Made by a program: the position numbers and the translations under genes. Source: Verrucomicrobiia bacterium (GTDB taxonomy: Bacteria; Verrucomicrobiota; Verrucomicrobiia; Verrucomicrobiales; DEV007). Taken from it: a DNA stretch of 64,000 bases. The notes under the pieces are model-generated. The model was not told the origin of the DNA. It ran no database searches and worked only from the letters and a program-made list of their open reading frames with translations. Numbering within the stretch: position 1 is the stretch's first letter; every line of letters starts with the position of its first letter. The stretch spans positions 124,001 to 188,000 of the forward strand of contig JAUICH010000008.1 in NCBI GenBank assembly GCA_030427505.1, in the 5' to 3' direction. This document shows, piece after piece, positions 1 through 64,000 of the stretch.

Positions 1-2
1 GG

Positions 3-425
3 GAACGCTTTGCCATGGGCGTGGCCGACCCGTGCAGCGGGCTGCGATCCCTTTTTGCGTTGCTGATGACCGGGGCGCTGTATGGGTACTGGAAGTTTGG
101 GCAGACTTGGCGCGCGGCGACTCTGTTTCTCTGCGCGATTCCCCTCGCGTTGGCCGGGAATGTGATCCGCATCCTTCTCCTGCTGGGAGGTATCCGTTGG
201 CTGGGTGGTGAAGTCGCCATCGGAACGGAGGAAGATCCTACCCTCTTCCATACTGGCGCGGGACTCGTGGTGTTCGCCTTTGCCTTGGTGGGTTTGAATC
301 TGATCAGCCGATTGCTGGAAAGGCTTAACAGGGGAGGTGGGACTCCAACGGCTCGCCCGGTTTCAAACAAGGGCGCGGCTTCCGGAGAGAACTCCGGAGC
401 CCACCCCTCTCTCGCGTCTTGTTAG
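3..425 (+). CDS. Exosortase/archaeosortase family protein, C-terminal part (5' end outside window)
   Basis: The reading frame is open from base 3, so this is the tail of a longer gene. The fragment carries the exosortase signature: a catalytic Cys in DPCSGLR (Cys codon at 33-35), an Arg in GNVIRI, and a His in LFHTGAG, each next to hydrophobic membrane segments. Exosortases are integral membrane transpeptidase-like enzymes that sort proteins with a C-terminal PEP-CTERM-type tail, usually within exopolysaccharide loci. The last 30 or so residues are polar and low-complexity. The next gene encodes an EpsI-like partner, which supports the call. The Met at base 15 is internal to the conserved domain and is not the true start. 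Confidence 0.9.
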   Translation, partial: ERFAMGVADPCSGLRSLFALLMTGALYGYWKFGQTWRAATLFLCAIPLALAGNVIRILLLLGGIRWLGGEVAIGTEEDPTLFHTGAGLVVFAFALVGLNLISRLLERLNRGGGTPTARPVSNKGAASGENSGAHPSLASC

Positions 426-447
426 GGTGAACACTTCAGGCCAGACA

Positions 448-1164
448 ATGAAAGTGCCAGTCACGATCAAAGCCATTTCGTTTGCCCTTCTGGCGGCGGG
501 CACGGCGGCTTTTTGCGCGGGGAACAGCCAGCCCTCCACCGGAGCCGAGCCAGGGCTGTCCATGTATCTGCCGCCAGAGGTCAGTGAATGGCGGGGCGAG
601 ATCGTGGAAGCCAGCGAAGCGGAGAAACGCATTCTGCCGGCGGACACGGAAATCTCGAAAAGGCTGTATGAAAGGCGGAATGAAACGGGGCTGGATCAGG
701 TCTTCTGCACCATTGTTCTCAGCGGAAAAGACCGCACCAGCATCCACCGGCCGGAGATCTGTCTGACGGGACAGGGTTGGCGAATCGTGGATGCGGATAC
801 CGTGGCTTTCGATTTGTCCAACGGGGAGAACCTCAAGGCCCGGAGGCTGACTTTGCAACGGGATTTACCCGCCGCCGAGGAAGTGAAGGAAGAACGGATC
901 GCCACTGCCTACTATGTCTATTGGTTCGTGGGCAGCCGGGCCACCACGCCGGACCACTTCGACCGGATTCTCTCCACGGTCGGCAGCAACCTGCTCAGCA
1001 ACGACAATCCGCGTTGGGCCTACGTGGGTGTCCTGACGCTAGTCACCGATTCCCTGGTCGAAGGCGGGAACGGGCCGGAGGAGACGATGGAGATTTTGTC
1101 AGGATTTCTCGGAGACGCCGTTCCCCGATTTCAGACGGTCTTCGAACCGGTGGGTTGGTTTTGA
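448..1164 (+). CDS. Exosortase-associated EpsI family protein
   Basis: This is a 238-residue protein when started at ATG 448; an upstream in-frame ATG at 337 lies inside the exosortase gene and would add a polar extension before the signal peptide. Residues 1-24 form a signal peptide or membrane anchor. Residues 100-111 contain the typical EpsI motif HRPEICLTGQGW, with a conserved His and Cys. EpsI (DUF3485) proteins accompany exosortases and exopolysaccharide synthesis; their exact reaction is not settled. The gene lies 22 bases after the exosortase stop and is probably co-transcribed with it. Confidence 0.88.
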   Translation: MKVPVTIKAISFALLAAGTAAFCAGNSQPSTGAEPGLSMYLPPEVSEWRGEIVEASEAEKRILPADTEISKRLYERRNETGLDQVFCTIVLSGKDRTSIHRPEICLTGQGWRIVDADTVAFDLSNGENLKARRLTLQRDLPAAEEVKEERIATAYYVYWFVGSRATTPDHFDRILSTVGSNLLSNDNPRWAYVGVLTLVTDSLVEGGNGPEETMEILSGFLGDAVPRFQTVFEPVGWF

Positions 1165-1200
1165 AAGAACCGGATACGTAAGAGGCTTGGCGGAACTCAA

Positions 1201-1989
1201 TCAGTCATCGCCGAAACGTTTCAGCCCCGTCCATTGCAGAAAGGTTCCCCACAAAAATCCGGGGACGGCTTTCCGGTAGCGCGGCCAAAGCCGGGCGGGT
1301 TCGTGAACCAGCCGGTAGAACCACTCCAGGCCCGCGCGCTGAAGAGCGGGGGGCGCGGTAGGCATGAGGCCGGCGTGAAAGTCGAAGGCGGCGCCTACCC
1401 CGAGAAACACCAGGCCGCTGGTTTTTTTGACCATCTCCGCCATGAAGAGATCCTGTTTCGGCGTGCTCAGACCCACCCACACCAGGTCCGGCTTTGTGTC
1501 TTCCCATTGGCGGAGCAGGTCCGCTTCTTCTTCCGCGTTGAGGGGGCGAAAGGGGGGCGTGTAGGTGCCCACGATGTTCGCCTGAGGAAACCGTTTCAGG
1601 AGCCGGTCCCGTAACTGTTCCGCGACGCCTTCTTTTCCGCCGTAGAGAAAGTGACGCACTCCGGATTTCTGCCCGTGTTCGAAAACCGCCGCCATCAAAT
1701 CAGGACCGTAAACGCGGCCCATGTGGCGCTTTCCGTGCAGCCAGCGTCCCGTCCACACCACGGGCATGCCATCCGGCGTGTTGAAGAGGGACTCGCAAAA
1801 CGCGCGGCGCAGGGTGGGATCGCTTTGTGCTTCCACGATGCCGTGCGCTCCGGCAATGCAGACATAACCGCCTTCTTCACCAGCGGCCAGATTCAGCACG
1901 CGCTGGCAGGCGTCACCCAGGTTCAGGACGCCAATCGGCACGCCCAGCACGTCGATCTTTTCCGGTCCTGACCGTTCGCCCATACCCAT
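1201..1989 (-). CDS. WecG/TagA/CpsF family glycosyltransferase (GT26)
   Basis: The 262-residue product matches the WecG/TagA/CpsF family, which transfers a sugar (ManNAc or a related residue) to a lipid-linked intermediate at the inner membrane. Family features visible include the N-terminal IDVLGVPI segment, the TPDGMPVVW motif, YGPDL, FLYGGKEG, and the C-terminal GVGAAFDFHAG segment. The frame extends to a TTG at 2022, but ATG 1989 or ATG 1983 is more likely. ATG 1989 overlaps the ATG of the divergent GT4 gene at 1988 within one CATG, so the two genes share their start region. It ends 36 bases from the convergent EpsI gene. Confidence 0.88.
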   Translation of the reverse strand: MGMGERSGPEKIDVLGVPIGVLNLGDACQRVLNLAAGEEGGYVCIAGAHGIVEAQSDPTLRRAFCESLFNTPDGMPVVWTGRWLHGKRHMGRVYGPDLMAAVFEHGQKSGVRHFLYGGKEGVAEQLRDRLLKRFPQANIVGTYTPPFRPLNAEEEADLLRQWEDTKPDLVWVGLSTPKQDLFMAEMVKKTSGLVFLGVGAAFDFHAGLMPTAPPALQRAGLEWFYRLVHEPARLWPRYRKAVPGFLWGTFLQWTGLKRFGDD

Positions 1990-3250
1990 GCAGAGAAGAC
2001 CCCGAATCCTGGAAGTTTTCAACCGTTACCGCGAGTACGGCGGGGAAGACCTGGCCGTGGATCAGATCCATCGCCATCTTTCCCCGGAAGCGGACACGGA
2101 GCAAGCGCAGTTCCGCAGCGCGGATTGGATGGGACCCGGCGCGCCGCCTGTCTGGCAACAAGCGCTCTACATGTGGCGGAACCCCGAGGCCATGGAGCGG
2201 TTGAGGGAACTGAACGACTCCTTTCGTCCGGACGCCTGGCTGGTGCACAATGTTTTCCCCGTGGCGTCCGCCTCCGTGTTCCGGGAGGCCGGGAAACTGG
2301 GAGTGCCGCTCATCTTCATGCTGCACAACTACCGTCCCTTTGCCCTGAGCGGCTGGTGCGACGGGCCGGTGGACCTGAGCCGCCGCCGGTGGAATTTCCT
2401 GCACGAAAGCATCCGGGGAGCCTGGCAGGGATCTCGGCTGAAGAGCGCCTGGCTGTCTCTGGTCATGGAAAGCGCGCATGCCCTCGGCTGGTTCAAGAAC
2501 GTTTCCGCGTGGGTCGCCATTTCGAACTTCATGGCGGCTGAGCTGCGGAAGGCCGGCGTGCCGCCGGAGAAGATCCACGTCCTCCGCCACGCGTGGGAAC
2601 CCCAGCACCAGTCAGCGGCGTCCGAGGATCGGGGCTACTATCTTTTTATGGGCCGCCTGACGGAGGAAAAGGGCCTTTCGACCCTGCTGGCCGCGTGGCA
2701 GATCCTGGAAGAAAAGATGGGCGCCGCCGCGCCTGGACTGGTCATTGCCGGAGAGGGACCTCTGAAGCCTCTGGTTTTGGAGGCAGCGGAAAGTTCGAAG
2801 ACCATTGGCTACGCCGGTTTCGTGCGGAGCCACGAAAAGCACGCGCTGATCCGGCGGTGCCGCGCGATGGTCGTTCCCTCAGTGTGGGGTGAACCTCTGG
2901 GCTTGGTCACCTATGAAGCTTATGAAGCAGGTAAGCCGGTTCTGGCGGCCCGTTCCGGGGGGCTGGCGGAAACTGTCCTCAACGGCCAGACTGGCATCCT
3001 CCATCCGGCGGGCGATGCCGAAGAGCTGGCGGCGCATGTCCGGGTGCTGGAGCGCATGCCATACGCCGAACGCGCGGCCATGGGCCGCGCGGGCCGCGAC
3101 TGGTTGGAAGACCGGGCTTCGCCCGAACGTTGGCGGGCCCAGTTTGCTTCCATTCTAAGCTCCGCCACCCGCTGCCGCTTTTCTGCCTCTCCCGAAACTC
3201 ATCCCGTATGCACACCATCCGAAAGTTCCTTTATCCCATACTCTGGGTAG
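1988..3250 (+). CDS. Glycosyltransferase family 4 (GT-B fold)
   Basis: A 420-residue GT-B glycosyltransferase. The N-terminal half begins with VFNRYREYGGEDLAV, typical of the acceptor domain with its Gly-rich loop. The C-terminal nucleotide-sugar domain shows FMGRLTEEKGLSTLL, VIAGEGPL, and the EX7E-like stretch PSVWGEPLGLVTYEAYEAGKPV. It most likely adds a sugar to a cytoplasmic polysaccharide precursor; donor and acceptor cannot be read from the sequence. The 3' end overlaps the start of the O-antigen ligase gene by 43 bases, which suggests translational coupling in one polysaccharide operon. The last 25 or so residues look unlike the family and may reflect drift in the overlap. Confidence 0.85.
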   Translation: MQRRPRILEVFNRYREYGGEDLAVDQIHRHLSPEADTEQAQFRSADWMGPGAPPVWQQALYMWRNPEAMERLRELNDSFRPDAWLVHNVFPVASASVFREAGKLGVPLIFMLHNYRPFALSGWCDGPVDLSRRRWNFLHESIRGAWQGSRLKSAWLSLVMESAHALGWFKNVSAWVAISNFMAAELRKAGVPPEKIHVLRHAWEPQHQSAASEDRGYYLFMGRLTEEKGLSTLLAAWQILEEKMGAAAPGLVIAGEGPLKPLVLEAAESSKTIGYAGFVRSHEKHALIRRCRAMVVPSVWGEPLGLVTYEAYEAGKPVLAARSGGLAETVLNGQTGILHPAGDAEELAAHVRVLERMPYAERAAMGRAGRDWLEDRASPERWRAQFASILSSATRCRFSASPETHPVCTPSESSFIPYSG

Positions 3251-5139
3251 CGATCTTGATCGTTGCCGTGCTGGGCACGGGCACTGACATGACTTTTCAG
3301 TGGCCCGGCTATCTCCTGTTGGGTCTGGTGGCGGCGAGCAGCGTGTTCCTGATCCGGGGTGCCCGCCGGACGGCGCCCCGGTTTTTCTGGAGCTGCCTTT
3401 TTGCCACGGTTCTATTTCTAGCCTACGTCGCGGCGCGGGCGATCCAGTCACCAGTGGAATACTTTGCCCGTGAAGACCTGGCGCTGGCGGGGGCCTGCTG
3501 GGTTGTCTATGCGGCCTCGGCGCTGATTTTTCCCCGCACGGTGCACCGTTCGTGGACGGTCTGGGCTTTTCTGGCGGCGGCTCTTCTCAGCGTGGCGCTG
3601 TGTTTCTGGCAGTTTTTTGGGGATCAGGCGCAGTGGATTTTGCCCGGCTACTCACGCAATTACCTGGACCGCGCCGGAGGGGTCTTTAACAACCCCAATC
3701 ACCTGGCCGCTTTTCTGGCCATGCTCGCTTCATTTCTCGGCGGGTTCATCCTGTTTGGCCGGGGTAGCGTGGCCCGGCGGTTGTGGCTGGCCTTTGCCGT
3801 GGCGCTGTTGCTACTCGCCATGGGCATGACGAAGAGCCGGGGTGGATTGATCGCGGTGGCGGCGGGAGCGTCGGCCCTCGGCATCATGGCGATTCCCCTC
3901 CTGCGGACTTTCTGGAAAGACCGTTTCCCGCATGTGGCCACCGTGGCGGCGGTGGTGATCGCCGGGCTGGGCTCAGGGGCTCTCTGGCTGGGCGCCGGGC
4001 AACTGCGCCACCGGTTGGGGGGGCAGGTAGATCAGGAAGATTTCCGGCCCGCCATCTGGGCCTCCGCCCTGGAGCAGAACCGGCTGGAACCTCTCACTGG
4101 CACCGGCAGCCGCACGTTCCGGTACTACAGCCGCCAGTTCCGCCCCGAGAGTCTTCACGTTTCCGTGCCGGAGGCCGAATTTGCTCACAATGAGTATCTC
4201 CAGCTCCTGGCTGACTATGGGTGGATAGGCCTGCTGCTAGGGTTGTCCGTAGTGGGGACCCACCTGGTATCCGGGACGAGGTTTCTTCGCTGGTATGCCA
4301 AGCGGCAGTTTCCCCGGACGGGAGAAGCTGTCAGCGATCACCTGGGTCTCACCGCGGGTGCTCTAGCCGCGCTGGTGGCCGTGGCGGTGCATGCCTTTTT
4401 CGACTTCCACCTGCATGTGCCCGCCGTGGCCCTGCCGGCGGCCTTTGCGCTGGGCATCCTGGCCAATCCGCTCGGAGAACGCCAGCGCCGCCGGGTGGAA
4501 AAAGAGCCGACCCTGCCGATTGCCTTCTGGCTGGTCCGGGGCGGGACCGTAGCCGTTGGTGCCATGATGCTTTGGTTCGGTGGCCGCTTTGTGCGTTCGG
4601 AGTGGCACTACGAGCAGGCCCGGGTCGCCTATGTCCGGGGAAAGACGGACCTGACCACCTTCGGGCATCTCTACCGGGCACGAGAGCTGGATTCGCGAAA
4701 CCCGCACATTTTCCTCCTGAGCGGCCATGCGCATCTGAAGGCGCTGGAAAACGGCATGCCGGAGAAAATCTTACGGGCCTACGCGGAACGGGCCCTGGAT
4801 CACTATCTCATCGCCAGCCGTCTTTACCCTCAGGATACGGAGACCCTCATCAGTCTGGGGCAGGCGTACGATCTCCTGGGCGAGTTTGACGCGGCGGAGG
4901 TCTGTTATCGCCGGGCTCTCAAGGCGGCTCCGCTCTATGGAAATGTCATGATTGCGTATGCCGGGCACCTCGCCACGACCGGGCTGATGGCTGAAGCCGA
5001 AGCTCTCTATACTCTGGCCGCCAAGGCTCCGGCCTATCGCGACGATCAAGCGGCCTTTGAGGGCTTGCGCCAGATTGCTGAATTTCGCGAAACTGCTTAC
5101 GATGGACCAAAAACCGCCTGGGAAACCGGAACCCCCTGA
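3208..5139 (+). CDS. O-antigen ligase/Wzy-family membrane protein with C-terminal TPR repeats
   Basis: A 643-residue polytopic membrane protein. ATG 3208 begins a hydrophobic first segment; the frame stays open to 3130 inside the upstream gene, but that extension is polar and unlikely. Several transmembrane segments are followed by a large periplasmic loop and the Wzy_C-type motif FAHNEYLQLLADYGWIG, characteristic of O-antigen ligases and polymerases (PF04932), with a glycan-binding FNNPNHLA segment earlier. The last 150 or so residues form TPR-like helices (AYDLLGEFDAAEVCYRRAL). It likely ligates or polymerises an envelope glycan in the periplasm, in line with the flanking glycosyltransferases. 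Confidence 0.87.
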   Translation: MHTIRKFLYPILWVAILIVAVLGTGTDMTFQWPGYLLLGLVAASSVFLIRGARRTAPRFFWSCLFATVLFLAYVAARAIQSPVEYFAREDLALAGACWVVYAASALIFPRTVHRSWTVWAFLAAALLSVALCFWQFFGDQAQWILPGYSRNYLDRAGGVFNNPNHLAAFLAMLASFLGGFILFGRGSVARRLWLAFAVALLLLAMGMTKSRGGLIAVAAGASALGIMAIPLLRTFWKDRFPHVATVAAVVIAGLGSGALWLGAGQLRHRLGGQVDQEDFRPAIWASALEQNRLEPLTGTGSRTFRYYSRQFRPESLHVSVPEAEFAHNEYLQLLADYGWIGLLLGLSVVGTHLVSGTRFLRWYAKRQFPRTGEAVSDHLGLTAGALAALVAVAVHAFFDFHLHVPAVALPAAFALGILANPLGERQRRRVEKEPTLPIAFWLVRGGTVAVGAMMLWFGGRFVRSEWHYEQARVAYVRGKTDLTTFGHLYRARELDSRNPHIFLLSGHAHLKALENGMPEKILRAYAERALDHYLIASRLYPQDTETLISLGQAYDLLGEFDAAEVCYRRALKAAPLYGNVMIAYAGHLATTGLMAEAEALYTLAAKAPAYRDDQAAFEGLRQIAEFRETAYDGPKTAWETGTP

Positions 5140-5185
5140 TTTCTCTACTGGCGTTTCGCCTCAGAATCAGGAAACTACGGGGCAC

Positions 5186-6124
5186 ATGGCTTCGGAATTG
5201 AAAATCTTCAGCGGTTCGGCGCACCCCGCTCTGGCGGACGAAATTACTCGTTACCTGGGCGTGCACCGTTCGGACGCGACCGTCACCACCTTCCCGGACG
5301 GGGAAACCTTCGTAAAGATTAACGAAAACATCCGGGGCCGGGACGTCTTCATTGTTCAGCCCACCTGCCCGCCCACCAATCAGAACCTGATGGAGTTGCT
5401 GATCATGGTGGACGCCGCCCGCCGCGCCAGCGCGGAGCGCATTACGGCCGTGATTCCGTTTTTCGGATATGCCCGGCAGGACCGGAAAGACCAGCCCCGC
5501 GTCCCGATCACGGCCAAGCTGGTGGCGAACCTGCTGGTCGCCGCCGGGGTGCATCGCGTGCTGACCATGGACCTGCACGCGGGACAGATTCAGGGCTTTT
5601 TCGACATCCCGGTGGATCATCTTTACGCCATGCCGGTGCTCATCCAGTACCTGCGGCAGAACAACCTGCACGACAATCTGGTAGTGGTGTCACCCGACGT
5701 GGGGGGCATGAAAATGGCCCACGCCTATTCCACCGCGCTGGACGCGCCCCTGGCCATCGTGGCCAAACACCGCATCAGTGCCACCGAGGTGGAAGCGCTG
5801 GACGTGATCGGAGACGTGGATGGTTACCACGTCCTGATGGTGGACGACATCACGGAGACCGCCGGGACCCTCACCGCCGCCGCCAAGATCCTGAAACGCA
5901 ACGGCGCGCAGTCCATCTACGCCGGGGTTTCCCACGCGGTCTTGAAGGAGCTGGGCCAAAAACGGATTGAGGAATCCGAGATCGTGGAACTGATCTGTAC
6001 GAACAGCACTCCTTTCGCGAAGGGGAAAAAGGTGAATGTCGTCAGTGTGGCCGCTTTGCTCGGGGAAGGCATCCGCCGGATTCACCACGACGAATCGGTC
6101 ACTTCTCTCTTTGACATCTCCTGA
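5186..6124 (+). CDS. prs: Ribose-phosphate pyrophosphokinase (PRPP synthetase)
   Basis: Makes phosphoribosyl pyrophosphate from ribose 5-phosphate and ATP, feeding nucleotide, His and Trp synthesis. From ATG 5186 the protein is 312 residues, the usual family length. Visible motifs are FPDGE near the N-terminus, the PRPP synthetase signature DLHAGQIQGFFDIPVDHL, VVSPDVGGMKMA, the catalytic KHR, and the PRPP loop VDDITETAGT (usually DTAGT). An upstream ATG at 5102 is in frame but would add a non-conserved Pro-rich leader and lies within the ligase gene. It heads a housekeeping run with rplY, pth, rpsF and ssb. Confidence 0.96.
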   Translation: MASELKIFSGSAHPALADEITRYLGVHRSDATVTTFPDGETFVKINENIRGRDVFIVQPTCPPTNQNLMELLIMVDAARRASAERITAVIPFFGYARQDRKDQPRVPITAKLVANLLVAAGVHRVLTMDLHAGQIQGFFDIPVDHLYAMPVLIQYLRQNNLHDNLVVVSPDVGGMKMAHAYSTALDAPLAIVAKHRISATEVEALDVIGDVDGYHVLMVDDITETAGTLTAAAKILKRNGAQSIYAGVSHAVLKELGQKRIEESEIVELICTNSTPFAKGKKVNVVSVAALLGEGIRRIHHDESVTSLFDIS

Positions 6125-6265
6125 TCGGCGTCTTATTTTCCCCGCCCTTTTCCATCCTCCAGCCGAAAGCGGGCAGGAAGGGTTAAAAACCCTTCAATCG
6201 ATCCAGGGAATCAGGTGGTGGAAGCCGGGGATTTTTCTTTTTAACGTAACAGCCTAATTGGAGCC

Positions 6266-6886
6266 ATGTCTCAGAGAGTCACTTTGAAAGCCGAAAAACG
6301 CGATGCCGTGGGCCGCGGAGGAGCCAAGCGCCTGCGCCGGGAAGGCATCGTGCCGGCCGTCGTGTATGGAGCCGAGCAGCGGAACTACACCATCCAGATT
6401 TCCGCGAAGGATTTCAGCGACGTGCTCCGCCACACCACCAGTGAAAACTTCCTGGTGACGCTGGAGATCGAAGGCGCCAACGAAAAGTCAAAGCTGGCCA
6501 TCGTGCAGGACTACCAGAGCGACCCGCTTTCCGGTCAGATCGTCCATGTGGATTTCCACGCCGTGCGCGAAAACGAAGAAATTCACGCCAACCTCCCCAT
6601 TGTTTTGCATGGCGAGCCCATCGGCGTGAAGAGCGGTGGCTTGCTGGAGCATCAGCTTCACAACCTGGAAGTGCACTGTCTGCCCTCCAAACTTCCCGAA
6701 TCGCTTGAGTTGGACGTGACCAACCTGGAAGTCGGCGCCGCGGCGCACGTTTCCGACATCAAATTCCCGGAAGGCGTCCACACCTCCATGAACCAGGATG
6801 TGGTGGTGGCCATCGTGATCGCTTCCCGCGCGGCGGTTGCCGCCGAGGCGACCGGTGGAGAAGCGGCGGCGACTCCGGCTGCATAA
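6266..6886 (+). CDS. rplY: 50S ribosomal protein L25/Ctc
   Basis: A 206-residue member of the long L25/general stress protein Ctc family, which binds 5S rRNA. The N-terminal domain (about residues 1-95) shows KRDAVGRGGAKRLRREGIVPAVVYG and the HVDFHAV segment that ends it; the C-terminal TL5-type domain follows, with an acidic and Ala-rich tail. The long form with the C-terminal domain is the common bacterial arrangement outside enteric bacteria. It lies between prs and pth, a neighbour order seen in many bacteria, about 140 bases after prs. Confidence 0.95.
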   Translation: MSQRVTLKAEKRDAVGRGGAKRLRREGIVPAVVYGAEQRNYTIQISAKDFSDVLRHTTSENFLVTLEIEGANEKSKLAIVQDYQSDPLSGQIVHVDFHAVRENEEIHANLPIVLHGEPIGVKSGGLLEHQLHNLEVHCLPSKLPESLELDVTNLEVGAAAHVSDIKFPEGVHTSMNQDVVVAIVIASRAAVAAEATGGEAAATPAA

Positions 6887-7017
6887 GTCGCTCTCCCTTT
6901 CGGCGAGAGTCATTTTTTATTTCCTGTCTCCCGTTCACCCCGGAATCGGGTGGGGGAGACTGAGGTTCCGCCGCCGTGGACTCTGCCGCGTCTGAGACCG
7001 GAACACCCGCCGTCCAA

Positions 7018-7707
7018 ATGGTGGTGGGACTGGGGAACCCGGGAAAGAAGTACGAGGCCACGCGCCATAACGTGGGCTTCGTCATCGTGGATTCCCTGGC
7101 GTCCCGGGCTGGGCTGGCCTGGAAAAAGGAAAAGAAGTTCCAGGCTGAAGTGGCGCGCGGAACGCACTGCGTCTTTGTAAAGCCACAGACCTACATGAAC
7201 CTCAGTGGCCGCGCCGTGCAGTCGCTTTGTTCGTTTTACAAGATCCCGCCGCAGGCTGTCCTGGTGGTCTTTGATGACGCGGATCTTCCGCTCGGCCAAC
7301 TGCGTTTTCGCCTCTCTGGCTCGGCTGGAGGGCATAATGGGATCAAGTCCATTATCCAGACTCTGGGCACGGACAAGGTGCCCCGGCTGAAGGTTGGCAT
7401 CGGCCGGACAGAGGCCACGCGTGACGCCCGGCAGAAAATGGTGGGGCATGTCCTGGGACGCTTTGACGCCTCTGAAAAGGCGGAAATGGAAAAATCTCTG
7501 GCGCGTGCCGAGGATGCGGTAAATTATGCGCTCTCCCGCGGCCTTGGGGCGGCGATGAATCAATTTAACGAAAAGCCGAAAAAACCAAAGAAACAGCCCA
7601 AGCCGAAATCTGAAACTAAACCAGACACGGAATCAAAATCCCCAAGCCAGGAGGCAGCCGGGAATGGCTCCCCGGTGAACGACCAAGGTCATGAAAAGGA
7701 AATATGA
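7018..7707 (+). CDS. pth: Peptidyl-tRNA hydrolase with basic C-terminal tail
   Basis: Releases tRNA from prematurely dropped peptidyl-tRNA. ATG 7018 gives a protein that starts MVVGLGNPG, as expected for the family; an in-frame GTG at 6976 would add 14 residues. Catalytic features are all visible: Asn in GNPG, His in TRHNVGF, Asp in FDDADLP, and the GSAGGHNGIKSII loop. The enzyme core ends near residue 175; after it comes a Lys/Pro/Ser-rich tail of about 50 residues, which is unusual and could bind RNA or simply be spacer. Its 3' end overlaps rpsF by 17 bases. Confidence 0.95.
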   Translation: MVVGLGNPGKKYEATRHNVGFVIVDSLASRAGLAWKKEKKFQAEVARGTHCVFVKPQTYMNLSGRAVQSLCSFYKIPPQAVLVVFDDADLPLGQLRFRLSGSAGGHNGIKSIIQTLGTDKVPRLKVGIGRTEATRDARQKMVGHVLGRFDASEKAEMEKSLARAEDAVNYALSRGLGAAMNQFNEKPKKPKKQPKPKSETKPDTESKSPSQEAAGNGSPVNDQGHEKEI

Positions 7708-7978
7708 AGGTGTGATCGTCCTGAATACGCAGGGCGCCGAAGAGAAAGTCGATGAGCTTGTGAGCGGCATCGGCAAAGAAATCGAAGAAGAAGGCGGCAA
7801 GCTCGAGCAGATCGACAAGCTGGGCCGGAAGGAATTCGCCTACAACGCGCGGCATCTCGCGCACGGCTACTATGTGAATTATCATTTCGAAGCCGAGCCC
7901 GAGATCATCGAAAAACTACGCGGCCGTCTGCAGATGAACGGTACCGTTCACTTGCAGTACTATCAGCGGAAGAACTGA
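7691..7978 (+). CDS. rpsF: 30S ribosomal protein S6
   Basis: A 95-residue S6 protein, full length for the family. It opens with KRKYEGVIVLNT and contains the LGRKEFAYNARHLAHGYYVNYHF segment typical of the S6 beta-sheet that contacts S18 and 16S rRNA. The start codon lies inside the 3' end of pth, suggesting coupled translation. The ssb gene follows after about 100 bases. The usual partner genes rpsR and rplI are not present downstream, because a terminator closes the unit after ssb. Confidence 0.95.
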   Translation: MKRKYEGVIVLNTQGAEEKVDELVSGIGKEIEEEGGKLEQIDKLGRKEFAYNARHLAHGYYVNYHFEAEPEIIEKLRGRLQMNGTVHLQYYQRKN

Positions 7979-8076
7979 GCGAGCCCGCTCTGGCGCGTTT
8001 GTGAGGAGGGCGGGTACTACCGCCCGGCCAAAGAAATGATGGCCAAGCCCGGCCACTGCTCCTATTCTCTGGTCTC

Positions 8077-8625
8077 ATGGCAAATTTGAACAAAGTAATG
8101 CTCATCGGGAACCTGACCCGGGATCCTGAGGTGCGTTACACCCCGAAAGGAACGGCAGTGACCGACATTGGTCTGGCCGTGAACCGGCAATACTCCACGG
8201 ACGAAGGGGAGCGCCGCGAGGAGACGACCTTTGTGGACGTGACCTTGTGGGGCCGCCAGGCGGAGATTGCCGGCCAGTACATGAAAAAAGGCCGGCCCAT
8301 CTACGTGGAAGGCCGCCTTCAGATGGACACCTGGGAAGACAAGCAGTCCGGTCAGAAACGCAGCCGGCTGAAAATCGTGGGGGACAGCTTTCAATTCCTC
8401 GGCGGCCGTGGCGACGATAGCGGTGACTCCGGCGGAGGCGGCGGGGGTGGCCGTGGCGACTACTCCCGTGGCGGAGGAGGAAGTAGCGGCGGTGGCGGCG
8501 GTGGATACCGTTCCCGTGAAGAACCTTCCTACTCTGGTGGCGGTAGCGACAGTGGAGGCTCCAGCGGTGGAGGTGGCGGAGGCGGCTACTCTCAGGAGGA
8601 AGAAGAGGACGACATTCCGTTTTAA
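8077..8625 (+). CDS. ssb: Single-stranded DNA-binding protein
   Basis: A 182-residue SSB. The OB-fold (about residues 1-108) shows NKVMLIGNLTRDPEVRYTP, FVDVTLWGRQAE and YVEGRLQMDTWED. It is followed by a very Gly/Ser-rich linker of about 60 residues and the acidic tip ending DDIPF, the peptide that recruits replication and repair partners. It coats single-stranded DNA in replication, recombination and repair. Position after rpsF is conserved in many bacteria. The Gly-rich linker is encoded by GGY-rich DNA and may vary in length between strains. Confidence 0.96.
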   Translation: MANLNKVMLIGNLTRDPEVRYTPKGTAVTDIGLAVNRQYSTDEGERREETTFVDVTLWGRQAEIAGQYMKKGRPIYVEGRLQMDTWEDKQSGQKRSRLKIVGDSFQFLGGRGDDSGDSGGGGGGGRGDYSRGGGGSSGGGGGGYRSREEPSYSGGGSDSGGSSGGGGGGGYSQEEEEDDIPF

Positions 8626-8672
8626 GGTCCTCGTCCTCAGATCGCGCTTTGCGATTGTTTCATTTTCGAACC

Positions 8673-8707
8673 AGCCCCACCGGCCCTTTGCGGCGGTGGG
8701 GCTTTTT
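8673..8707 (+). terminator. Intrinsic terminator after ssb
   Basis: A perfect 10-bp stem, AGCCCCACCG (8673-8682) with CGGTGGGGCT (8694-8703), has an 11-base loop and is followed by a run of T residues ending at 8707. It closes the prs-rplY-pth-rpsF-ssb run and separates it from the convergent helicase gene. Confidence 0.88.
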
Positions 8708-8736
8708 CGTGCCCTGGTTTCGCCTTTTCCGGAGGC

Positions 8737-11313
8737 CTACGAAGGGCGCTTACCCCGCTCTTTCAGTTTTTCCCGCATGCGCTGGTAGAGGCGCTCGATG
8801 GCTTCCTCGGGGTTTTCCATCATCATGCTTTCTTTGATCTTGCTGGCGTAGATGCCGAAGGAAAACGGGGTGACCGCAGGCACTTCGATCAGTTGCCATT
8901 CCAGGTGTTCGGCCTCTTCCAGGTAGGCGTAGGCCCGCTCGGAATTCAGAAAGGTGTGGGTGGCCTCACGGTAGGCCTGGGTCAGCAGGGGGTGGTCTGG
9001 CTCGTGGTCCTCCAGCACGCGGAAGAGGATTTCCGCGCTCCAGCGAAGCTGGCGGAGTTTCCGTTCCGCGCCGGGAATATTTCGGGGCACCATCAGTCCC
9101 GTCTGGGCTACCCCGCGGAACTGCCACTTCACCAACTCCGAGCCTTTCAGAGCGGCGGCCAGATCTTCTTCCGCGCCTTCCCGTTTGAAGAGTTCGCGCC
9201 ACTCCTCCAGCCCCATGGCCTGGAAAGATTTCAAGGAAAGGAGAAAACCGTAGTCGTCGATGGTGACCAGGGCATTGCCGCCGACGGCGTTTTTTACGCG
9301 GTGACTCAGGATGCGGGACAGCGCGTCATTCGCGCTTCGGCCGATGAGGCTGTGAAAGAAAAAATGGCAGCGGTCCGGGTCCGTCTCCTCGTCGCGGAAT
9401 TCCTCAATCAAGAGCCGCTCCGTGGTGGGAATGGCGGAGAGAAGGAGTTGGTTCTGGAAATGATCGACCACTGCCCAGGCGTTGGTTTGAGAAATGGACC
9501 AGCGCTCCACCAGCCAGTCGATAACGGCTTCCGGTGGTTGGGCCTCTTCCACCAGACGGCGATTCGCTTCCGTGCGGAGGAGACCCACCTCGTTCGCCAG
9601 GCCGGAGGTGAGCGGCAGTTTGTTCGCGTTCCAGGCGGGCACCGTGGGCAGACGGCCGGCGGCGTTTTCCACGATGATTTCGCCGACACCGGTCTCGACG
9701 AGTTTGACCGTTTTCCCGGCCAGCACGAACACGTCGCCCAGCTTCAGGCCCTTCACGAAAGACTCCTCCACCGCGCCGAGACGCCGCCGTCCAAGGAGCA
9801 CGTTCACCATGCCATCCGCGTGAATGGTGCCGACGTTCACCAGGTAATCCCGCTCCACTTTCTTACTGGGCGTGACGTAGAGGCCGTCTTTTTCGACGAT
9901 CTTGCCAAAGGTGTCGCGGTACTGGCGTTGCAGCGATTCGCCGCCGCCTTCCAGATAGCGGATCAGGCGGTCGAACTCCGGGCGAGTGAGGTTCCGGAAG
10001 GGGTAGGCGCCAGTCACCACGGCAAACGCTTCATCAGCGGAAATACCACCGCCCATGGCCATGCCCACAAGGTGCTGGGCAATGACGTCGTAGGCGTTTT
10101 CCAGGACGTTGACGGGGTCGAGTTGGCGGCGCTTCGTCATCTCCGCGCAGACGATGCACTCGATAAGGTCATTGATGTTCGTGGCCACCAGGACGCCGTG
10201 GCTCATCTTGTGAATGGAATGGCCGGAGCGGCCCACGCGCTGGAGCGTGCGGGAAATCCCTTTGGGCGTGGAGACCATGATGACCGTGTCGATGGAGCCA
10301 ATGTCGATGCCCAGTTCCAGGCTCGTGGAGCAGACCACGGCGCGCAGGGCGCCCATCTTCAGGCGATCCTCCACCTCCAGGCGCACGTCCCGGTCCAGGG
10401 AGGAATGGTGGGTTTCGACCAGGTGAGCCAGCTCTGGAAGGGCCAGTTTCAATTTGTGGGTCACGCCTTCCGCGCCGGAACGGGTATTGGTGAAGATGAT
10501 GGTGGACTCGTTACGCTCCACGATCTGAGCCATGTCGCGTATCACCCGGTAAGCGGTGTAACCAGCGGGCGGATAGGCTTGTTTGCGCAGCGGCGTCATC
10601 ACTTCCACCAGGCTTCGGCGCTCCATCTTGGCTTCGGCCAGGAAGCACGGCCGGTCTTTTCCCATGAGGAACTTTCCGACCTCTTCCAGCGGCGCCACGG
10701 TTGCGGACAGGCCCACGCGGCAGAGGCCTTTCCCGGATTCTTCCTTGGGATTGATGAGCCGCTCCAGCCGTTCCAGGGAGAGCATCAGGTGGGCGCCGCG
10801 CTTGTTCTCCGCCAGGGCGTGCAGTTCGTCGATGATGAAGAAGCCGCAGCGGGAGAACGCCTTGGCGTAGCCCGCCTGCGGGAGCAGGATGGCCAGGCTT
10901 TCCGGCGTGGTGATGAGCAGGTGGGGCGGCTTCCGCTTCATCTTCTGCCGGTCCGCTGGCGTGGTGTCGCCCGTGCGCAGCCCGACGGAGAGGGTTTCCG
11001 TCAGGCCCAGCCCTTCCAGCGGTTCGCGCAGGTTCTTCTCAATGTCATAAGCCAGCGCGCGGAGGGGGGAGACATAGACCGCCTGGATGCCGTTTGCCGG
11101 GAGACGTCCGGCCTCCGCTTCGCGGGCCAAGCGGTCGATGATGCCAAGAAATCCCGCCAGGGTCTTTCCGCTGCCGGTGGGGGAAGAGAGCAAGACGGAC
11201 TCCCGTTTAAGAATGCGGGGCACGCAGAGTTCCTGGGCTTCGGTCGGTTTGCCGAAGCGCTCTTTGAACCAGCTCGCGACGGGCGGATGAAGCGCGTCGT
11301 AAAATCTACTCAC
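8737..11313 (-). CDS. Lhr-type DEXH-box ATP-dependent helicase
   Basis: An 858-residue superfamily 2 helicase of the Lhr-core type. Walker A is SPTGSGKT at residues 44-51, motif II is DELH at 162-165, motif III is SAT at 203-205, and QRVGRSGHS is motif VI. The C-terminal half carries the winged-helix and Lhr-specific regions, and the length fits Lhr-core rather than the 1,500-residue full Lhr. These enzymes translocate 3' to 5' on single-stranded DNA and are linked to DNA repair. The start is a GTG whose bases overlap the TGA stop of the upstream glycosyltransferase gene, a four-base GTGA overlap. No ligase or nuclease partner gene is adjacent. Confidence 0.9.
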   Translation of the reverse strand: MSRFYDALHPPVASWFKERFGKPTEAQELCVPRILKRESVLLSSPTGSGKTLAGFLGIIDRLAREAEAGRLPANGIQAVYVSPLRALAYDIEKNLREPLEGLGLTETLSVGLRTGDTTPADRQKMKRKPPHLLITTPESLAILLPQAGYAKAFSRCGFFIIDELHALAENKRGAHLMLSLERLERLINPKEESGKGLCRVGLSATVAPLEEVGKFLMGKDRPCFLAEAKMERRSLVEVMTPLRKQAYPPAGYTAYRVIRDMAQIVERNESTIIFTNTRSGAEGVTHKLKLALPELAHLVETHHSSLDRDVRLEVEDRLKMGALRAVVCSTSLELGIDIGSIDTVIMVSTPKGISRTLQRVGRSGHSIHKMSHGVLVATNINDLIECIVCAEMTKRRQLDPVNVLENAYDVIAQHLVGMAMGGGISADEAFAVVTGAYPFRNLTRPEFDRLIRYLEGGGESLQRQYRDTFGKIVEKDGLYVTPSKKVERDYLVNVGTIHADGMVNVLLGRRRLGAVEESFVKGLKLGDVFVLAGKTVKLVETGVGEIIVENAAGRLPTVPAWNANKLPLTSGLANEVGLLRTEANRRLVEEAQPPEAVIDWLVERWSISQTNAWAVVDHFQNQLLLSAIPTTERLLIEEFRDEETDPDRCHFFFHSLIGRSANDALSRILSHRVKNAVGGNALVTIDDYGFLLSLKSFQAMGLEEWRELFKREGAEEDLAAALKGSELVKWQFRGVAQTGLMVPRNIPGAERKLRQLRWSAEILFRVLEDHEPDHPLLTQAYREATHTFLNSERAYAYLEEAEHLEWQLIEVPAVTPFSFGIYASKIKESMMMENPEEAIERLYQRMREKLKERGKRPS

Positions 11314-12497
11314 GGTCTCTTGAAGGTGCTCCAGAGTTCGATGGCTTCTTCGTAGTAGCCTTCCAGAATGCGGGCCTGGGCCGCCTGCTCGAACTTTTCC
11401 CGGACCGCCCGGCTCGCCTCCCGGCCCATGGCTTCGTAGTGCCCGTCGTCGCCCATTAGGTCCAGCGCGGCATGAGCGAGAGAGTCTTGGTCGTTTTCAC
11501 CCACCAGAAGGCCGCCCTTGCCGTCTTCCACCGCTTCGGGAATGCCGCCATGACGGGTCGCGACCGCGGGCAGTCCCGTGGCCATGGCCTCCAGCATGGC
11601 GTTGGGCACCCCTTCGCGATTTCCGTCTTTGCCCGTGCGGCTGGGGTGCAGGAAGAGGTGGCTTTCGTGACAAAGCCGGATGAGTTCCGGCTCCTCCACG
11701 AAGCCGGTAAACTTCACCGCGTGAGATATGCCGAGTTCCGCGGCCTGAGCCTCCAGCGTTTCCCGCAGCGGACCTTCTCCGGCAATCGTGAGGCTGGCGG
11801 TGGGATACTGGTGCAGAGCGGCGGCGAAAGCGCCCAGGGTCAAGTCGAGCCCCTTTTTCTCGATCAGCCGTCCCGCCTGAAGCCATTTCCAGGCGCCGTC
11901 TCTTGGGGCGGATCGCTGTTGAAACTCCCAGGCTTCCAAGGGAATGCCGGTGCGGTGCAGCCGCAGTTTTTCCGGATCGCACCCGGCTTCGATCAGATCG
12001 TCCATGAGCGCGTTCGACCGGGCAAGTACCAGGTCCACGGCCTGGAAAACTGCTCGCAGGGCCTTTCCGTGCGCGGGCCGGTTCAAGTCTACTCCAGCGT
12101 CCGCTCCATGAAACGAGACCACCGAAGGCAGGAGCCGGCGGGTGAGCAGGGGCCGGAGATGGGTGGCGATGTGGCCGAAATAGACGTGCAGCACCTGGGC
12201 GCCGCGGGCGTAGAGCAGGGCTTGAATCTGCTCCTGTTCCCGGCCGGAGATTGGCCAGGGCGCGCGCCGGACCTTTTTCCACCAGAAGCGCCGCCACTCC
12301 CGTTGCAAAGCCGAGGGCCTCCTCAGGATTTCGATCCATTCCTTAGGAAACGGAAATTTTTCCCCGTGCAGCCGTTTCTGTGTCAGGATAAGCGGCTGGA
12401 ATTTCTGGAGCGCCAGGAGTTGCCGGTGGATGTGCAACATCTCCGGCGCCAGAAAGGTGGCGCAGTAGCAGGCAACGACCGGCGTTTGAGCAGACAT
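11310..12497 (-). CDS. Glycosyltransferase family 4
   Basis: A 395-residue GT-B enzyme from ATG 12497 (the frame reaches a GTG at 12518). The N-terminal domain opens PVVACYCATFLAPE; the C-terminal donor domain shows LQAGRLIEKKGLD, TIAGEGPLRETLE, VKFTGFVEEPEL, and the SRTGKDGNREGVPNAMLEAMATGLPAVATRHGG stretch, close to colanic-acid or amylovoran type transferases. The substrate cannot be read. It is divergent from kdsD across about 30 bases and its stop overlaps the helicase start, so helicase expression may depend on this gene's promoter. Confidence 0.85.
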   Translation of the reverse strand: MSAQTPVVACYCATFLAPEMLHIHRQLLALQKFQPLILTQKRLHGEKFPFPKEWIEILRRPSALQREWRRFWWKKVRRAPWPISGREQEQIQALLYARGAQVLHVYFGHIATHLRPLLTRRLLPSVVSFHGADAGVDLNRPAHGKALRAVFQAVDLVLARSNALMDDLIEAGCDPEKLRLHRTGIPLEAWEFQQRSAPRDGAWKWLQAGRLIEKKGLDLTLGAFAAALHQYPTASLTIAGEGPLRETLEAQAAELGISHAVKFTGFVEEPELIRLCHESHLFLHPSRTGKDGNREGVPNAMLEAMATGLPAVATRHGGIPEAVEDGKGGLLVGENDQDSLAHAALDLMGDDGHYEAMGREASRAVREKFEQAAQARILEGYYEEAIELWSTFKRP

Positions 12498-12526
12498 CGA
12501 TTCAGGAGATACCACCACACTACCGA

Positions 12527-13498
12527 ATGGACTACCAGGAAAAGGCCAAACGAGTCATCCAACTGGAAATCGAAGAGCTGACCCGGCTCACCGGGCGCAT
12601 CGACGCGAATTTTGGCCAGGCCGTGGAAGCGTTGAAATCCGCGCTGGAAAACCGGTGCAAGATCCTGGTGGTGGGGGTGGGAAAATCCGGCAACATCGGC
12701 GAAAAACTGGCCGCCACGCTGAACTCCACGGGCTCCACCACGGCGGCACTGAACTGCCAGAACGCCCTGCATGGCGACCTGGGCCTGGTGGACGAGGGCG
12801 ATGCCATTCTGGCCCTCAGCTACAGCGGCGAGACCAGCGAGTTGATCGATCTGCTGCCGCACCTGCGGCGCCTGCATGTGACCATCATCGCCATCACGGG
12901 GCGGCCGGACTCCACCCTGGGACGGAACAGCGACATCGTGCTGGACGTGAACGTCACCCGTGAAGCCTGCCCCCTGAACCTGGCGCCCACCTCCAGCACC
13001 ACAAACATGCTGGTGATGGGGGATGCCCTGGCCATGGTGCTGCTGGAAGCCCGCGGTTTTAGGAAGGAAGACTTCGCCGTGCTTCATCCAGGCGGTTCTC
13101 TGGGCCGGGCTCTCCTGACCAAGACGCGCGACATCATGCGGGCAGGCGATGCGTTCGTTGCGGTCGATCCGGAGGAAAATGTGCGCAGTGTCCTGGAAAA
13201 AATGACCAAGGCCCGGGCCGGCGCCGTGGTCGTGACGGGAGGGGACGGCGGCTTGCTGGGAATTTTTACTCAGGGGGATTTTACCCGCGCGTTCCAGACT
13301 CAGGCGGATGTAGGCATCGCCGTGGTCGGGGACTTGATGACGAAGAATCCCATCACCATCGCGGAGGAGAAACTGGCCGCGGAGGCCCTGAAGATTTTGG
13401 AAGATCACCGGATCGACGACCTGGTGGTGGTGAATGACATGAACCAGCCCGTGGGCGTGATCGACATTCAGGATCTAACCAGAATGCACATCCTTTAG
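12527..13498 (+). CDS. kdsD: KpsF/GutQ-type arabinose-5-phosphate isomerase
   Basis: Converts ribulose 5-phosphate to arabinose 5-phosphate, the first step to Kdo in lipopolysaccharide synthesis. The 323-residue protein has an N-terminal SIS domain (about residues 30-165; VVGVGKSGNIGEKLAATLNSTG, YSGETSELIDLLPHLR) and two C-terminal CBS domains (about 205-323; DIMRAGDAFVAVDP and DLMTKNPITI). The HPGGSLGR linker between the domains is typical of the family. It implies that the cell makes a Kdo-containing outer membrane. An AGGAG lies at 12504-12508, rather far from the ATG. Confidence 0.93.
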   Translation: MDYQEKAKRVIQLEIEELTRLTGRIDANFGQAVEALKSALENRCKILVVGVGKSGNIGEKLAATLNSTGSTTAALNCQNALHGDLGLVDEGDAILALSYSGETSELIDLLPHLRRLHVTIIAITGRPDSTLGRNSDIVLDVNVTREACPLNLAPTSSTTNMLVMGDALAMVLLEARGFRKEDFAVLHPGGSLGRALLTKTRDIMRAGDAFVAVDPEENVRSVLEKMTKARAGAVVVTGGDGGLLGIFTQGDFTRAFQTQADVGIAVVGDLMTKNPITIAEEKLAAEALKILEDHRIDDLVVVNDMNQPVGVIDIQDLTRMHIL

Positions 13499-13528
13499 CC
13501 CTGGGGTCATTTCCGCCACGGAAATTAA

Positions 13529-13612
13529 GGGCATGGGTTCTTGCCCCGGCATTCCTTGATTTCTAGGCCGCCGCTAGAAGCGGACACGTCCTTCGCGGAG
13601 GCGCGGGAGGGA
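13529..13612. terminator. Paired hairpins between convergent kdsD and arsR
   Basis: The 144-base gap between the two 3' ends holds several short inverted repeats: GGGCA/TGCCC at 13529-13546, CCGCT-AGA-AGCGG near 13575, and CCT/AGG around TCGCGG near 13592. No T-run follows, so any termination here would be weak or factor-dependent. I see no gene in this stretch. Confidence 0.35.
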
Positions 13613-13642
13613 ATCAATTAAACCTGCGGCAATGGCGGCTGC

Positions 13643-13975
13643 TTACTTTTTTGGATAGTCCCCATCAAAGCGGAAGGTGCAACAACCCAGATCCAGGACG
13701 GTACCGCCTGCTTCCAGCCGCTCCCGAAAGGCGGGGGTCACCCCGCAAAAGCGAAAGCGGCCGTCTTTCCGGACTTTCACGATGCCAGCCTCCCGGAGGA
13801 TGCGGACGTGCTTGGAGGTGTTGTAAGTCGTGGCGCCGGCCCGGTCCGCCACGGTCTGCAGGGGGAGCTCTTCAGAAGAATCCAGCAACTCCTTGACCAG
13901 CCGCCAGCGCGTCTCATCCGCCAAGGCCTTCAGCATGGGGATGCAGGGAGAGTCGCCACCTTCTTCGTTCGACAT
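13643..13975 (-). CDS. ArsR-family winged-helix transcriptional regulator
   Basis: A 110-residue one-domain regulator. The wHTH spans about residues 14-86: ALADETRWRLVKELL, then TVADRAGATTYNTSKHVRILREAGIVKVRKDGRFRFCGV, which contains the recognition helix and wing. Cysteines at 11, 77, 98 and 99 could bind metal or sense thiol chemistry; the CC pair sits in LDLGCCTFRF at the C-terminus, outside the classical ELCVCDL site, which is absent. It is likely a repressor of unknown ligand. A possible -35/-10 pair (TTGCAG, 18 bases, TATCAC) lies upstream on the minus strand. Its target is unknown, since neighbours are efp and kdsD. Confidence 0.85.
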   Translation of the reverse strand: MSNEEGGDSPCIPMLKALADETRWRLVKELLDSSEELPLQTVADRAGATTYNTSKHVRILREAGIVKVRKDGRFRFCGVTPAFRERLEAGGTVLDLGCCTFRFDGDYPKK

Positions 13976-14165
13976 GATCTAATGTGATACGTCCATTGGG
14001 GGCGTTTCTGCAATGCGTTTTCACTGAAGATGCCAGCAAGCCTGGGACAGCGCGCCGATCTGGTTTCCCCCTGGAATTCCATGTGCCCCTTTGCATTGCA
14101 CTTGAGAAGTGGCGGGGAAAGGTGCATCTAGCGTTCGCATTTTTTCGAAAACCCTGCTCGAAATT

Positions 14166-14187
14166 TTAGTTAATATAGTTTAACTAA
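14166..14187. promoter_or_regulatory. AT-rich palindrome in the efp promoter
   Basis: TTAGTTAA (14166-14173), six bases, TTAACTAA (14180-14187) form a perfect inverted repeat 31 bases upstream of the efp ATG. A second inverted repeat, TTTCGA/TCGAAA, precedes it. In a GC-rich region this AT-rich block stands out as a promoter and possible operator. Similar half-sites occur upstream of the sulfur-transport gene at 54545. Confidence 0.45.
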
Positions 14188-14218
14188 TACGTCGGGCACC
14201 AACCCAAGACTTGATTTT

Positions 14219-14779
14219 ATGGCTATTGTAGCGACCAACTTGAAGAAAGGTCAGTGCATCTCCTATAAGGGCGAAACCGGCCTGGTGCTGAACATCGAGC
14301 ACCGCACGCCCGGAAAAGGCAATGCCTTGATCATGGCGACTATCCGTTCGTTCCAGTCCGGCAAGACGAAGGACATCCGCTTCGCATCCGGCGACAAGGT
14401 GGACACGGTGAACGCGGACCGGCAGACTCTCGAGTTCAGCTATTCCGATCCCACGGGCGTTCACTTCATGGACCCCAATACCTTCGAAACCGTGACCCTG
14501 CCGGAAGATCTCATGGAAGAATACAAGGAGTACCTGACGGACGCGCTACCGGTGGAAGTTCTCTTCATTGAGGAAAAGCCGGTGTCCGTGGACTTCCCCG
14601 CCACGGTGGAACTGCTGGTGACGCAGTCCCCGGAAGGATTGAAAGGCGACACCGCGAACAATCCCACTAAGGAAGCTGAGATGGAAACCGGGCTGCGGGT
14701 GCAGGTTCCCCTGTTCATCAAAGAGGGCGATCGCCTGAAGATCGACACGCGTACTGGAAAATACGTCAGCCGCGTCTGA
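14219..14779 (+). CDS. efp: Elongation factor P
   Basis: A 186-residue EF-P with three beta-barrel domains; it relieves ribosome stalling at polyproline. The tip loop of domain I reads TPGKGNA, placing Lys33 at the modified position, so a lysine-type modification (EpmAB-like or another) is more likely than Arg rhamnosylation. The domain II-III segment TGLRVQVPLFIKEGDRLKIDTRTGKYVSR is a clear family signature. It is a single gene with its own AT-rich promoter region, divergent from arsR. Confidence 0.95.
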   Translation: MAIVATNLKKGQCISYKGETGLVLNIEHRTPGKGNALIMATIRSFQSGKTKDIRFASGDKVDTVNADRQTLEFSYSDPTGVHFMDPNTFETVTLPEDLMEEYKEYLTDALPVEVLFIEEKPVSVDFPATVELLVTQSPEGLKGDTANNPTKEAEMETGLRVQVPLFIKEGDRLKIDTRTGKYVSRV

Positions 14780-14838
14780 CGTTCGCCGGTTGACGCGCGT
14801 CCGCCGCCAAACTTTACCCACCCACTTTCGCCGGAGGC

Positions 14839-15756
14839 ATGGCAAGGAGCGCGCGCGCAGATACCAAGTCCGGCCGGGCGGCGGGTCGGAAACTTTCCGC
14901 CAGCGTCTCCTCCGGCAGTAAGCGCCGTACGGTAGCGGGCCGAGGCAATCGCCGGAAATCGGACAAGAGGCGTTCCCCGGCCAGGGCCGTGGAAGCGTTC
15001 ATGGATGGCGGGAGGGCGTTTGCGTATTCGGGACCGTTTTTGCAGCGGATTCCCTGGAACCTGGTGCGGTTTATTTCCGGCCTGGCCTTGATACCCGTTC
15101 TGTGGGTGACCGTGGAGTCTTTTTTCATGAGCTTCGCCCACGCCGCCAGGACGGGTTCTTTTTGGCGGACGGAAGAATTCTGGTTCTTCATGCTGGGGAT
15201 GATCGGCTGGCTGGTGTTGTTCTTTGGCCTGCGAGGCCGCCCCATGATGTGGCTCTACGTGGCGGGTCATGAGCTGACCCATGCCGTGTTTGTCCTGATC
15301 TGTGGCGGCAACGTGAAGAAGTTGCGCATCACCTCCGAAGGCGGTCATGTGGTGACGAACAAGAACAATATTCTCATCTCGCTTTCGCCGTACTTTGTTC
15401 CCTTCTACTCGGTGATCGTCATTGCGGTGTGGTGGTTGCTGGAGCGCTTTGTGTTTCACTTCAACGCCGGGCACGACTGGATCCTGTTTGGCGCCATTGG
15501 CCTGACGTGGTCGTTTCACCTGAGCTTCACGGTCTGGATGATCGCCCGGGAGCAACCGGACCTGCAGCAAAACGGCGTTTTCTTTTCCTTGATGCTCATC
15601 GGCTTAATCAATGCCCTGACCATCTCCGGCATGTTGATCGTCGCCTCGCCGACCCTGAGCGCCAGCTATTATACCCACACCTGGGTGCACAATCTCTATA
15701 CCTTCGGAGCCCGCCTGGTGGAGTCCGTGCAGGAGATCGTGGCGTTTTTCGTGTAG
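14839..15756 (+). CDS. Polytopic membrane protein with HExxH motif (M50-like metalloprotease candidate)
   Basis: A 305-residue protein with a strongly basic N-terminus of about 50 residues (many Arg, Lys and Ser) followed by six or so hydrophobic segments. Residues 145-149 or so read HELTH within LYVAGHELTHAVFVLICGG, a zinc metalloprotease HExxH motif set at a membrane segment as in site-2 proteases (M50). A second acidic ligand motif typical of S2P (NxxPxxxLDG) is not evident, so the family is uncertain. It could be a membrane protease or an inactive relative. It follows efp by 60 bases and may share its transcript. Confidence 0.6.
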   Translation: MARSARADTKSGRAAGRKLSASVSSGSKRRTVAGRGNRRKSDKRRSPARAVEAFMDGGRAFAYSGPFLQRIPWNLVRFISGLALIPVLWVTVESFFMSFAHAARTGSFWRTEEFWFFMLGMIGWLVLFFGLRGRPMMWLYVAGHELTHAVFVLICGGNVKKLRITSEGGHVVTNKNNILISLSPYFVPFYSVIVIAVWWLLERFVFHFNAGHDWILFGAIGLTWSFHLSFTVWMIAREQPDLQQNGVFFSLMLIGLINALTISGMLIVASPTLSASYYTHTWVHNLYTFGARLVESVQEIVAFFV

Positions 15757-15777
15757 GCCGAAAAGCGTGGTGGGAAA

Positions 15778-15797
15778 AGGGCGGAGCGCCCTCTTCT
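15778..15797. terminator. Short hairpin between convergent genes
   Basis: AGGGCG (15778-15783), GAG loop, CGCCCT (15787-15792), with A-rich sequence on the left and T/C-rich on the right. It lies between the convergent stops of the HExxH protein and the PhoD-like gene and could work in both directions. Confidence 0.5.
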
Positions 15798-17261
15798 CTA
15801 AACCGTCCGCTCGAACGCGGCTTCGTAGGCGACTTCGCCTTTCACATTGCGTAGTTGAAACGCGATGCGGCTGCCTTCGGCGCTGGCCTTCAGTTCCACA
15901 CAGAGGAATCCGCCCTGGACCTTGTGGAACCGGTGGTAACGCTTATCCTCGCCCGGAGTGCCGCCGGCGTGGGAGTCGCTGGCCGCGCCGACGCTGAACT
16001 CTTGGACGCCGGTGTCCGGATGGACGGAGTGAAATTGCCAGTGCCGGTCGCCGCACACGACGAAGAAATTGTCCGGCACGTTGGCCTGGAGCCAGGAGCG
16101 GATTTCGTTGCCTTCGTGGGCAAAGCCTTCGTTGGCGTGGTTGTCGTTTTTCTTCTTCCGGTCCGGTCCCACCAGCGGCGTGGGACTGACCAGCACCTTC
16201 CAGGTGGCGTCGCTCTCCAGGACGGTGCGTTTGAACCAGGCTTTCTGTTCTTCCCCCCAGATGGTCTTTTCCGGACCATCAGGCATCTTGTTAGGGGAGC
16301 GGAAGTCCCGGCCATCGGTGAACCAGACCTGCAGGTCGCGGCCCCAGCGGACGGTGCGGTAGCTGGACTCGCCCATGGGGCACTGTTGCCGGAAGATCTC
16401 CTGGCCTTCGGCGAAGGTCAGCTTGCCGTCCGTCTGGCCGGGCCAGCAGTCGTTGTCCAGGGTGTCGTGATCGTCCTTCAGCCAGTAGGTGGACGTATTG
16501 CGTATCGTTTCGACCAGGCGGGGCAGGCTGAACATGCGTTCCCAGTGCAGCCGGGCTAGAGCGGGCGTGACGGCGGAGGGCGCGTCGTTGTCGTAGTACA
16601 CCAAGTCGCCCGTCATGACGATGAAGCTCGGGTCCAGGGCGTGCATGGAGGGATAGATCGGGTGTCCGTCCACATGATCGCGGTCCGGGTAGCCCTGGCA
16701 GGTCATGACGCAGAAGCGAAAGTCGCTGGGCGTGCCGGCTTCCGGCGCGGTGTGAAATCGGCCCCGCAGACTGGCGTGGACCGGCTTGCCGCCGGGCCCC
16801 GTGGTTTCGCTGACGTAATGATAAGTCGATCCCGGCTTCAAGCCGCTGAGCTGAAACTGGTGAATGAAATCTGTCTCCTCGCCGACTTCCACCCAGTCCG
16901 TTTCCACCGCGTCGCTCAGGTCTTCTTTCAGACCGTAGCGCAAGCGGACTTGGCCCGGTGCGCCGGGGCACGCGCCTTCGATGCCGGAGACAGGGATGGT
17001 CAGGTTCAGCGACTCTTCGCGTTTGCCCCGGCCTTGGAAGACAACACCATCGTTGTTGCGCTCCGGTGCCGCGGTCAGGCGCGTCCAGATAGTGGCGGTG
17101 GTGTCCGTCACTTCGCCGTTACGCAGGCCGGTGGCCTGGTGAGGCGCGGCGTTGTCTTCGGCGCGGAGGGCGAAGGTGGGAAGGTTCGCGGCCAGCACCG
17201 AGGCGGTGGTGCCTTTCACGAAACGGCGGCGGGACAGGGAGGAGAGGGGATTTTTCTTCAT
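15798..17261 (-). CDS. Alkaline phosphatase D family protein (PhoD-like), Tat-exported
   Basis: A 487-residue secreted phosphodiesterase/phosphatase. A Tat signal SRRRFVKG begins near residue 10; ATG 17261 is preferred over TTG 17270. After an N-terminal Ig-like domain (HQATGLRNGEVTDTTATIWTR) comes the PhoD metallophosphatase core with FVMTGDLVYYDND, LKDDHDTLDNDCWPGQ, and WFTDGRDFRSPN, which supply metal ligands. PhoD enzymes release phosphate from phosphodiesters and monoesters in the periplasm. A PQQ-type propeller gene follows upstream on the same strand, with about 90 bases between. Confidence 0.87.
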   Translation of the reverse strand: MKKNPLSSLSRRRFVKGTTASVLAANLPTFALRAEDNAAPHQATGLRNGEVTDTTATIWTRLTAAPERNNDGVVFQGRGKREESLNLTIPVSGIEGACPGAPGQVRLRYGLKEDLSDAVETDWVEVGEETDFIHQFQLSGLKPGSTYHYVSETTGPGGKPVHASLRGRFHTAPEAGTPSDFRFCVMTCQGYPDRDHVDGHPIYPSMHALDPSFIVMTGDLVYYDNDAPSAVTPALARLHWERMFSLPRLVETIRNTSTYWLKDDHDTLDNDCWPGQTDGKLTFAEGQEIFRQQCPMGESSYRTVRWGRDLQVWFTDGRDFRSPNKMPDGPEKTIWGEEQKAWFKRTVLESDATWKVLVSPTPLVGPDRKKKNDNHANEGFAHEGNEIRSWLQANVPDNFFVVCGDRHWQFHSVHPDTGVQEFSVGAASDSHAGGTPGEDKRYHRFHKVQGGFLCVELKASAEGSRIAFQLRNVKGEVAYEAAFERTV

Positions 17262-17352
17262 GGCTGGCAAAAGTCAGAAGACTCCTATTAAGTCATCTGG
17301 CCGCGCCCGGGCCAATGACAAAGTACGGCGCGAACAGGCCAGCCCGTATCGT

Positions 17353-18639
17353 CTACTTCCCAATGCAATACAACTGCGTCTTCGTCCGGATGAAAAGAGC
17401 GCCATTGGAAGCGGCGGGAGAGGCCAGCAGGCCTTCGTCGAGCTGGTTTTCCGCGACCACTTCGTAGGTGTCGCTGGCCTTTACCACGGTGGCGTAGCCG
17501 TCTTCGTCGAAGAAATAAACGTTGCCGCCCGCGTAGAGCAGGGAGGCGGAAACCGTTCCGCCGACGCGCTCGGACCAGAGGACCTCGCCTGTCTTGGCGT
17601 CCACACAGCTGCCCACGCTGTCGGCGGCCAGGAAGAGCAGGCCGTTCGCCAGTACCGGACTGGACCGCGGTGGGGCGCGTTTCAGAAGCTCCCACACCAC
17701 GTTGGTTTCGCCAATCTCACCGCGCGCATCGCCGTCCAGGCGCACCGCCCAGAGTTGCGGTTTGCCGAGGCCGGTATTGATGAACACGTAGCTGAGTTCC
17801 GGGCTGTAAACGGGCCGGGAAGAGGGGGAGTGGGTGGGGTAGTGGACGCTCCAGATTTCCTCGCCCGTGTCGGGGTTGTAGGCCCAGCAGGCCTTGGCGC
17901 CGGAGCTGATCATCTGAGGCTGGCCGTCGACTTCGATGAATAGCGGCGTGCTGAAGGCCTTGCGCAGGTCGCCGCTGTTCACAGGGCGGTCATTGGCTTC
18001 GATGTCGTCGTAGTGGGTGGAGCGGTCCCGCCTCCAGAGGGTTTCGCCGGTCTTCTTGTCCAGGGCTACGTGGTACTGCTGATCCGTGCCATCGAAAGTC
18101 AGGATGATGGTGTCTTTCCACAACGCCACGGAGGAACCGGGACCGCGCCAGTGGCTGGCGGTCAGGTCCGTGCGGCGCCAGAGTTCTTCAAAGGTCTTCG
18201 TATCCAGGCAGACGGTGCCGTAGCTGCCCCAATGGAGGTAAACGCGCTCTGCATCCACGGCCGGGGAGGGGCTGGCGTAGGTGTTTACCTTGTTGGCCAG
18301 CGGCTCGGGATTGTCATTGGTGATGACGAGACGGTCCAGCAGCACTTCGCCCGTCTTTTCATCCAGGCAGATGACTGACATGGTGCGGCCGTTTTCGGAC
18401 GCCGTGGTGACCCAGACTTTCCCGTCCAGAATGACAGGAGTGCCCCAGCCCATTCCGTGGATGGGGGCTTTCCAACGGATGTTTTCCGTCTCGCTCCAGT
18501 TGGTGGGAACCGCTTCTCCAACGGGCACATGGCCATCCTGGGTGGGGCCGCGAAACTCGGGCCAAGCCGCGAGTAGCAAGGAGGGAATGGCGGGCACCAA
18601 GAGGAGCGCCAGGAGGAAGGCATGGGGGCGGGGTTTCAT
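17353..18639 (-). CDS. Secreted PQQ-like beta-propeller protein
   Basis: A 428-residue protein with a Sec signal peptide (first 24 residues, cleaved near LLAAWPEF). WPEFRGPTQDGHV is the common start of planctomycete and verrucomicrobial PQQ-repeat proteins. Repeats with the pattern LDxKTGExLW recur (LDEKTGEVLLDRL, LDKKTGETLWRR, NPDTGEEIWS, DAKTGEVLWS), forming the blades of an eight-bladed propeller. No dehydrogenase active site is visible, so it may be a binding or scaffold protein rather than an enzyme. It lies between PhoD-like and sugar isomerase genes on the same strand. Confidence 0.82.
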   Translation of the reverse strand: MKPRPHAFLLALLLVPAIPSLLLAAWPEFRGPTQDGHVPVGEAVPTNWSETENIRWKAPIHGMGWGTPVILDGKVWVTTASENGRTMSVICLDEKTGEVLLDRLVITNDNPEPLANKVNTYASPSPAVDAERVYLHWGSYGTVCLDTKTFEELWRRTDLTASHWRGPGSSVALWKDTIILTFDGTDQQYHVALDKKTGETLWRRDRSTHYDDIEANDRPVNSGDLRKAFSTPLFIEVDGQPQMISSGAKACWAYNPDTGEEIWSVHYPTHSPSSRPVYSPELSYVFINTGLGKPQLWAVRLDGDARGEIGETNVVWELLKRAPPRSSPVLANGLLFLAADSVGSCVDAKTGEVLWSERVGGTVSASLLYAGGNVYFFDEDGYATVVKASDTYEVVAENQLDEGLLASPAASNGALFIRTKTQLYCIGK

Positions 18640-18672
18640 GACGGATCGAGAAGGAAAAGGTTGCCTCTTGTA

Positions 18673-19485
18673 TTATGCCGCGCAGCGCCGCATATAGTCC
18701 ATGCTGTCCACGCAAAGTTTTTCGATGCCGGGGCTGTAGTCGAAGACTTCCACGGAGACCCATCCCTGGTAATCGATGTCTTTCAAAGCCTGGAAGATGG
18801 GCTCGAACTCCACTTCGCCCATGCCGGGTCCCAGCAGGTTGGGGTCATTGGCATGGAAGTGGGCCACGTAGTCCGCGTTTTCCCGGATGATGTCGGCCAC
18901 CGGTTTGCTTTCGGTGGACATGGCTTTTACGTCCAGGTGCAGGCGGCAGTTTGGGGAGTTCACCAGCTTCATGAGATCCACGCCGGAGGCGGCGGTGTTG
19001 AGAAAGTCCCCCTCGCCGGGGCCCAGAGGTTCCAAGGCCAGGGTCACGCCTTTGTCTTCCAGCACCGGCATGGCGCGGCGGATGGTGTCGGCGGCAAACT
19101 CCAGGCCCTGCTCGTGAGAAACACCGGGCAGCAGATTGCGCTGGTGGGGTGAGCCCAGCACCATGATGGTGCCTTCCAAATCGCTGCACAGCCGGGCCAG
19201 CTCCGCCAAGTAGTCGCCCGTCTTTTTCCGGACCGCTTCGTCCGGAGTGGTCAGGTAGTAGCCTTCGGTTTTCGCCAGCAGCCAGTGGAGACCTACGCAT
19301 TCCAGGTCCGCCGCCTTGATCCGCTCTTTCACCTCCTGCCGTTTCTCCGGGGTAATGTCGTAAGCGCTGGACGCGATGGTGAACGGGGCGATCTCGATGC
19401 CCGTGTAGCCGCATTCCCGGGCAAAGGCGAAGGCCTTTTCAAAAGGCCAATCCTGGAAGGTCTCGTTGCAAATAGCGTATTTCAT
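18673..19485 (-). CDS. Sugar phosphate isomerase/epimerase family (xylose isomerase-like TIM barrel)
   Basis: A 270-residue TIM-barrel protein from ATG 19485, starting MKYAICNETF. Metal-binding residues are suggested by ALEPLGPGEGDFLNT (Glu), HLDVKAMSTE (Asp and His region), HFHANDPNLLGPG (His) and SVEVFDYSPG (Glu), the usual pattern of AP endonuclease family 2 barrels. Members isomerise or epimerise keto sugars and cyclitols. The substrate is unknown. The frame extends upstream to 19554 but that part is basic, not conserved, and overlaps the divergent sirtuin gene. Confidence 0.85.
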   Translation of the reverse strand: MKYAICNETFQDWPFEKAFAFARECGYTGIEIAPFTIASSAYDITPEKRQEVKERIKAADLECVGLHWLLAKTEGYYLTTPDEAVRKKTGDYLAELARLCSDLEGTIMVLGSPHQRNLLPGVSHEQGLEFAADTIRRAMPVLEDKGVTLALEPLGPGEGDFLNTAASGVDLMKLVNSPNCRLHLDVKAMSTESKPVADIIRENADYVAHFHANDPNLLGPGMGEVEFEPIFQALKDIDYQGWVSVEVFDYSPGIEKLCVDSMDYMRRCAA

Positions 19486-19529
19486 GGGGAAAGGTTTTCG
19501 TTTTCGGGACAGGGAGTGGGAAAACATAC

Positions 19530-20366
19530 ATGAACGAAGCCGCCGGAAAAGCAAAGGACATCCTGTCCGGGGCCGAAGCGCTTCTGATCACGGCGGGCGC
19601 CGGAATTGGGGTGGATTCCGGGCTGCCGGACTTTCGCGGGAACGAGGGCTTCTGGAAAGCCTACCCGCCCTACCAGCGTCTCGGGATGAGCTTCGTGCAG
19701 ATGGCGAATCCCGACAATTTCCATACCGATCCCGCCTTTGGCTGGGGGTTTTACGGGCACCGGTTGAACCTTTATTGCCGCACGAAACCGCACGCGGGAT
19801 TTGCGATGCTTTGCGAGTTTGCCGAAAAACTACCGGGTGGAAGCTTCGTTTTTACTTCCAACGTCGATGGCCATTTTCAGGAAGCCGGGTTTTTGCCCGA
19901 ACAGGTGGCGGAGTGCCATGGCAGCATCCGGCACCTGCAATGTTTCCACGACTGCCGGGACCGGATCTGGAGCGCGGACGGCGTGGAGATTGAGATCGAC
20001 GAAACGACGATGCGCGCCCGGGAACCGCTGCCGATGTGTCCGGACTGTGGGGGCGTGGCGCGTCCGAATATTCTCATGTTCGGGGATTGGGGATGGAACC
20101 CGACCCGGACCAATGCCCAAGAAGACCGGCTGAAGCGCTGGCTCCGGGAGGTGTCGAACCTGCGACTCGTGGTTTTCGAGTTCGGAGCCGGTTCCGCCGT
20201 GCCGACGGTGCGAATGCAGTCCGAACGCGTGGCGAGGCTCCACTCCAACGCTGCCCTGATTCGTGTAAACCCGCGCGAGCCGGAGATCCCGGCGCAGATG
20301 AACGCGGGAGTCAGTTTGCCTTGTGGGGCGCTGGAAGCGATTCGGCAGTTGTTAATCGCTTTGTGA
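19530..20366 (+). CDS. Sir2-family NAD-dependent protein deacylase
   Basis: A 278-residue sirtuin. NAD-binding motif GAGIGVDSGLPDFRG lies at residues 23-37, TSNVDGHF replaces the usual TQNID, and the catalytic His is His130 in ECHGS. Zinc ligands are Cys138, Cys142 (a C-x3-C spacing), Cys170 and Cys173. The ARPNILMFGDWGW stretch marks a subfamily common in environmental bacteria. It removes acyl groups from lysines using NAD. An AGGGAG at 19511 may serve as part of its ribosome site. It is divergent from the isomerase gene. Confidence 0.9.
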   Translation: MNEAAGKAKDILSGAEALLITAGAGIGVDSGLPDFRGNEGFWKAYPPYQRLGMSFVQMANPDNFHTDPAFGWGFYGHRLNLYCRTKPHAGFAMLCEFAEKLPGGSFVFTSNVDGHFQEAGFLPEQVAECHGSIRHLQCFHDCRDRIWSADGVEIEIDETTMRAREPLPMCPDCGGVARPNILMFGDWGWNPTRTNAQEDRLKRWLREVSNLRLVVFEFGAGSAVPTVRMQSERVARLHSNAALIRVNPREPEIPAQMNAGVSLPCGALEAIRQLLIAL

Positions 20367-20415
20367 CCTTGCTGAACGTTTGTCAAAAACCGAATGCAGC
20401 CTAAATCTTAGCCTT

Positions 20416-20985
20416 ATGAAACGCTGCCCCTGGCCGAACCCGAAGAACGAACTCTACGTCCAGTATCACGACGAGGAGTGGGGGGTGCCGATTCATGACG
20501 ACCGGGACTGGTTCGAGAAAATTATCCTGGACGGCGCCCAGGCCGGGCTGAGCTGGGAGACCATCCTGAACAAGCGGGAAAACTACCGGAAAGCCTTCGA
20601 GAATTTCGATGTGCAAAAAGTGGCGCGCTTCACGGAAAAGCGGATCGAGAAGCTGCTGCACAATCCGGGTATCGTCCGGAACCGCCTGAAGGTGCGCTCG
20701 GCGGTGGGCAACGCAAAGGGCTTCATCGCCATCCAGGAAGAGTTCGGCACCTTTGACGCCTACATCTGGCGGTTCACGGACGGAAAGACCAAGGTGAACC
20801 GCTGGAAGTCCATGGGCGACGTGCCGGCCTCCACGCCGGAGAGCGACGCGATGAGCAAGGACCTGAAGAAGCGGGGATTCAACTTCGTCGGCACCACCAT
20901 CTGCTACGCCTTCATGCAGGCCGGCGGCATGGTGAACGATCACCTGGTGAGCTGTTTTCGTTATAAAGAGGTGGGTCGAGGGTGA
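20416..20985 (+). CDS. tag: DNA-3-methyladenine glycosylase I
   Basis: A 189-residue base-excision glycosylase that removes 3-methyladenine. ATG 20416 gives the family start MKRCPWP; the frame opens earlier at 20380 in a non-conserved leader. Zinc ligands are Cys4, His18 in YHDEEWG, and a C-terminal His and Cys in NDHLVSC. The core LDGAQAGLSWETILNKRENYRKAF holds the catalytic Glu region. It follows the sirtuin gene by about 50 bases. The last few residues after SCFRYKEV are probably not conserved. Confidence 0.95.
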   Translation: MKRCPWPNPKNELYVQYHDEEWGVPIHDDRDWFEKIILDGAQAGLSWETILNKRENYRKAFENFDVQKVARFTEKRIEKLLHNPGIVRNRLKVRSAVGNAKGFIAIQEEFGTFDAYIWRFTDGKTKVNRWKSMGDVPASTPESDAMSKDLKKRGFNFVGTTICYAFMQAGGMVNDHLVSCFRYKEVGRG

Positions 20986-21006
20986 GTGGGGACGACCGTT
21001 GGGTTT

Positions 21007-21131
21007 GAACCACAGAGGACACAGAGTGCACAGAGGTTTTGGACCGCTGATGACACGGATATCACAGATGGTGAATGGGCAAGCGTGCGCCTGGCGCCAT
21101 TTATCAGTGCTATCTGCGTCATCTGTGGTTC
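21007..21131. repeat. MITE-like palindromic intergenic element
   Basis: A 125-base intergenic block bounded by perfect 10-bp inverted ends, GAACCACAGA (21007-21016) and TCTGTGGTTC (21122-21131). Inside the left end the unit CACAGAG repeats three times; the right half has the imperfect inverse TATCTGCGTCATCTG. Similar CACAGAGG-type intergenic repeats are common in GC-rich environmental genomes. It holds no credible gene; a short open frame across it is a repeat translation. Confidence 0.7.
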
Positions 21132-21222
21132 ATAGAGCGGTCGATAGGTCTGGCGCGGATGCGGGATGGTGGGGAATGCTTTCCTGGTTGTGTTTGGGGG
21201 GTGAATTCGAAAGACTGGTGGG

Positions 21223-21900
21223 GTGAGGAAACACCCCCTGTCTCTCATGGCCTGGCTTTCTTTGGCCGTTTGTCTGAGTCTCCCGGCTTTGGCGGATTCG
21301 CCGGAAGCGTCTGGTTGGCGGAGCTTGTTTAACGGGAAAGACCTGAGCGGTTGGATGGGCTTGAATGGAGAACCGGTGAACTGGGAAGTGGCGGAGGACG
21401 GAACGCTGCGGAACCGGGGTGGCATGGAGGGAGTCCGGGTGCTTTTGACTGAAGCAGAGTATGGCGACTTTGAGCTAAGCCTGGAATTCAATTACGACAA
21501 AGGCTGCAACAGCGGGGTCTTTTTCCGTACTCCGAACCTGGAGAAGGGACGGCCCGCGTTTGAAGGAAACGAGATCCAGATCGTGGACGAAGCGGAGCCC
21601 CGCTACGCGGAGAAAATGACCGAAGACCGCCGCACGGGGGCGTACTACAGCGTGGCGCCACCTTTGGCGAAGGCTGATAAGGGGCCCGGTGTCTGGCAAA
21701 CCCTGATACTTCGTTGCGAGGGAAGTCACCTGTTGGTGAAGCTGAATGGCGTCACCGTTCAGGATGCGGATCTGAGCGAGTACCCTGAGGAATTGAAGAG
21801 CGAACACCCCGGCTTAGCTCTCGAAAAAGGACATCTGGGCGTGCAGAGTAAAGACACGCCCGTCCGCTTTCGTAAGCTGAAAGTCCGGCCCTTGTCCTGA
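21223..21900 (+). CDS. DUF1080 (3-keto-disaccharide hydrolase) domain secreted protein
   Basis: A 225-residue protein with a Sec signal peptide (cut near ALADSPEA) and one DUF1080 jelly-roll domain: WRSLFNGKDLSGWMG at the start, FELSLEFNYDKGCNSGVFFRT, EIQIVDEAE, and GHLGVQSKDTPVRFRKLKV at the end. DUF1080 proteins are glycoside-binding or hydrolysing proteins; some act on 3-keto sugars. The start is GTG 21223, which keeps the basic n-region of the signal; ATG 21247 is an alternative. It is followed after 34 bases by a Gfo/Idh/MocA gene, a common pairing that fits a 3-keto sugar pathway. Confidence 0.9.
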   Translation: MRKHPLSLMAWLSLAVCLSLPALADSPEASGWRSLFNGKDLSGWMGLNGEPVNWEVAEDGTLRNRGGMEGVRVLLTEAEYGDFELSLEFNYDKGCNSGVFFRTPNLEKGRPAFEGNEIQIVDEAEPRYAEKMTEDRRTGAYYSVAPPLAKADKGPGVWQTLILRCEGSHLLVKLNGVTVQDADLSEYPEELKSEHPGLALEKGHLGVQSKDTPVRFRKLKVRPLS

Positions 21901-21934
21901 AGATTTCCAGCCGCATTGCCAAAAGAAAAAGATC

Positions 21935-23320
21935 ATGAATTCTGACAACCCCACCAAGCCATCTTCGCTCTACCTTCCTCGCCGGACGTTTCTCGCTGGG
22001 TCCACGGCTGCCCTGGCGGCTTCCGCCTTTCCGGCTGGCGTGCATGCCCAGGGGAATGAGGAATTGAAGATCGCGCTGATTGGCTGTGGCGGCCGTGGCA
22101 CGGGCGCGGCTTCACAGGCCTTGCAGGCGGACGATCAGGTGAAGCTCTGGGCGATGGCGGACATTGATGAAGGGCAATTGGAGCGCAGCCGCGAAACGCT
22201 GGAAAAAGGTGGAGCCATCAGCCGCTCGCCGGAAGGGATGACCCACGCGGACAAGATGAACATTCCGCCGGAGCGGCGCTTCATTGGTCTGGACGCCTAT
22301 CGCCGTGTGATGGAGATGGGCGACATCGACTTGGTCATTCTCACCACGCCGCCAGGTTTTCGGCCTATCCATTTCGAGGCCGCGGTTCGCGCGGGTAAAC
22401 ACGTCTTTATGGAAAAACCCGTGGCCGTGGATGGGCCGGGTATCCGCCAGGTGCTGGCGGCGGCCAAAGAAGCCAAGGCGAAGAACCTAAAGGTGGGTGT
22501 CGGATTGAACCGGCGGCACAGCCCGCTTCATCACGAGATGATGAAGCACCTGCACGATGGCGAGATTGGCGACATCGAATACATCCGCATGTACAACTGC
22601 CGCAGTGGGGTTGGAAAATTTCATCGCCGGGAAGAGGGGGAAACCGAACTCGAGTACCAGGTGAAGCATTGGTACTTTTTCACTTGGCTGAGCGGCGACT
22701 TCATTGTCGAACAAAGCGTGCACGACTACGATGTGGTGCAGTGGATGCTCCAGGAAGCTCACCCGGTGCAATGCCAGGGACAGGGTGGAAGGCTGGTGCG
22801 GAGCGGCAAAGAGTGGGGCCAGATCTACGACCACTTTTACATTGAGTACGACTATCAGGGCGGTACGAAAGTCATCACCCAGCACCGCCACATGCGGGAC
22901 TGCTGGAATCAGGTGGGCGAAGAACTGTTAGGGCGAAAGGGAAAGGCGACTCTCATTGCCAAACAACGGGGTGAGATCACGCCTTTCGGCGCGGAGCGAC
23001 CCACCTGGCGAGGCATGGAAACGGGCAACTCCTACCAGTTGGAGCATGACGTGCTTTTCAAGGCGATCCGGGAGAATACCCCGCACAACGAAGCCGAGCG
23101 AGGCGCCCACGCCACCCTGGCGGCCATCATGGGCCGCATGGCGGCCTACACGGGCAAGGTGGTGACTTGGGAAGACGCCCTGAACGCGGAGGAGAGCATC
23201 GTTTCCACCGCCGAGACCTGGGATGGACAAGCGCCCATCCAGCCGGATGAAGACGGATTCTATCCCGTGCCGATGCCGGGCCAGGGAAATGCTCAGGACC
23301 AGAAATCCGGCCGCCATTGA
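21935..23320 (+). CDS. Tat-exported Gfo/Idh/MocA family oxidoreductase
   Basis: A 461-residue NAD(P)-dependent oxidoreductase. Tat signal PRRTFLAG is at about residues 15-22 with a hydrophobic stretch to HAQG. The Rossmann motif is IALIGCGGRGTGAA, and the conserved EKP of the family is in GKHVFMEKPVAVD. The C-terminal substrate domain contains GDFIVEQSVHDYDVVQW, with a catalytic His region. Such exported MocA proteins often oxidise or reduce sugars or cyclitols, probably with tightly bound cofactor. Coupling with the DUF1080 gene suggests extracytoplasmic sugar catabolism. Its stop abuts the convergent lipoprotein gene. Confidence 0.92.
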   Translation: MNSDNPTKPSSLYLPRRTFLAGSTAALAASAFPAGVHAQGNEELKIALIGCGGRGTGAASQALQADDQVKLWAMADIDEGQLERSRETLEKGGAISRSPEGMTHADKMNIPPERRFIGLDAYRRVMEMGDIDLVILTTPPGFRPIHFEAAVRAGKHVFMEKPVAVDGPGIRQVLAAAKEAKAKNLKVGVGLNRRHSPLHHEMMKHLHDGEIGDIEYIRMYNCRSGVGKFHRREEGETELEYQVKHWYFFTWLSGDFIVEQSVHDYDVVQWMLQEAHPVQCQGQGGRLVRSGKEWGQIYDHFYIEYDYQGGTKVITQHRHMRDCWNQVGEELLGRKGKATLIAKQRGEITPFGAERPTWRGMETGNSYQLEHDVLFKAIRENTPHNEAERGAHATLAAIMGRMAAYTGKVVTWEDALNAEESIVSTAETWDGQAPIQPDEDGFYPVPMPGQGNAQDQKSGRH

Positions 23321-23644
23321 TTACGGCGCCTGGTCCATGGCGGCGCGGTATTTTTCCAGCGCTTCTTCGTAGTCGCCTTCTTCCATGAGTTGCTGGGCGC
23401 GTATGGCCAGTTGGTCCGCGTTGCGCAGCGCTTCCTGGCGGCGGAGAACTTCCCGCGCGGCGATGTTGGAGACCTCAGAGGAAGAAGAATCGATACGGGC
23501 AGCTGGCGCTGGGGGAGGTGGTGCGGAGACTTCCTTTACGGAGGAAGAGCTTTGGCATCCGGAACCGGTAGTTAGAATCAGGGGTATTGCCAGACTGCTT
23601 GCGAACCGGGCGAGCGAGAGTTTGAAGGGGGTTGGGGGCCTCAT
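23321..23644 (-). CDS. Small lipoprotein with TPR-like C-terminal helix pair
   Basis: A 107-residue protein from ATG 23644. A signal peptide ends in a lipobox-like TTGSGC, so it is probably lipid-anchored. A Pro/Ser-rich linker (VSAPPPPAPAARID) leads to one helical hairpin, AIRAQQLMEEGDYEEALEKYRAAMDQAP, which fits a TPR repeat. The function is not recognised. It is the last gene of a leftward set with a cytochrome lipoprotein and a beta-barrel. Codons 5' of 23644 are open but have no signal features. Confidence 0.6.
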   Translation of the reverse strand: MRPPTPFKLSLARFASSLAIPLILTTGSGCQSSSSVKEVSAPPPPAPAARIDSSSSEVSNIAAREVLRRQEALRNADQLAIRAQQLMEEGDYEEALEKYRAAMDQAP

Positions 23645-23719
23645 TTGGACCGAGAGTATAGACGTTGGATCAAGCAGGAGAAGTGAAGAAGATTGCATTC
23701 GCCTGAATTTCTATTTCGA

Positions 23720-24097
23720 TCAGAGGGTGGTCACGGGGGGAAGACGCAGCACACCCATGACGTAAAGTTCCACGGCCCTCGCTTCTTCGGCGTTGAGGTT
23801 GGTTTCCTCATTCATCTCGATCAGGATCTCCTGCCATTCTGAACGGGTGTAATCGTGAATGGGTTCGGGCGTGTGGCACTTTGCGCACTTGGTCAGGTAA
23901 AGGTGCCGGCCCAATTCCAGTTCGGTGGTGTTCGCCACGGGTGAAACGCTCAACAGAGCCGGGCCGATAGGCGGCGCGATTTGTTCGATTGATACACAGC
24001 CGCCCAGCAACAGAAGGCAACCTGTTGCGATTCCGTGGGCGAAACCGCGCAGGCTGCCTCTCCTGGAGAGGCAGCCGGGAAGGGAGCCGGAGGGCAT
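23720..24097 (-). CDS. Small monoheme c-type cytochrome lipoprotein
   Basis: A 125-residue exported protein. The signal ends at LLLLGGC, a lipobox, so it is probably lipid-anchored. The heme site is CAKCH in HLYLTKCAKCHTPEPIHDYT, with a possible distal Met in EMNEETN or YVMGVL. The fold after the heme (EEARAVELYVMGVL) matches the C-terminal helix of class I cytochromes. It would carry electrons in the periplasm. The redox partner is unknown. The gene lies between the beta-barrel and the TPR lipoprotein, 45 and 75 bases away. Confidence 0.78.
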   Translation of the reverse strand: MPSGSLPGCLSRRGSLRGFAHGIATGCLLLLGGCVSIEQIAPPIGPALLSVSPVANTTELELGRHLYLTKCAKCHTPEPIHDYTRSEWQEILIEMNEETNLNAEEARAVELYVMGVLRLPPVTTL

Positions 24098-24142
24098 CGG
24101 ATTACAGGGCCCGGAAGCCCTTTTCCTGTTTGATTTCCATTA

Positions 24143-24943
24143 TCAAAAATTCCAGCCGGCCAGCATGCGAATCTGGTTGTCTGGCTCAGAATCCAGGCCG
24201 GTGACTTGGAAGAGTGCGGCAGCCGTGATCCAGAAGCTCTTGTTCCGGTAAGAGACGGTGGGTCCCAGGTAGAGAGCGTCGTCAGACTTTTCTTCCCATT
24301 CTTCCAGTTCGAACTCGTGAAGGAGTTCGGCCCCGACGACCAGTTTTGGTGAAATCTGGTAAGCGAGGCCCGCGCTGTTCTTGATCTCCCCTTTGTTCTC
24401 ATCCAGCGAGTCCAGGCCATCGCCTTCCCACTCGGCTTCCAGGGTGAAGTTATAAACGGCCATCAGCGGACCGAAGTTTTTCTGCAGGAGGAGCTTGGGC
24501 TCGAGGACGAACTTCGTGTCTCCCAGCTTGATCTCTCCGTAGATGGCGGAGCCGATGAAGTCCTCTATGGGGTCTGACAAGTTGTAGATGAATTCAACTG
24601 CCGTGTCTTGATAGGTGGCAATGTCTTCACCATCTTCAAAATTGTCGTAGCGCCAGTCGGCGACGTAGAGGGCGACCTGTAAGTTGTCGGTCAGACCGTA
24701 TTCAAATTCGTGACGGAATTCGAAACGGTCGCGGTCATCATAGTTTTTCCAGGTGACCCATTGTTCGTATTCCAGCGAGCCCTTGGGCATGGTGGTGACT
24801 TCGTAGTTGTAGGCAAAGGCACGTTCGTCAGCGCGCGCGGTGGACAGCATCGCCGCAAAAACCAGCGCGGCGGAAGCCCAGCCGAAACGCACGAACCACG
24901 CCTGACCAGGGAGCGATAAGCAGCGATTGAGACTCAGTTTCAT
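24143..24943 (-). CDS. Outer-membrane beta-barrel protein of unknown function
   Basis: A 266-residue exported protein from ATG 24943 (GTG 24961 also in frame). The signal peptide ends near STARADERAF. After it come alternating amphipathic strands rich in aromatic and acidic residues (EYEQWVTWKNYDDRDRFEFRHEFEYGL; LVVGAELLHEFELEEW), and the chain ends with MLAGWNF, a terminal Phe as in BAM-inserted barrels. It is a probable outer-membrane barrel. No specific family function is recognised. It leads a short unit with two lipoproteins. Confidence 0.7.
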   Translation of the reverse strand: MKLSLNRCLSLPGQAWFVRFGWASAALVFAAMLSTARADERAFAYNYEVTTMPKGSLEYEQWVTWKNYDDRDRFEFRHEFEYGLTDNLQVALYVADWRYDNFEDGEDIATYQDTAVEFIYNLSDPIEDFIGSAIYGEIKLGDTKFVLEPKLLLQKNFGPLMAVYNFTLEAEWEGDGLDSLDENKGEIKNSAGLAYQISPKLVVGAELLHEFELEEWEEKSDDALYLGPTVSYRNKSFWITAAALFQVTGLDSEPDNQIRMLAGWNF

Positions 24944-25081
24944 CGGCTGAGATTGGGACACAGTCTCAACACTATGTCAAACGGTTATTCTTTATCGTCT
25001 GATCCGGAATTCCCTGGATTAAAACCCTTTGCGATGGAGCTGGTCCAAGCTTCAACCCCTTTCAAAGCTGAAGAGCAGGGA

Positions 25082-25552
25082 TTACCGATCCGCTTTTTCC
25101 ACCCGCCGGCGTAGCTTTTTCAAGAGTGCGGGGTCTTCATCCAGTGCGCCGCAGAGAGCTTCGATGACAGCCAGGGTGGGACGGCTCACATAGTGCTCCA
25201 TACCTTCCACGTCCTGGTAGATGGTCGCCTCATCGATTCCGAAGTGGCGCAAAAGCCTGGAAAGGGATTCGTGACGTTTCGTGATCGCTTTGCCTACCTT
25301 CCGACCCTCCTCCGTGAGGGTTAGTCCCCGGTACTTTTCGTAGACCACGTAACCTTCGGAATCCAGGCGCTGGATCATGTTCGTCACGCTAGGCTGGGAG
25401 AGTCCCAGGTTTTCGGCAATGTCCACCACCCGGGCATAGCCCTTCTGTTCGATGAGATTGTAGATCTGTTCCAGGTAGTCCTCCACGGCGGGTGACTGCG
25501 ACCGGGAGGGGGAACCGCTCTGGCCGGGAGTGGAGGGTTGGGACGCGGTCAT
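25082..25552 (-). CDS. mntR: MntR-type metal-dependent transcriptional regulator (DtxR family)
   Basis: A 156-residue repressor from ATG 25552, preceded by AAAGGA on the minus strand; the longer frame to 25741 overlaps the divergent transport gene and lacks conservation. The wHTH covers about residues 21-82 (ARVVDIAENLGLSQPSVTNMIQRLDSEGYVVYEKYRGLTLTEEG). All six metal ligands of Bacillus subtilis MntR are present at a constant offset of 17: Asp25, Glu28, His94, Glu116, Glu119 and His120. It should bind Mn(II) and repress Mn uptake genes. A Ser/Pro-rich leader of about 20 residues precedes the domain. It has the short MntR form without an SH3 domain. Confidence 0.93.
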   Translation of the reverse strand: MTASQPSTPGQSGSPSRSQSPAVEDYLEQIYNLIEQKGYARVVDIAENLGLSQPSVTNMIQRLDSEGYVVYEKYRGLTLTEEGRKVGKAITKRHESLSRLLRHFGIDEATIYQDVEGMEHYVSRPTLAVIEALCGALDEDPALLKKLRRRVEKADR

Positions 25553-25669
25553 CGGATAATCCTTTGGAAAAGTAGCCGGAGAAGGGGAGCGGGGAAAGGG
25601 AAAGGAGCGGAAAACTTCCAGAGGCGGTTCAATGAAGTTTAGGATGTCTTGATTAAGTTTTACTTGATT

Positions 25670-25696
25670 AGGAAAAATAGGCAAGCCTATATTCCT
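25670..25696. promoter_or_regulatory. Candidate MntR operator and promoter of the Mn uptake operon
   Basis: A palindrome ATAGGC-AA-GCCTAT (25677-25690), extended by AGGAA/TTCCT arms (25670-25674, 25692-25696), lies between the divergent mntR and binding-protein genes. It resembles DtxR-family boxes. TTGATT (25664-25669) and TATATT (25688-25693), 18 bases apart, fit -35 and -10 elements for the rightward promoter, so a bound repressor would block polymerase. The -10 ends only five bases before ATG 25699 and no ribosome site is visible, so that mRNA may be leaderless. Confidence 0.65.
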
Positions 25697-25698
25697 GC

Positions 25699-26700
25699 AT
25701 GTTTCAGAAGTTCTGCTCTTCATCGTGTCAGCGTTGCGCAACCCGGGGCCGGTTTCTACGGGCGGGAGGCTTGGTTTCTCTGGTTTTCTTGTCGCTCTCC
25801 GTTCTGACAGGCTGTCAACAAGGAGGCGAAGAAGAAGCTGGAGCCGGCGGCCCGCTCTCTGTTGTGGCCACCACCACGATGATCTCGGATATGGTCGCGG
25901 AAGTCGGCGGCGATAAGATCCAGGTCTTTTCCATGATGGGTCCGGGAGTTGATCCGCACCTATACAAGCCGACCGCCTCCGATATCGGTCACCTGAAGGA
26001 TGCCGATGTTATCTTTTACAACGGCCTCTTCCTGGAAGGGCGCATGGCGGAATTGTTTGACCGGCTCAAACAGGAAGGCAAACCGGTTCACGCCGTTTCG
26101 GATAAGCTCCCGGAAGAGCAACTCCTGAATCCGGCGCAATTCCATGGTCATCCGGACCCCCACATTTGGGGCGATGCCGGTCTGTGGGCCACCACGGTCA
26201 GCGTCGTGGTAGAGGGACTGTCGAAGGCGGATCCCGAGAACGCCGCTCACTATGAGGCACAGGGAAACGTGGTTCGCGAAAAATACCAGGCGCTCCACGA
26301 ATGGGCCCTGAAGAAAACCGCGGAACTACCCAAGGAAAAGCGCGTCCTGGTGACCAGCCACGACGCCTTTAACTACCTGGGCCGGGCCTATGGCTTTGAA
26401 GTGGTGGGCGTCCAGGGCATTTCCACCGTCAGCGAGGCGGGCTTGGCGGACCTGGCCCGGACGGTGGACTTCATCAAGCAGCGGAAAGTAAAAGCCATCT
26501 TTGTGGAGTCCAGCGTGCCCCGTGCCACCATCGAACGCATCAGTAAAGACTCCGGCGCCGTGGTGGGTGGAGAGCTTTTTTCCGACGCCATGGGTACGCC
26601 CGGTGAACTGGAAGACATCGGCGGCGAACAGATCGACCTCGGAACGTATGAAGGGATGCTCAAGCACAACCTGAACACCGCCGTGGAAGCCCTGAAGTGA
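25699..26700 (+). CDS. Metal ABC transporter substrate-binding lipoprotein (TroA/MntA type)
   Basis: A 333-residue cluster A-I binding protein. A signal peptide ends in the lipobox LTGC with Cys39 as anchor. Metal ligands fit His87 (DPHLY), His155 (DPHIW), His221 (TSHDAF) and Asp296 (FSDAMG). A His rather than Glu at the third position is as in TroA and ZnuA, so zinc binding is possible, but the MntR control and gene order troABCD favour manganese. The start has no clear ribosome site. It heads a four-gene operon with an ATPase and two permeases. Confidence 0.92.
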   Translation: MFQKFCSSSCQRCATRGRFLRAGGLVSLVFLSLSVLTGCQQGGEEEAGAGGPLSVVATTTMISDMVAEVGGDKIQVFSMMGPGVDPHLYKPTASDIGHLKDADVIFYNGLFLEGRMAELFDRLKQEGKPVHAVSDKLPEEQLLNPAQFHGHPDPHIWGDAGLWATTVSVVVEGLSKADPENAAHYEAQGNVVREKYQALHEWALKKTAELPKEKRVLVTSHDAFNYLGRAYGFEVVGVQGISTVSEAGLADLARTVDFIKQRKVKAIFVESSVPRATIERISKDSGAVVGGELFSDAMGTPGELEDIGGEQIDLGTYEGMLKHNLNTAVEALK

Positions 26701-26739
26701 GCGGCCCGGACTGTGCTATGCTCTAACGGACAGAGGAAC

Positions 26740-27519
26740 ATGGAAACTACCGCGCCAGCCCTGGAGACCCACGACCTGAGCGTGGCCTACCAGAAGAAAC
26801 CCGTCCTCTACGGCGTGGACCTGGAGATTCCCGAAGGGAAACTGGTGGGAATTGTGGGGCCGAACGGAGCGGGCAAATCGACCCTCATCAAAGCCATAAT
26901 GGGCCTGCTGCCCCTGCGCAGCGGCTGGGTGAAGGTCTTTGGTCAGCCTTTCGCGAAAGCGAAGCGCCGGGTGGGCTATGTGCCGCAGCGGGAGTCCGTG
27001 GACTGGGACTTTCCGGTGAACGTCATGGACGTGGTGTTGATGGGCCGCTATGGACACCTGGGCTGGATCAAGCGGCCATCAGCAGCCGATCGCGAGATCG
27101 CGCGCAACTGTCTGGACCAAGTGAACCTGCTGCCCTACGCGAACCGGCAGATTTCGAACTTGAGCGGCGGGCAGCAGCAGCGCGTTTTCCTGGCGCGGGC
27201 GCTGGCGCAAGAGAGCGATCTTTACCTGATGGACGAGCCCTTCGCCGGGGTGGATGCCGCCACGGAGGCCGCCATCATTGTTTTGCTCAAGGAACTGAAG
27301 GCCAGGGGAAAGACCATCCTGGTGGTGCACCACGACCTGACCACGGCGAAGGACTATTTTGACATGCTGGTGCTGCTGAACATGCGGGTCGTCGACTATG
27401 GAGACACCGCGGATGTGTTCACGGTGGAGAAGCTGCAGAAAACCTACGGCGGCCGCCTGACCCTGCTTAGCGACGTAACCCGGCAGGAGGCCAGGCAAAA
27501 AGCAGGAGAGGAAGTCTAG
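26740..27519 (+). CDS. Metal ABC transporter ATP-binding protein
   Basis: A 259-residue ATPase of the Mn/Zn family from ATG 26740. Walker A is GPNGAGKST, the Q-loop lies in VGYVPQRESVDWDFPVNVMDVVLMGRYGHLGW, the ABC signature is LSGGQQQR, Walker B is LYLMDEPFAGVD, and the switch His is in VVHHDL. It powers import of the metal delivered by the upstream binding protein. The next gene starts eight bases after its stop. Confidence 0.94.
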   Translation: METTAPALETHDLSVAYQKKPVLYGVDLEIPEGKLVGIVGPNGAGKSTLIKAIMGLLPLRSGWVKVFGQPFAKAKRRVGYVPQRESVDWDFPVNVMDVVLMGRYGHLGWIKRPSAADREIARNCLDQVNLLPYANRQISNLSGGQQQRVFLARALAQESDLYLMDEPFAGVDAATEAAIIVLLKELKARGKTILVVHHDLTTAKDYFDMLVLLNMRVVDYGDTADVFTVEKLQKTYGGRLTLLSDVTRQEARQKAGEEV

Positions 27520-27527
27520 GTATCAGA

Positions 27528-29030
27528 ATGAGTACAAGACTGACACCTTCCCGCTCTGTCCGGTGGCAGTCCACCGCCGGACTGGCGGTGGTGGTGTGGC
27601 TTGCGCTATTTGCCGTCACGCCCGCCGCGTGGGCGGACCGCATTGGAGACATCCAGGAGACGTCCGTCTGGGAGCAGGCGGGCCGTTTCTTCACCTTTCG
27701 GGACCCCGGCTTGCGCCTGGCGCTGGCGGGCTGCCTGCTACTGGGGCTGAGCTGTGGGCTGCTCGGCGGCTTTGTCGTGGTGCGAAAGATGGCGCTGGTG
27801 GGCGACACCCTTTCCCACGCCGTGCTGCCCGGCATTGCGCTGGGCTTCCTGTGGAACATGACGAAGGACCCCGTGGCCATCCTGGCCGGGGCTACTTTGG
27901 TGGGTTTGTTAGGAGTGATGGTGGTGGACTGGATCACCCGTACCACCACGCTCCAGCAGGATGCCGCGCTGGGGCTGGTGCTGTCCGCCTTTTACGGCGT
28001 GGGCATCTGCCTCGTCACCCGCATTCAGCGGCTGCCCACGGGGAACAAGAGCGGGATCGACAAGTTCATGTTTGGCCAGGCCGCGGCCTTGGGGGAGGAC
28101 GACATCGTGCTCATGCTGGTGACGACGCTGGTGACGGTGGCCTTGATCGTGTTGTTTTATCGCGGGCTGCTGGTGCTGAGTTTCAATCGCGAATTTGGCG
28201 AAGCCATGGGGTTGCCCATGAAGCTGCTCCACCACCTGCTCATGTTGCTGACTGCTTTTGCCATTGTGGTGGCCATGCAGGCCGTGGGGGTGGTACTGGT
28301 ATCAGCTATGCTGGTGATCCCGGCGGCCAGCGCGTATTTGATGACGGACCGGATGCATCGTCTGCTCTTGCTGGCGGCGCTCATCGGAATGGGGTCCGCG
28401 GCGCTGGGGGCATTCTTTTCCTTTCTGGGACACAACTTGCCGACGGGGCCTTTCATGGTCCTGGCGGGCACGGTGGTCTTCATCGGCAGTTTTCTGTTCA
28501 GTCCCCGCTATGGCTGGCTGACGCGGCTCTGGCGGCAGCACTCCCGGCGGTTGCGGACAGAACTGGAAAACACCCTGAAAGCCATGTACCGCGTCCAAGA
28601 AGATCGCGATTTTCACGGAGAAGGCGTGTCCGTCCTGGAGCTGGCGGAACGGAGGAAAGAAACCGTGGAAGAGATCCAGGCCCGGGTGAAAAACCTGCGG
28701 AGCGCCGGGCTTGCCACCCTGACCGAGGAAGGGCGCATGATTCATTTCACCCCGGAGGGATACCGTCAGGCCTGTCTCATCGTGCGCAACCACCGGCTCT
28801 GGGAGCTTTATCTCACCAACGTCGCGCACTTTGCGGCCGATCACGTTCACGCCGAAGCCGAGGAAGTAGAGCACGTCCTGGGCGAGGACACCGTGCGCCA
28901 ACTGGAGCGCCGCCTGAAATTCCCCCGCCAGGACCCTCACGGGAAACCCATTCCCAGCTTACGCGACATGGTGGGCACATCCGCGGAGGAGGAACTCCAA
29001 CGGGGCACGGAAACTCTCGGCTATAGGTGA
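27528..29030 (+). CDS. Metal ABC permease fused to a DtxR-type regulator domain
   Basis: A 500-residue fusion. Residues about 60-335 form a TroC/ZnuB-type permease with eight or so transmembrane segments (RKMALVGDTLSHAVLPGIALG; AMQAVGVVLVSAMLVIPAASAYL). An N-terminal hydrophobic segment ends in AWADR, a possible signal peptide. After a basic link (RQHSRRLRTELENTLKAMYRV) residues about 345-500 form a DtxR-like wHTH plus dimer/metal domain, with NHRLWELYLTN, HVHAEAEEVEHVL and the DPHGKPIPS motif of DtxR proteins. The domain would face the cytoplasm. Whether it binds DNA, or senses metal to control transport, cannot be told. The second ATPase partner is absent; the two permeases likely pair. Confidence 0.88.
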   Translation: MSTRLTPSRSVRWQSTAGLAVVVWLALFAVTPAAWADRIGDIQETSVWEQAGRFFTFRDPGLRLALAGCLLLGLSCGLLGGFVVVRKMALVGDTLSHAVLPGIALGFLWNMTKDPVAILAGATLVGLLGVMVVDWITRTTTLQQDAALGLVLSAFYGVGICLVTRIQRLPTGNKSGIDKFMFGQAAALGEDDIVLMLVTTLVTVALIVLFYRGLLVLSFNREFGEAMGLPMKLLHHLLMLLTAFAIVVAMQAVGVVLVSAMLVIPAASAYLMTDRMHRLLLLAALIGMGSAALGAFFSFLGHNLPTGPFMVLAGTVVFIGSFLFSPRYGWLTRLWRQHSRRLRTELENTLKAMYRVQEDRDFHGEGVSVLELAERRKETVEEIQARVKNLRSAGLATLTEEGRMIHFTPEGYRQACLIVRNHRLWELYLTNVAHFAADHVHAEAEEVEHVLGEDTVRQLERRLKFPRQDPHGKPIPSLRDMVGTSAEEELQRGTETLGYR

Positions 29031-29052
29031 CCCGAGTCAGGAGATTTGAACT

Positions 29053-30057
29053 ATGGAATCGCTGATCCCTCCGTTTGATGCCTACGCCGTGTTCGTGGAG
29101 CCGTGGACGCGTGACCTGGGATTGACCCTGCCCATCGTGCTGATGGGTTTCTTCGTGACCGCCGCCTGCGGCCTGATTGGAAACTACCTTATCCTGCGCC
29201 GCCTGGCGCTGGTGGGGGATGCCATCAGCCACTCCGTGCTGCCGGGTCTGGTGGTGGCGTTTCTCTTTTCCGGTTCCCTGCAGATCGGGGCCATGTTCGT
29301 GGGCGCGGTGGTGGCCGGCGTGCTCACCACCCTCCTCATCGAGCTCATCCACACGCGCAGCCGGGTCAAGACTGATGCCGCCATCGGCATCACGTTTTGC
29401 AGCCTCTTCGCGATCGGCGTCATCATGATCAATGCCTTCGCCGGTCAAGTGCACCTGGACACGGAGTGCGTGCTGTATGGGGAAATTGGCTACGTACCCC
29501 TGGAAGAAACCGTGTCGCTATTTGGAGGACGGTTGAATCTGGGGCCCGCTCCCGTTGTCACCATGGGCGTGGTGTTCGCTCTCGTGGCCGTGCTCGTACT
29601 GCTGTTTTACAAAGAGCTTCTCGTTAGTTCCTTCGACACTACCCTGGCGGCTTCCTTGGGCTTCGCGCCGCGGGTCATTCACTACTGCCTGATGTCTCTC
29701 CTGTCCGTGGTGGTGGTGGCGGCCTTTGAAAGCGTGGGGGCCATCCTGGTCATCGCCACGCTCATTCTTCCGGGAGCCACGGCGCAGATGATATCCACTC
29801 GCCTGCCCATCATCATGGGCCTATCGCTGGCGCACGCGGCGCTCAGCAGTCTTGGCGGGTATCACCTGGCCCGCTGGCTGGACTGCTCCACCGCGGGCGC
29901 CATGGTGGTTGCCGGCGCGGCGCTTTTCACGGCGGCGTGGGTGCTCTCTCCCCGCAGCACCATTCTCAGGAAGTGGAAGACGCGGCTCGGTTTCTTTGCC
30001 GGGGAAGAAGACCCCCAGGAAAAGGCCGCCGCGGCCCCGGCCGCGGCGGGTGACTAA
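29053..30057 (+). CDS. Metal ABC transporter permease (TroD type)
   Basis: A 334-residue permease with eight or so membrane segments, including LRRLALVGDAISHSVLPGLVVA and FESVGAILVIATLILPGATAQMI, the typical coupling and metal-path regions of the Mn/Zn family. It lacks the regulator domain fused to the preceding permease, so the channel is presumably a heterodimer. The C-terminal tail is Ala-rich (KAAAAPAAAGD) and its codons form a perfect 11-bp hairpin. It is the last gene of the Mn-type operon, 22 bases after the fusion gene. Confidence 0.92.
   Translation: MESLIPPFDAYAVFVEPWTRDLGLTLPIVLMGFFVTAACGLIGNYLILRRLALVGDAISHSVLPGLVVAFLFSGSLQIGAMFVGAVVAGVLTTLLIELIHTRSRVKTDAAIGITFCSLFAIGVIMINAFAGQVHLDTECVLYGEIGYVPLEETVSLFGGRLNLGPAPVVTMGVVFALVAVLVLLFYKELLVSSFDTTLAASLGFAPRVIHYCLMSLLSVVVVAAFESVGAILVIATLILPGATAQMISTRLPIIMGLSLAHAALSSLGGYHLARWLDCSTAGAMVVAGAALFTAAWVLSPRSTILRKWKTRLGFFAGEEDPQEKAAAAPAAAGD
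30026..30049 (+). terminator. Perfect GC hairpin inside the 3' end of the permease gene
   Basis: CCGCCGCGGCC (30026-30036), CC, GGCCGCGGCGG (30039-30049) is an 11-bp perfect inverted repeat lying just before the stop and encoding the Ala-rich tail. There is no T-run, so it may stop transcription poorly or protect the mRNA 3' end. Confidence 0.5.
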
Positions 30058-30066
30058 GGGGAGCCG

Positions 30067-30435
30067 TTAGTCCAGACCGTACTCTTCCAGCACGCTCTTG
30101 GGAATGTGCTTCAGGGCCGCCTCGCTCGTGGCGCGGAGGTAGATCGGTGGGGCGGCGCCCGCTTCGTAGGCTTCCTTCCAGCGCGCCGCGCAGACGCACC
30201 AGCGGTCGCCCGGCTTCAATCCGGGAAAGCCATACTCGGGGTGCGGCGTGCTCAGGTCATTGCCATTGGCCGCGGAAAACTCCAGGAATTCCTCGGTCAC
30301 CGCCGCGCAGACCGCGTGACAGCCCAGGTCGTGCGGTCCCGTGTGGCAGCGGCCCGTGCGGTGAAAGCCCGTCATCGGCGCCACGCCGCAGGTTTCCAGT
30401 TCGCCGCCCAATACATTCCGGTCTTCGTCGCTCAT
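30067..30435 (-). CDS. DUF2237 family protein
   Basis: A 122-residue protein matching the whole DUF2237 family: NVLGGELETCGVAPMTGFHRTG at the start, then GPHDLGCHAVCAAVTEEFLEFS, NDLSTPHPEYGFPGLKPGDRWCVCAARWKEA, and a C-terminal LEEYGL segment. It is cytoplasmic by appearance, with several conserved cysteines and histidines that could bind metal or support a redox role. Its function is unknown. It converges on the permease gene, nine bases away, and shares its strand with the FmdB-like gene. Confidence 0.9.
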   Translation of the reverse strand: MSDEDRNVLGGELETCGVAPMTGFHRTGRCHTGPHDLGCHAVCAAVTEEFLEFSAANGNDLSTPHPEYGFPGLKPGDRWCVCAARWKEAYEAGAAPPIYLRATSEAALKHIPKSVLEEYGLD

Positions 30436-30474
30436 GGAAAAGGATTCAGATGAGGTGGGTCTGGTGGAAACCGC

Positions 30475-30702
30475 TTACTCGCCTTTGCCGTGGAAGGAAG
30501 GATCGACAATCGCCGGGCCCGAAAGCTCGCCCCGCTTTCCGGTCACCGCGCCGACCCGGCGGCTGATGAGACGGCGCACGGGCTGACCGGTTTCCGGATG
30601 TTCGGTCAGAGCCGGGTCTTTGATGCTGTGGCGAATCTCAAAACGAACCGGCGTTTCGTCCGGGGTGGATGGAATGGTTTCGTATTCGTAGAGCGGCGGC
30701 AT
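30475..30702 (-). CDS. FmdB-like small protein lacking the zinc-ribbon cysteines
   Basis: A 75-residue protein from ATG 30702. The pattern MPPLYEYETI...ALTEHPETGQPVRRLISRRVG follows FmdB-family putative regulators, whose usual form is MPxYEYxCxxCG...LxxCPxCGxPVRRLIS. Here every zinc-ribbon Cys is replaced (CPxCG by HPETG; the first pair absent). So it cannot bind zinc through the standard knuckles. It sits next to DUF2237 and between two metal importers. The role is unknown. The frame is open upstream to 30792, without conservation. Confidence 0.65.
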   Translation of the reverse strand: MPPLYEYETIPSTPDETPVRFEIRHSIKDPALTEHPETGQPVRRLISRRVGAVTGKRGELSGPAIVDPSFHGKGE

Positions 30703-30920
30703 GATGAGTCGAGTGGGATGAGTTGTGAAAGTAGAGCGCGGCCAATGTAGAGAGCCACGCTGGATTCGCCAGTGCGCGCACGGGAAAAACAAGTACTTTC
30801 AGCCTTGCTGCCTATCTTAAATACTATAAATTTAATAAAAATTTAGAAAATTAGCACAAAATACTTGCATCTGTAACGCTTGTTTGTTGTAATAGCAATG
30901 ACGACACAACAGCTTATCTA

Positions 30921-32279
30921 ATGCATCATAGCTCATTACTACCTGCCATGGCCGCTGGCGCGGCGTTCTTCCTTTTCTCAGCGACCCTTCCGTCAGCTCT
31001 AGCCGGAGAGGAGACTCCTCCACTCGCGGATCCGGCGCTGAGCGAGTCCGAAACGGCGAATGCGGTTGACTGGTTGACGGGCTCGGGTGTCAGTCTCGGC
31101 GGCTTCCTGTTTCCTCACCTGCATGCTTTTGGCGCATTTGGCGGCACCACGGGCGATGCCGCGGAGATGGCGGTGGGGCACCACGATCCGAGCCGGAATG
31201 CCATGCTTCAGTCCCTGGAGCCTTCGTTGTCGCTACGTTACGGCGACTATCTGGAGGGTTTCGCCACCTATTCGTTTCACACGACCGAAGGAGGCGATTT
31301 GGACGGCGACCTGGAGGAAGCCTTTCTCAAACTGAAGGATCTGCCATTTGGATTGGAACTGCGCGGCGGCCAGTTTCTGAACCGATTTGGTTTCCAGAAC
31401 GCGGTGCATAACCACGGCTGGATGTTCGTGGATCAGAACCTGGTGAATGGCCGCATTCTCCAGGAGGGCGAATTGATGACCATGGGTGGTGAAGTGACGT
31501 GGATGATCCCGACGCCTTGGGTGTCCGCGCTCTCCATTTCCGCTGGAGGCTTACCGGAACACGACCACGATCATGAGCACGGACACGGTGAAGAGGCTGA
31601 GTTCGAAGGCGAAGGGGCCAACTACGACGCCTACCTCATTGGGCTGAACTACCTGGCGAAGTACGACTACAACGACTTCAATCAATTCAGCGGCACCTTC
31701 TCCGGCGCCTGGGGCGAAAACGAGTTTGGCCGGAACACGAGTATCTACGGCATTGGCTTCGAGTATCTGTGGCGGGAAAACGGCTACGAACCCGGTGGCC
31801 GCTCCCTGCGCTGGCGCACCGAAGCCATGCTCCGCCACATAGAGGCGGTGTCCGGCGAACTGCACGAGCATGAGCACGGCGACGACCACGAACATGAAGA
31901 AGAGCACGAGCACGGCGAGGAAGATCACGACGACCACGACGAGCATGGGGAAGAGCACCATGAGGACGAAGATCACGAACACGAAGATGAGGAGCGCCAT
32001 TATGCGAACTTCGATGAGTTCGGTTTCTCCACTTCGTTGATCTACGGCTTCAACGATTTCGTGGAAACCGGGGTCCGGGCCGGCTGGGTGTCCGGCATCC
32101 GGGACATGGGTCTGGACGACCGCTGGCGGGTTTCTCCCATGGTCACCTGCTACCTGAACCGCGAACGGACGGTCCTGTTCCGGCTTCAGTACAACTACGA
32201 CCAGAGCAACGACTTTGGCGGCGAGCACTCCGTGTGGGCACAGATCGGTATCAACTGGGGCGGCCCGGAAGTTCGCTGA
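30921..32279 (+). CDS. His-rich outer-membrane barrel protein, probable zinc-linked porin
   Basis: A 452-residue exported protein. The signal peptide ends near SALAGEE; ATG 30948 is an alternative start. The rest looks like a beta-barrel: paired aromatic strands (SLRYGDYLEGFATYSFHTT, SVWAQIGINWG) and a porin-like end. Two His/Asp/Glu-rich insertions stand out, a shorter one at about 31558-31620 and a longer one at about 31861-32000, both probably surface or periplasmic loops able to bind Zn(II). No TonB box or plug domain is evident, so it may be a metal-responsive porin. It heads the zinc-type operon, with an AT-rich upstream region (30810-30920). Confidence 0.75.
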   Translation: MHHSSLLPAMAAGAAFFLFSATLPSALAGEETPPLADPALSESETANAVDWLTGSGVSLGGFLFPHLHAFGAFGGTTGDAAEMAVGHHDPSRNAMLQSLEPSLSLRYGDYLEGFATYSFHTTEGGDLDGDLEEAFLKLKDLPFGLELRGGQFLNRFGFQNAVHNHGWMFVDQNLVNGRILQEGELMTMGGEVTWMIPTPWVSALSISAGGLPEHDHDHEHGHGEEAEFEGEGANYDAYLIGLNYLAKYDYNDFNQFSGTFSGAWGENEFGRNTSIYGIGFEYLWRENGYEPGGRSLRWRTEAMLRHIEAVSGELHEHEHGDDHEHEEEHEHGEEDHDDHDEHGEEHHEDEDHEHEDEERHYANFDEFGFSTSLIYGFNDFVETGVRAGWVSGIRDMGLDDRWRVSPMVTCYLNRERTVLFRLQYNYDQSNDFGGEHSVWAQIGINWGGPEVR

Positions 32280-32335
32280 ATGGTCCTGACAAAGCCACCT
32301 AAAACTAATAATACCAACTTCATCGCGAGACGAAA

Positions 32336-33271
32336 ATGAAGACGCAACCGAAGATCAAATCGCGGGGAGGCCTTTTCTTGGCGCTCTCATTTGCCCTGGT
32401 CCTGCTGGCCGGGGGAGCCGGACGGGCGGCCGCGGAAATGAAAGTGGTCACCCTGCATCCCATGATTACCGACTTGGCCCGCCAGGTGGGTGGTGACGAT
32501 GTGCAGGTGACCGGTCTGATGAAGCCGGGAGACGATCCGCACCACTTCGAGCCGAATTCCGAAGGAATGAGCCAGATTCATTCCGCCCGCCTGGTGCTGG
32601 CTTCAGGAAAGGGACTGGAGCCTTACCTGAGCAAGCTGAACGATTCCCTCGGAACCGGGGGAGAAATCGTGGAGGTTGGCCGCCTGGTGCCGTCCATCAA
32701 GATCGAAGCCGATGCCGTCTTTGTCTGCTGCCCCGCTCACAGCGCCGGGGCGCTGGACCCGCACTGGTGGCACAGCATCAAGAACATGGAGCGTGCCGCG
32801 GGCATCGTGGCCGATGAATTCGCCAAGGCCGATCCCTCCCACGCCGGCGCCTACGCCGCCCGGGCCAAGGCCTACAAGAGCAGGCTGAGCGATCTCTATA
32901 TCTGGGCAAAGAAAGAAATCTCCCGCATTCCGCGCAATGACCGGGAACTGGCTACCTCTCACGCTGCCTTCGGTTACTTCTGCAAAGAGTTCGGCTTCAA
33001 GTCCGTGCCAGTGCAGGGCCTGGGCCGGGAGAGTGAAGTGTCGTCTCAATACCTGGAAGAGACTGCCAACGCCATTCGGAAGTATGAGATAAAGGCGGTG
33101 TTTCCCGAGCGCCTGGCGAATCCCAAGCCGTTGGAGACCGTCACTCGCACCACGGGCGTTAGAGTGGCGGAACCCCTCATCGCCGATGGCTCCGCCGCCG
33201 GGGTGGAGACCTATGAGGCCTTTATGCGTCACAATGTGAGTGTGATTGTGGATGCCCTGGCGGGTTCCTGA
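32336..33271 (+). CDS. znuA: Zinc ABC transporter substrate-binding protein (ZnuA type)
   Basis: A 311-residue periplasmic binding protein with a Sec signal (cut near GRAAAEMK), not a lipoprotein. Metal ligands fit His69 (DPHHFEP), His143 (DPHWW), His209 (TSHAAF) and Asp284 (IADGS), the three-His-one-Asp set of zinc proteins. It lacks the long acidic His loop of E. coli ZnuA; the His-rich part here may be supplied by the upstream barrel protein. Gene order with an ATPase and permease supports a zinc importer. A zinc site is inferred, not shown. Confidence 0.85.
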   Translation: MKTQPKIKSRGGLFLALSFALVLLAGGAGRAAAEMKVVTLHPMITDLARQVGGDDVQVTGLMKPGDDPHHFEPNSEGMSQIHSARLVLASGKGLEPYLSKLNDSLGTGGEIVEVGRLVPSIKIEADAVFVCCPAHSAGALDPHWWHSIKNMERAAGIVADEFAKADPSHAGAYAARAKAYKSRLSDLYIWAKKEISRIPRNDRELATSHAAFGYFCKEFGFKSVPVQGLGRESEVSSQYLEETANAIRKYEIKAVFPERLANPKPLETVTRTTGVRVAEPLIADGSAAGVETYEAFMRHNVSVIVDALAGS

Positions 33272-33320
33272 GTCCTGGCGATAAGGCTGGCACCCTTTCT
33301 TTTTCACCACAAGACCTCCC

Positions 33321-33791
33321 ATGCGCGGCTTTCCTGTTCTCAGCACCTTGGTTGCGATAGCGTTACTGGCTTTGGCCTGGTGGCCTCTATCCTATGTGAC
33401 GGGGAAGTCGTCGCAGACGGGCGCGGAAAGTGGAACGGATTGCCCGCTTACGCCGCTCCCAACGGCGGCGGAGACTGGCGTGTCCTCTCCAGTGCCGGTG
33501 TTCCTCACGGTGCGTGCCTCTCATGCGCCCTCGAAGCTGACCCTCGTCTTAGACGGCGAAAACGAGATCGATCTCGCCGAGGGCGCCGATTGGACTGGAG
33601 AGATAACGAAAGAGCTGTCTATTGTTATTCCCACCGAAGGTATTGAGGCCTGGGTGGAAGCCCAGTGGCCGGAGGATGTCGCGAATGTGGCCTTGGCCAT
33701 TTCCCTCACGCCGGAAGCGGGGGAGGAACGGCGCGTGACGCTGTGGTCCGATGGGCCCGAGCTTTCCGATCTGGCGGAGTTTATCTGGTAG
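33321..33791 (+). CDS. Unknown membrane-anchored periplasmic protein in the zinc operon
   Basis: A 156-residue protein with one N-terminal hydrophobic segment (about residues 4-27), which may be an uncleaved anchor or signal. The remainder is hydrophilic and acidic, with beta-rich stretches (PVFLTVRASHAPSKLTLVLDG; VALAISLTPEAGEERRVTLWSDG) that suggest a small beta-sandwich facing the periplasm. It has one Cys near residue 41 and few His, so it is not an obvious metal chaperone. No family is recognised. It lies between znuA and the ATPase genes, with 49 and 39 bases to its neighbours, so it is probably part of the importer operon. Confidence 0.6.
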   Translation: MRGFPVLSTLVAIALLALAWWPLSYVTGKSSQTGAESGTDCPLTPLPTAAETGVSSPVPVFLTVRASHAPSKLTLVLDGENEIDLAEGADWTGEITKELSIVIPTEGIEAWVEAQWPEDVANVALAISLTPEAGEERRVTLWSDGPELSDLAEFIW

Positions 33792-33830
33792 GCGCAACTC
33801 TTACGATTTTCCCACCTTCAAACACTGGTC

Positions 33831-34640
33831 ATGACTATCGATCTCAATCAGCAAGCCTGTGGCGAACCCCAGGGACACGAGTTGACCATCCGTGGATTGT
33901 CCGTGCGTTATGGAACGAACCTGGCGCTGGAGGACGTGCACCTTACCCTCCGCTGCGGGCGCTGCGCGGGGCTGATTGGTCCCAATGGAGCGGGAAAGAG
34001 TACCTTGATGAAGTCTCTCTCAGGGTTGGTCAAACCCATTGCGGGTCAGATTTCGTGGCGCGAGACTACATTGGGTAGAGGCAGTTCCGAGATTGCTTAC
34101 CTGGCCCAGCGGGAAGAGGTGGACTGGAATTTTCCCCTCACGGTACGCGGCTTGGTCGAGATGGGGCGCTACCCGCACCTCGGCTGGTGGCGTGCCTACC
34201 GGAAGCGCGACGCCGAAGTGGTGGATGCCGCGCTGGAAGCCATGCGCCTGAGCGACTTGGCGGGCCGCCAGATCTGCGCTTTGTCTGGCGGACAACAGCA
34301 GCGAGCTTTCCTCGCTCGCGCCTTGGCGCAGGAGGCGCACATCCTTCTCCTGGACGAACCCTTTACCGGCCTGGACGAGCCCGCGCAGGAATTGCTCTCC
34401 GAACTCCTGAACCAACTGGCCGCCGAGGGCCGTCTGGTCATTGCCTCACATCACGACCTCGACTCCGTGCCCACTATTTTTGATGAAGTGGTACTACTGA
34501 ACCGCCGCGTGGTGGCGGCGGGTCCGGTGGATCAGATCTACACGCCGGAAAACTTGAGCCGTTGCTTTCAGAGCGAGGCAAAACGTCTTTCAACTTCTAA
34601 AGTGGAGGGTGAGTCTGCAAGCCCTTCCTTTGCCGCATAA
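33831..34640 (+). CDS. znuC: Zinc ABC transporter ATP-binding protein
   Basis: A 269-residue ATPase. Walker A is GPNGAGKST, Q-loop region LAQREEVDWNFPLTVRGLVEMGRYPHLGWW, signature LSGGQQQR, Walker B ILLLDEPFTGLD, switch SHHDLD. It closely parallels the ATPase at 26740, suggesting the two importers arose by duplication or are sister families. It pairs with the permease 38 bases downstream. Its place after znuA and the unknown protein points to zinc. Confidence 0.9.
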   Translation: MTIDLNQQACGEPQGHELTIRGLSVRYGTNLALEDVHLTLRCGRCAGLIGPNGAGKSTLMKSLSGLVKPIAGQISWRETTLGRGSSEIAYLAQREEVDWNFPLTVRGLVEMGRYPHLGWWRAYRKRDAEVVDAALEAMRLSDLAGRQICALSGGQQQRAFLARALAQEAHILLLDEPFTGLDEPAQELLSELLNQLAAEGRLVIASHHDLDSVPTIFDEVVLLNRRVVAAGPVDQIYTPENLSRCFQSEAKRLSTSKVEGESASPSFAA

Positions 34641-34678
34641 CCTGTTAGTCAGGATTCAACCCGCTTCCGTTTTCGACC

Positions 34679-35557
34679 ATGGACTGGCTCCTCGAACCCA
34701 TACAGATTCCCCACATGCAGCGTGCCCTTCTGGTAGGCCTGCTGGCGGGTTTTGCCAATGGCTACGTCAGCGCCTTTGTGGTGCTGAAGAAGTCTGCCCT
34801 TATGGTTGGCTCCCTGTCACATAGCCTGCTGCCTGGCATCGCCATCGGAGTGCTGGTGGCGGGTCTGACGCCGGCCAGTGCTTTCATTGGCGCGCTGGTG
34901 GCGGGCCTGATCGTGGGTCTTGGTTCGTTGCTGCTATCGCGCGCGTCCCGCCTGGGGCACGAGACCGCTCTCGCCATTCTCTACACCTGCGCTTTTGCCG
35001 CTGGTGTGCTGCTCCTGAGCCGGGTGGGGGACAATGTGGACTTGAACCAGTATCTCTTGGGGAACATCCTTTTCGCTTCCGATGCGGACGTCGTGACCGT
35101 CTTCTGGGTCAGCGCCATCGCCATCACCGCCCTGACCGCCCTGCGCCGGCCCATCATCGTCAGCTTGTTCGAGCCCTCCGCCGCACAGGCCCTGGGGATC
35201 CCGGTCCGCTGGCTGAACCTCTTGCTCTTTGGACTGCTCATCTTGGTCCTCATTTCCACTCTTCAGGCCGTCGGCTGCATTCTGGCCATCGGCCTCATGG
35301 TCACGCCCGCCGCCACGGTCTATCTGCTGACGGACAACACGAACGCGCTTTTCTGGGGAGGAGGTCTGCTCGGCGCGGTGGGTTCCGTCACCGCGTTGCT
35401 GGTGGCCCATCATTTCAATCTCGGCCCCAGTACGTCCATCGTGCTGACGTTGGGGATCTTCTTTGCCTTGGCCTACGTGTTGAGTCCGAAGTATGGCCTG
35501 GCCCGGCATTTGAGAGGGCGAAGCGCGACGAGCCGGGCGGCGGTTCCCACGCCGTGA
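34679..35557 (+). CDS. znuB: Zinc ABC transporter permease
   Basis: A 292-residue permease with about nine hydrophobic segments, including LKKSALMVGSLSHSLLPGIAIG, the usual coupling region, and ALGIPVRWLNLLLFGLLILVL. Unlike the first importer there is only one permease gene, so it would act as a homodimer. It closes the zinc-type operon. The next gene (DUF72) begins 90 bases later after a separate-looking gap. Confidence 0.9.
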   Translation: MDWLLEPIQIPHMQRALLVGLLAGFANGYVSAFVVLKKSALMVGSLSHSLLPGIAIGVLVAGLTPASAFIGALVAGLIVGLGSLLLSRASRLGHETALAILYTCAFAAGVLLLSRVGDNVDLNQYLLGNILFASDADVVTVFWVSAIAITALTALRRPIIVSLFEPSAAQALGIPVRWLNLLLFGLLILVLISTLQAVGCILAIGLMVTPAATVYLLTDNTNALFWGGGLLGAVGSVTALLVAHHFNLGPSTSIVLTLGIFFALAYVLSPKYGLARHLRGRSATSRAAVPTP

Positions 35558-35647
35558 CGCGCCACGCGGTGGTTTTGTCAGGAACCTTTCCCGAACTCGC
35601 TGCAAACAAGAGCTTCCCGAAATCGTAGGATTTCTGTAGGGAAGCTC

Positions 35648-36604
35648 ATGCTTTTTCAGCGCGATGCCATGGCGGAACAGCTGTGGGGCCTGGCCAACGG
35701 CCATGGCTTCTACGCTGGCACCAGCTCCTGGAAGTACCCGGGCTGGTGCGGCACGCTATATGACGAGGAGTTGTATCTCTACAATCACAAGTTCTCCAAG
35801 GGCCAGTTCGAGCGGAACTGCCTGGTGGAATACGCCAAGGTGTTTCCCACCGTCTGCGTGGATGCCACCTATTACCGTTTCCCTAAGCAGGAATACTTTG
35901 AGGAACTGGCCGCCCAGGTGCCGGATGGCTTTCGCTTCTCTTTCAAGGTGCCGGACGATATTACCATCAAAACCTATCCGAACGCCGGGACCTTTGGGGG
36001 CAAAGCCGGGCAGGGGAATCCTGACTTCCTGGATTACCGCATCTTGAAGCACGTCTTCCTCCGCCGGCTGGAGGCCATCCGTCCTAAAGTCGGCCTGCTC
36101 ATTTTCGAGTTTTCGCACTTCCACGCCGAGGACTTCGCGCATGGCCGGGACTTCGTGGATGCCCTGGACGGGTTCTTTACGGACCTGCCCAAAGACTGGC
36201 AGTACGCCGTGGAAGTGCGGAACCGGAACCTTCTGCACCCGGACTACTTCGCCATGCTGCGGCGGCATGGGGTGGCGCATCTCTACAACCAGTGGACCCA
36301 CATGCCACCCGTGCTGGAACAGATGGCCGTGCACCCGCTGAACGACAACCCCTTCATCGCCGCCCGCTTCCTGCTGACTCCCGGTCACACCCAGGCCTGG
36401 ACGGAAGAGCGCTTCTCGCCCTATCACCAGATCCACGAGTTGGATGCGGACGCGCGAAAGGCCATGATCGAGATGTTTGCCAAAGCCGGACGCAAAGCGT
36501 TACCGAATGGCCAGCCTTCGTATCTCTTTGTCGGGAACCATCTGGAGGGCAATGCGTTGCACACGCTTTCGGACGTGATGGGCGCGTCAGGTCTGTGGGG
36601 ATAA
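35648..36604 (+). CDS. DUF72 family protein
   Basis: A 318-residue TIM-barrel-like DUF72 protein. The family signature is clear: YAGTSSWKYPGWCGTLY near the N-terminus, FPTVCVDATYYRFP, FRFSFKVPDDIT, KVGLLIFEFSHF, and AVEVRNRNLLHPDYF. The family is widespread, and its reaction is unknown; structures suggest a phosphate-binding or nuclease-like barrel. ATG 35669 would shorten the N-terminus by seven residues. It is not obviously linked to the metal operons. Confidence 0.9.
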   Translation: MLFQRDAMAEQLWGLANGHGFYAGTSSWKYPGWCGTLYDEELYLYNHKFSKGQFERNCLVEYAKVFPTVCVDATYYRFPKQEYFEELAAQVPDGFRFSFKVPDDITIKTYPNAGTFGGKAGQGNPDFLDYRILKHVFLRRLEAIRPKVGLLIFEFSHFHAEDFAHGRDFVDALDGFFTDLPKDWQYAVEVRNRNLLHPDYFAMLRRHGVAHLYNQWTHMPPVLEQMAVHPLNDNPFIAARFLLTPGHTQAWTEERFSPYHQIHELDADARKAMIEMFAKAGRKALPNGQPSYLFVGNHLEGNALHTLSDVMGASGLWG

Positions 36605-36640
36605 ACCAACACCAGGCCGGAAATATTGCGACGCGGAAAG

Positions 36641-36668
36641 GTGGAACGCGACCTCCGGGCGCGTTCAC
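36641..36668. repeat. Intergenic hairpin between convergent genes
   Basis: GTGGAACGCG (36641-36650) and CGCGTTCAC (36660-36668) pair with one bulged base. It lies in the 214-base gap between the DUF72 gene and the convergent sulfatase gene. A second small hairpin, AGGTC-GAG-GACCT, is near 36784. These may be terminators or members of an interspersed repeat family. No gene is seen in the gap. Confidence 0.45.
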
Positions 36669-36818
36669 GAGTGGCCAGAAGGGGAGCTTGTCAGGCGGGT
36701 AGGGAGACCCAGTGATGGGGCAGTTTGGGTAGCCGTACGCGCCGCTCATTTTAGTGCGCCCGGCTCGCGAGTTCCTCGCCCGGAGGTCGAGGACCTTCGC
36801 AGCGTATGCCCCTCCAGG

Positions 36819-38189
36819 TTATTCGGTGAATCCTTTATCCCATTCGGAGAAAGCCTCCGCCAATTCCTTGACCTTCTCAGGATGCTCACCGGAGCGGTCT
36901 TTGGATTCAGAAACGTCCTCGGCCAAGTTGAAAAGCTGCCAGGAATCTTCTGGTTGGGTGCGAACAATCTTCCAATCCCCTTTACGGAGAGCGGCGTGAT
37001 TCTTGTAAGTGAAGAGCAGGGTGTCGTGAGGGGATTGGTTCGTCTCTCCGGTCAAAACGGGCAGCGGGTTCTTGCCGTCCATGACCCGGTCTTCCGGCAT
37101 CTTCGTTCCGGCCAATGTGGCACAGGCTGCGAGCAAGTCGGGCGACCAGAGCGGCGCGCTGACCTTGGCGCCGGCGGGAATCTGGCCGGGCCAGCGGGCG
37201 AGAGCCGCCACGCGGATACCGCCTTCCCAGCAGGTGACGCCGCCGTCTCGGAGCGGAGCGTTGGTGGAGACCTCCAGGCCCCGGCCCGGCAGCATGAAAG
37301 CGCCATTGTCCGACATGAAAAACAGGAAGGTGTTGTCGGCCTGGCCGGTCTCGTCCAGCGCCTGAAGCACCCGGCCGATGGCGTCGTCCAGAGCGGTAAC
37401 CACGGCGCGATACCGCTCCACCTCATCCCTGGTGCCGGGGTCGCAGCCATAGCGTTCGAAGGCTTCCACCGGCGCCTGCCAGATGACGGGTTGGCCGAGC
37501 GCTTTGTTTTTGGCGTTCGGAAAGTGAGGAGCGTTGAAGGGCAGGTAGCAGAGCCAGGGCTGGCCTTCGTGTTTCCGAATGAAGGTCGCCGCCGCGTCCG
37601 CGAAGAGATCGGTGGAGTAGCCATTCAGGTAGGCTTCCTCCGTTCCGCGGTAGAGGTCATGATGTCCGCCGTAGATGTGGGTGTAGTAGTCGATGTTTCC
37701 GGAAACATTCCCCAGGAACTCGTCAAAGCCGCGCTCCGTGGGCCGGTAGCCAGGCGCAAAGCCCACGTTCCATTTGCCGAAACAGGCCGTGGTATACCCG
37801 GCGGGTTTGACGGCTTGGGAGATTAGGATCTCCTTTTTGTTTAACATCGGCCCGTAGTTTTCTTCCACGCCAACGAGCTGATGTTGTAGACCGTGGTGCT
37901 GGGGAATGCGGCCCGTCAGCAGGCAGGCCCGCGAAACCGTGCAGGTAGGCGAGGCGGTGTAGAAATCCGTGAGCACCGTGCCTTCCGCCGCCAGGCGTTC
38001 CAAGTTTGGCGCCAGGATGGGGGAGTCCGGGTTGTAGATCTTCAGATCGCCATAGCCAAGGTTATCCGCCGTGATGATGAGGATGTTAGGCTTGGCTGAG
38101 GCGGATAGGGTAGTCGCCAGGAGAGCTGAGATTGTCAGCAATGGGAGAATTGGGAAGAGAAGGAACCGTTGAAACTTCCAAGGAAACAT
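36819..38189 (-). CDS. Sulfatase-family protein with altered active-site residues
   Basis: A 456-residue exported protein of the S1 sulfatase fold; the signal ends near LSASAKPN. The fold is clear (TADNLGYGDLKIY, SRACLLTGR, NAPHFP, FFMSDNGAF). But key residues differ from canonical sulfatases: the formylglycine motif is CTVSR (residues 83-87) rather than CxPxR; Asp-Asp of the metal site is Asp42-Asn43; the Lys-x-His pair is Lys139-Trp-Asn141 (GKWNVG instead of GKWHLG). The retained Cys83, Lys139, His222 and Asp294-Asn295 leave activity possible. It may be a divergent sulfatase, a related hydrolase, or inactive. It lies beside a CehA-type gene. Confidence 0.88.
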   Translation of the reverse strand: MFPWKFQRFLLFPILPLLTISALLATTLSASAKPNILIITADNLGYGDLKIYNPDSPILAPNLERLAAEGTVLTDFYTASPTCTVSRACLLTGRIPQHHGLQHQLVGVEENYGPMLNKKEILISQAVKPAGYTTACFGKWNVGFAPGYRPTERGFDEFLGNVSGNIDYYTHIYGGHHDLYRGTEEAYLNGYSTDLFADAAATFIRKHEGQPWLCYLPFNAPHFPNAKNKALGQPVIWQAPVEAFERYGCDPGTRDEVERYRAVVTALDDAIGRVLQALDETGQADNTFLFFMSDNGAFMLPGRGLEVSTNAPLRDGGVTCWEGGIRVAALARWPGQIPAGAKVSAPLWSPDLLAACATLAGTKMPEDRVMDGKNPLPVLTGETNQSPHDTLLFTYKNHAALRKGDWKIVRTQPEDSWQLFNLAEDVSESKDRSGEHPEKVKELAEAFSEWDKGFTE

Positions 38190-38240
38190 CGTCTTTCAAA
38201 AGTAGTGATGACTTTGTTGGGGAAAGCGGGGGTGGGCTGA

Positions 38241-40568
38241 TCAATTAGCCGCTTTTGCCAGGCCGGGTTTTGCCGCTCCCAAGTCATCCACGCTTTCTTC
38301 GAAGATCTTTTCGTAGCTTTCCCTGGCGTGAGCATAGGCAGCCTTGGCGTCTTCCATTTCGGATGGATCGATCATCGCTTCTTTCTGGCTCCAGCATTGC
38401 TCGACGGACTTCAGGCACCATTCAGCGCTTCGTTTGCTGGCGCGGATGGGCTGATCTCCAATCAGGACAAAGACCGGGTTTGTATGGCTGCTGGGCAGAA
38501 TACGCATCGCCACCCAGGAACTGTGATCGATCTGTACGCCGTCGAAGGAGATGTCCTGGAGAGTTCCATCCGCTTCGATGACTTTCTCCGCGACCGGGTA
38601 GCCATTCACGATCAGTTCCACTTTCACGTCGCGGGTGCCGGGCAGCCGGGCGCGTTCGATGTGCCAGTACGGTTTTTGGACGTAGGGTTGCGCGGCGATG
38701 TCCGGCTTGTCGCGCTGAAGCCGGCCGTGTGGGGTATTGGACAAGGCTTCCGGATCTTCATGGAGCAGCGCTGCTACCTTGGCGGTGACGTTGACCGGGC
38801 CGGGTTCGCTCAGTTTCACCTCGCTACGACCCGCGCCCATCACCACGTCGTTTACTTTGAAATCGATGAGGTGACTGCGCCCGTCTGACACGTAGCCTTT
38901 CCCGGTGGAAATGCCCTCACACCAGTCATCGTAGTCCAACTCACCCGCCAGACGGATGTAGCTGCGGCCCAGGCCCACGCGCTCGCCGTAGATACAAGGG
39001 AAATCCGTCTCGCCACTGATGCGGGTACGGTAGCCGCAGTTCAGGGTGTGGTACCAGATATTCAGTTCCCACACGTAGGGCGTGTCCACCATGCTGAGAA
39101 AGTCAACCGCTGGCACCGGCGATCCGTCAGGTCCGGGGACCTTGTGGGTCAGGTCCACAATGTATTCATTCGCGCCAATGCCGTCATAAGGGGGGATCTC
39201 GTAGTTGGGAAGGTCGTCCGACTTCACCGCCAGACCCCATCCGCTGTGGGCCGGACCGCAGACCGCGCCTTGCTGTTGCGCCCATTTCAGCGTGTTCAGG
39301 CAGAGCGTGGGCCAGTGGTCTGAGGAATCGCCGCCTGGGTAGATCTGATCGCGCAACCGGAGCAGGCAAAGGTGCCCGGAACGATGCGAACCGAAGCCAG
39401 AAACCTCTACGTCATAACGGAGGAGGTAGGGATACTTCGAGGCGTCGCTGATGGCTCCCGTGAAGAACTGCTTCTGGTAGTCAAAGCACGGACCCCAAGT
39501 CAGGTTCGCGCCAATCTTGAGATCTTCCCCCCGGCAGTGCAGGGCCATGTCCGGAGCGTGTACGCCTTCGGTGGGATTCTCGTAGTGTTTGCAACCCGCC
39601 GCGTGAATGTGGTGATCGCCCGACCAGTAGCCAAAGTCCGAGGGGTCGATCCAGCGCTTCAACTCGAACCGCGCCGTCACCGGCTCGTTTCCCACCGTCA
39701 CTTCCTGCTGCCGCGGCAGATATTCCGGCCCTCGGGTGCAGTAGATGACGTACTTCCCAGCAGGCAGGGGAAGGCTTTGGCCATGGTCGCGATACACCTG
39801 CGGATGGAAGCGGAAGTCCGGCGCGATGCGGTTCACCTGGCTGGGATAGGAAACGCCTTTTTCGTCTCGGATTTCAAAGCACGCCGTGGTGGGTTCTCCG
39901 CCTTCGTCAACGACTTCCAGTGTCAGCGGCATGGTGGGAGTAGCGTCGAAATTTACCAACAGGTCGCTACGGAAACCCAGGTCCTGGGAGCCCTGACCGA
40001 CATCGAAGCTCAACACCGCAGAGACCTTGCCGGGGTGAGACGTTCTCAGGGCCAGGATGCGATACTCCAATGGCGCGCCGCTGAGCCCTTCGTTCAGGGG
40101 CCGGTCCACGAAAAACGCCGCTTCCACCTCTTCCTGTTCGGAAGAGATTCCCAGCGGCGCGGTCACTCCCGCTTCGTTGCGCACCTTCACGAGGTGCGCC
40201 GTCCAGTCGCCGGCCACCAACTGCGCCGCGGCTGGACCGCGTTCCACGCTGACGCGCGACTCGGGACTGATCTGCACCGCCATCAGGCAATGGGGATCGA
40301 GCACCGATTGAATCAGTTGGAGCTTATCTTCCTGAGTCGTCCCGTCCGCCAGCTCGAACAGCGTCTTGGTTTCTTCCGGCGGCAGGGGCCGTCCGATGTA
40401 GTCCAGCGCCTGGAGCAGGCGATTCAGGTTGACGCGGATGGGTTGCAGTGGTTCACCGTGCACCCGGGGCAGGGCATCCTGTCCTGGTGCTGGAGAAACG
40501 TGAAAAAGGCAAAGGCAGAGCGCGCCGAGCACCGCGCCCCCAGCCCGACGAAAGCGGAGAGTGTTCAT
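38241..40568 (-). CDS. CehA/McbA family metallohydrolase (PHP-like), secreted
   Basis: A 775-residue exported protein; the signal peptide ends near PAPGQDALP. The middle part (about residues 310-600) is a PHP-type metal hydrolase, starting with FGYWSGDHHIHAAG at about residue 312, the first metal site, and continuing through VDFLSMVDTPYVWELNIWYH and GETDFPCIYG. The CehA/McbA family hydrolyses esters and carbamates in known members, using metal. The N-terminal 300 residues are beta-rich domains that may bind the substrate. It lies beside the sulfatase and ceramidase-like genes, so a polymer or lipid substrate is plausible but unproven. Confidence 0.83.
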   Translation of the reverse strand: MNTLRFRRAGGAVLGALCLCLFHVSPAPGQDALPRVHGEPLQPIRVNLNRLLQALDYIGRPLPPEETKTLFELADGTTQEDKLQLIQSVLDPHCLMAVQISPESRVSVERGPAAAQLVAGDWTAHLVKVRNEAGVTAPLGISSEQEEVEAAFFVDRPLNEGLSGAPLEYRILALRTSHPGKVSAVLSFDVGQGSQDLGFRSDLLVNFDATPTMPLTLEVVDEGGEPTTACFEIRDEKGVSYPSQVNRIAPDFRFHPQVYRDHGQSLPLPAGKYVIYCTRGPEYLPRQQEVTVGNEPVTARFELKRWIDPSDFGYWSGDHHIHAAGCKHYENPTEGVHAPDMALHCRGEDLKIGANLTWGPCFDYQKQFFTGAISDASKYPYLLRYDVEVSGFGSHRSGHLCLLRLRDQIYPGGDSSDHWPTLCLNTLKWAQQQGAVCGPAHSGWGLAVKSDDLPNYEIPPYDGIGANEYIVDLTHKVPGPDGSPVPAVDFLSMVDTPYVWELNIWYHTLNCGYRTRISGETDFPCIYGERVGLGRSYIRLAGELDYDDWCEGISTGKGYVSDGRSHLIDFKVNDVVMGAGRSEVKLSEPGPVNVTAKVAALLHEDPEALSNTPHGRLQRDKPDIAAQPYVQKPYWHIERARLPGTRDVKVELIVNGYPVAEKVIEADGTLQDISFDGVQIDHSSWVAMRILPSSHTNPVFVLIGDQPIRASKRSAEWCLKSVEQCWSQKEAMIDPSEMEDAKAAYAHARESYEKIFEESVDDLGAAKPGLAKAAN

Positions 40569-40640
40569 CTTCGGGGATTTGAGTGAAGAGGTTTTGAAAA
40601 CCCCTTCAGTCTTTCAAGATTCCCCGCGGCCGTCGAGCTT

Positions 40641-42125
40641 CTACGAGCCCTTCTTCACCTCCGCCATCATCTCCTTGAAGGCCTTTACGATCTTCACAGA
40701 AGCGTCTTTTTCCAGGTAGCTCGACCGCGCCCGCCACGTCTCGTAGCCGCCCCATTCATGCTGCTGGGGTGTGGGCAGGTAACCGTTGTAGCCGTTGGCC
40801 AGCTCGATAGTGAAGGTGGTTCCGAAGGGGCTCGACTCGCGCAGCTCCAGGCCCGTTTCCACGAAGGTCTCGCAGGGGAGGGTATTGATGCACAGGTCGC
40901 CGATCCGGATAGTCATGAGCTTCACCGGCACGGTGTCCGGGTAGTCTTTCATGAACAGCGTTTCCCGGGCATAGATCGCTTCCCGCGCGGAAAGTTGCCC
41001 GTTAGCCAGCTTTTCGGTGCTGTTCAGGATTTCATCCGCCCGGGTGACTTCCTCCGCGGTGGGCTTGCGCACACCCAGGCTCAGTTCCCGCGTTACCACC
41101 TCCACTGGCGCGTCTTTCTGATACTCGATGGTTTCGAAAGCGCCGCGCGCGGTATGGGCAATGGCCCGTGCCACAATCTGCATTTGTTCGCCAGGCGCGC
41201 GCCGGTAGCCGCTTTCTCGCGAGTAGTCGATGTTGTTGATATCCCCGCTGGTTCCGTTCGACATCACCGCGACGAAATCCGGATTCCCCGGCGCCACCTT
41301 TTCGGCCATGATGTCCGCGAAGCGCGCGAAGTAGTCGCCTGAAAGCTGGGCCTTCCCTGTCGAGTTCAGCGGCGGACTGCCGACGTAGTGCAGGCAGTAG
41401 TTGGAAAGCAGGGCGACCGGCTGTCCGGTTTCGACCGATCGGAAGGCCAGCACCGGTACGCTGGGGTCCGTCGGGCCGGCGGGTTCGGACGCCTTTCCGC
41501 CGCCCCGGTTGTAGCCTGGATTCATCCGTACTTTGTCACCCATGGAGCCGAAGGGATTTTCGTAGGGCTCCGTGACGAACCACCGACGGTTGAAGGCCTG
41601 AGCGCTGTTCTCGCCCACGGCCCAGCCCACTTCGCAGGGCTGAAGCTTGGCCACCGCGTCCGCGATGCTCTCCGCGATTTTATCTGGCAGCCACTTTTGG
41701 TAGGGCTCGCTTACGCTGGATTGAAACACCGGCGTCACCGTGGGAGCCGAGTGGCAGTGTGTGGCGGAGATCATCATTTGGTCCGCCGGGATGCCTGTCT
41801 TTTCACTGGCCAGTTGTTTCGCCGCGTCGACTACTTCCCGCAGCAGCACGCAGGAATCCACCACGGTGAACGTCACCGTCGTATCCGCGTCCGCCACCGC
41901 GATGGTCCGGGCGTGGATGCGCTCTTCCGTCAGTTCGACGAAACGCTCCGACATCGATCCATTGACCGAAATGGGGAAGTGCTCCGGTAGCGGCGTGATG
42001 TCCGTGACTATTCCCCCGGCTTTCAGGCCCGCCCACGAAACCGGCGCGACAGACAAAATCAAAACGGACAACAAACGCAGGGTGGCAAGCTTGAAGGCCG
42101 GAACTCGAAAGTTAGGAGGATTCAT
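40641..42125 (-). CDS. Neutral/alkaline ceramidase N-terminal domain protein, secreted
   Basis: A 494-residue exported protein; the signal ends near VSWAGLKAG. It carries the neutral ceramidase N-terminal domain: AGGIVTDITP at the start, then ISATHCHSAPTVTP, a zinc site usually THTHS-like, and SNGTSGDINNIDYSRE with FARFADIMAEKV. The C-terminal Ig-like ceramidase domain is not obvious, as is common in the short homologues of PVC bacteria, which may hydrolyse other amides or esters. It ends 72 bases before the CehA gene starts and is probably co-transcribed with it. Confidence 0.85.
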   Translation of the reverse strand: MNPPNFRVPAFKLATLRLLSVLILSVAPVSWAGLKAGGIVTDITPLPEHFPISVNGSMSERFVELTEERIHARTIAVADADTTVTFTVVDSCVLLREVVDAAKQLASEKTGIPADQMMISATHCHSAPTVTPVFQSSVSEPYQKWLPDKIAESIADAVAKLQPCEVGWAVGENSAQAFNRRWFVTEPYENPFGSMGDKVRMNPGYNRGGGKASEPAGPTDPSVPVLAFRSVETGQPVALLSNYCLHYVGSPPLNSTGKAQLSGDYFARFADIMAEKVAPGNPDFVAVMSNGTSGDINNIDYSRESGYRRAPGEQMQIVARAIAHTARGAFETIEYQKDAPVEVVTRELSLGVRKPTAEEVTRADEILNSTEKLANGQLSAREAIYARETLFMKDYPDTVPVKLMTIRIGDLCINTLPCETFVETGLELRESSPFGTTFTIELANGYNGYLPTPQQHEWGGYETWRARSSYLEKDASVKIVKAFKEMMAEVKKGS

Positions 42126-42134
42126 GGGTTTTTT

Positions 42135-42201
42135 GACTGGGGTTTGTGGTGTATCTCTGACCTTCCCGGGCTATACCCGGTTCAAATTGGGAAGACCAGT
42201 C
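42135..42201. other. Structured intergenic region upstream of two divergent genes
   Basis: GACTGG (42135-42140) pairs with CCAGTC (42196-42201), enclosing CTTCCC (42162-42167) with GGGAAG (42189-42194), and an inner CCGGG-CTATA-CCCGG hairpin. The structure is equal on both strands. It could be a leader of the ceramidase-like gene, whose ATG is 10 bases away, or part of the DUF1028 promoter region. It did not match a riboswitch or tRNA I know. Confidence 0.4.
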
Positions 42202-42314
42202 CATGGGGACTCAGGCCGGAGGCCGTCCGGGATGAATACAGAAGCGGCGAATCCGTCTCACCAAGAACACAAAGGGTTCACACTCAGCGAATTTTACGTA
42301 TATTAGATAAGATC

Positions 42315-43292
42315 ATGCCCAGGCGACGATGGAAAACAGCTTTCTCGCTGACACTGGCAGCCGTAGCACTGGCGGCGGCGTGGGTCTGGGCGGGATCTGG
42401 CGAACCTCTGGCGAAAGAGGAGATAGTTCACCTGACCGTGCCGGGCACGAACATTCCGGTTTGCGGTACTTATTCCATCGTGGCGCTGGATCCGGAGACC
42501 GGCGAACTCGGCGTGGCGGTGCAGTCGCGCATTGTGGGAGTGGGCGCCATAGTTCCGTGGGCAAAAGCCGGAGTCGGCGCGGTGGCCAGCCAAGCCTATG
42601 CGAACCCGCGCTACGGTCCCGTAGGCATGCTCATGCTGGAGACGGGCGCCACGGCGGAGCAAACCGTCGCCATGCTGACGAGAGCGGACCCGCAGGCCGC
42701 CCAGAGGCAGGTCGGTATCATCGCTGCGACGGGTGAGCCGGCTACGTACACCGGGACGGATTGCGGCGCTTTTGCCGGCGGGCTGACTGGAAAGAACTAT
42801 GCCGTGCTGGGCAATATCTTGACCAGCGAGGATGTGCTGAAAGCCATGGCCAAGACTTTTGAGGAAACGAAAGGGACCCTGGCGGACCGGCTCATCGCCG
42901 CGCTGGAAGCCGCGCAAGCCGCTGGTGGAGACAAGCGTGGGATGCAGTCCGCCGCTTTGCTGGTCGTCAGGGAGGGCTGGGGTTATGCCGGACTAAACGA
43001 CCGTTTCCGCGACATCCGGGTGGACGAACATCCGGAACCCATTGCTGAACTGAAGCGAGTTTACGAAGAACACCGCAAGCTGTTTCCCCGGCCGGACGCT
43101 CCGGAACCTGAGCCCGCCCCCGAACCGGCTCCTGAGGCGCCGAAGAAATCTGCCGATACCCCCGCGGACAAAACCGCCAACAGCAAGGGCACGGAGAAAG
43201 AGGCTCCCATGGCGGAAAAACCCCCTGCCGCCGATCCGAAAACCGCTTCCGCGAAAGACACCGGAAAGAGCCCGAAAGGGGCTCTCGACTGA
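42315..43292 (+). CDS. DUF1028 domain protein, exported
   Basis: A 325-residue protein from ATG 42315; the frame is open far upstream without signal features. The first 30 residues are a Sec signal with Arg-rich start. DUF1028 follows: YSIVALDPETGELGVAVQSRIVGVGAIVPWAKAGVGAVASQA, then GPVGMLMLETGATAEQTVAML and GDKRGMQSAALLVV. DUF1028 is an Ntn-hydrolase-like fold of unknown function. The last 75 or so residues are Pro/Ala/Lys-rich and disordered. It is divergent from the ceramidase gene. Confidence 0.87.
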   Translation: MPRRRWKTAFSLTLAAVALAAAWVWAGSGEPLAKEEIVHLTVPGTNIPVCGTYSIVALDPETGELGVAVQSRIVGVGAIVPWAKAGVGAVASQAYANPRYGPVGMLMLETGATAEQTVAMLTRADPQAAQRQVGIIAATGEPATYTGTDCGAFAGGLTGKNYAVLGNILTSEDVLKAMAKTFEETKGTLADRLIAALEAAQAAGGDKRGMQSAALLVVREGWGYAGLNDRFRDIRVDEHPEPIAELKRVYEEHRKLFPRPDAPEPEPAPEPAPEAPKKSADTPADKTANSKGTEKEAPMAEKPPAADPKTASAKDTGKSPKGALD

Positions 43293-43360
43293 GCGGGGTG
43301 GATTTGATAGGGTCGCAGGATTCGCATCGGCATTGCCGATGATGTCATTGGAATAATCGA

Positions 43361-43378
43361 TTCCGTGGATTCACGGAA
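43361..43378 (+). terminator. Hairpins after the DUF1028 gene
   Basis: TTCCGTG-GATT-CACGGAA (43361-43378) is a perfect 7-bp hairpin followed by an AT-rich tract; a second one, CATCGGC-ATT-GCCGATG, is at 43325-43341. They lie between the DUF1028 stop and the acyltransferase start. Confidence 0.5.
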
Positions 43379-43421
43379 ATTTGGTATTTCTCTGACTAAC
43401 TAAGCCCCTGTTAGCCTTGCC

Positions 43422-44729
43422 ATGCTCGAGTTTTCGGACGCGCCCTATCAGTTTTATCCTCCGAAGCCCAATCCGGTCGTCGCCTGGCTGGCCCGGCAGG
43501 TGAACCGTCACTTCGCCCTGCCAGGACCGAATCATCGCATCGGTTCCATCAGATTGAGCGGGGGCGAAGCTGTACGGGAGCTTTCCGCCAAGGGCGAGCG
43601 GATGTTGTTCTTGCCGAACCATCCCACGCACAGCGATCCCCAGGCTATCAGCGAGGCCTACCGTCGCATGAGGGTCCAGTCCTGTTTCATGTGTGCCTAC
43701 GATATTTTTGTGAGCAGCCAGTTGCGGGCCTGGGTGATCCAGCGCGTGGGCGGTTTCTCCGTGGACCGCGAAGCCAACGACAGCCGGGCGATGAAGACCG
43801 CGCTGGAGATCCTGCGGGAGGGTCGCTTTCCCCTGACCATTTTTCCCGAGGGAAATGTCTATCTGCGAAACGACCGCGTCATGCCCTTCATGGAAGGAGC
43901 CGCGTTCATGGCGCTGAAAGTCCAACACGACTTGGGCGCGGAAACGCCGCTCTGGGTGGTGCCGGTTTCCCTGAAATACACCCATGCCGGAGAGGTGGAC
44001 GAAAAACTCTGGAACCGACTGGAAACCCTGGCCGCGGAGGCAGGCGTGACGCTGGATCCCACGCTTCCGGCGGCGACGCTGCTGGCCCAAACCGGGACCA
44101 TTCTGATGCACCGGAAACTTCGCGACATGGGACTGTCGCATGGCGAAAAAGGAGGAGGCGGCGCAACCGAATCCGCGCATTCGGAAATTGAGGAGGTGGT
44201 GACGGCCCTGATTGCCAGCCTGGAGGAGAAACTGGCGCTGGTGGCTGCGAAGACGGAAGCGGCTTTGAAAGACCGGGTGCGGAAGATCCGTTCCGCCATT
44301 CACCAGAAACGGCTTAAGGCTTATGAAAACGAGCAGGCCGAGCCGGGAGACCGTCTGGCCAGCGAGGCCATGCTGGCCCTGCGCCTGACGAACTACCTGG
44401 AACCCTACGTGGCGGAGAACCCCACCGTGGACCGGGTGGCCGAGCTGGTGGAGAGTATCGCGGAAGACTATGCTTCGCGGATCCAGGCCAAATTGGGCAA
44501 GCGGGAGGCCCAGATTCACTTTGGCGCGCCCATTAACCTGATAGAACGGTTGGAAGAATATCAAACGGGAGCAAGGGCCGCCGTCCGGCGGCTGACGGCG
44601 GAATGTGAAGGCGCGGTGCAGGCGGGACTGGACGAGTTGAATGCCCGCAATGGCCACACAGGAGGCCAGCTTTGGAAAGCACCCGCGGTGGTATCCGGAG
44701 CCGCGAGCTCCGAACTGGCGGCGGCGTAG
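43422..44729 (+). CDS. PlsC-type lysophospholipid acyltransferase family protein
   Basis: A 435-residue protein. The acyltransferase core shows NHPTHSDPQ, an HX4D box with His67 and Asp72, then GGFSVDRE and FPEGNVYL, the acceptor-phosphate box. It would transfer acyl chains to a glycerophospholipid or related acceptor at the inner membrane. The C-terminal 180 or so residues are helical and unusually long for PlsC; they carry no recognised domain (ALIASLEEKLALVAAKTEAALK). Substrate is not known. It is a single gene with its own upstream gap of 129 bases. Confidence 0.82.
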   Translation: MLEFSDAPYQFYPPKPNPVVAWLARQVNRHFALPGPNHRIGSIRLSGGEAVRELSAKGERMLFLPNHPTHSDPQAISEAYRRMRVQSCFMCAYDIFVSSQLRAWVIQRVGGFSVDREANDSRAMKTALEILREGRFPLTIFPEGNVYLRNDRVMPFMEGAAFMALKVQHDLGAETPLWVVPVSLKYTHAGEVDEKLWNRLETLAAEAGVTLDPTLPAATLLAQTGTILMHRKLRDMGLSHGEKGGGGATESAHSEIEEVVTALIASLEEKLALVAAKTEAALKDRVRKIRSAIHQKRLKAYENEQAEPGDRLASEAMLALRLTNYLEPYVAENPTVDRVAELVESIAEDYASRIQAKLGKREAQIHFGAPINLIERLEEYQTGARAAVRRLTAECEGAVQAGLDELNARNGHTGGQLWKAPAVVSGAASSELAAA

Positions 44730-44903
44730 CGGGATTCTTGGAGGGGCCTCAAGATCAATGGATGAGCGGTTGGCCCTTCCTCAGTATCTCCGCCGTCTGG
44801 TTTTTGGATTGAACCCCGCAACGAGAGGCCTTCTCATGTCCAAACGCCCGATTCGGATTCGGTGTTCGTTCCTAAACCCCTGTTTCGCTCTTGCCACTCT
44901 GTA

Positions 44904-46523
44904 ATGAACCGACGTGAATTTCTCCACACCGGAGCCGCTGGTGCGGCCCTGGGTCTGTCCGCCGCCAGCTTGCCGGGTCTCTTTTCCGCCACGGGATCGT
45001 TCGCGGCGGAAGCGGCCGGCACTGCGGTTTGCGATGTCTTTGTCTATGGTTCCACCCCGGGTGGATGCGCGGCCGCGATTGAGGCGGCGCGGCGCGGGTG
45101 CAAGGTGGTGATGGCTTGCCCGAAAAAACACGCGGGAGGCATGACGGCCAGTGGTCTGTGTACCACCGACGCGGTGCGGCGGGAGTTATTCGGCGGGCTG
45201 GTCCTGGAGTTCATCGAGGGCGTCCGGGAGGACTACCAGCGTACCCTGGGTGACAACCCCGCGCAGTTGGAACTGACACGCGATGGCTGGTTCTACGAGC
45301 CGTCCGTGGCTGAGCGCGTCTTTGATCGCATGCTGGAGCAGGAAGCCGAACGACTGGAGTTCTGGCGGGGGTATCATCTCCTGGAAGCCACCTTTCTGGA
45401 GGGAGGCAACCTGAAGTCCGTGTCCCTGGAAACTCCCGATGGTAAGACGATCACCGTGGAGGCCAGAACCTTCATCGACGGCACCTATGAAGGCGATCTG
45501 GCGGCAGCGGCCAAGGCGCCCTGCCGGGTGGCCCGTGAAGGGCGCGATGAATTTGGCGAGTCCAAGGCCGGCATCCACTACATGAACTGGCGGACCGGCG
45601 AGCAGATTCTAACGCCGGACACTGGCGAGCCTTCCCCCGCGATCCAGGCCTTCTGCGCGCGCTCCATTTTTACTAACGATCCCGATAAGCTGGTGCCGCT
45701 GGAAAAACCGGACACCTACGAGCAGCACCTCCAGGACTATCTGCCTCTCCTGGATGACTTTGCCAGCGGTCGCGTCAAGCGTCGCACCTACGGCACGGCC
45801 TTGCCTAACCGGAAATATCAGCTCAATGGGTCCATCGACCAGCTTACAAGCATCAATTGTCCCGGCGTGAGTTGGACCTGGCCGGAGGCGAGCAGGCACC
45901 ACCGGGAGCGCCTGGAACGCTTTCACATCGACCACGCCGCCGGGTATGTCTGGTTCCTGCAAAACGATCCCCGCGTGCCGGATCACATCCGCCAGACCTG
46001 GAAGAAAGCCGGGTTGCACCGGGACGAGTTTCCTGACAACGGCCACTGGCCCTGGCAGATCTACGTGCGGCAGGGCCGCCGGATCGAGGGACGGGAAATC
46101 GTGACGCAGCACAACTTTGTGGTCAGCGACAAGACGGGCCGGACGCCAACGGTGCCGCACCCCATCGCTATTGGCGAACACTCCTTCGACGTGCACCCCT
46201 GCCACGACCGGCGTTTCGCCGTGGAGGGATACATGGAGGGCGTCCTATGGTACCCCAAGAAGGCCGAAGGCCCGGCCCAGCCAGGACAAGTGCCCTATGG
46301 CGCCATGCTGCCGAAGGGCTGCGACAACCTGCTCGTGCCCGTGGCCCTCTCCAGCACTCACATTGCCATGTCCGTTCTGCGGATGGAACCGCTCTGGATG
46401 ACCACCGGCCAGGTGGCGGGCCTGGCGGCGGCCGTCGCGAAAGAGAAGAAGCAAACAGTCGCCAGCCTGGACCCCGAGCCTTTACCCGGGATGTTGAACA
46501 TCAAAGTGGATCCCTACGCGTAA
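44904..46523 (+). CDS. FAD-dependent oxidoreductase with Tat-type leader
   Basis: A 539-residue protein from ATG 44904, with an NRREFLHTG Tat motif at residues 2-10. The FAD Rossmann fold reads VFVYGSTPGGCAAAIEAARRGCKVVMACPKKHAGGM; the usual GxGxxG appears as GSTPGG. Later FIDGTYEGDLAAAA is the second FAD motif of the FAD_oxidored family seen in xanthan-lyase-like proteins of PVC bacteria and Bacteroidetes. The substrate is probably a carbohydrate. It lacks the C-terminal binding domain of its relative at 47716. A regulator gene ends 19 bases away on the opposite strand. Confidence 0.87.
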   Translation: MNRREFLHTGAAGAALGLSAASLPGLFSATGSFAAEAAGTAVCDVFVYGSTPGGCAAAIEAARRGCKVVMACPKKHAGGMTASGLCTTDAVRRELFGGLVLEFIEGVREDYQRTLGDNPAQLELTRDGWFYEPSVAERVFDRMLEQEAERLEFWRGYHLLEATFLEGGNLKSVSLETPDGKTITVEARTFIDGTYEGDLAAAAKAPCRVAREGRDEFGESKAGIHYMNWRTGEQILTPDTGEPSPAIQAFCARSIFTNDPDKLVPLEKPDTYEQHLQDYLPLLDDFASGRVKRRTYGTALPNRKYQLNGSIDQLTSINCPGVSWTWPEASRHHRERLERFHIDHAAGYVWFLQNDPRVPDHIRQTWKKAGLHRDEFPDNGHWPWQIYVRQGRRIEGREIVTQHNFVVSDKTGRTPTVPHPIAIGEHSFDVHPCHDRRFAVEGYMEGVLWYPKKAEGPAQPGQVPYGAMLPKGCDNLLVPVALSSTHIAMSVLRMEPLWMTTGQVAGLAAAVAKEKKQTVASLDPEPLPGMLNIKVDPYA

Positions 46524-46541
46524 GAAGATCAAAACTGATCG

Positions 46542-47627
46542 TTAGCCCGCCGTCTCGCCCCGGTAGAATTCCGGCATGATGCGCACGGGGCGAATGTTGC
46601 GGACGGGATTCTCCAGGAGTTGAAGGAGAGCCTCGCCCACCTTCTTGGCAAAGGGCTGAGCGGCGCTGGTGTAGCGGGCCAGGGCCGGGACAGCGTGCCG
46701 GAGGTAGGTGTCGTCATCGCGGCTGATGACGGCGACTTCACCCGGCATGGTGAGACCGCGCCGCTGGAGATGGGTTAGTGCCGTCAGCGATTGGGCGGAT
46801 CGCGCCACGAGGAAACCCGTCCGTCCCGAGGCCAACAGCTTGTCCAGGCGGCGGCAGACATTTTCAGCGGTGCCGTCGTGCCGTTCCACGCGGGTGTTCT
46901 CCGCCCCCTCGCGGAATCCGGTTTCGCTTTCCAGATCGCCTGGGGTGCCGCTTTTCGGCAGGAGCAGGGCCAGCCGCTGGTGCCCATGATTGCTCAGCCA
47001 CTGCGCGGCGTGGCGGCAGGCGGCGCGGTAGTCCACGTCCACGGAGGGCAGGGGATTGTCCGGCGGGCTGGAGCCCACCACCAGGGCGGGGATGCCGCGA
47101 TTGGCAAACCAACGCTGCATGGCTTCCGTGGAAACGTAAAGCAACCAGGCCGCGGCAGGCAGATTGCCCACCACGTCTTCGAGGACCTTTTCCGGGCGCG
47201 ACTGGTAGGCCGAGGGGCGGCTGACAACCTCCAGCGCCCAGCTTTTCTCCGACAAGCGGGAACGCACTTCGTCAATCCAAAACAGCGCGGATGGCGGGAT
47301 GGCGTCCAGCGGTTGTGGAGAAAGCAAAAAGACTGTGCGGGTCTGGGGGACGGGTTTGTTCGTGGCCTTGGGGCGGGCCAGGATTTCCCGGCGCCGGCCC
47401 TGTGAGGTTCGCAACCATCCGGAGGACTCCAGTTCGCTCAGGGCCGCCCTCACCGTGGGACGGCTCACCCGGAGCAGGGCGGCCAGTTCCCGTTCGCCCG
47501 GCAGGAAGCGGTTCCAGCGTCCGGCTTCAATTCCATTCCGGAGGATGTCCGTGGTTTGAGAAATGAGCGAAATCCGTTCCGGCAGCGTGGGCGGGAAGTG
47601 AGGATCACCTGAGGATGTCTTTTTCAA
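46542..47627 (-). CDS. GntR-type regulator with LacI/PBP-like effector domain
   Basis: About 361 residues if the start is TTG 47627; the frame opens to ATG 47717, but that would place the operator-like palindrome at 47630 inside the gene, and the added 30 residues are not conserved. The N-terminal GntR wHTH reads SQTTDILRNGIEAGRWNRFLPGERELAALLRVSRPTVRAALSELESSGWL. The rest (about residues 90-350) is a LacI-type sugar-binding domain (IPALVVGSSPPDNPLPSVDVDYRAACRHAAQWLSNHGHQRLALLLP). It probably senses a sugar derived from the substrate of the flanking oxidoreductases. Start position is uncertain. Confidence 0.85.
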   Translation of the reverse strand: MKKTSSGDPHFPPTLPERISLISQTTDILRNGIEAGRWNRFLPGERELAALLRVSRPTVRAALSELESSGWLRTSQGRRREILARPKATNKPVPQTRTVFLLSPQPLDAIPPSALFWIDEVRSRLSEKSWALEVVSRPSAYQSRPEKVLEDVVGNLPAAAWLLYVSTEAMQRWFANRGIPALVVGSSPPDNPLPSVDVDYRAACRHAAQWLSNHGHQRLALLLPKSGTPGDLESETGFREGAENTRVERHDGTAENVCRRLDKLLASGRTGFLVARSAQSLTALTHLQRRGLTMPGEVAVISRDDDTYLRHAVPALARYTSAAQPFAKKVGEALLQLLENPVRNIRPVRIMPEFYRGETAG

Positions 47628-47629
47628 AA

Positions 47630-47650
47630 CTGGTAACGGGGGCTTACCAG
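47630..47650. promoter_or_regulatory. Candidate operator of the GntR/LacI-type regulator
   Basis: A perfect palindrome CTGGTAA (47630-47636), seven bases, TTACCAG (47644-47650). It lies just upstream of the proposed TTG start of the regulator and 65 bases before the ATG of the divergent oxidoreductase gene, so it is well placed for control of both genes. Confidence 0.6.
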
Positions 47651-47715
47651 CAACGTGGCGTTGCCTGGCGCGAGGGGCAAGGGCAGAGTGAAACACCCTT
47701 TTCGATTCGACCCCC

Positions 47716-49890
47716 ATGACTACCCCGCGTTCGAAAGCCGCTGGCCGTGTTGTTTATTCTTCCTTAGCTCACGCCAAGGCGGCGGTGATAGGCTTTACGT
47801 TGTGTTTGTTGGTATCGGTTCCGCCGGCGGTCCGCGCCGGAGAAGCGATCGAAACGGACATCTGCATCTATGGCGGCACCTCCGGAGGAGTGGCCGCGGC
47901 GGTTCAGGCGGCGCGGATGGGGAAGTCCGCCGTGCTGCTGGAACCGGGCAAGCACCTGGGCGGGATGACCTCGGGTGGATTGAGCGCGGTGGACATCGGT
48001 AACCCCCGGACGGTCGGGGGCATTGCGCGGGAATATTTCACCCGGCTGGCGGGCAGCTACGGCCGTGAACTGGCCTGGGACAAGAAGCTGAAAGGCGTGC
48101 CCACCGGCGGCGCCTTTGCCGTGGAGCCCCACACCGCTGAAGCGCTCTTTGTCACGTTCATGGAAGAAGCAGGCGTCCCGGTGCACTACGAGAAACGCCT
48201 GACGGAGGTGAAAAAAGACGGCGCCAGGATTACCGGGCTGGTGATGGACGACGGCACCGTGTTTCGCGCGCGGGTGTTTATCGACACGACCTACGAAGGA
48301 GATCTGATGGCCGCCGCCGGGGTATCCTACACCCTGACCCGGGAAGCCAACGCCCAATATGGCGAGTACCTGAATGGCGTGCAGTTCAAGGACAGTTACC
48401 AGCCCGTGGTCGAGTGGGGCGTGCCCGGCGAAAACGGTCGCCGCAAGGGTGGGAAAGGAATCTGGGACCGGGACATTCCGCTCGATCCTTATGTAGTGAA
48501 GGGAGATCCCTCCAGCGGACTGCTGCCGCTGATCAATTCCGGCCCAGTAGGGGAGGTAGGGAGCGAGGCCCCTGGCGTTCAGGCCTACTGCTACCGGCTC
48601 TGCATGACGGATGTGCCGGAGAATCGCATCCCCGTGACCAAACCGGAAGGTTACGACGTCAGCAGGTATGAACTGGTCGTACGGTTCATCGAAGCCTGTA
48701 TTGCCGCCGGGGACGACATGGATCTCCGCTGGTTCTCGAAATACGATGCGCTTCCGAACGGGAAGTACGATTTCAATACCGCCACCTTTGGCGGCAACCT
48801 GCCGGGTGCCAGTTGGGCCTGGCCGGAAGCCTCCTGGGAAGAAAGGAAAGCTATCGCCAAAGCGCATGAATCTTACCATCGCGGCCTGCTCTACTTCCTC
48901 GCCACGGACCCCCGGGTGCCAGAAAAGGTCCGGGAGGACATGAATCGCTTTGGATTATGTAAAGACGAGTTTCTGGATACCGGTGGCTGGCCCCACCAGA
49001 TCTATGTGCGCGAAGGCCGGCGCATGGTTTCCGATTTGGTCATGACCGAACACCATTGCCGAAGCGAGGTCGTGGCCGAACATTCCGTGGGTCTGGGCAG
49101 CTACGGTATGGACCTGCACGAAATCCGCCGCGTGGTGCACGACGGCATGGTGTGGCGGGAAGGGAAACTTGGCGGCCCCGTGCCGCAGCCTTATCCCATT
49201 GGGTATGCGGCCATCGTGCCGAAAGCGGAAGAGTGCGATAACCTCTACGTGACCTTTGCGGTGTCCGCCAGCCACATTGCCTTTGGTTCCATCCGCATGG
49301 AGCCCCCCTTCATGATCATGAGTCAGTCCGCCGCCACGGCGGCGTCCATTGCCATCGATGAAGATCAAGCCGTGCAGGATGTGGACTATGTTGCGCTGAA
49401 GAAACGGGCGGACGCGGACGGGAACATTGTGGAGTGGACCGTTGTTACCGCGAATGCCGAGCTGACGGACCGGGCCGGAATTTTCGTGGATGATAAGCTG
49501 GCCGAATACCAAGGCGAATGGACCCTCAGCGGCAGTTCATCTACTTTGTATGGCCCCGGCTATCGGCACGATGGATCGAAAGGACGGGGCGAAAAGACGG
49601 CCACGTTTACTCCCATGCTGCCGGAGGCGGGAAAATACGAAGTGCGATTTCTCTACACGCCGCACTCAAACCGGTCCACCCGGACCAAGGTCGTCGTCCA
49701 TCACGAAGGCGGCGCTACGGAAGTCGCGGTCAACCAAAGGGAAGATCCCTTGAAAGATGGCGCGGCGCTTTCCCTGGGAACCTTCTCCTTTCCGGCGGGA
49801 AAGACAGGCAGCGTGGAAGTTTCCAATGAAGGGGCGGATGGTTTCGTGGTGGTGGATGCGGTGCAGTTCGTGCCGGTGAAGACTGAATGA
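47716..49890 (+). CDS. FAD-dependent oxidoreductase with C-terminal golvesin-like binding domain
   Basis: A 724-residue exported protein; a signal peptide ends near VPPAVRAGEA. The FAD domain begins DICIYGGTSGGVAAAVQAARMGKSAVLLEPGKHLGGMTSGG and contains the FIDTTYEGDLMAAAGV motif. Residues about 600-724 are a separate beta-sandwich, GKYEVRFLYTPHSNRSTRTKVVVHHEGG then DGFVVVDAVQFVPV, typical of golvesin/Xly carbohydrate-binding-like domains. It probably acts on a polysaccharide or glycoside outside the cytoplasm. Its ATG overlaps the opposite-strand frame of the regulator. It is the larger sibling of the gene at 44904. Confidence 0.88.
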   Translation: MTTPRSKAAGRVVYSSLAHAKAAVIGFTLCLLVSVPPAVRAGEAIETDICIYGGTSGGVAAAVQAARMGKSAVLLEPGKHLGGMTSGGLSAVDIGNPRTVGGIAREYFTRLAGSYGRELAWDKKLKGVPTGGAFAVEPHTAEALFVTFMEEAGVPVHYEKRLTEVKKDGARITGLVMDDGTVFRARVFIDTTYEGDLMAAAGVSYTLTREANAQYGEYLNGVQFKDSYQPVVEWGVPGENGRRKGGKGIWDRDIPLDPYVVKGDPSSGLLPLINSGPVGEVGSEAPGVQAYCYRLCMTDVPENRIPVTKPEGYDVSRYELVVRFIEACIAAGDDMDLRWFSKYDALPNGKYDFNTATFGGNLPGASWAWPEASWEERKAIAKAHESYHRGLLYFLATDPRVPEKVREDMNRFGLCKDEFLDTGGWPHQIYVREGRRMVSDLVMTEHHCRSEVVAEHSVGLGSYGMDLHEIRRVVHDGMVWREGKLGGPVPQPYPIGYAAIVPKAEECDNLYVTFAVSASHIAFGSIRMEPPFMIMSQSAATAASIAIDEDQAVQDVDYVALKKRADADGNIVEWTVVTANAELTDRAGIFVDDKLAEYQGEWTLSGSSSTLYGPGYRHDGSKGRGEKTATFTPMLPEAGKYEVRFLYTPHSNRSTRTKVVVHHEGGATEVAVNQREDPLKDGAALSLGTFSFPAGKTGSVEVSNEGADGFVVVDAVQFVPVKTE

Positions 49891-49949
49891 CCTCTTGTCC
49901 CCCGGGGCCGTCCGAGGTTATGTTTCCAGAGGTCCGTTAACCCCCTACG

Positions 49950-50933
49950 ATGAGTGCAACCAGGCTTCCGGTTTGTGTCCGGCCTTGGCGCGGTTTTATT
50001 GCCGCCTTGGTCGTCCTCCTGTTCTTTTTGAGTACAGCCGCTCTGTGGGCGGCGGAGCCGGCACCCGAGGCATCCGATGCAGCCTTTCAGTGGCGTTTGT
50101 TCCTGGCGCCTTTCCACACGGTCATGCTGCATCTGCCCATTGGGTTTGTGTCCATTTCGCTGGTGTTGGAGTTGTACTACTGGCGAAGACCAAACCGGGA
50201 AATCTGGAAGGTAGTGGGTCTGGTGCTCTGGATCAGCGCGGGCAGCGCGATTTTAGTAACCATGTTAGGTTACTTTCGCGCCTCGGGAGGCGGGTATGAG
50301 TTGCATACACTGAAGCGGCACGAAAGCTTCGGCCTGGCGGTGGCCATTGTGACCGTCTTGGTCGCGGTGCTGCACACCCTGGCGCTGCACCATCAGAAAG
50401 CGATTCTTACCGTTGTTTACCGGACCGCGCTGGTGGCGGATATCGCGCTGCTGGTCATTACCGGCCACTTTGGAGGGAACCTGACCCACGGATCCAAATA
50501 CCTGACCGAGAGCGCTCCGGAGTGGATGCGGGTGCTATTGGGCGAAGGATCTCATGGCCCCGAGAAACACGAACCAGACGGGACGGAAGGCAGCGGCTAC
50601 TACACCACGGTTATTCAGCCGATCTTTGAGAAGAAATGCTATTCGTGTCACGGGCAGGAAAAGCAAAAGGGCGGCTACCGGATGGACACGGTGGACGGAT
50701 TGATGGCCACGGGCGACAGCGAACTTCCCCCTATCGTTCCTGGCCGTGCCTTGGAAAGTTACCTCGTGGAAGTCCTGACCCTGCCAGAAGATGATGACTA
50801 CGCCATGCCCCCGGAAGGAAAGGAACGCCTGACCCCGGAGGAAGTTCTGACCGTGATTCAGTGGATCTGGGACGGGGCTGCCACCACCTCGTCCGTGGCT
50901 CAGGCAGCCGATTCGGACGGCCCGCACAAGTAA
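49950..50933 (+). CDS. DUF2231-like membrane protein with C-terminal PSCyt1 cytochrome domain
   Basis: A 327-residue protein. A signal-like segment comes first, then about four transmembrane helices of DUF2231 type (FHTVMLHLPIGFVSISLVLE; GLAVAIVTVLVAVLHTLAL). The C-terminal 115 residues form a planctomycete cytochrome c domain with the heme site CYSCH in FEKKCYSCHGQEKQKGGYRMD and a distal DDYAMPPEGKERLTPEEV (Met ligand). It would bind one c-type heme outside the membrane and may pass electrons from surface hydrolases or dehydrogenases. No partner gene is adjacent. Confidence 0.83.
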   Translation: MSATRLPVCVRPWRGFIAALVVLLFFLSTAALWAAEPAPEASDAAFQWRLFLAPFHTVMLHLPIGFVSISLVLELYYWRRPNREIWKVVGLVLWISAGSAILVTMLGYFRASGGGYELHTLKRHESFGLAVAIVTVLVAVLHTLALHHQKAILTVVYRTALVADIALLVITGHFGGNLTHGSKYLTESAPEWMRVLLGEGSHGPEKHEPDGTEGSGYYTTVIQPIFEKKCYSCHGQEKQKGGYRMDTVDGLMATGDSELPPIVPGRALESYLVEVLTLPEDDDYAMPPEGKERLTPEEVLTVIQWIWDGAATTSSVAQAADSDGPHK

Positions 50934-50953
50934 GCGCGGAGGCAGGCGATGTC

Positions 50954-51604
50954 TTACGGTTTGGCGGCCGGTAACTCTTCCTCGACAGCCGGGTGCGGTA
51001 CAGCCTCACTGATGACCGAACCGCGCCGGGCGAAAGAAATACCTTGTCCGGAGGTCGTGCCGATCATGATGGCTTCGATAATCGGTTCCGTGACGGGCGT
51101 GTTCGCATACCACTCGACGAGAAAATTCGCGCCACTGCCGCCCAGAGAGTCTTCCCGTTCCACAATGACCTCCGTGGTGCCCAGGGCGGGGAGCCGTACG
51201 GGTTTGTCGAGATAGGACTTCACCTCCCTGCCCTTGGTATCGAAGTAACGCACGGTCTTGACCACGATGGGACTGTCCGTGCTCGTGTTGCGGACGCTGA
51301 GCGTGATCGTCAGCAAGTAGGGATCGTTGGCGCGATGATAGACATGGGAATAGGCCGGAACGTAGACCACCTGGCCCTCAACCGGATTGGCGGTCAGGTG
51401 GTAAAGGTCGAATCGGGCGGTCTCCTCAGCCTCAAGGTTCGTGGGTGGGTGATGGCTCAGGGAGTCTTCGAACCCGTCCAGCCGGCGATCGATGTAGAGC
51501 CCGTAAAAGATCAAGGCCACCAGGAACACGGCAATGAAGATGGCCAGACGCTTCATCTGGCGATTGAAGGCTTCAACGGCGTCGACGTTCACTTTCTTTG
51601 CCAT
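50954..51604 (-). CDS. DUF3124 family membrane-anchored protein
   Basis: A 216-residue protein from ATG 51604. One transmembrane segment (about residues 17-37) follows a basic N-terminus. The external part is DUF3124: [90 protein letters not shown]. The function of DUF3124 is not known. It converges on the cytochrome-domain gene, with 20 bases between. Confidence 0.87.
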
Positions 51605-51664
51605 GCGGTCGTGCAACGCCGCATTGACGGCTAGACGGCCGCCAAGTTCAACCTCTTTCGAACG

Positions 51665-51885
51665 CTAGGCAGTGTGGACAAATTCGGGACGGACCGGCGC
51701 GAGACCATTTTTGGGCTGGCGAGGCGCCGTGAACGGCATTGGGCCTACCCCCAATAGAGTGAGCGGGAACAAAGCCAGGCGAAAAATGGGCCGCGTCTCC
51801 AAGAATCCGCCGCTTTGCGGCGCTAAGTTCTCTTTCACTTTCTTCATTTCCGGTCCGTTCTCCAATTTGTCCACGCTGCCTAGTG
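51665..51885. mobile_element. MITE-like palindromic element, non-autonomous
   Basis: This fills most of the 369-base gap between the DUF3124 and LamG/FecR genes. Ends are 20-base inverted repeats with one mismatch: left 51665-51684, right 51866-51885, with GGCAGTGTGGACAAATT next to a flanking TA or CTAG. Inner arms also pair: ACGGACCGG regions, CCATTTTTG...CTGGC (51705-51720) with GCCAGGCGAAAAATGG (51774-51789), and an ATTGGG/CCCAAT hairpin at 51738-51755. TA or CTAG at both ends fits IS630- or IS5-type target duplication. No transposase is present. Confidence 0.72.
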
Positions 51886-51973
51886 GAAACGCCGGACGGT
51901 TGGGAATGGCGGCCGCTTGGAAAAGCGGCGATCGGCCAGAGAAAGCAGGTTCGCCGTTCAGCCCGGCTGCCGT

Positions 51974-53668
51974 CTATTCCACAGGCTTCCGGGGGATCTC
52001 GTTGCGGGCGTTTAACTCGAAGATGTCCGCTGGGGTCAGCGCGGAGTCGAAGAAGTAAACTTCATCGATCCATCCCCGGAAATACTGGGACGGTTTTGCC
52101 GGGTCGAGACTGCGTCCGAGCGCCGCCTGAGTCGCTCCCGCGGGCTCGTCCGCCAGACTGGCCGGACCGTAGCCCGTCAGAGTTTCCAGGCTGCCGTCCA
52201 CATAATGCAAGACGTGGGTGCCGATGTCGGCTCCCTCCGAGCTTCCGATAAAGATCAGCGCCACATGATGCCAGCGTCCGTCGCGCAGGTCGGTGGACCC
52301 GATGACGTAACCATCACCCACATCGATCCGTGCCGCGCCCACCGCGCCCTGCGTGGCGTCCGTATTCCAGCCTACTTGCCAGACCGGTCCACTGTCTCCG
52401 GTTCGCCAGCCGATGATGCCGCCGGCATCCTTGGGCTCTGCCTTGGGGGGGACCCGCACCCAGAAAGAAACGGTTTTCGGCGGAAGACCATTCCGGCAGG
52501 AAAACATGGGGTTGATCTGGCTATCCACGCCATTGAATACCAAGCCGCTGCCAAAGCGTCCGCCCGTGCGTTTGGGCGCCAACTCCAGATCGCCATTCTG
52601 ATCCAGGTGGAAGTCGAAGGGGGAACCCTCCAAGCGCCGGCCCTGATCCTCCAGGATGCTGCCGGCGGCTTCGTCAAAGGCATAGTGGGCAAAGGCGAGA
52701 TTGTCGGGAGGCAGGTCCGACAGGGCCTGGTAGAAGCGGTCGCCGTCGTACGCAATCCAGTCCAAGTCAGCCCGCGAGCGGTTGTCGGAGCGGATCGCCA
52801 TACCCGCCGTGACCAGGACCGGAGAGGGCATGCCAGAGGTGCGGGTGGCTTCCACTTCTCCCTCGATGACGTGAATCTCCGACTCGCCTCCGGAACCCAC
52901 CTCCACCGCGAAGCGGGTGCCCAGGTCCACGATGTTGATCTGCGGGGTGTTAACGACAAAGCCCACCGCCTGCCGTGGGACATAGGCGGTCAGTTTCCCG
53001 GACTGCAGGTAGCCCCGGTTCGGACGTTCCAGGTCGAACACGCAGGGTCCCTCCAGTGTAGCTTGAGCGCCGGAGTCGAAGGTGATCTCCATCAGACCCG
53101 ACAGAAGGTGTAACCGGCCGGCGGAAAGCCAGCCATTTTCGACGGAGATGGTGGTTTCCGGACCCACCTTGACGTCGTGTTGCCAGGACACGCGTCCGAC
53201 GAACTGGAGGGCTGCTTCGAGAGGCACCGGGGAGGCTGACACGGCGATGGTCGCGCCGTCGTCCACTTTTACCGCGCGCATGGCGAGTACCGCCACCAGG
53301 GCCGCCGCGGCCGCGGCGATGCCTGCCTTGACCCAGTCTCGCCATTCCGATTGCCGGGGACGGCGAAAATCGATGTTGCCCCCGCCTGCGGTTTCCATGC
53401 GGTGTCCCGGTCCCCGGGCGGACTCAATGGGAACCACGTTGGCGGGTTCCCGGGCGGAAAAATCAGTGGCCAGAGCGCGTTCGCCATCTTCCAGGCGGTA
53501 GAGCCAGGCCAGATTGGCGGACATGGCGGAGGCCTGAATGAAAAACTGCCGCGCTTCCCGGTCTTCCGTGAGCAAGACTTCCAACTGGGCGGCTTCTTCG
53601 CGAGTCAGTTCTTCCTCGCGGAGGGCGTCCAGATATTGGAGGATTTCGGTTGCCGTTTTCCGGTTCAT
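51974..53668 (-). CDS. FecR/LamG domain membrane protein (anti-sigma-like)
   Basis: A 564-residue protein. An N-terminal helical domain of about 90 residues (MNRKTATEILQYLDALREEELTREE is its start region) resembles anti-sigma zinc-finger-less domains; one membrane helix lies near residues 112-128. Then a FecR domain (about 150-290; GRLHLLSGLMEITFDSGAQATLEGP; QINIVDLGTRFAVEV) and a C-terminal LamG/concanavalin-like domain (about 330-555; GSGLVFNGVDSQINP; RDGRWHHVALIF; RGWIDEVYFFDSAL). It follows the sigma factor by 12 bases and probably holds it at the membrane, sensing a surface glycan or stress through LamG. Confidence 0.85.
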   Translation of the reverse strand: MNRKTATEILQYLDALREEELTREEAAQLEVLLTEDREARQFFIQASAMSANLAWLYRLEDGERALATDFSAREPANVVPIESARGPGHRMETAGGGNIDFRRPRQSEWRDWVKAGIAAAAAALVAVLAMRAVKVDDGATIAVSASPVPLEAALQFVGRVSWQHDVKVGPETTISVENGWLSAGRLHLLSGLMEITFDSGAQATLEGPCVFDLERPNRGYLQSGKLTAYVPRQAVGFVVNTPQINIVDLGTRFAVEVGSGGESEIHVIEGEVEATRTSGMPSPVLVTAGMAIRSDNRSRADLDWIAYDGDRFYQALSDLPPDNLAFAHYAFDEAAGSILEDQGRRLEGSPFDFHLDQNGDLELAPKRTGGRFGSGLVFNGVDSQINPMFSCRNGLPPKTVSFWVRVPPKAEPKDAGGIIGWRTGDSGPVWQVGWNTDATQGAVGAARIDVGDGYVIGSTDLRDGRWHHVALIFIGSSEGADIGTHVLHYVDGSLETLTGYGPASLADEPAGATQAALGRSLDPAKPSQYFRGWIDEVYFFDSALTPADIFELNARNEIPRKPVE

Positions 53669-53680
53669 GTCCTGAGGGGT

Positions 53681-54241
53681 TCAGACGTTCACGGGCCCGG
53701 GGCTCAGCCCCATCCGGCGGTTGACGCAGAGGAGCAGCATCCGGTGGATGCGCCGCAATTCTTTCCGCACCGTTGGCACGGAGCGGTGCACTTTTTCCGC
53801 GGTGGCCTTGGTGGTGCCGTGCGGCGCGTAGCGGTACCGAATCAAGAGACGGTCCTCCGCGGGCAGTTCCTGGACGCACTGTTCCAGCATCTGGCTTTGT
53901 TCCTGGAGGTCGTCTTCCATTTCAATAATCTCGTTCGTCAGCACTTCCATCAGCGCGTCGCTGAAAATCACTTTCTGGCGTTTCTTCTTTTTGCGGTGCT
54001 CCAGCACCTTGAAGTAGGCCACCTTGCAAGACCAAGCCATGAAGCTGGTCCCGATTTCAAATTCGTTGAATTTCTCCCAGAGCAGCGTGCTGGTTTCCTG
54101 AAAGACGTCTTCCGCGTCTTCCCGGTTTTGCATAAGGGAGAAGATGTAGCCAAATAGCCGCCGCTCGTGCTGTAGAAATAGTTGCACGAACAGGTCCGGG
54201 CTCGACTTCACCGTCTCCCGCTGTTTTTCCTCGCCAGCCAT
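53681..54241 (-). CDS. RNA polymerase sigma-70 family factor (ECF-like)
   Basis: A 186-residue sigma factor from ATG 54241; the frame reaches a TTG at 54301. Region 2 shows LFVQLFLQHERRLFGYIFSLMQNREDAEDVFQETSTLLWEKF and FMAWSCKVAYFKVLEHRKKKKR; region 4 shows LPAEDRLLIRYRYAPHGTTKATAEKVHRSVPTVRKELRRI. It fits the group seen in Rhodopirellula and Verrucomicrobium-type genomes and encoded next to FecR/LamG proteins. Targets are unknown. Confidence 0.9.
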   Translation of the reverse strand: MAGEEKQRETVKSSPDLFVQLFLQHERRLFGYIFSLMQNREDAEDVFQETSTLLWEKFNEFEIGTSFMAWSCKVAYFKVLEHRKKKKRQKVIFSDALMEVLTNEIIEMEDDLQEQSQMLEQCVQELPAEDRLLIRYRYAPHGTTKATAEKVHRSVPTVRKELRRIHRMLLLCVNRRMGLSPGPVNV

Positions 54242-54510
54242 TTGTTCGTTCCGCGCGACCGCTTCCGTCTGAGCTTGCTTCCTACTCTTAAAATGGCCCA
54301 AACCGGCTGAAAGTGAAAAGGATTCAGTATTCCCCTTGGCGGTGGAGTGCCTCTGCCTGAACCGGTTTGCGGGGAGACAGGGTGGGAAATCGTCAAATCC
54401 TACTGGCTCTCGGATTAGGGGGGCAGGGCCGGATTTTTCCTGATTTTCAAGGGATCAAGCCCCGGCATTGAAGAAAACGAAAAAAGTATTTGAACGCCTT
54501 GCCCTAAAAG

Positions 54511-54533
54511 TTAACTATATAATCAATTAGTTA
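54511..54533. promoter_or_regulatory. AT-rich inverted repeat upstream of the sulfur-transport genes
   Basis: TAACTA (54512-54517) and TAGTTA (54528-54533) form an inverted repeat with a 10-base spacer, ending 11 bases before ATG 54545. AGTTAACT (54509-54516) is itself palindromic. The half-site TTAGTTA also occurs in the efp palindrome at 14166. In this GC-rich sequence it is likely promoter or operator DNA. Confidence 0.45.
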
Positions 54534-54544
54534 TTTAAAACTCC

Positions 54545-55102
54545 ATGAGCACACCTCTTAGAAACAACGTGACGGCCGCGGTTCCTGTATGGAAACGCGC
54601 TTCCTGGAATCCCTATCTCGTCGGTGCTGGGATCGGCATCCTGAGTTGGTTGGTTTTCCTTGTGGTTAACAAGCCGCTGGGCATGTCCACGGAAGTATCC
54701 AAATTCTCCGGCTGGCTGGCGAGTCTCTTTACCGGGATGGACGCGGTGAAAGAAAATCCCTACTGGGCCAAGACCACGCCGGCCTTCGGCTACAGCACGG
54801 TGTTTCTGGTCTTTACCGCCGTGGGCGCGCTGGTCAGTTCGCTGGCTTCCAAGACTTTCCGCTGGGAAACGGTGCCCGCCGTGTGGAAAGACCGGTTTGG
54901 CGTCAGTCCGGCCAAGCGCATGGCCGCCGCCTTCGTTGGGGGCGCGATCTTGCTCTACGGGGCCCGCATGGCCGGTGGCTGCACCAGTGGCCATGGCATC
55001 AGCGGAACGCTGCAACTGGCCGTCTCCAGCTGGCTCTTCTTCATCGTGATGTTCGTCGCCGGCGTGGGAACCGCCAGGCTGCTTTTCCCGAGCAAGAACT
55101 AA
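54545..55102 (+). CDS. YeeE/YedE family sulfur-transport protein, first half
   Basis: A 185-residue membrane protein with about four transmembrane segments. The conserved Cys motif of YeeE/YedE proteins reads GARMAGGCTSGHGISG. These proteins transport thiosulfate or other reduced sulfur; the family includes the two-gene PmpA/PmpB form and the fused YeeE form. The gene lies 48 bases before its partner. The unusual start region carries an AT-rich palindrome. Confidence 0.88.
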   Translation: MSTPLRNNVTAAVPVWKRASWNPYLVGAGIGILSWLVFLVVNKPLGMSTEVSKFSGWLASLFTGMDAVKENPYWAKTTPAFGYSTVFLVFTAVGALVSSLASKTFRWETVPAVWKDRFGVSPAKRMAAAFVGGAILLYGARMAGGCTSGHGISGTLQLAVSSWLFFIVMFVAGVGTARLLFPSKN

Positions 55103-55150
55103 GGACACAAACTCTCACTCTTCTAATTCACTCTTAACCAGTTACACAAA

Positions 55151-55726
55151 ATGAACTTACCCATTTCCACCAGCTCCGGCGCCGGGCTCGCATTGGCCGC
55201 TGTATTTGGCCTGGTCTTCGGCATTCTGCTGAACCGGGGCCGTGTCACCGACTACAATGTCATCGTTAACCTCTTCCGTTTCAAAGACTGGACCGTCCTG
55301 AAGATCATGTTCACGGCCATCGTAGTCGGGGGCATCGGGGTCTTCGCGATGACGGGGGCCGGTTGGCTCCAGGAGTACCACATTAAGGACGCCAACCTGC
55401 TGGGCGTCGCGCTCGGGGCCGCGCTGTTCGGCGCCGGCATGGTCCTATATGGCTATTGCCCGGGCACCGGGGTGGCCGCGGTGGCGACTGGCAGTCTGCA
55501 CGCCCTGATGGGCTTTGCCGGCATGATTGTGGGCGGGGTGGCCTATGCGCTCAGCTACGGCTGGGTGAAGGAAAACCTCCTGAGCGTGGGCGCGCTGGGC
55601 AAGGTCCGCCTTCCCGAAGTGACCCATGTGCCGGACATCGCCTGGTTCGCGCTGCTGGCCGTTGTCTGGGTGGTGCTCTATCGCCTCTTGCCGAAAGGGA
55701 GCACGCCGCTGGCCTCGAAGGGCTGA
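55151..55726 (+). CDS. YeeE/YedE family sulfur-transport protein, second half
   Basis: A 191-residue membrane protein with about five hydrophobic segments. Its Cys motif is YGYCPGTGVAAVATGSL, matching the second half of fused YeeE proteins. With the upstream gene it should form a two-subunit importer for a reduced sulfur compound. A strong hairpin follows 34 bases after the stop. No sulfurtransferase or sulfide-oxidising gene is nearby in the window, so the substrate is not defined. Confidence 0.88.
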   Translation: MNLPISTSSGAGLALAAVFGLVFGILLNRGRVTDYNVIVNLFRFKDWTVLKIMFTAIVVGGIGVFAMTGAGWLQEYHIKDANLLGVALGAALFGAGMVLYGYCPGTGVAAVATGSLHALMGFAGMIVGGVAYALSYGWVKENLLSVGALGKVRLPEVTHVPDIAWFALLAVVWVVLYRLLPKGSTPLASKG

Positions 55727-55760
55727 TTCTCCAGACCCGACAAACTCCTATTTCGTGATG

Positions 55761-55790
55761 CAGACGCCGGCGGTTTTCCGCCGGCGTCTG
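55761..55790 (+). terminator. Perfect GC-rich hairpin after the sulfur-transport genes
   Basis: CAGACGCCGGCGG (55761-55773), TTTT loop, CCGCCGGCGTCTG (55778-55790) is a 13-bp perfect stem. It is followed by TGCGTTTA with few T residues, so it is a terminator-like or mRNA-protecting hairpin. Confidence 0.65.
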
Positions 55791-55956
55791 TGCGTTTAGG
55801 GCTCCTTCCGCAAGGTCCGCCAAACCCAGGCGGAGATACGCGAATCGGCCAGAAATTTGAGGTCGTTCTTTCGGAAACCGGGATCTATAACGGTGCTGCT
55901 CGCCGGGGCGTGGATGTCTTTGCTGCTCCGGCAACCCCCGAACTCTTTTCTTCGCC

Positions 55957-58653
55957 ATGAAAATCCCCGTTCGTTTCCAAATTCCAAACCAAACAGCCAA
56001 GGGTCGAGTGGCGCGGATTGCCGCCTTGGGATGGATGTTGGCCGCTGGACTTTCTTCTCCGGCATTCGCTGCTCCCAAACCCGAGCCCGAAACCGGCCAA
56101 GGCCCTAAGATCGCCGCGGCCACCAAACCGAAGGAAAGCGCGAAGAATCAGAAAAAGAAGGCCAATGCTGCTCCGAAGAAGTCCAAAGCGGGGAAACTGG
56201 TCTATCCGCGGGCTAGCCTTGCCGAAACGGTGTTGGTGTCCGCTCCTGAAGTGCTGAAGCACGAGACCTTTCAGCGGGATTTCCCCGCCGGAGTGACCGC
56301 GAAAGACGGCCAGACTTGGGTGGCCTATCTGGAGCACGACGGCCAGGCCGATACCCTCTGGCTCGCTAAGGAAAACACCAAAGAGAATACCCTGGAACCC
56401 GTGGCCGCGATGAGCGAGCCGGGTATTCTGCACCAGCCCGCCTTGGCCGTGGATGGCCAGGGGGGCGTCTGGTGTTTCTGGGGGCAGACGGGAGACGACG
56501 ACATCGTGCATCTGCATGCCCGGAACTACGTCAATGGCCAGTTGGGTGCCGGGGAGATTGTCGCGAAGTCCTCGGCCAGTGACACCTTTGCCGACGCTGG
56601 CACCGATGCCGATGGCCGGGTCTGGGTGGTCTGGCAGTCCATGCGGGCGGGGGAAGGGGACATCTTCTGCCGCTACTACGAGCCCGGCGCCGCTATGTGG
56701 TCCGAGGAACTGACCGTCTCTGCCGAAGAGGGGGGCGACTGGGAGCCACGGATCGCTTTCGATGGTTCCGGCGAAGGAGCCTGGGTCGTTTACGACAGTT
56801 CCGGAGGGAACGAATTCAACCTCTACCTGGCTCATATCGGACTCGACGGAAAATTGCTGGGCGAATACCCCATCGCCCATTCGCTGAACTATGAGGCCCG
56901 CGCCAGCATTCGGCGGACGGCGGATGGAAAGGGATTCTGGATCGCCGCCGAGCGGGGCAAGCAGCGCTGGGGACTCGACAACCGGGAGCACAACGACTGG
57001 AACGGCCTCAATTCTCAGAGGAAGATCCTCTTCGGTCGATTCGACCTGGATTCGAAAACCTTCGAGGAAATTTCCCTCGGCTGGGCGGGAGTGGCGGTCG
57101 CGCCCGGTAGCGCGGTGAACTTGCCGTCTGTTGGCGTGGACTACGAAGGGCACCCCTGGGTGGCCTACCGCTACTACGACACGGTTCTCTGGTCCATCGC
57201 GCTGACGCGCTACAATCCCGAGACCAAGACCTGGAGCCAGCCCACGACTCTGCCGCGGAGCAGCCTGGGCCAGGACCGTCGCGCTTGCTTCGTTCGCAGC
57301 GGCCGGCGCCTTCGTCTTCTCTGGCCCTCGGATCTCCGGACCAACAAGACCGTCCAGGTCGCGGGTGTTTACCTGGCGGAACTCGACTATACGGCAACGC
57401 TGGAAACCGCCACCGCCGGAGAACCGGAGTTCGAGAAATACGAAGACCCGCATCAACACCTCAACCTGGGTGACCCGACTCCCGAGCGGCCCGGTGATGA
57501 CCGCCACGAATGGACCTTCGACGGCCAGACGTATGGCCTCTATTGGGGGGACTTCCACCGCCACACAGACGTCTCGAACTGCCGCACCGGCTTCGACGGC
57601 TGCATCGTGGAACACTTCCGCTATGCCTATGACATGGGGAAACTGGATTTCTTGGGCACTTCCGATCATACCGATATCGGCAAGCCCTATGACCCCTACG
57701 AATGGTGGCACAACCAGCGGCTGGCGGATGTCTTCTTCGCGCCCGGACAGTTCACCCCCATGTATGTCTATGAACGGGAACAACGATGGCCCTGGGGCCA
57801 CCGGAACGTGGTTTTCGCCGAACGCGGCGGCCCCATTGTCTATATCAAGCGGGTGCTTTACCGGAACTCTCCCTGGCAACAACCGTATCCGGTCAGGGCC
57901 GGCCTGGACGAGATCTCCCCCCAGGAACTGTGGGACATTCTCAAAAAGACCGGGAAGCCGGTGGCTTGCGTGTCGCACACGGGAGCCACGGGCATGGGGA
58001 CCGATTGGTCGCTGTACGACCAAATCGATCACGCCGTGGAAAACGTGGTGGAGATCTATCAAGGAGCCCGGGATAGCTATGAGGGGATCGATGTCCCTCA
58101 GCCTCCTGTCGCCATCGGGAGAATTCCCCTGGACCCCGGCGCTCCGCTGGCCACGGAACGGAGCAAGGCCAGTTTTGGACAGTATTCAGCCGGGGTTTAT
58201 CAGAACGCCTTGGCTCAAGGACACCAGCTCGGAGTGTTCGCCAGCTCGGATCACCTGTCCGAGCACGTCTCTTACGGGGGCGTTTATGTGAAAGAATTCA
58301 CCCGGGAGGGCATCGTGGAGGCTCTGAAGGCCCGCCGCACCGTCGCGGCCACGGACAAGATCTACGTGGAATTTTCCTGCTCCGGCCATCTCTTGGGCAC
58401 CACGTATGAGACATCCGAGAAGCCCACTCTACGGATCAAGGTAGACGGCACCGCGCCGATTGCCCGCGTCACCGTGGTCCGGAACGAAGCCAACTACGAG
58501 ACCTTTCAAGGTGACGGCCAAGCCACGGAATTCGAGGCCGAATTTACCGACGGCACGCCTGTCTCTGGGGAAAACCGGTATTACCTGCGCGTGGAACAGT
58601 TGGACGGGAACATGGCCTGGGCTTCTCCGGTGTGGGTGACGTTCAAGGAATGA
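55957..58653 (+). CDS. DUF3604 domain protein, large exported
   Basis: An 898-residue exported protein. The signal peptide ends near SSPAFAAPK and a Lys/Ala/Pro-rich stretch of about 45 residues follows. Residues about 90-480 form a propeller-like beta domain with repeated WVxYxE or WVVWQS patterns (QTWVAYLEHDG, RVWVVWQSMRAGEGDI). Then comes DUF3604, a PHP-type metallohydrolase fold: GLYWGDFHRHTDVSNC at about residue 531, TSDHTDIG at about 569, and VSHTGATGMGTDW. It probably hydrolyses an ester or amide; the substrate is unknown. It resembles the CehA-type protein at 38241 in using a HxH...DH site. Confidence 0.85.
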   Translation: MKIPVRFQIPNQTAKGRVARIAALGWMLAAGLSSPAFAAPKPEPETGQGPKIAAATKPKESAKNQKKKANAAPKKSKAGKLVYPRASLAETVLVSAPEVLKHETFQRDFPAGVTAKDGQTWVAYLEHDGQADTLWLAKENTKENTLEPVAAMSEPGILHQPALAVDGQGGVWCFWGQTGDDDIVHLHARNYVNGQLGAGEIVAKSSASDTFADAGTDADGRVWVVWQSMRAGEGDIFCRYYEPGAAMWSEELTVSAEEGGDWEPRIAFDGSGEGAWVVYDSSGGNEFNLYLAHIGLDGKLLGEYPIAHSLNYEARASIRRTADGKGFWIAAERGKQRWGLDNREHNDWNGLNSQRKILFGRFDLDSKTFEEISLGWAGVAVAPGSAVNLPSVGVDYEGHPWVAYRYYDTVLWSIALTRYNPETKTWSQPTTLPRSSLGQDRRACFVRSGRRLRLLWPSDLRTNKTVQVAGVYLAELDYTATLETATAGEPEFEKYEDPHQHLNLGDPTPERPGDDRHEWTFDGQTYGLYWGDFHRHTDVSNCRTGFDGCIVEHFRYAYDMGKLDFLGTSDHTDIGKPYDPYEWWHNQRLADVFFAPGQFTPMYVYEREQRWPWGHRNVVFAERGGPIVYIKRVLYRNSPWQQPYPVRAGLDEISPQELWDILKKTGKPVACVSHTGATGMGTDWSLYDQIDHAVENVVEIYQGARDSYEGIDVPQPPVAIGRIPLDPGAPLATERSKASFGQYSAGVYQNALAQGHQLGVFASSDHLSEHVSYGGVYVKEFTREGIVEALKARRTVAATDKIYVEFSCSGHLLGTTYETSEKPTLRIKVDGTAPIARVTVVRNEANYETFQGDGQATEFEAEFTDGTPVSGENRYYLRVEQLDGNMAWASPVWVTFKE

Positions 58654-58836
58654 TGGGCGGGACTTGGGGAAATGTGGGATTTCTTGAAAAAAGAGACACA
58701 AAGTCCTTTAAAATTTTTTTCATTTTGTGGCTCGGTTAGCCATATACTTGGTGGAGAGTTTGCGGTCTCTTCCAAATCCAGGTATGGTTATTTGCGCCAG
58801 TGGCTCACGCCGCAACCCACTAAAATTTACCAAAAA

Positions 58837-60927
58837 ATGAAACTGTATCGAATGTCCAAAGTATTGGCAGTCTGCATGTTAGGAGCCTTGATGGCGGCTC
58901 CATTCGCCTCCGCTGAGACCAGAATCTGGACCGATTCCAAGGGCCGGACGGTGGACGCGGAATTCATGCGTCTGGAAGCCGGGAAAGTGTATCTGAAACT
59001 GGCGGACGGCCGGGAAATTCCTTATCCGATGGATCTCCTGAGCGCCGAGGATCAGGCCTTTGTGAAGGAAATCGCTCCTCCGGATCTGGGTGAATATGTC
59101 AAGAAGCTGGACTACCTCGTTCTGAAGAAGCTTCAGGAAGTGGGCGTGAAGCCCAACCCGCTGACGACGGACGAGCAGTTCGTGCGGCGCGCATACCTCG
59201 ACATCGCGGGCCGGATTCCGACCTACGCCGAGGCGGTGGACTTTCTGGAGTCCAGCGACCGCAAGAAACGGGTGAAGCTGATCGACCAGTTGCTCGATTC
59301 TCCGGCCTACGTCAGCAACACCTTTAACTACTACAGCGACCTGCTGCGCATTCGCACCCAGGTGAACATGGCGGCCAACTACCTGAAGGGCGATCCGTAT
59401 GCCGACTGGGTGAAGGACGCCATTCGCGAAAACCGTCCCTTCGACAAGATGGTGACGGAATTGCTGACAGCCACCGGCAAGATCTGGGACAACCCGGCCA
59501 CGGGATACCTGCTGACGGACGTGGGGATGCCGCTGTGTAACCTTTCCAATACCTTCACGGTGTTCCTGGGAACGGAAATCACCTGTGCCCAGTGTCACGA
59601 CCATCCGTTCGAAGAAGTTTACCAGATGGACTTCTACAAGATGGCTTCCTTCTTCGGCGAAACGGACACCCGGGGTACCAACCGCGATGAAATGCAGTCG
59701 ATCCGCCAGGAAGAACAGCGGCTTCAGAAAGAGCTGAAAGCCGCGGGTAAGCTGGGTGATAACCGTCAGTTCGACAACCAGCTCCGCAATATCCTGAATT
59801 CGAATAACTTCTACATTGCGAATACGGGTGAGAACAAGGTGCGCCTGCCCCATGATTACAAGTACGACGACGGCGAGCCGAATGCGACAGTGGCTCCCGC
59901 GACCTACTTCGGCGCCATGGTGAACGTCGAAGAATACGAAAATCCCCGGGTCGCCTTTGCGAACTGGATGACCTCACCGGAAAACCCCCGTTTCACGGTC
60001 AACCTGGTAAACCGTCTCTGGAAGCGTGCCTTTGGCTTGGCCCAGATCGAGCCCGTGGACAACATCCCTGGCCACTTGGACGGACAGGCCCAGAACTACG
60101 AACTGCTGAAGTTCCTGGAAGACATGATGAAGGACTTCAAGTATGACGTGAAGACCTTCATGAAGGTGATCTATAACTCCCAGGCCTATCAGCGGGAAGC
60201 CAGTCATGAAGCGCCGACCCTGACGCAGATCGACCGTGGTGAATATCCCTTCCAGGGCCCGGTTCTGCGCCGCATGACCGCGGAGCAAATCTGGGACTCT
60301 CTGGTGACTTTGACGACGCCGGATCCGGAAGGTTTGCAGCGCCGCGGCTGGGAAGACTACCGCGACATCATGAATACCGATCTGACAAAACTGGACGCGG
60401 ACGGCGCGTGGGATTTGAAAGAACGCTGGAGGGACATCGGCAGCCTTGGTGCCGCCGATTCCGGGGCGGAAATGATGATGGGCGAGTCCATGATGGACAT
60501 GAGCTCAGCCAAGATTGGCAGAGAAACCATGGTGCGGGCTTCCGAATTGACCCTTCCCGCCCGTCCCGGTCACTTCCTGCGGATGTTCGGTCAGTCTGAC
60601 AAACAGTTGATCGAGAATTCCTGGCGTGGCGGTTCCGTGCCCCAAGTGATGTCCCTGATGAACGGAGAGATCACCAACTCGGTGCTGACCTCTGAGAATT
60701 CCGCGGTCATGCAGGCCGCCGCCGCTGAAAGAGGCCGCGGCGACCGGGTGGACAAGCTCTTCCTGAGTATCCTGACCCGTTATCCCACTTCCGACGAACG
60801 CAGCCGGGCCTACAGTGCAGCGCGTAGCGGCGGGGGACGCGATGATGATGAAGGGAAAAGCGAGCCGGGCTATGCGGACGTCATCTGGGCGCTCGTGAAC
60901 ACCCGTGAGTTCCTGTTCATCCAGTAA
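58837..60927 (+). CDS. SHD1-DUF1549-DUF1553 domain protein
   Basis: A 696-residue exported protein from ATG 58837; the frame is open upstream, but a signal peptide begins here (MKLYRMSKV). Residues 28-78 are an SHD1-type domain (RIWTDSKGRTVDAEFMRLEAGKVYLKLADGREIPYPMDLLS). DUF1549 follows with DEQFVRRAYLDIAGRIPTYAEAVDFL and the heme-like CAQCHDHPFE; DUF1553 follows with SPENPRFTVNLVNRLWKRAFGLAQIEPVDNIP. DUF1549/DUF1553 proteins are typical of Planctomycetes and Verrucomicrobia, with unknown role, often paired with DUF1501. Such a pair is present here, 76 bases on. Confidence 0.9.
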   Translation: MKLYRMSKVLAVCMLGALMAAPFASAETRIWTDSKGRTVDAEFMRLEAGKVYLKLADGREIPYPMDLLSAEDQAFVKEIAPPDLGEYVKKLDYLVLKKLQEVGVKPNPLTTDEQFVRRAYLDIAGRIPTYAEAVDFLESSDRKKRVKLIDQLLDSPAYVSNTFNYYSDLLRIRTQVNMAANYLKGDPYADWVKDAIRENRPFDKMVTELLTATGKIWDNPATGYLLTDVGMPLCNLSNTFTVFLGTEITCAQCHDHPFEEVYQMDFYKMASFFGETDTRGTNRDEMQSIRQEEQRLQKELKAAGKLGDNRQFDNQLRNILNSNNFYIANTGENKVRLPHDYKYDDGEPNATVAPATYFGAMVNVEEYENPRVAFANWMTSPENPRFTVNLVNRLWKRAFGLAQIEPVDNIPGHLDGQAQNYELLKFLEDMMKDFKYDVKTFMKVIYNSQAYQREASHEAPTLTQIDRGEYPFQGPVLRRMTAEQIWDSLVTLTTPDPEGLQRRGWEDYRDIMNTDLTKLDADGAWDLKERWRDIGSLGAADSGAEMMMGESMMDMSSAKIGRETMVRASELTLPARPGHFLRMFGQSDKQLIENSWRGGSVPQVMSLMNGEITNSVLTSENSAVMQAAAAERGRGDRVDKLFLSILTRYPTSDERSRAYSAARSGGGRDDDEGKSEPGYADVIWALVNTREFLFIQ

Positions 60928-61003
60928 CCCATTCCCTGAATATCGGAGTCAGAAAACAGAATCGTTTCACTCTTTCCAAACCAACCCGTAAGGACCTTTA
61001 GAT

Positions 61004-62317
61004 ATGAAAGATAAGTTTCTTCGCATGGATGATATGAGCCGCCGGCAGTTCGTGGCGAATACCGCCAAGACGATGCTCGGCGTCAGCTTCATGCCTTCCC
61101 TGATGTCGTCCGACGTCATTGCGGCGGGATCCGGCGGCAAGGCCGAAAACTGCATCTTCCTCTACATGAGTGGGGGGATGACGCACATGGACACGTTTGA
61201 CCCCAAACCGGGCGCGGATACCCAGGGGAACACGAAAGCCATCGATACGGCGGTAGCCGGCATCAAGCTCGCGGAGTACCTGCCCAGCCTGGCCAAGCAG
61301 TTCAAGGACATCGCTTTGGTGCGTTCCATGAACCAGAAGACGGCGGACCACCGCCAGTCCCGCTACTGGATGCACACCAGCTACGCGCCGCGTGCTACCA
61401 TCGTCCACCCCTCCATGGGTCCCTGGGCGCAGACCTTGCTCGGCAAGCGCCTCGAAACGCTGCCGGACAGCGTGGTCATTGGTGCCGGTGGCGAGCACCC
61501 GGGTGCGGGCTTCTTCGGTCCGGCGCTGTCTCCGCTGCCGATCGGCAATCCGGATGAGGGCATCAAGAACGTGACCGCCGCCGTGGATTCCAGTTCCTTC
61601 AAGAAGCGCTTGGACCTGATGAACGAATTCGACGCCTCTTTCCGGCGTAAGTTCGAGCACGAGGAAGTCAAAGCTTACACGGACTTCTACGACGAAACCC
61701 TGCGCCTCATGCAGAGCGAAGACCTCGAAGCCTTCGACCTGAAGAAAGAGTCCGACGATACCCGGCGGAAATACGGCATGAATTCCTTCGGTCAAGGCGT
61801 GCTGTTGGCCAAGCGCCTGGTGAAGAACGGCGTTCGCTTCATCGAAGTCGACTACGGCGGATGGGACATGCACAACAACCTGTGGGACGAGATCCCGGAC
61901 CGCGCCGGAAACCTGGACATGGCGATCGGTTCGCTGATCGAGGATCTCAAGGCGGAAGGTTTGTTCGAGAAGACCCTCATCTGTCTGGGAACCGAATTTG
62001 GCCGGACCCCGCGCATCAACGCGAACGGCGGCCGTGACCACCACCCGCGTGCTTTCTCCGCGATGTTTGCGGGCGGCGGCATTCAGGGCGGTCAGGTCTT
62101 CGGGAAATCCGACGACAAGGGTATCGCCGTCGAAGAAGACCCGGTCGAACCGAAAGACTTCAACGCCACCATCGCCTATGCCATGGGCATTCCGCTGGAC
62201 AAGGTGGTTTACTCTCCCTCCGGCCGTCCGTTCCTGGTCGCCGGTCATGTGGCCGATCCGAAGGATCCCTCCAAGGTTCTGCCCGAAGGGAAACCGATTA
62301 TGCAGTTCTTCTCCTGA
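61004..62317 (+). CDS. DUF1501 domain protein with Tat leader
   Basis: A 437-residue protein with SRRQFVANT near the N-terminus (Tat motif) and AAGSGGK after it. DUF1501 body: CIFLYMSGGMTHMDTFDPKPG, RSMNQKTADHRQSRYWMHTSY, DYGGWDMHNNLWDEIPDRA, GTEFGRTPRINANGGRDHHPRAFSAMFAGGGIQGGQVFG. The fold resembles alkaline phosphatase or sulfatase enzymes, with Asp and His metal ligands in the last segment. It is likely co-transcribed with the DUF1549 gene; an AAGGA lies at 60990. The two products may form one exported complex of unknown function. Confidence 0.92.
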   Translation: MKDKFLRMDDMSRRQFVANTAKTMLGVSFMPSLMSSDVIAAGSGGKAENCIFLYMSGGMTHMDTFDPKPGADTQGNTKAIDTAVAGIKLAEYLPSLAKQFKDIALVRSMNQKTADHRQSRYWMHTSYAPRATIVHPSMGPWAQTLLGKRLETLPDSVVIGAGGEHPGAGFFGPALSPLPIGNPDEGIKNVTAAVDSSSFKKRLDLMNEFDASFRRKFEHEEVKAYTDFYDETLRLMQSEDLEAFDLKKESDDTRRKYGMNSFGQGVLLAKRLVKNGVRFIEVDYGGWDMHNNLWDEIPDRAGNLDMAIGSLIEDLKAEGLFEKTLICLGTEFGRTPRINANGGRDHHPRAFSAMFAGGGIQGGQVFGKSDDKGIAVEEDPVEPKDFNATIAYAMGIPLDKVVYSPSGRPFLVAGHVADPKDPSKVLPEGKPIMQFFS

Positions 62318-62350
62318 TTGGTTGCCATACTCCGAAGAGCTGTCTCTGAG

Positions 62351-62385
62351 AGAAGGCCCGGTGGAAACACCGGGTCTTCTTTTTT
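62351..62385 (+). terminator. Intrinsic terminator after the DUF1501 gene
   Basis: AGAAGGCCCGGTG (62351-62363), GAAA tetraloop, CACCGGGTCTTCT (62368-62380), one G-T pair, followed by T residues to 62385. It closes the DUF1549-DUF1501 operon. Confidence 0.9.
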
Positions 62386-62591
62386 GTATCGAAACGTTTC
62401 TTTGGCGCATGGCTGGGGGCCAGCGGGGAGGAAAAGCTTTCTTTGGACGCCGAATTTGAGTACGCTTCCCGGGATTTGGACCCCCGTGCGCGATCCCTCG
62501 GTGATTCCGTGAAACCAAAGAGTCCTGCTGTCTGGTGAGTGATTTCACTGCTTGGAGGGACAGATAGACCGCGCGGATCTTCCCTCTTGCC

Positions 62592-63902
62592 ATGAACCCC
62601 TCCACCAAGACTCAGCGCTTGACCAAAGAACGGCCCGCCAACATCGAGCGCGCCTACGCTCTTCTCAAAGAGAATGAGGCCTTCCTCGAAGCCGTCATCG
62701 ACAGCTTGCCCGTGGCCCTTTTTGCCAAGGATGCCTCCGATGGCTTTCGCTTCATTCTGTGGAATAAGAAGCAGGAGCAGATCACGACCATTCCAAAGGA
62801 AAAGGCTCTCGGAAAAACCGATTACGATCTTTTTTCGGGGGAGTCCGCCGACTACTTCCGGGAAGTCGATGAAGCCGTGCTGAGACGGGGCAAAATGATC
62901 AACGTGCCGGAGGAAATTATTGCCACGGACAAACTGGGCGATATCTGGCTGCACACCGTCAAAGTGCCGGTAAAAGATCCGAACGGGCAGGGTACCGTGA
63001 TCGTCGGCATCAGTGAAGACATCACCGAAAAGGTAAAGTCCAAGGAGCAGCTCAAGCGGCTGAACGAAAATCTCAGCCAAGCGAATGAAGAACTGAAGAA
63101 CACCCAGATGCAGCTCATCCAGGCAGAGAAGATGGAGTCCATCGGCCGCCTGGCTGCCGGCGTCGCTCACGAGGTCAAAAACCCGTTGGCTCTGCTCCTC
63201 ATGGGGGTGGAGTACCTGTCCAGCGGGGTGGATCGGGAGGACGAGAACGTACCGGAAATCCTCGCGGAAATGCGGGAGGCCATCAACCGGGCGGACAGCA
63301 TCATCCGGGGGTTGGTGGACTTCTCTTCTCAGCGCCAGTTGGCTCTGGTCAAAACCGACATCCGGTCCACGATCGAACAAGTGCTCTTGCTGGTTCGCCA
63401 CGAAATCACCCGGAACAGCATTCAGGTGCAGGTGGATATGGAAGAAGAGCTCCCCGCCATCATGGCGGACAGCGCGAAGCTCGAACAGGTCTTCATTAAC
63501 CTCATGATGAATGCCATCCACGCGATGGAAGAGGTCCCCAAGGGCCGCTTGGAGGTGCGTACTTACACCGAGTATCTGACCGACATCGAACGGGACGAGG
63601 GAGCGCGCACGGCAGACCATTTGCGCATGGGAGATCTGGTAGTGGTGGTAGAGATCCTAGACAATGGGGGCGGAATTCCGGAGGAGCATCTCCAGAAAGT
63701 ATTCGACCCCTTCTTCACCACCAAGGCCACGGGCGTTGGCACGGGCTTGGGACTGTCCGTGGTTCGAAAGATTGTAGAGCTTCACAAAGGCGCCGTGGAT
63801 ATTACCAACCGGCCAGAAGGAGGAGTCAGGGTGAAGATTCGCTTCAAAGTACCGAGAAGAAAGGCGGAAGCCATTGACACCGCGCAAGCAACAGAGGCAT
63901 AA
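62592..63902 (+). CDS. PAS-domain sensor histidine kinase
   Basis: A 436-residue cytoplasmic kinase without membrane segments. A PAS domain spans about residues 28-145 ([27 protein letters not shown]). A coiled-coil linker (about 150-180) leads to the HisKA box with His193 in GVAHEVKNP. The ATPase domain shows the N box near [16 protein letters not shown]1 in [12 protein letters not shown] and G2 in [11 protein letters not shown]. It should phosphorylate the response regulator 21 bases downstream. The signal is unknown; no heme or flavin binding residues are evident. Confidence 0.93.
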
Positions 63903-63923
63903 TCTTGTTAGTAGTACCCCCGA

Positions 63924-64000
63924 TGACAAAAATCCTCGTTATCGACGATGAAGTTGGCTTCACCAAGCTTCTGAAAATGAACTTGGAACGCACCGGAAAG
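63924..64000 (+). CDS. Response regulator, N-terminal fragment (3' end outside window)
   Basis: The frame from ATG 63924 encodes ILVIDDEVGF near its start, the acidic pair of a CheY-like receiver domain that binds Mg2+. The gene runs past the window end. It lies 21 bases after the histidine kinase gene and is its likely partner. Output domain not visible. Confidence 0.85.

Follow-up and report, generated by a model that had tools for sequence, protein, structure and literature searches.

A five-gene operon in a Verrucomicrobiota genome probably encodes a Zur-repressed zinc import system that covers the whole route from the outer membrane to the cytoplasm. The operon lies in a 64,000-nucleotide stretch of contig JAUICH010000008.1 (the window, from the first nucleotide of which all positions are counted), in a host genome of 6.4 Mb in 56 contigs whose named relatives are Verrucomicrobiota. 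The evidence was obtained by computation and consists of the gene order, the predicted porin fold of the leading barrel, its conserved residues, the operator with its other targets, and the co-occurrence of the barrel with a CCPxH loop in the zinc-binding protein ZnuA. A first-pass annotation of the window had already proposed a complete zinc route; the persistence of the gene order across classes, a Zur-type operator and the HHH-D ligand pattern of ZnuA support this interpretation.

The gene set named by the first-pass annotation is confirmed: barrel, znuA, a gene for a 156-aa protein, znuC and znuB are five open frames, and ZnuA, ZnuC and ZnuB match Pfam and NCBIfam families (Table 1). A PF01297 substrate-binding protein (SBP), an ABC ATPase and a PF00950 permease, which together define a ZnuABC-type importer, are all encoded in the operon. 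A second metal ABC operon is located just upstream (25699-30057) and encodes a binding protein, an ATPase and two permeases, one of which is fused to a DtxR/MntR-type domain (27528-29030, 500 aa). No Zur-type box was found before this upstream operon.

Table 1. Features of the zinc operon and its promoter region (window positions; aa, amino acids).
Feature	Position	Strand	Description
Five-gene operon	30921-35557	+	barrel, znuA, 156-aa gene, znuC, znuB; all open frames
Barrel, outer-membrane porin	30921-32279	+	452 aa; apparent signal peptide; 16 strands, plug-less; proposed zinc channel
Loop L1 HHDP motif, residues 87-90	31179-31190	+	extracellular; H88 and D89 invariant in 37 homologues
Loop L3, residues 154-185	31380-31475	+	near-invariant H163-x-H165; invariant R178
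Loop L4, residues 211-234	31551-31622	+	extracellular; 5 His, 9 Asp/Glu
Loop L6, residues 312-359	31854-31997	+	extracellular; 14 His, 28 Asp/Glu; only in part of the family
znuA, periplasmic zinc-binding protein	32336-33271	+	cluster A-I; Pfam ZnuA E-value 1.4e-65; HHH-D pattern
CCPAH, ZnuA residues 131-135	32726-32740	+	just 5' of DPHWWH, at the position of the His-rich loop of other ZnuA
156-aa anchored accessory protein gene	33321-33791	+	transmembrane helix and beta-sandwich; new family
znuC, ABC ATPase	33831-34640	+	ABC_tran match
znuB, ABC-3 permease	34679-35557	+	ABC-3 E-value 1.1e-48
Predicted Zur operator TAGCACAAAATACTTGCATCT	30852-30872		degenerate palindrome copy; PWM score 14.8, best in the 64-kb window
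Weaker palindrome match	30874-30894		PWM score 6.8

Relatives of the barrel are present in 56 of 96 related genomes, and relatives of the 156-aa protein in 46 of the same 96. We examined the gene context in 60 loci from relatives, 66 named contigs and 40 further loci of the phylum, the profile scan of contigs for barrels being based on a set of 14 sequences. Barrel-znuA-156-aa-znuC-znuB is the commonest order in the Verrucomicrobiota loci examined; in variants, the barrel is located 3' of znuB, or a barrel-znuA pair is separated from 156-aa-znuC-znuB. Usable flanks were available for 101 distinct barrel genes, of which 84 have a metal-ABC gene within 5 kb, and genes for ZnuA-, ZnuC- and ZnuB-like proteins also follow very distant barrels (E-value about 1e-20) in other classes. 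The comparison of gene order that the first-pass annotation had suggested thus finds conservation at the level of family, order and phylum, in several classes. Genomes that we call Akkermansia-type, a working label given by kinship, retain the 156-aa gene and znuABC and lack the barrel. A wider, plasmid-borne spread of the barrel is rejected, since a tblastn search of 72,556 plasmids returned no match (0 matches).

The barrel contains 31 histidines among its 452 residues, clustered in two insertions. An AlphaFold2 model built with 37 family members exhibits a 16-strand barrel without a plug (mean pLDDT 81.5), the fold that characterizes Porin_O_P (PF07396). The nearest solved structures are the porins OprO and OprP (Z 27.6 over about 300 aa, 13% identity; for 2o4v, Z 27.6, 300 aa and rmsd 2.8), followed by general porins at Z about 24. 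At the sequence level the barrel exhibits no relative above chance in Pfam, NCBIfam or the PDB sequences, and the Porin_O_P profile does not match it at E-values up to 1; a single one of the 37 barrel relatives matches this profile (E-value 0.0022), other Pfam matches of family members being at chance level. The barrel thus belongs to no known family at the level of sequence, although its fold is that of known 16-strand porins. A TonB-dependent receptor of the ZnuD type is rejected: the Pfam Plug domain (PF07715) has no match in the barrel, and the model is plug-less and exhibits 16 strands instead of 22.

In porins both termini are periplasmic, and the loop L3 lines the constriction of the 16-strand members. 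Because of this topology, the two His/Asp/Glu-rich insertions, correctly recognized in the first-pass annotation, are assigned to loops L4 and L6 on the extracellular face, and L3 comprises residues 154-185. L4 carries at least two histidines in 36 of the 37 homologues; at least three are found in L6 of only 20 of these homologues, about half of the family having a short L6 and part of it an L6 free of histidine. H88, D89 and E132 are invariant in the 37 homologues, E133, H163 and H165 are conserved in 36, and H436 in 35. Judging from sequence and topology, the HHDP motif of L1, the H-x-H of L3 and the Glu/His residues of the wall are candidates for a selectivity filter. One other locus (L089:4682-7672) has a tandem pair of divergent barrels beside another zinc ABC operon; their L4 loops contain His/Asp repeats that reach 83 aa in length.

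The alternative that survives best, which we nevertheless consider unlikely, is that the barrel is a co-regulated general or anion porin of the OprP/OprO type, the His-rich loops of which bind zinc at the surface, as a buffer, in adhesion or as a shield against toxicity, with a channel that is not selective for zinc. The nearest fold is indeed that of phosphate and pyrophosphate porins, several arginines are conserved (R148, R155, R178, R386, R401, R403), and L6 is dispensable within the family. However, the invariant H88, D89 and E132 and the near-invariant H163-x-H165 of L3 are unexpected in an anion channel, the linkage of barrel and znuA persists in distant classes, and the CCPxH loop of ZnuA tracks the barrel. 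These observations favor a zinc channel, which is the reading that we retain for the barrel.

The 156-aa protein exhibits no relative above chance in Pfam, NCBIfam or the PDB sequences, so that the first-pass annotation was right in assigning it to no known family. Its model (pLDDT 86.8) consists of an N-terminal transmembrane helix (residues 5-30) and an eight-strand beta-sandwich (58-154), for which no convincing match was found among PDB folds: the best scores, for a lipoxygenase N-terminal domain (Z 7.8) and MmpS5 (Z 6.4), are within a range of matches common to sandwiches. M1, P5, L23 and W142 are invariant in the family, and P131 and W156 are nearly so. The gene is immediately 5' of znuC in all of 64 pairs and overlaps it in 44. 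The coupling of its gene to znuC and its retention where the barrel is absent suggest that the protein is part of the ABC importer. We tentatively propose a single-span inner-membrane subunit that might dock loaded ZnuA to ZnuBC or stabilize the complex, which seems the best of the possible roles and still a little short of an even chance. A periplasmic zinc chaperone or scavenger, with a role like that of ZinT or AztD, would equally be an anchored periplasmic domain encoded in a zinc operon, and a few homologues (L091, L093, L098) possess a His-rich linker. This role appears rather improbable, as the family alignment exhibits no conserved His/Cys/Asp set of metal ligands, coupling of the gene is stronger with znuC than with znuA or the barrel, and the barrel-less Akkermansia-type genomes keep it. 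The linker stretch, EGEHKH, is located between anchor and sandwich and occurs in one genus (L091:1569-2057, L093:6106-6600, L098:6703-7191).

ZnuA of the operon exhibits, by sequence motif, the HHH-D ligand pattern (DPHHFEP, DPHWWH, SHAAFGYF and a conserved aspartate near the C-terminus), and its nearest NCBIfam model is AztC, below the cut-off of that model. The third ligand is a histidine where manganese-binding proteins have a glutamate. As the first-pass annotation had pointed out, the His-rich loop is absent from this sequence, the short CCPAH loop being found instead; a His-rich loop is common in ZnuA, not universal, and is no requirement for the ZnuABC family. We compared 94 DPHWW-type ZnuA sequences. 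All 70 that come from barrel-containing genomes carry CC[P/A]xH, as against 1 of the 24 from barrel-less genomes, where absence of the barrel is defined by search thresholds in assemblies of varied completeness. On a ZnuA tree constructed without the loop, the presence of the barrel changes about seven times; the informative independent pairs, six in number, all point in the same direction, and the median p is 0.031. The genomes analysed after the motif had been noted follow the same pattern (10 of 10 with the barrel against 1 of 13 without).

Loops with at least four histidines occur in 11 of the 24 barrel-less ZnuA and in 1 of the 70 others, a difference that is not significant in the independent-pairs test (median p 0.25). 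Divergent barrels (G056, G058, G041; genus g2/g16), which fall outside the DPHWW-type ZnuA, coexist with a His-loop ZnuA. A strict rule by which the barrel replaces the His loop is rejected on these two grounds. Of the earlier suggestion that the barrel takes over the role of the His loop, only the association of CC[P/A]xH with the barrel remains, and this part is supported by the sequences; the His-rich loop is found in only some barrel-less ZnuA. In the Akkermansia-type genomes, the ZnuA loops (L094-L099, L109) contain both CCAH, or CSH in one case, and a His-rich stretch, and could be intermediate between the two loop types.

The upstream regions of the operons contain a 21-bp palindrome, TAATGCAATTAAATTGCATTA, with the core form TAATGCAA-N5-TTGCATTA. 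It is present in 72% of 95 distinct operon promoters against about 0.5% of shuffled sequences, an optimistic contrast since these 95 promoters also served to fit the PWM. In loci fetched after the fitting, 9 of 42 operon starts and 8 of 400 control pieces attain a PWM score of at least 12. The nine starts all come from the same order or class, and the operator model extends neither to other classes nor to Akkermansia-type promoters. The window copy is weak (14.8, against 18-27 for most). The palindrome also precedes 11 of 17 barrel genes that have no metal-ABC gene nearby.

A search of eight genomes for the palindrome core identified further targets. These are zigA (COG0523; NCBIfam match above cut-off in three genomes), the gene for the type-B ribosomal protein L31 (L31B) followed by another COG0523 gene and, in one genome (G035), a znuA and a znuC-znuB pair, named by sequence. 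In the host genome itself the palindrome precedes another znuA-znuC pair, the ZnuA of which has a long His loop; this second zinc ABC operon is located at L204:3251-4999 (G000 contig 6, about 725.8-727.6 kb). Paired boxes also occur at two places in a small zinc-shortage island (L196, G003 contig 44), which encodes a HisI paralogue, a 245-aa membrane protein, a 402-aa flavoprotein and ZigA. Among the genes that recur in Zur regulons are those for COG0523 proteins, rpmE2 and ZnuABC (PMC6103462). Since its other targets are zigA, L31B/COG0523 and zinc ABC genes, we read the palindrome as very probably a Zur box and the metal as very probably zinc. The host genome contains three genes of the Fur family.

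Neither ZnuA-type proteins nor ABC-3 permeases are restricted to a single metal, and import of manganese or iron by the operon might be suspected from the best NCBIfam score of ZnuC, which is with the manganese ATPase model MntA, and from the DtxR/MntR-fused permease encoded just upstream, but this is most improbable given the histidine as third ZnuA ligand, the zinc protein AztC as best SBP model, and an operator that also precedes zigA, the L31B gene and other zinc ABC genes, the known signature of a Zur regulon (PMC6103462). The first-pass assignment to zinc is thereby supported over manganese and iron.

From the genes and their conserved residues we infer a zinc route as follows. Under zinc shortage, Zur would leave the operator and the operon would be derepressed. 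The acidic His-rich loops, always L4 and often L6, may concentrate Zn2+ at the surface, from where it would traverse the plug-less porin by facilitated diffusion, passing the putative filter of L1, L3 and wall residues. In the periplasm, Zn2+ would be captured by the HHH-D site of ZnuA, with the CCPxH loop in the place of the His loop, and then pumped to the cytoplasm by ZnuBC. The 156-aa protein, presented to the periplasm as a beta-sandwich and made in step with ZnuC, would act in docking or in stabilization of the complex as proposed above. Because the host genome also encodes four TonB-type Plug proteins and, under the same type of box, the ZnuA with a His loop, zinc could enter the cell by other routes besides this operon.

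A bolder version, which we offer as a doubtful speculation, is a contact-coupled line in which a metal-selective porin would hand Zn2+ in the periplasm to ZnuA via the CCPxH loop, and an obligatory subunit of a new family would dock ZnuA on ZnuBC. The loop would then track the porin because it is the receiving site of the hand-over. We are aware of no earlier report of a porin that, for a bare metal ion, co-evolved with its periplasmic binding protein.

What is known of the passage of bare zinc across the outer membrane comes mainly from TonB-dependent receptors. A literature search, with most subscription journals outside its scope, returned no report of this porin family, the 156-aa family, the Zur box or the CCPxH pairing, and a search on zinc porins and znu operons of Verrucomicrobia returned nothing relevant. 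The operon thus suggests a phylum-wide family of plug-less porins tied to a zinc ABC pump by gene order and operator, with specific candidate residues for the filter. The probable Zur box makes zinc regulons predictable in Verrucomicrobiales, the 156-aa protein adds an accessory family also kept by Akkermansia-type genomes, and the pairing of porin and CCPxH makes the hand-over from an outer-membrane channel to a binding protein testable.

Outer-membrane receptors under zinc control, ZnuD among them, and porins linked to metals (MspD, MnoP, OprD) have been described before. With the ZnuABC/AztABC importers of cluster A-I, the window operon has in common the SBP, the ATPase, the ABC-3 permease, the HHH-D zinc pattern and a Zur-type operator; it differs by the leading porin gene, the 156-aa anchored protein and the short CCPxH in place of the His loop of ZnuA. 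The barrel resembles ZnuD in its proposed zinc role at the outer membrane, its presumed metal-binding surface loops and its probable control by zinc shortage, whereas ZnuD is a TonB-dependent transporter (PMC4557270) and the window barrel has 16 strands and no plug. Pseudomonas OprP/OprO have the same 16-strand plug-less fold; unlike them (about 13% identity), the barrel lacks a Porin_O_P match and conserves metal-type residues. OprD appears in Zur regulons (PMC6103462). Passive outer-membrane channels have been linked to zinc shortage for MspD of Mycobacterium smegmatis (PMC13098993) and to manganese shortage for MnoP of Bradyrhizobium (cited in PMC6011978); MspD is a mycobacterial Msp-family porin, unlike the window barrel, and these sources (PMC13098993, PMC6011978) describe no His-rich-loop porin within a znuABC operon. 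MmpS5 is, like the 156-aa protein, a single-span accessory protein, with a weak structural match. An analogue in layout is ZrgD of the Vibrio cholerae zrgABCDE zinc ABC operon (PMC9820375), a small single-span protein of 101 aa as against 156 aa.
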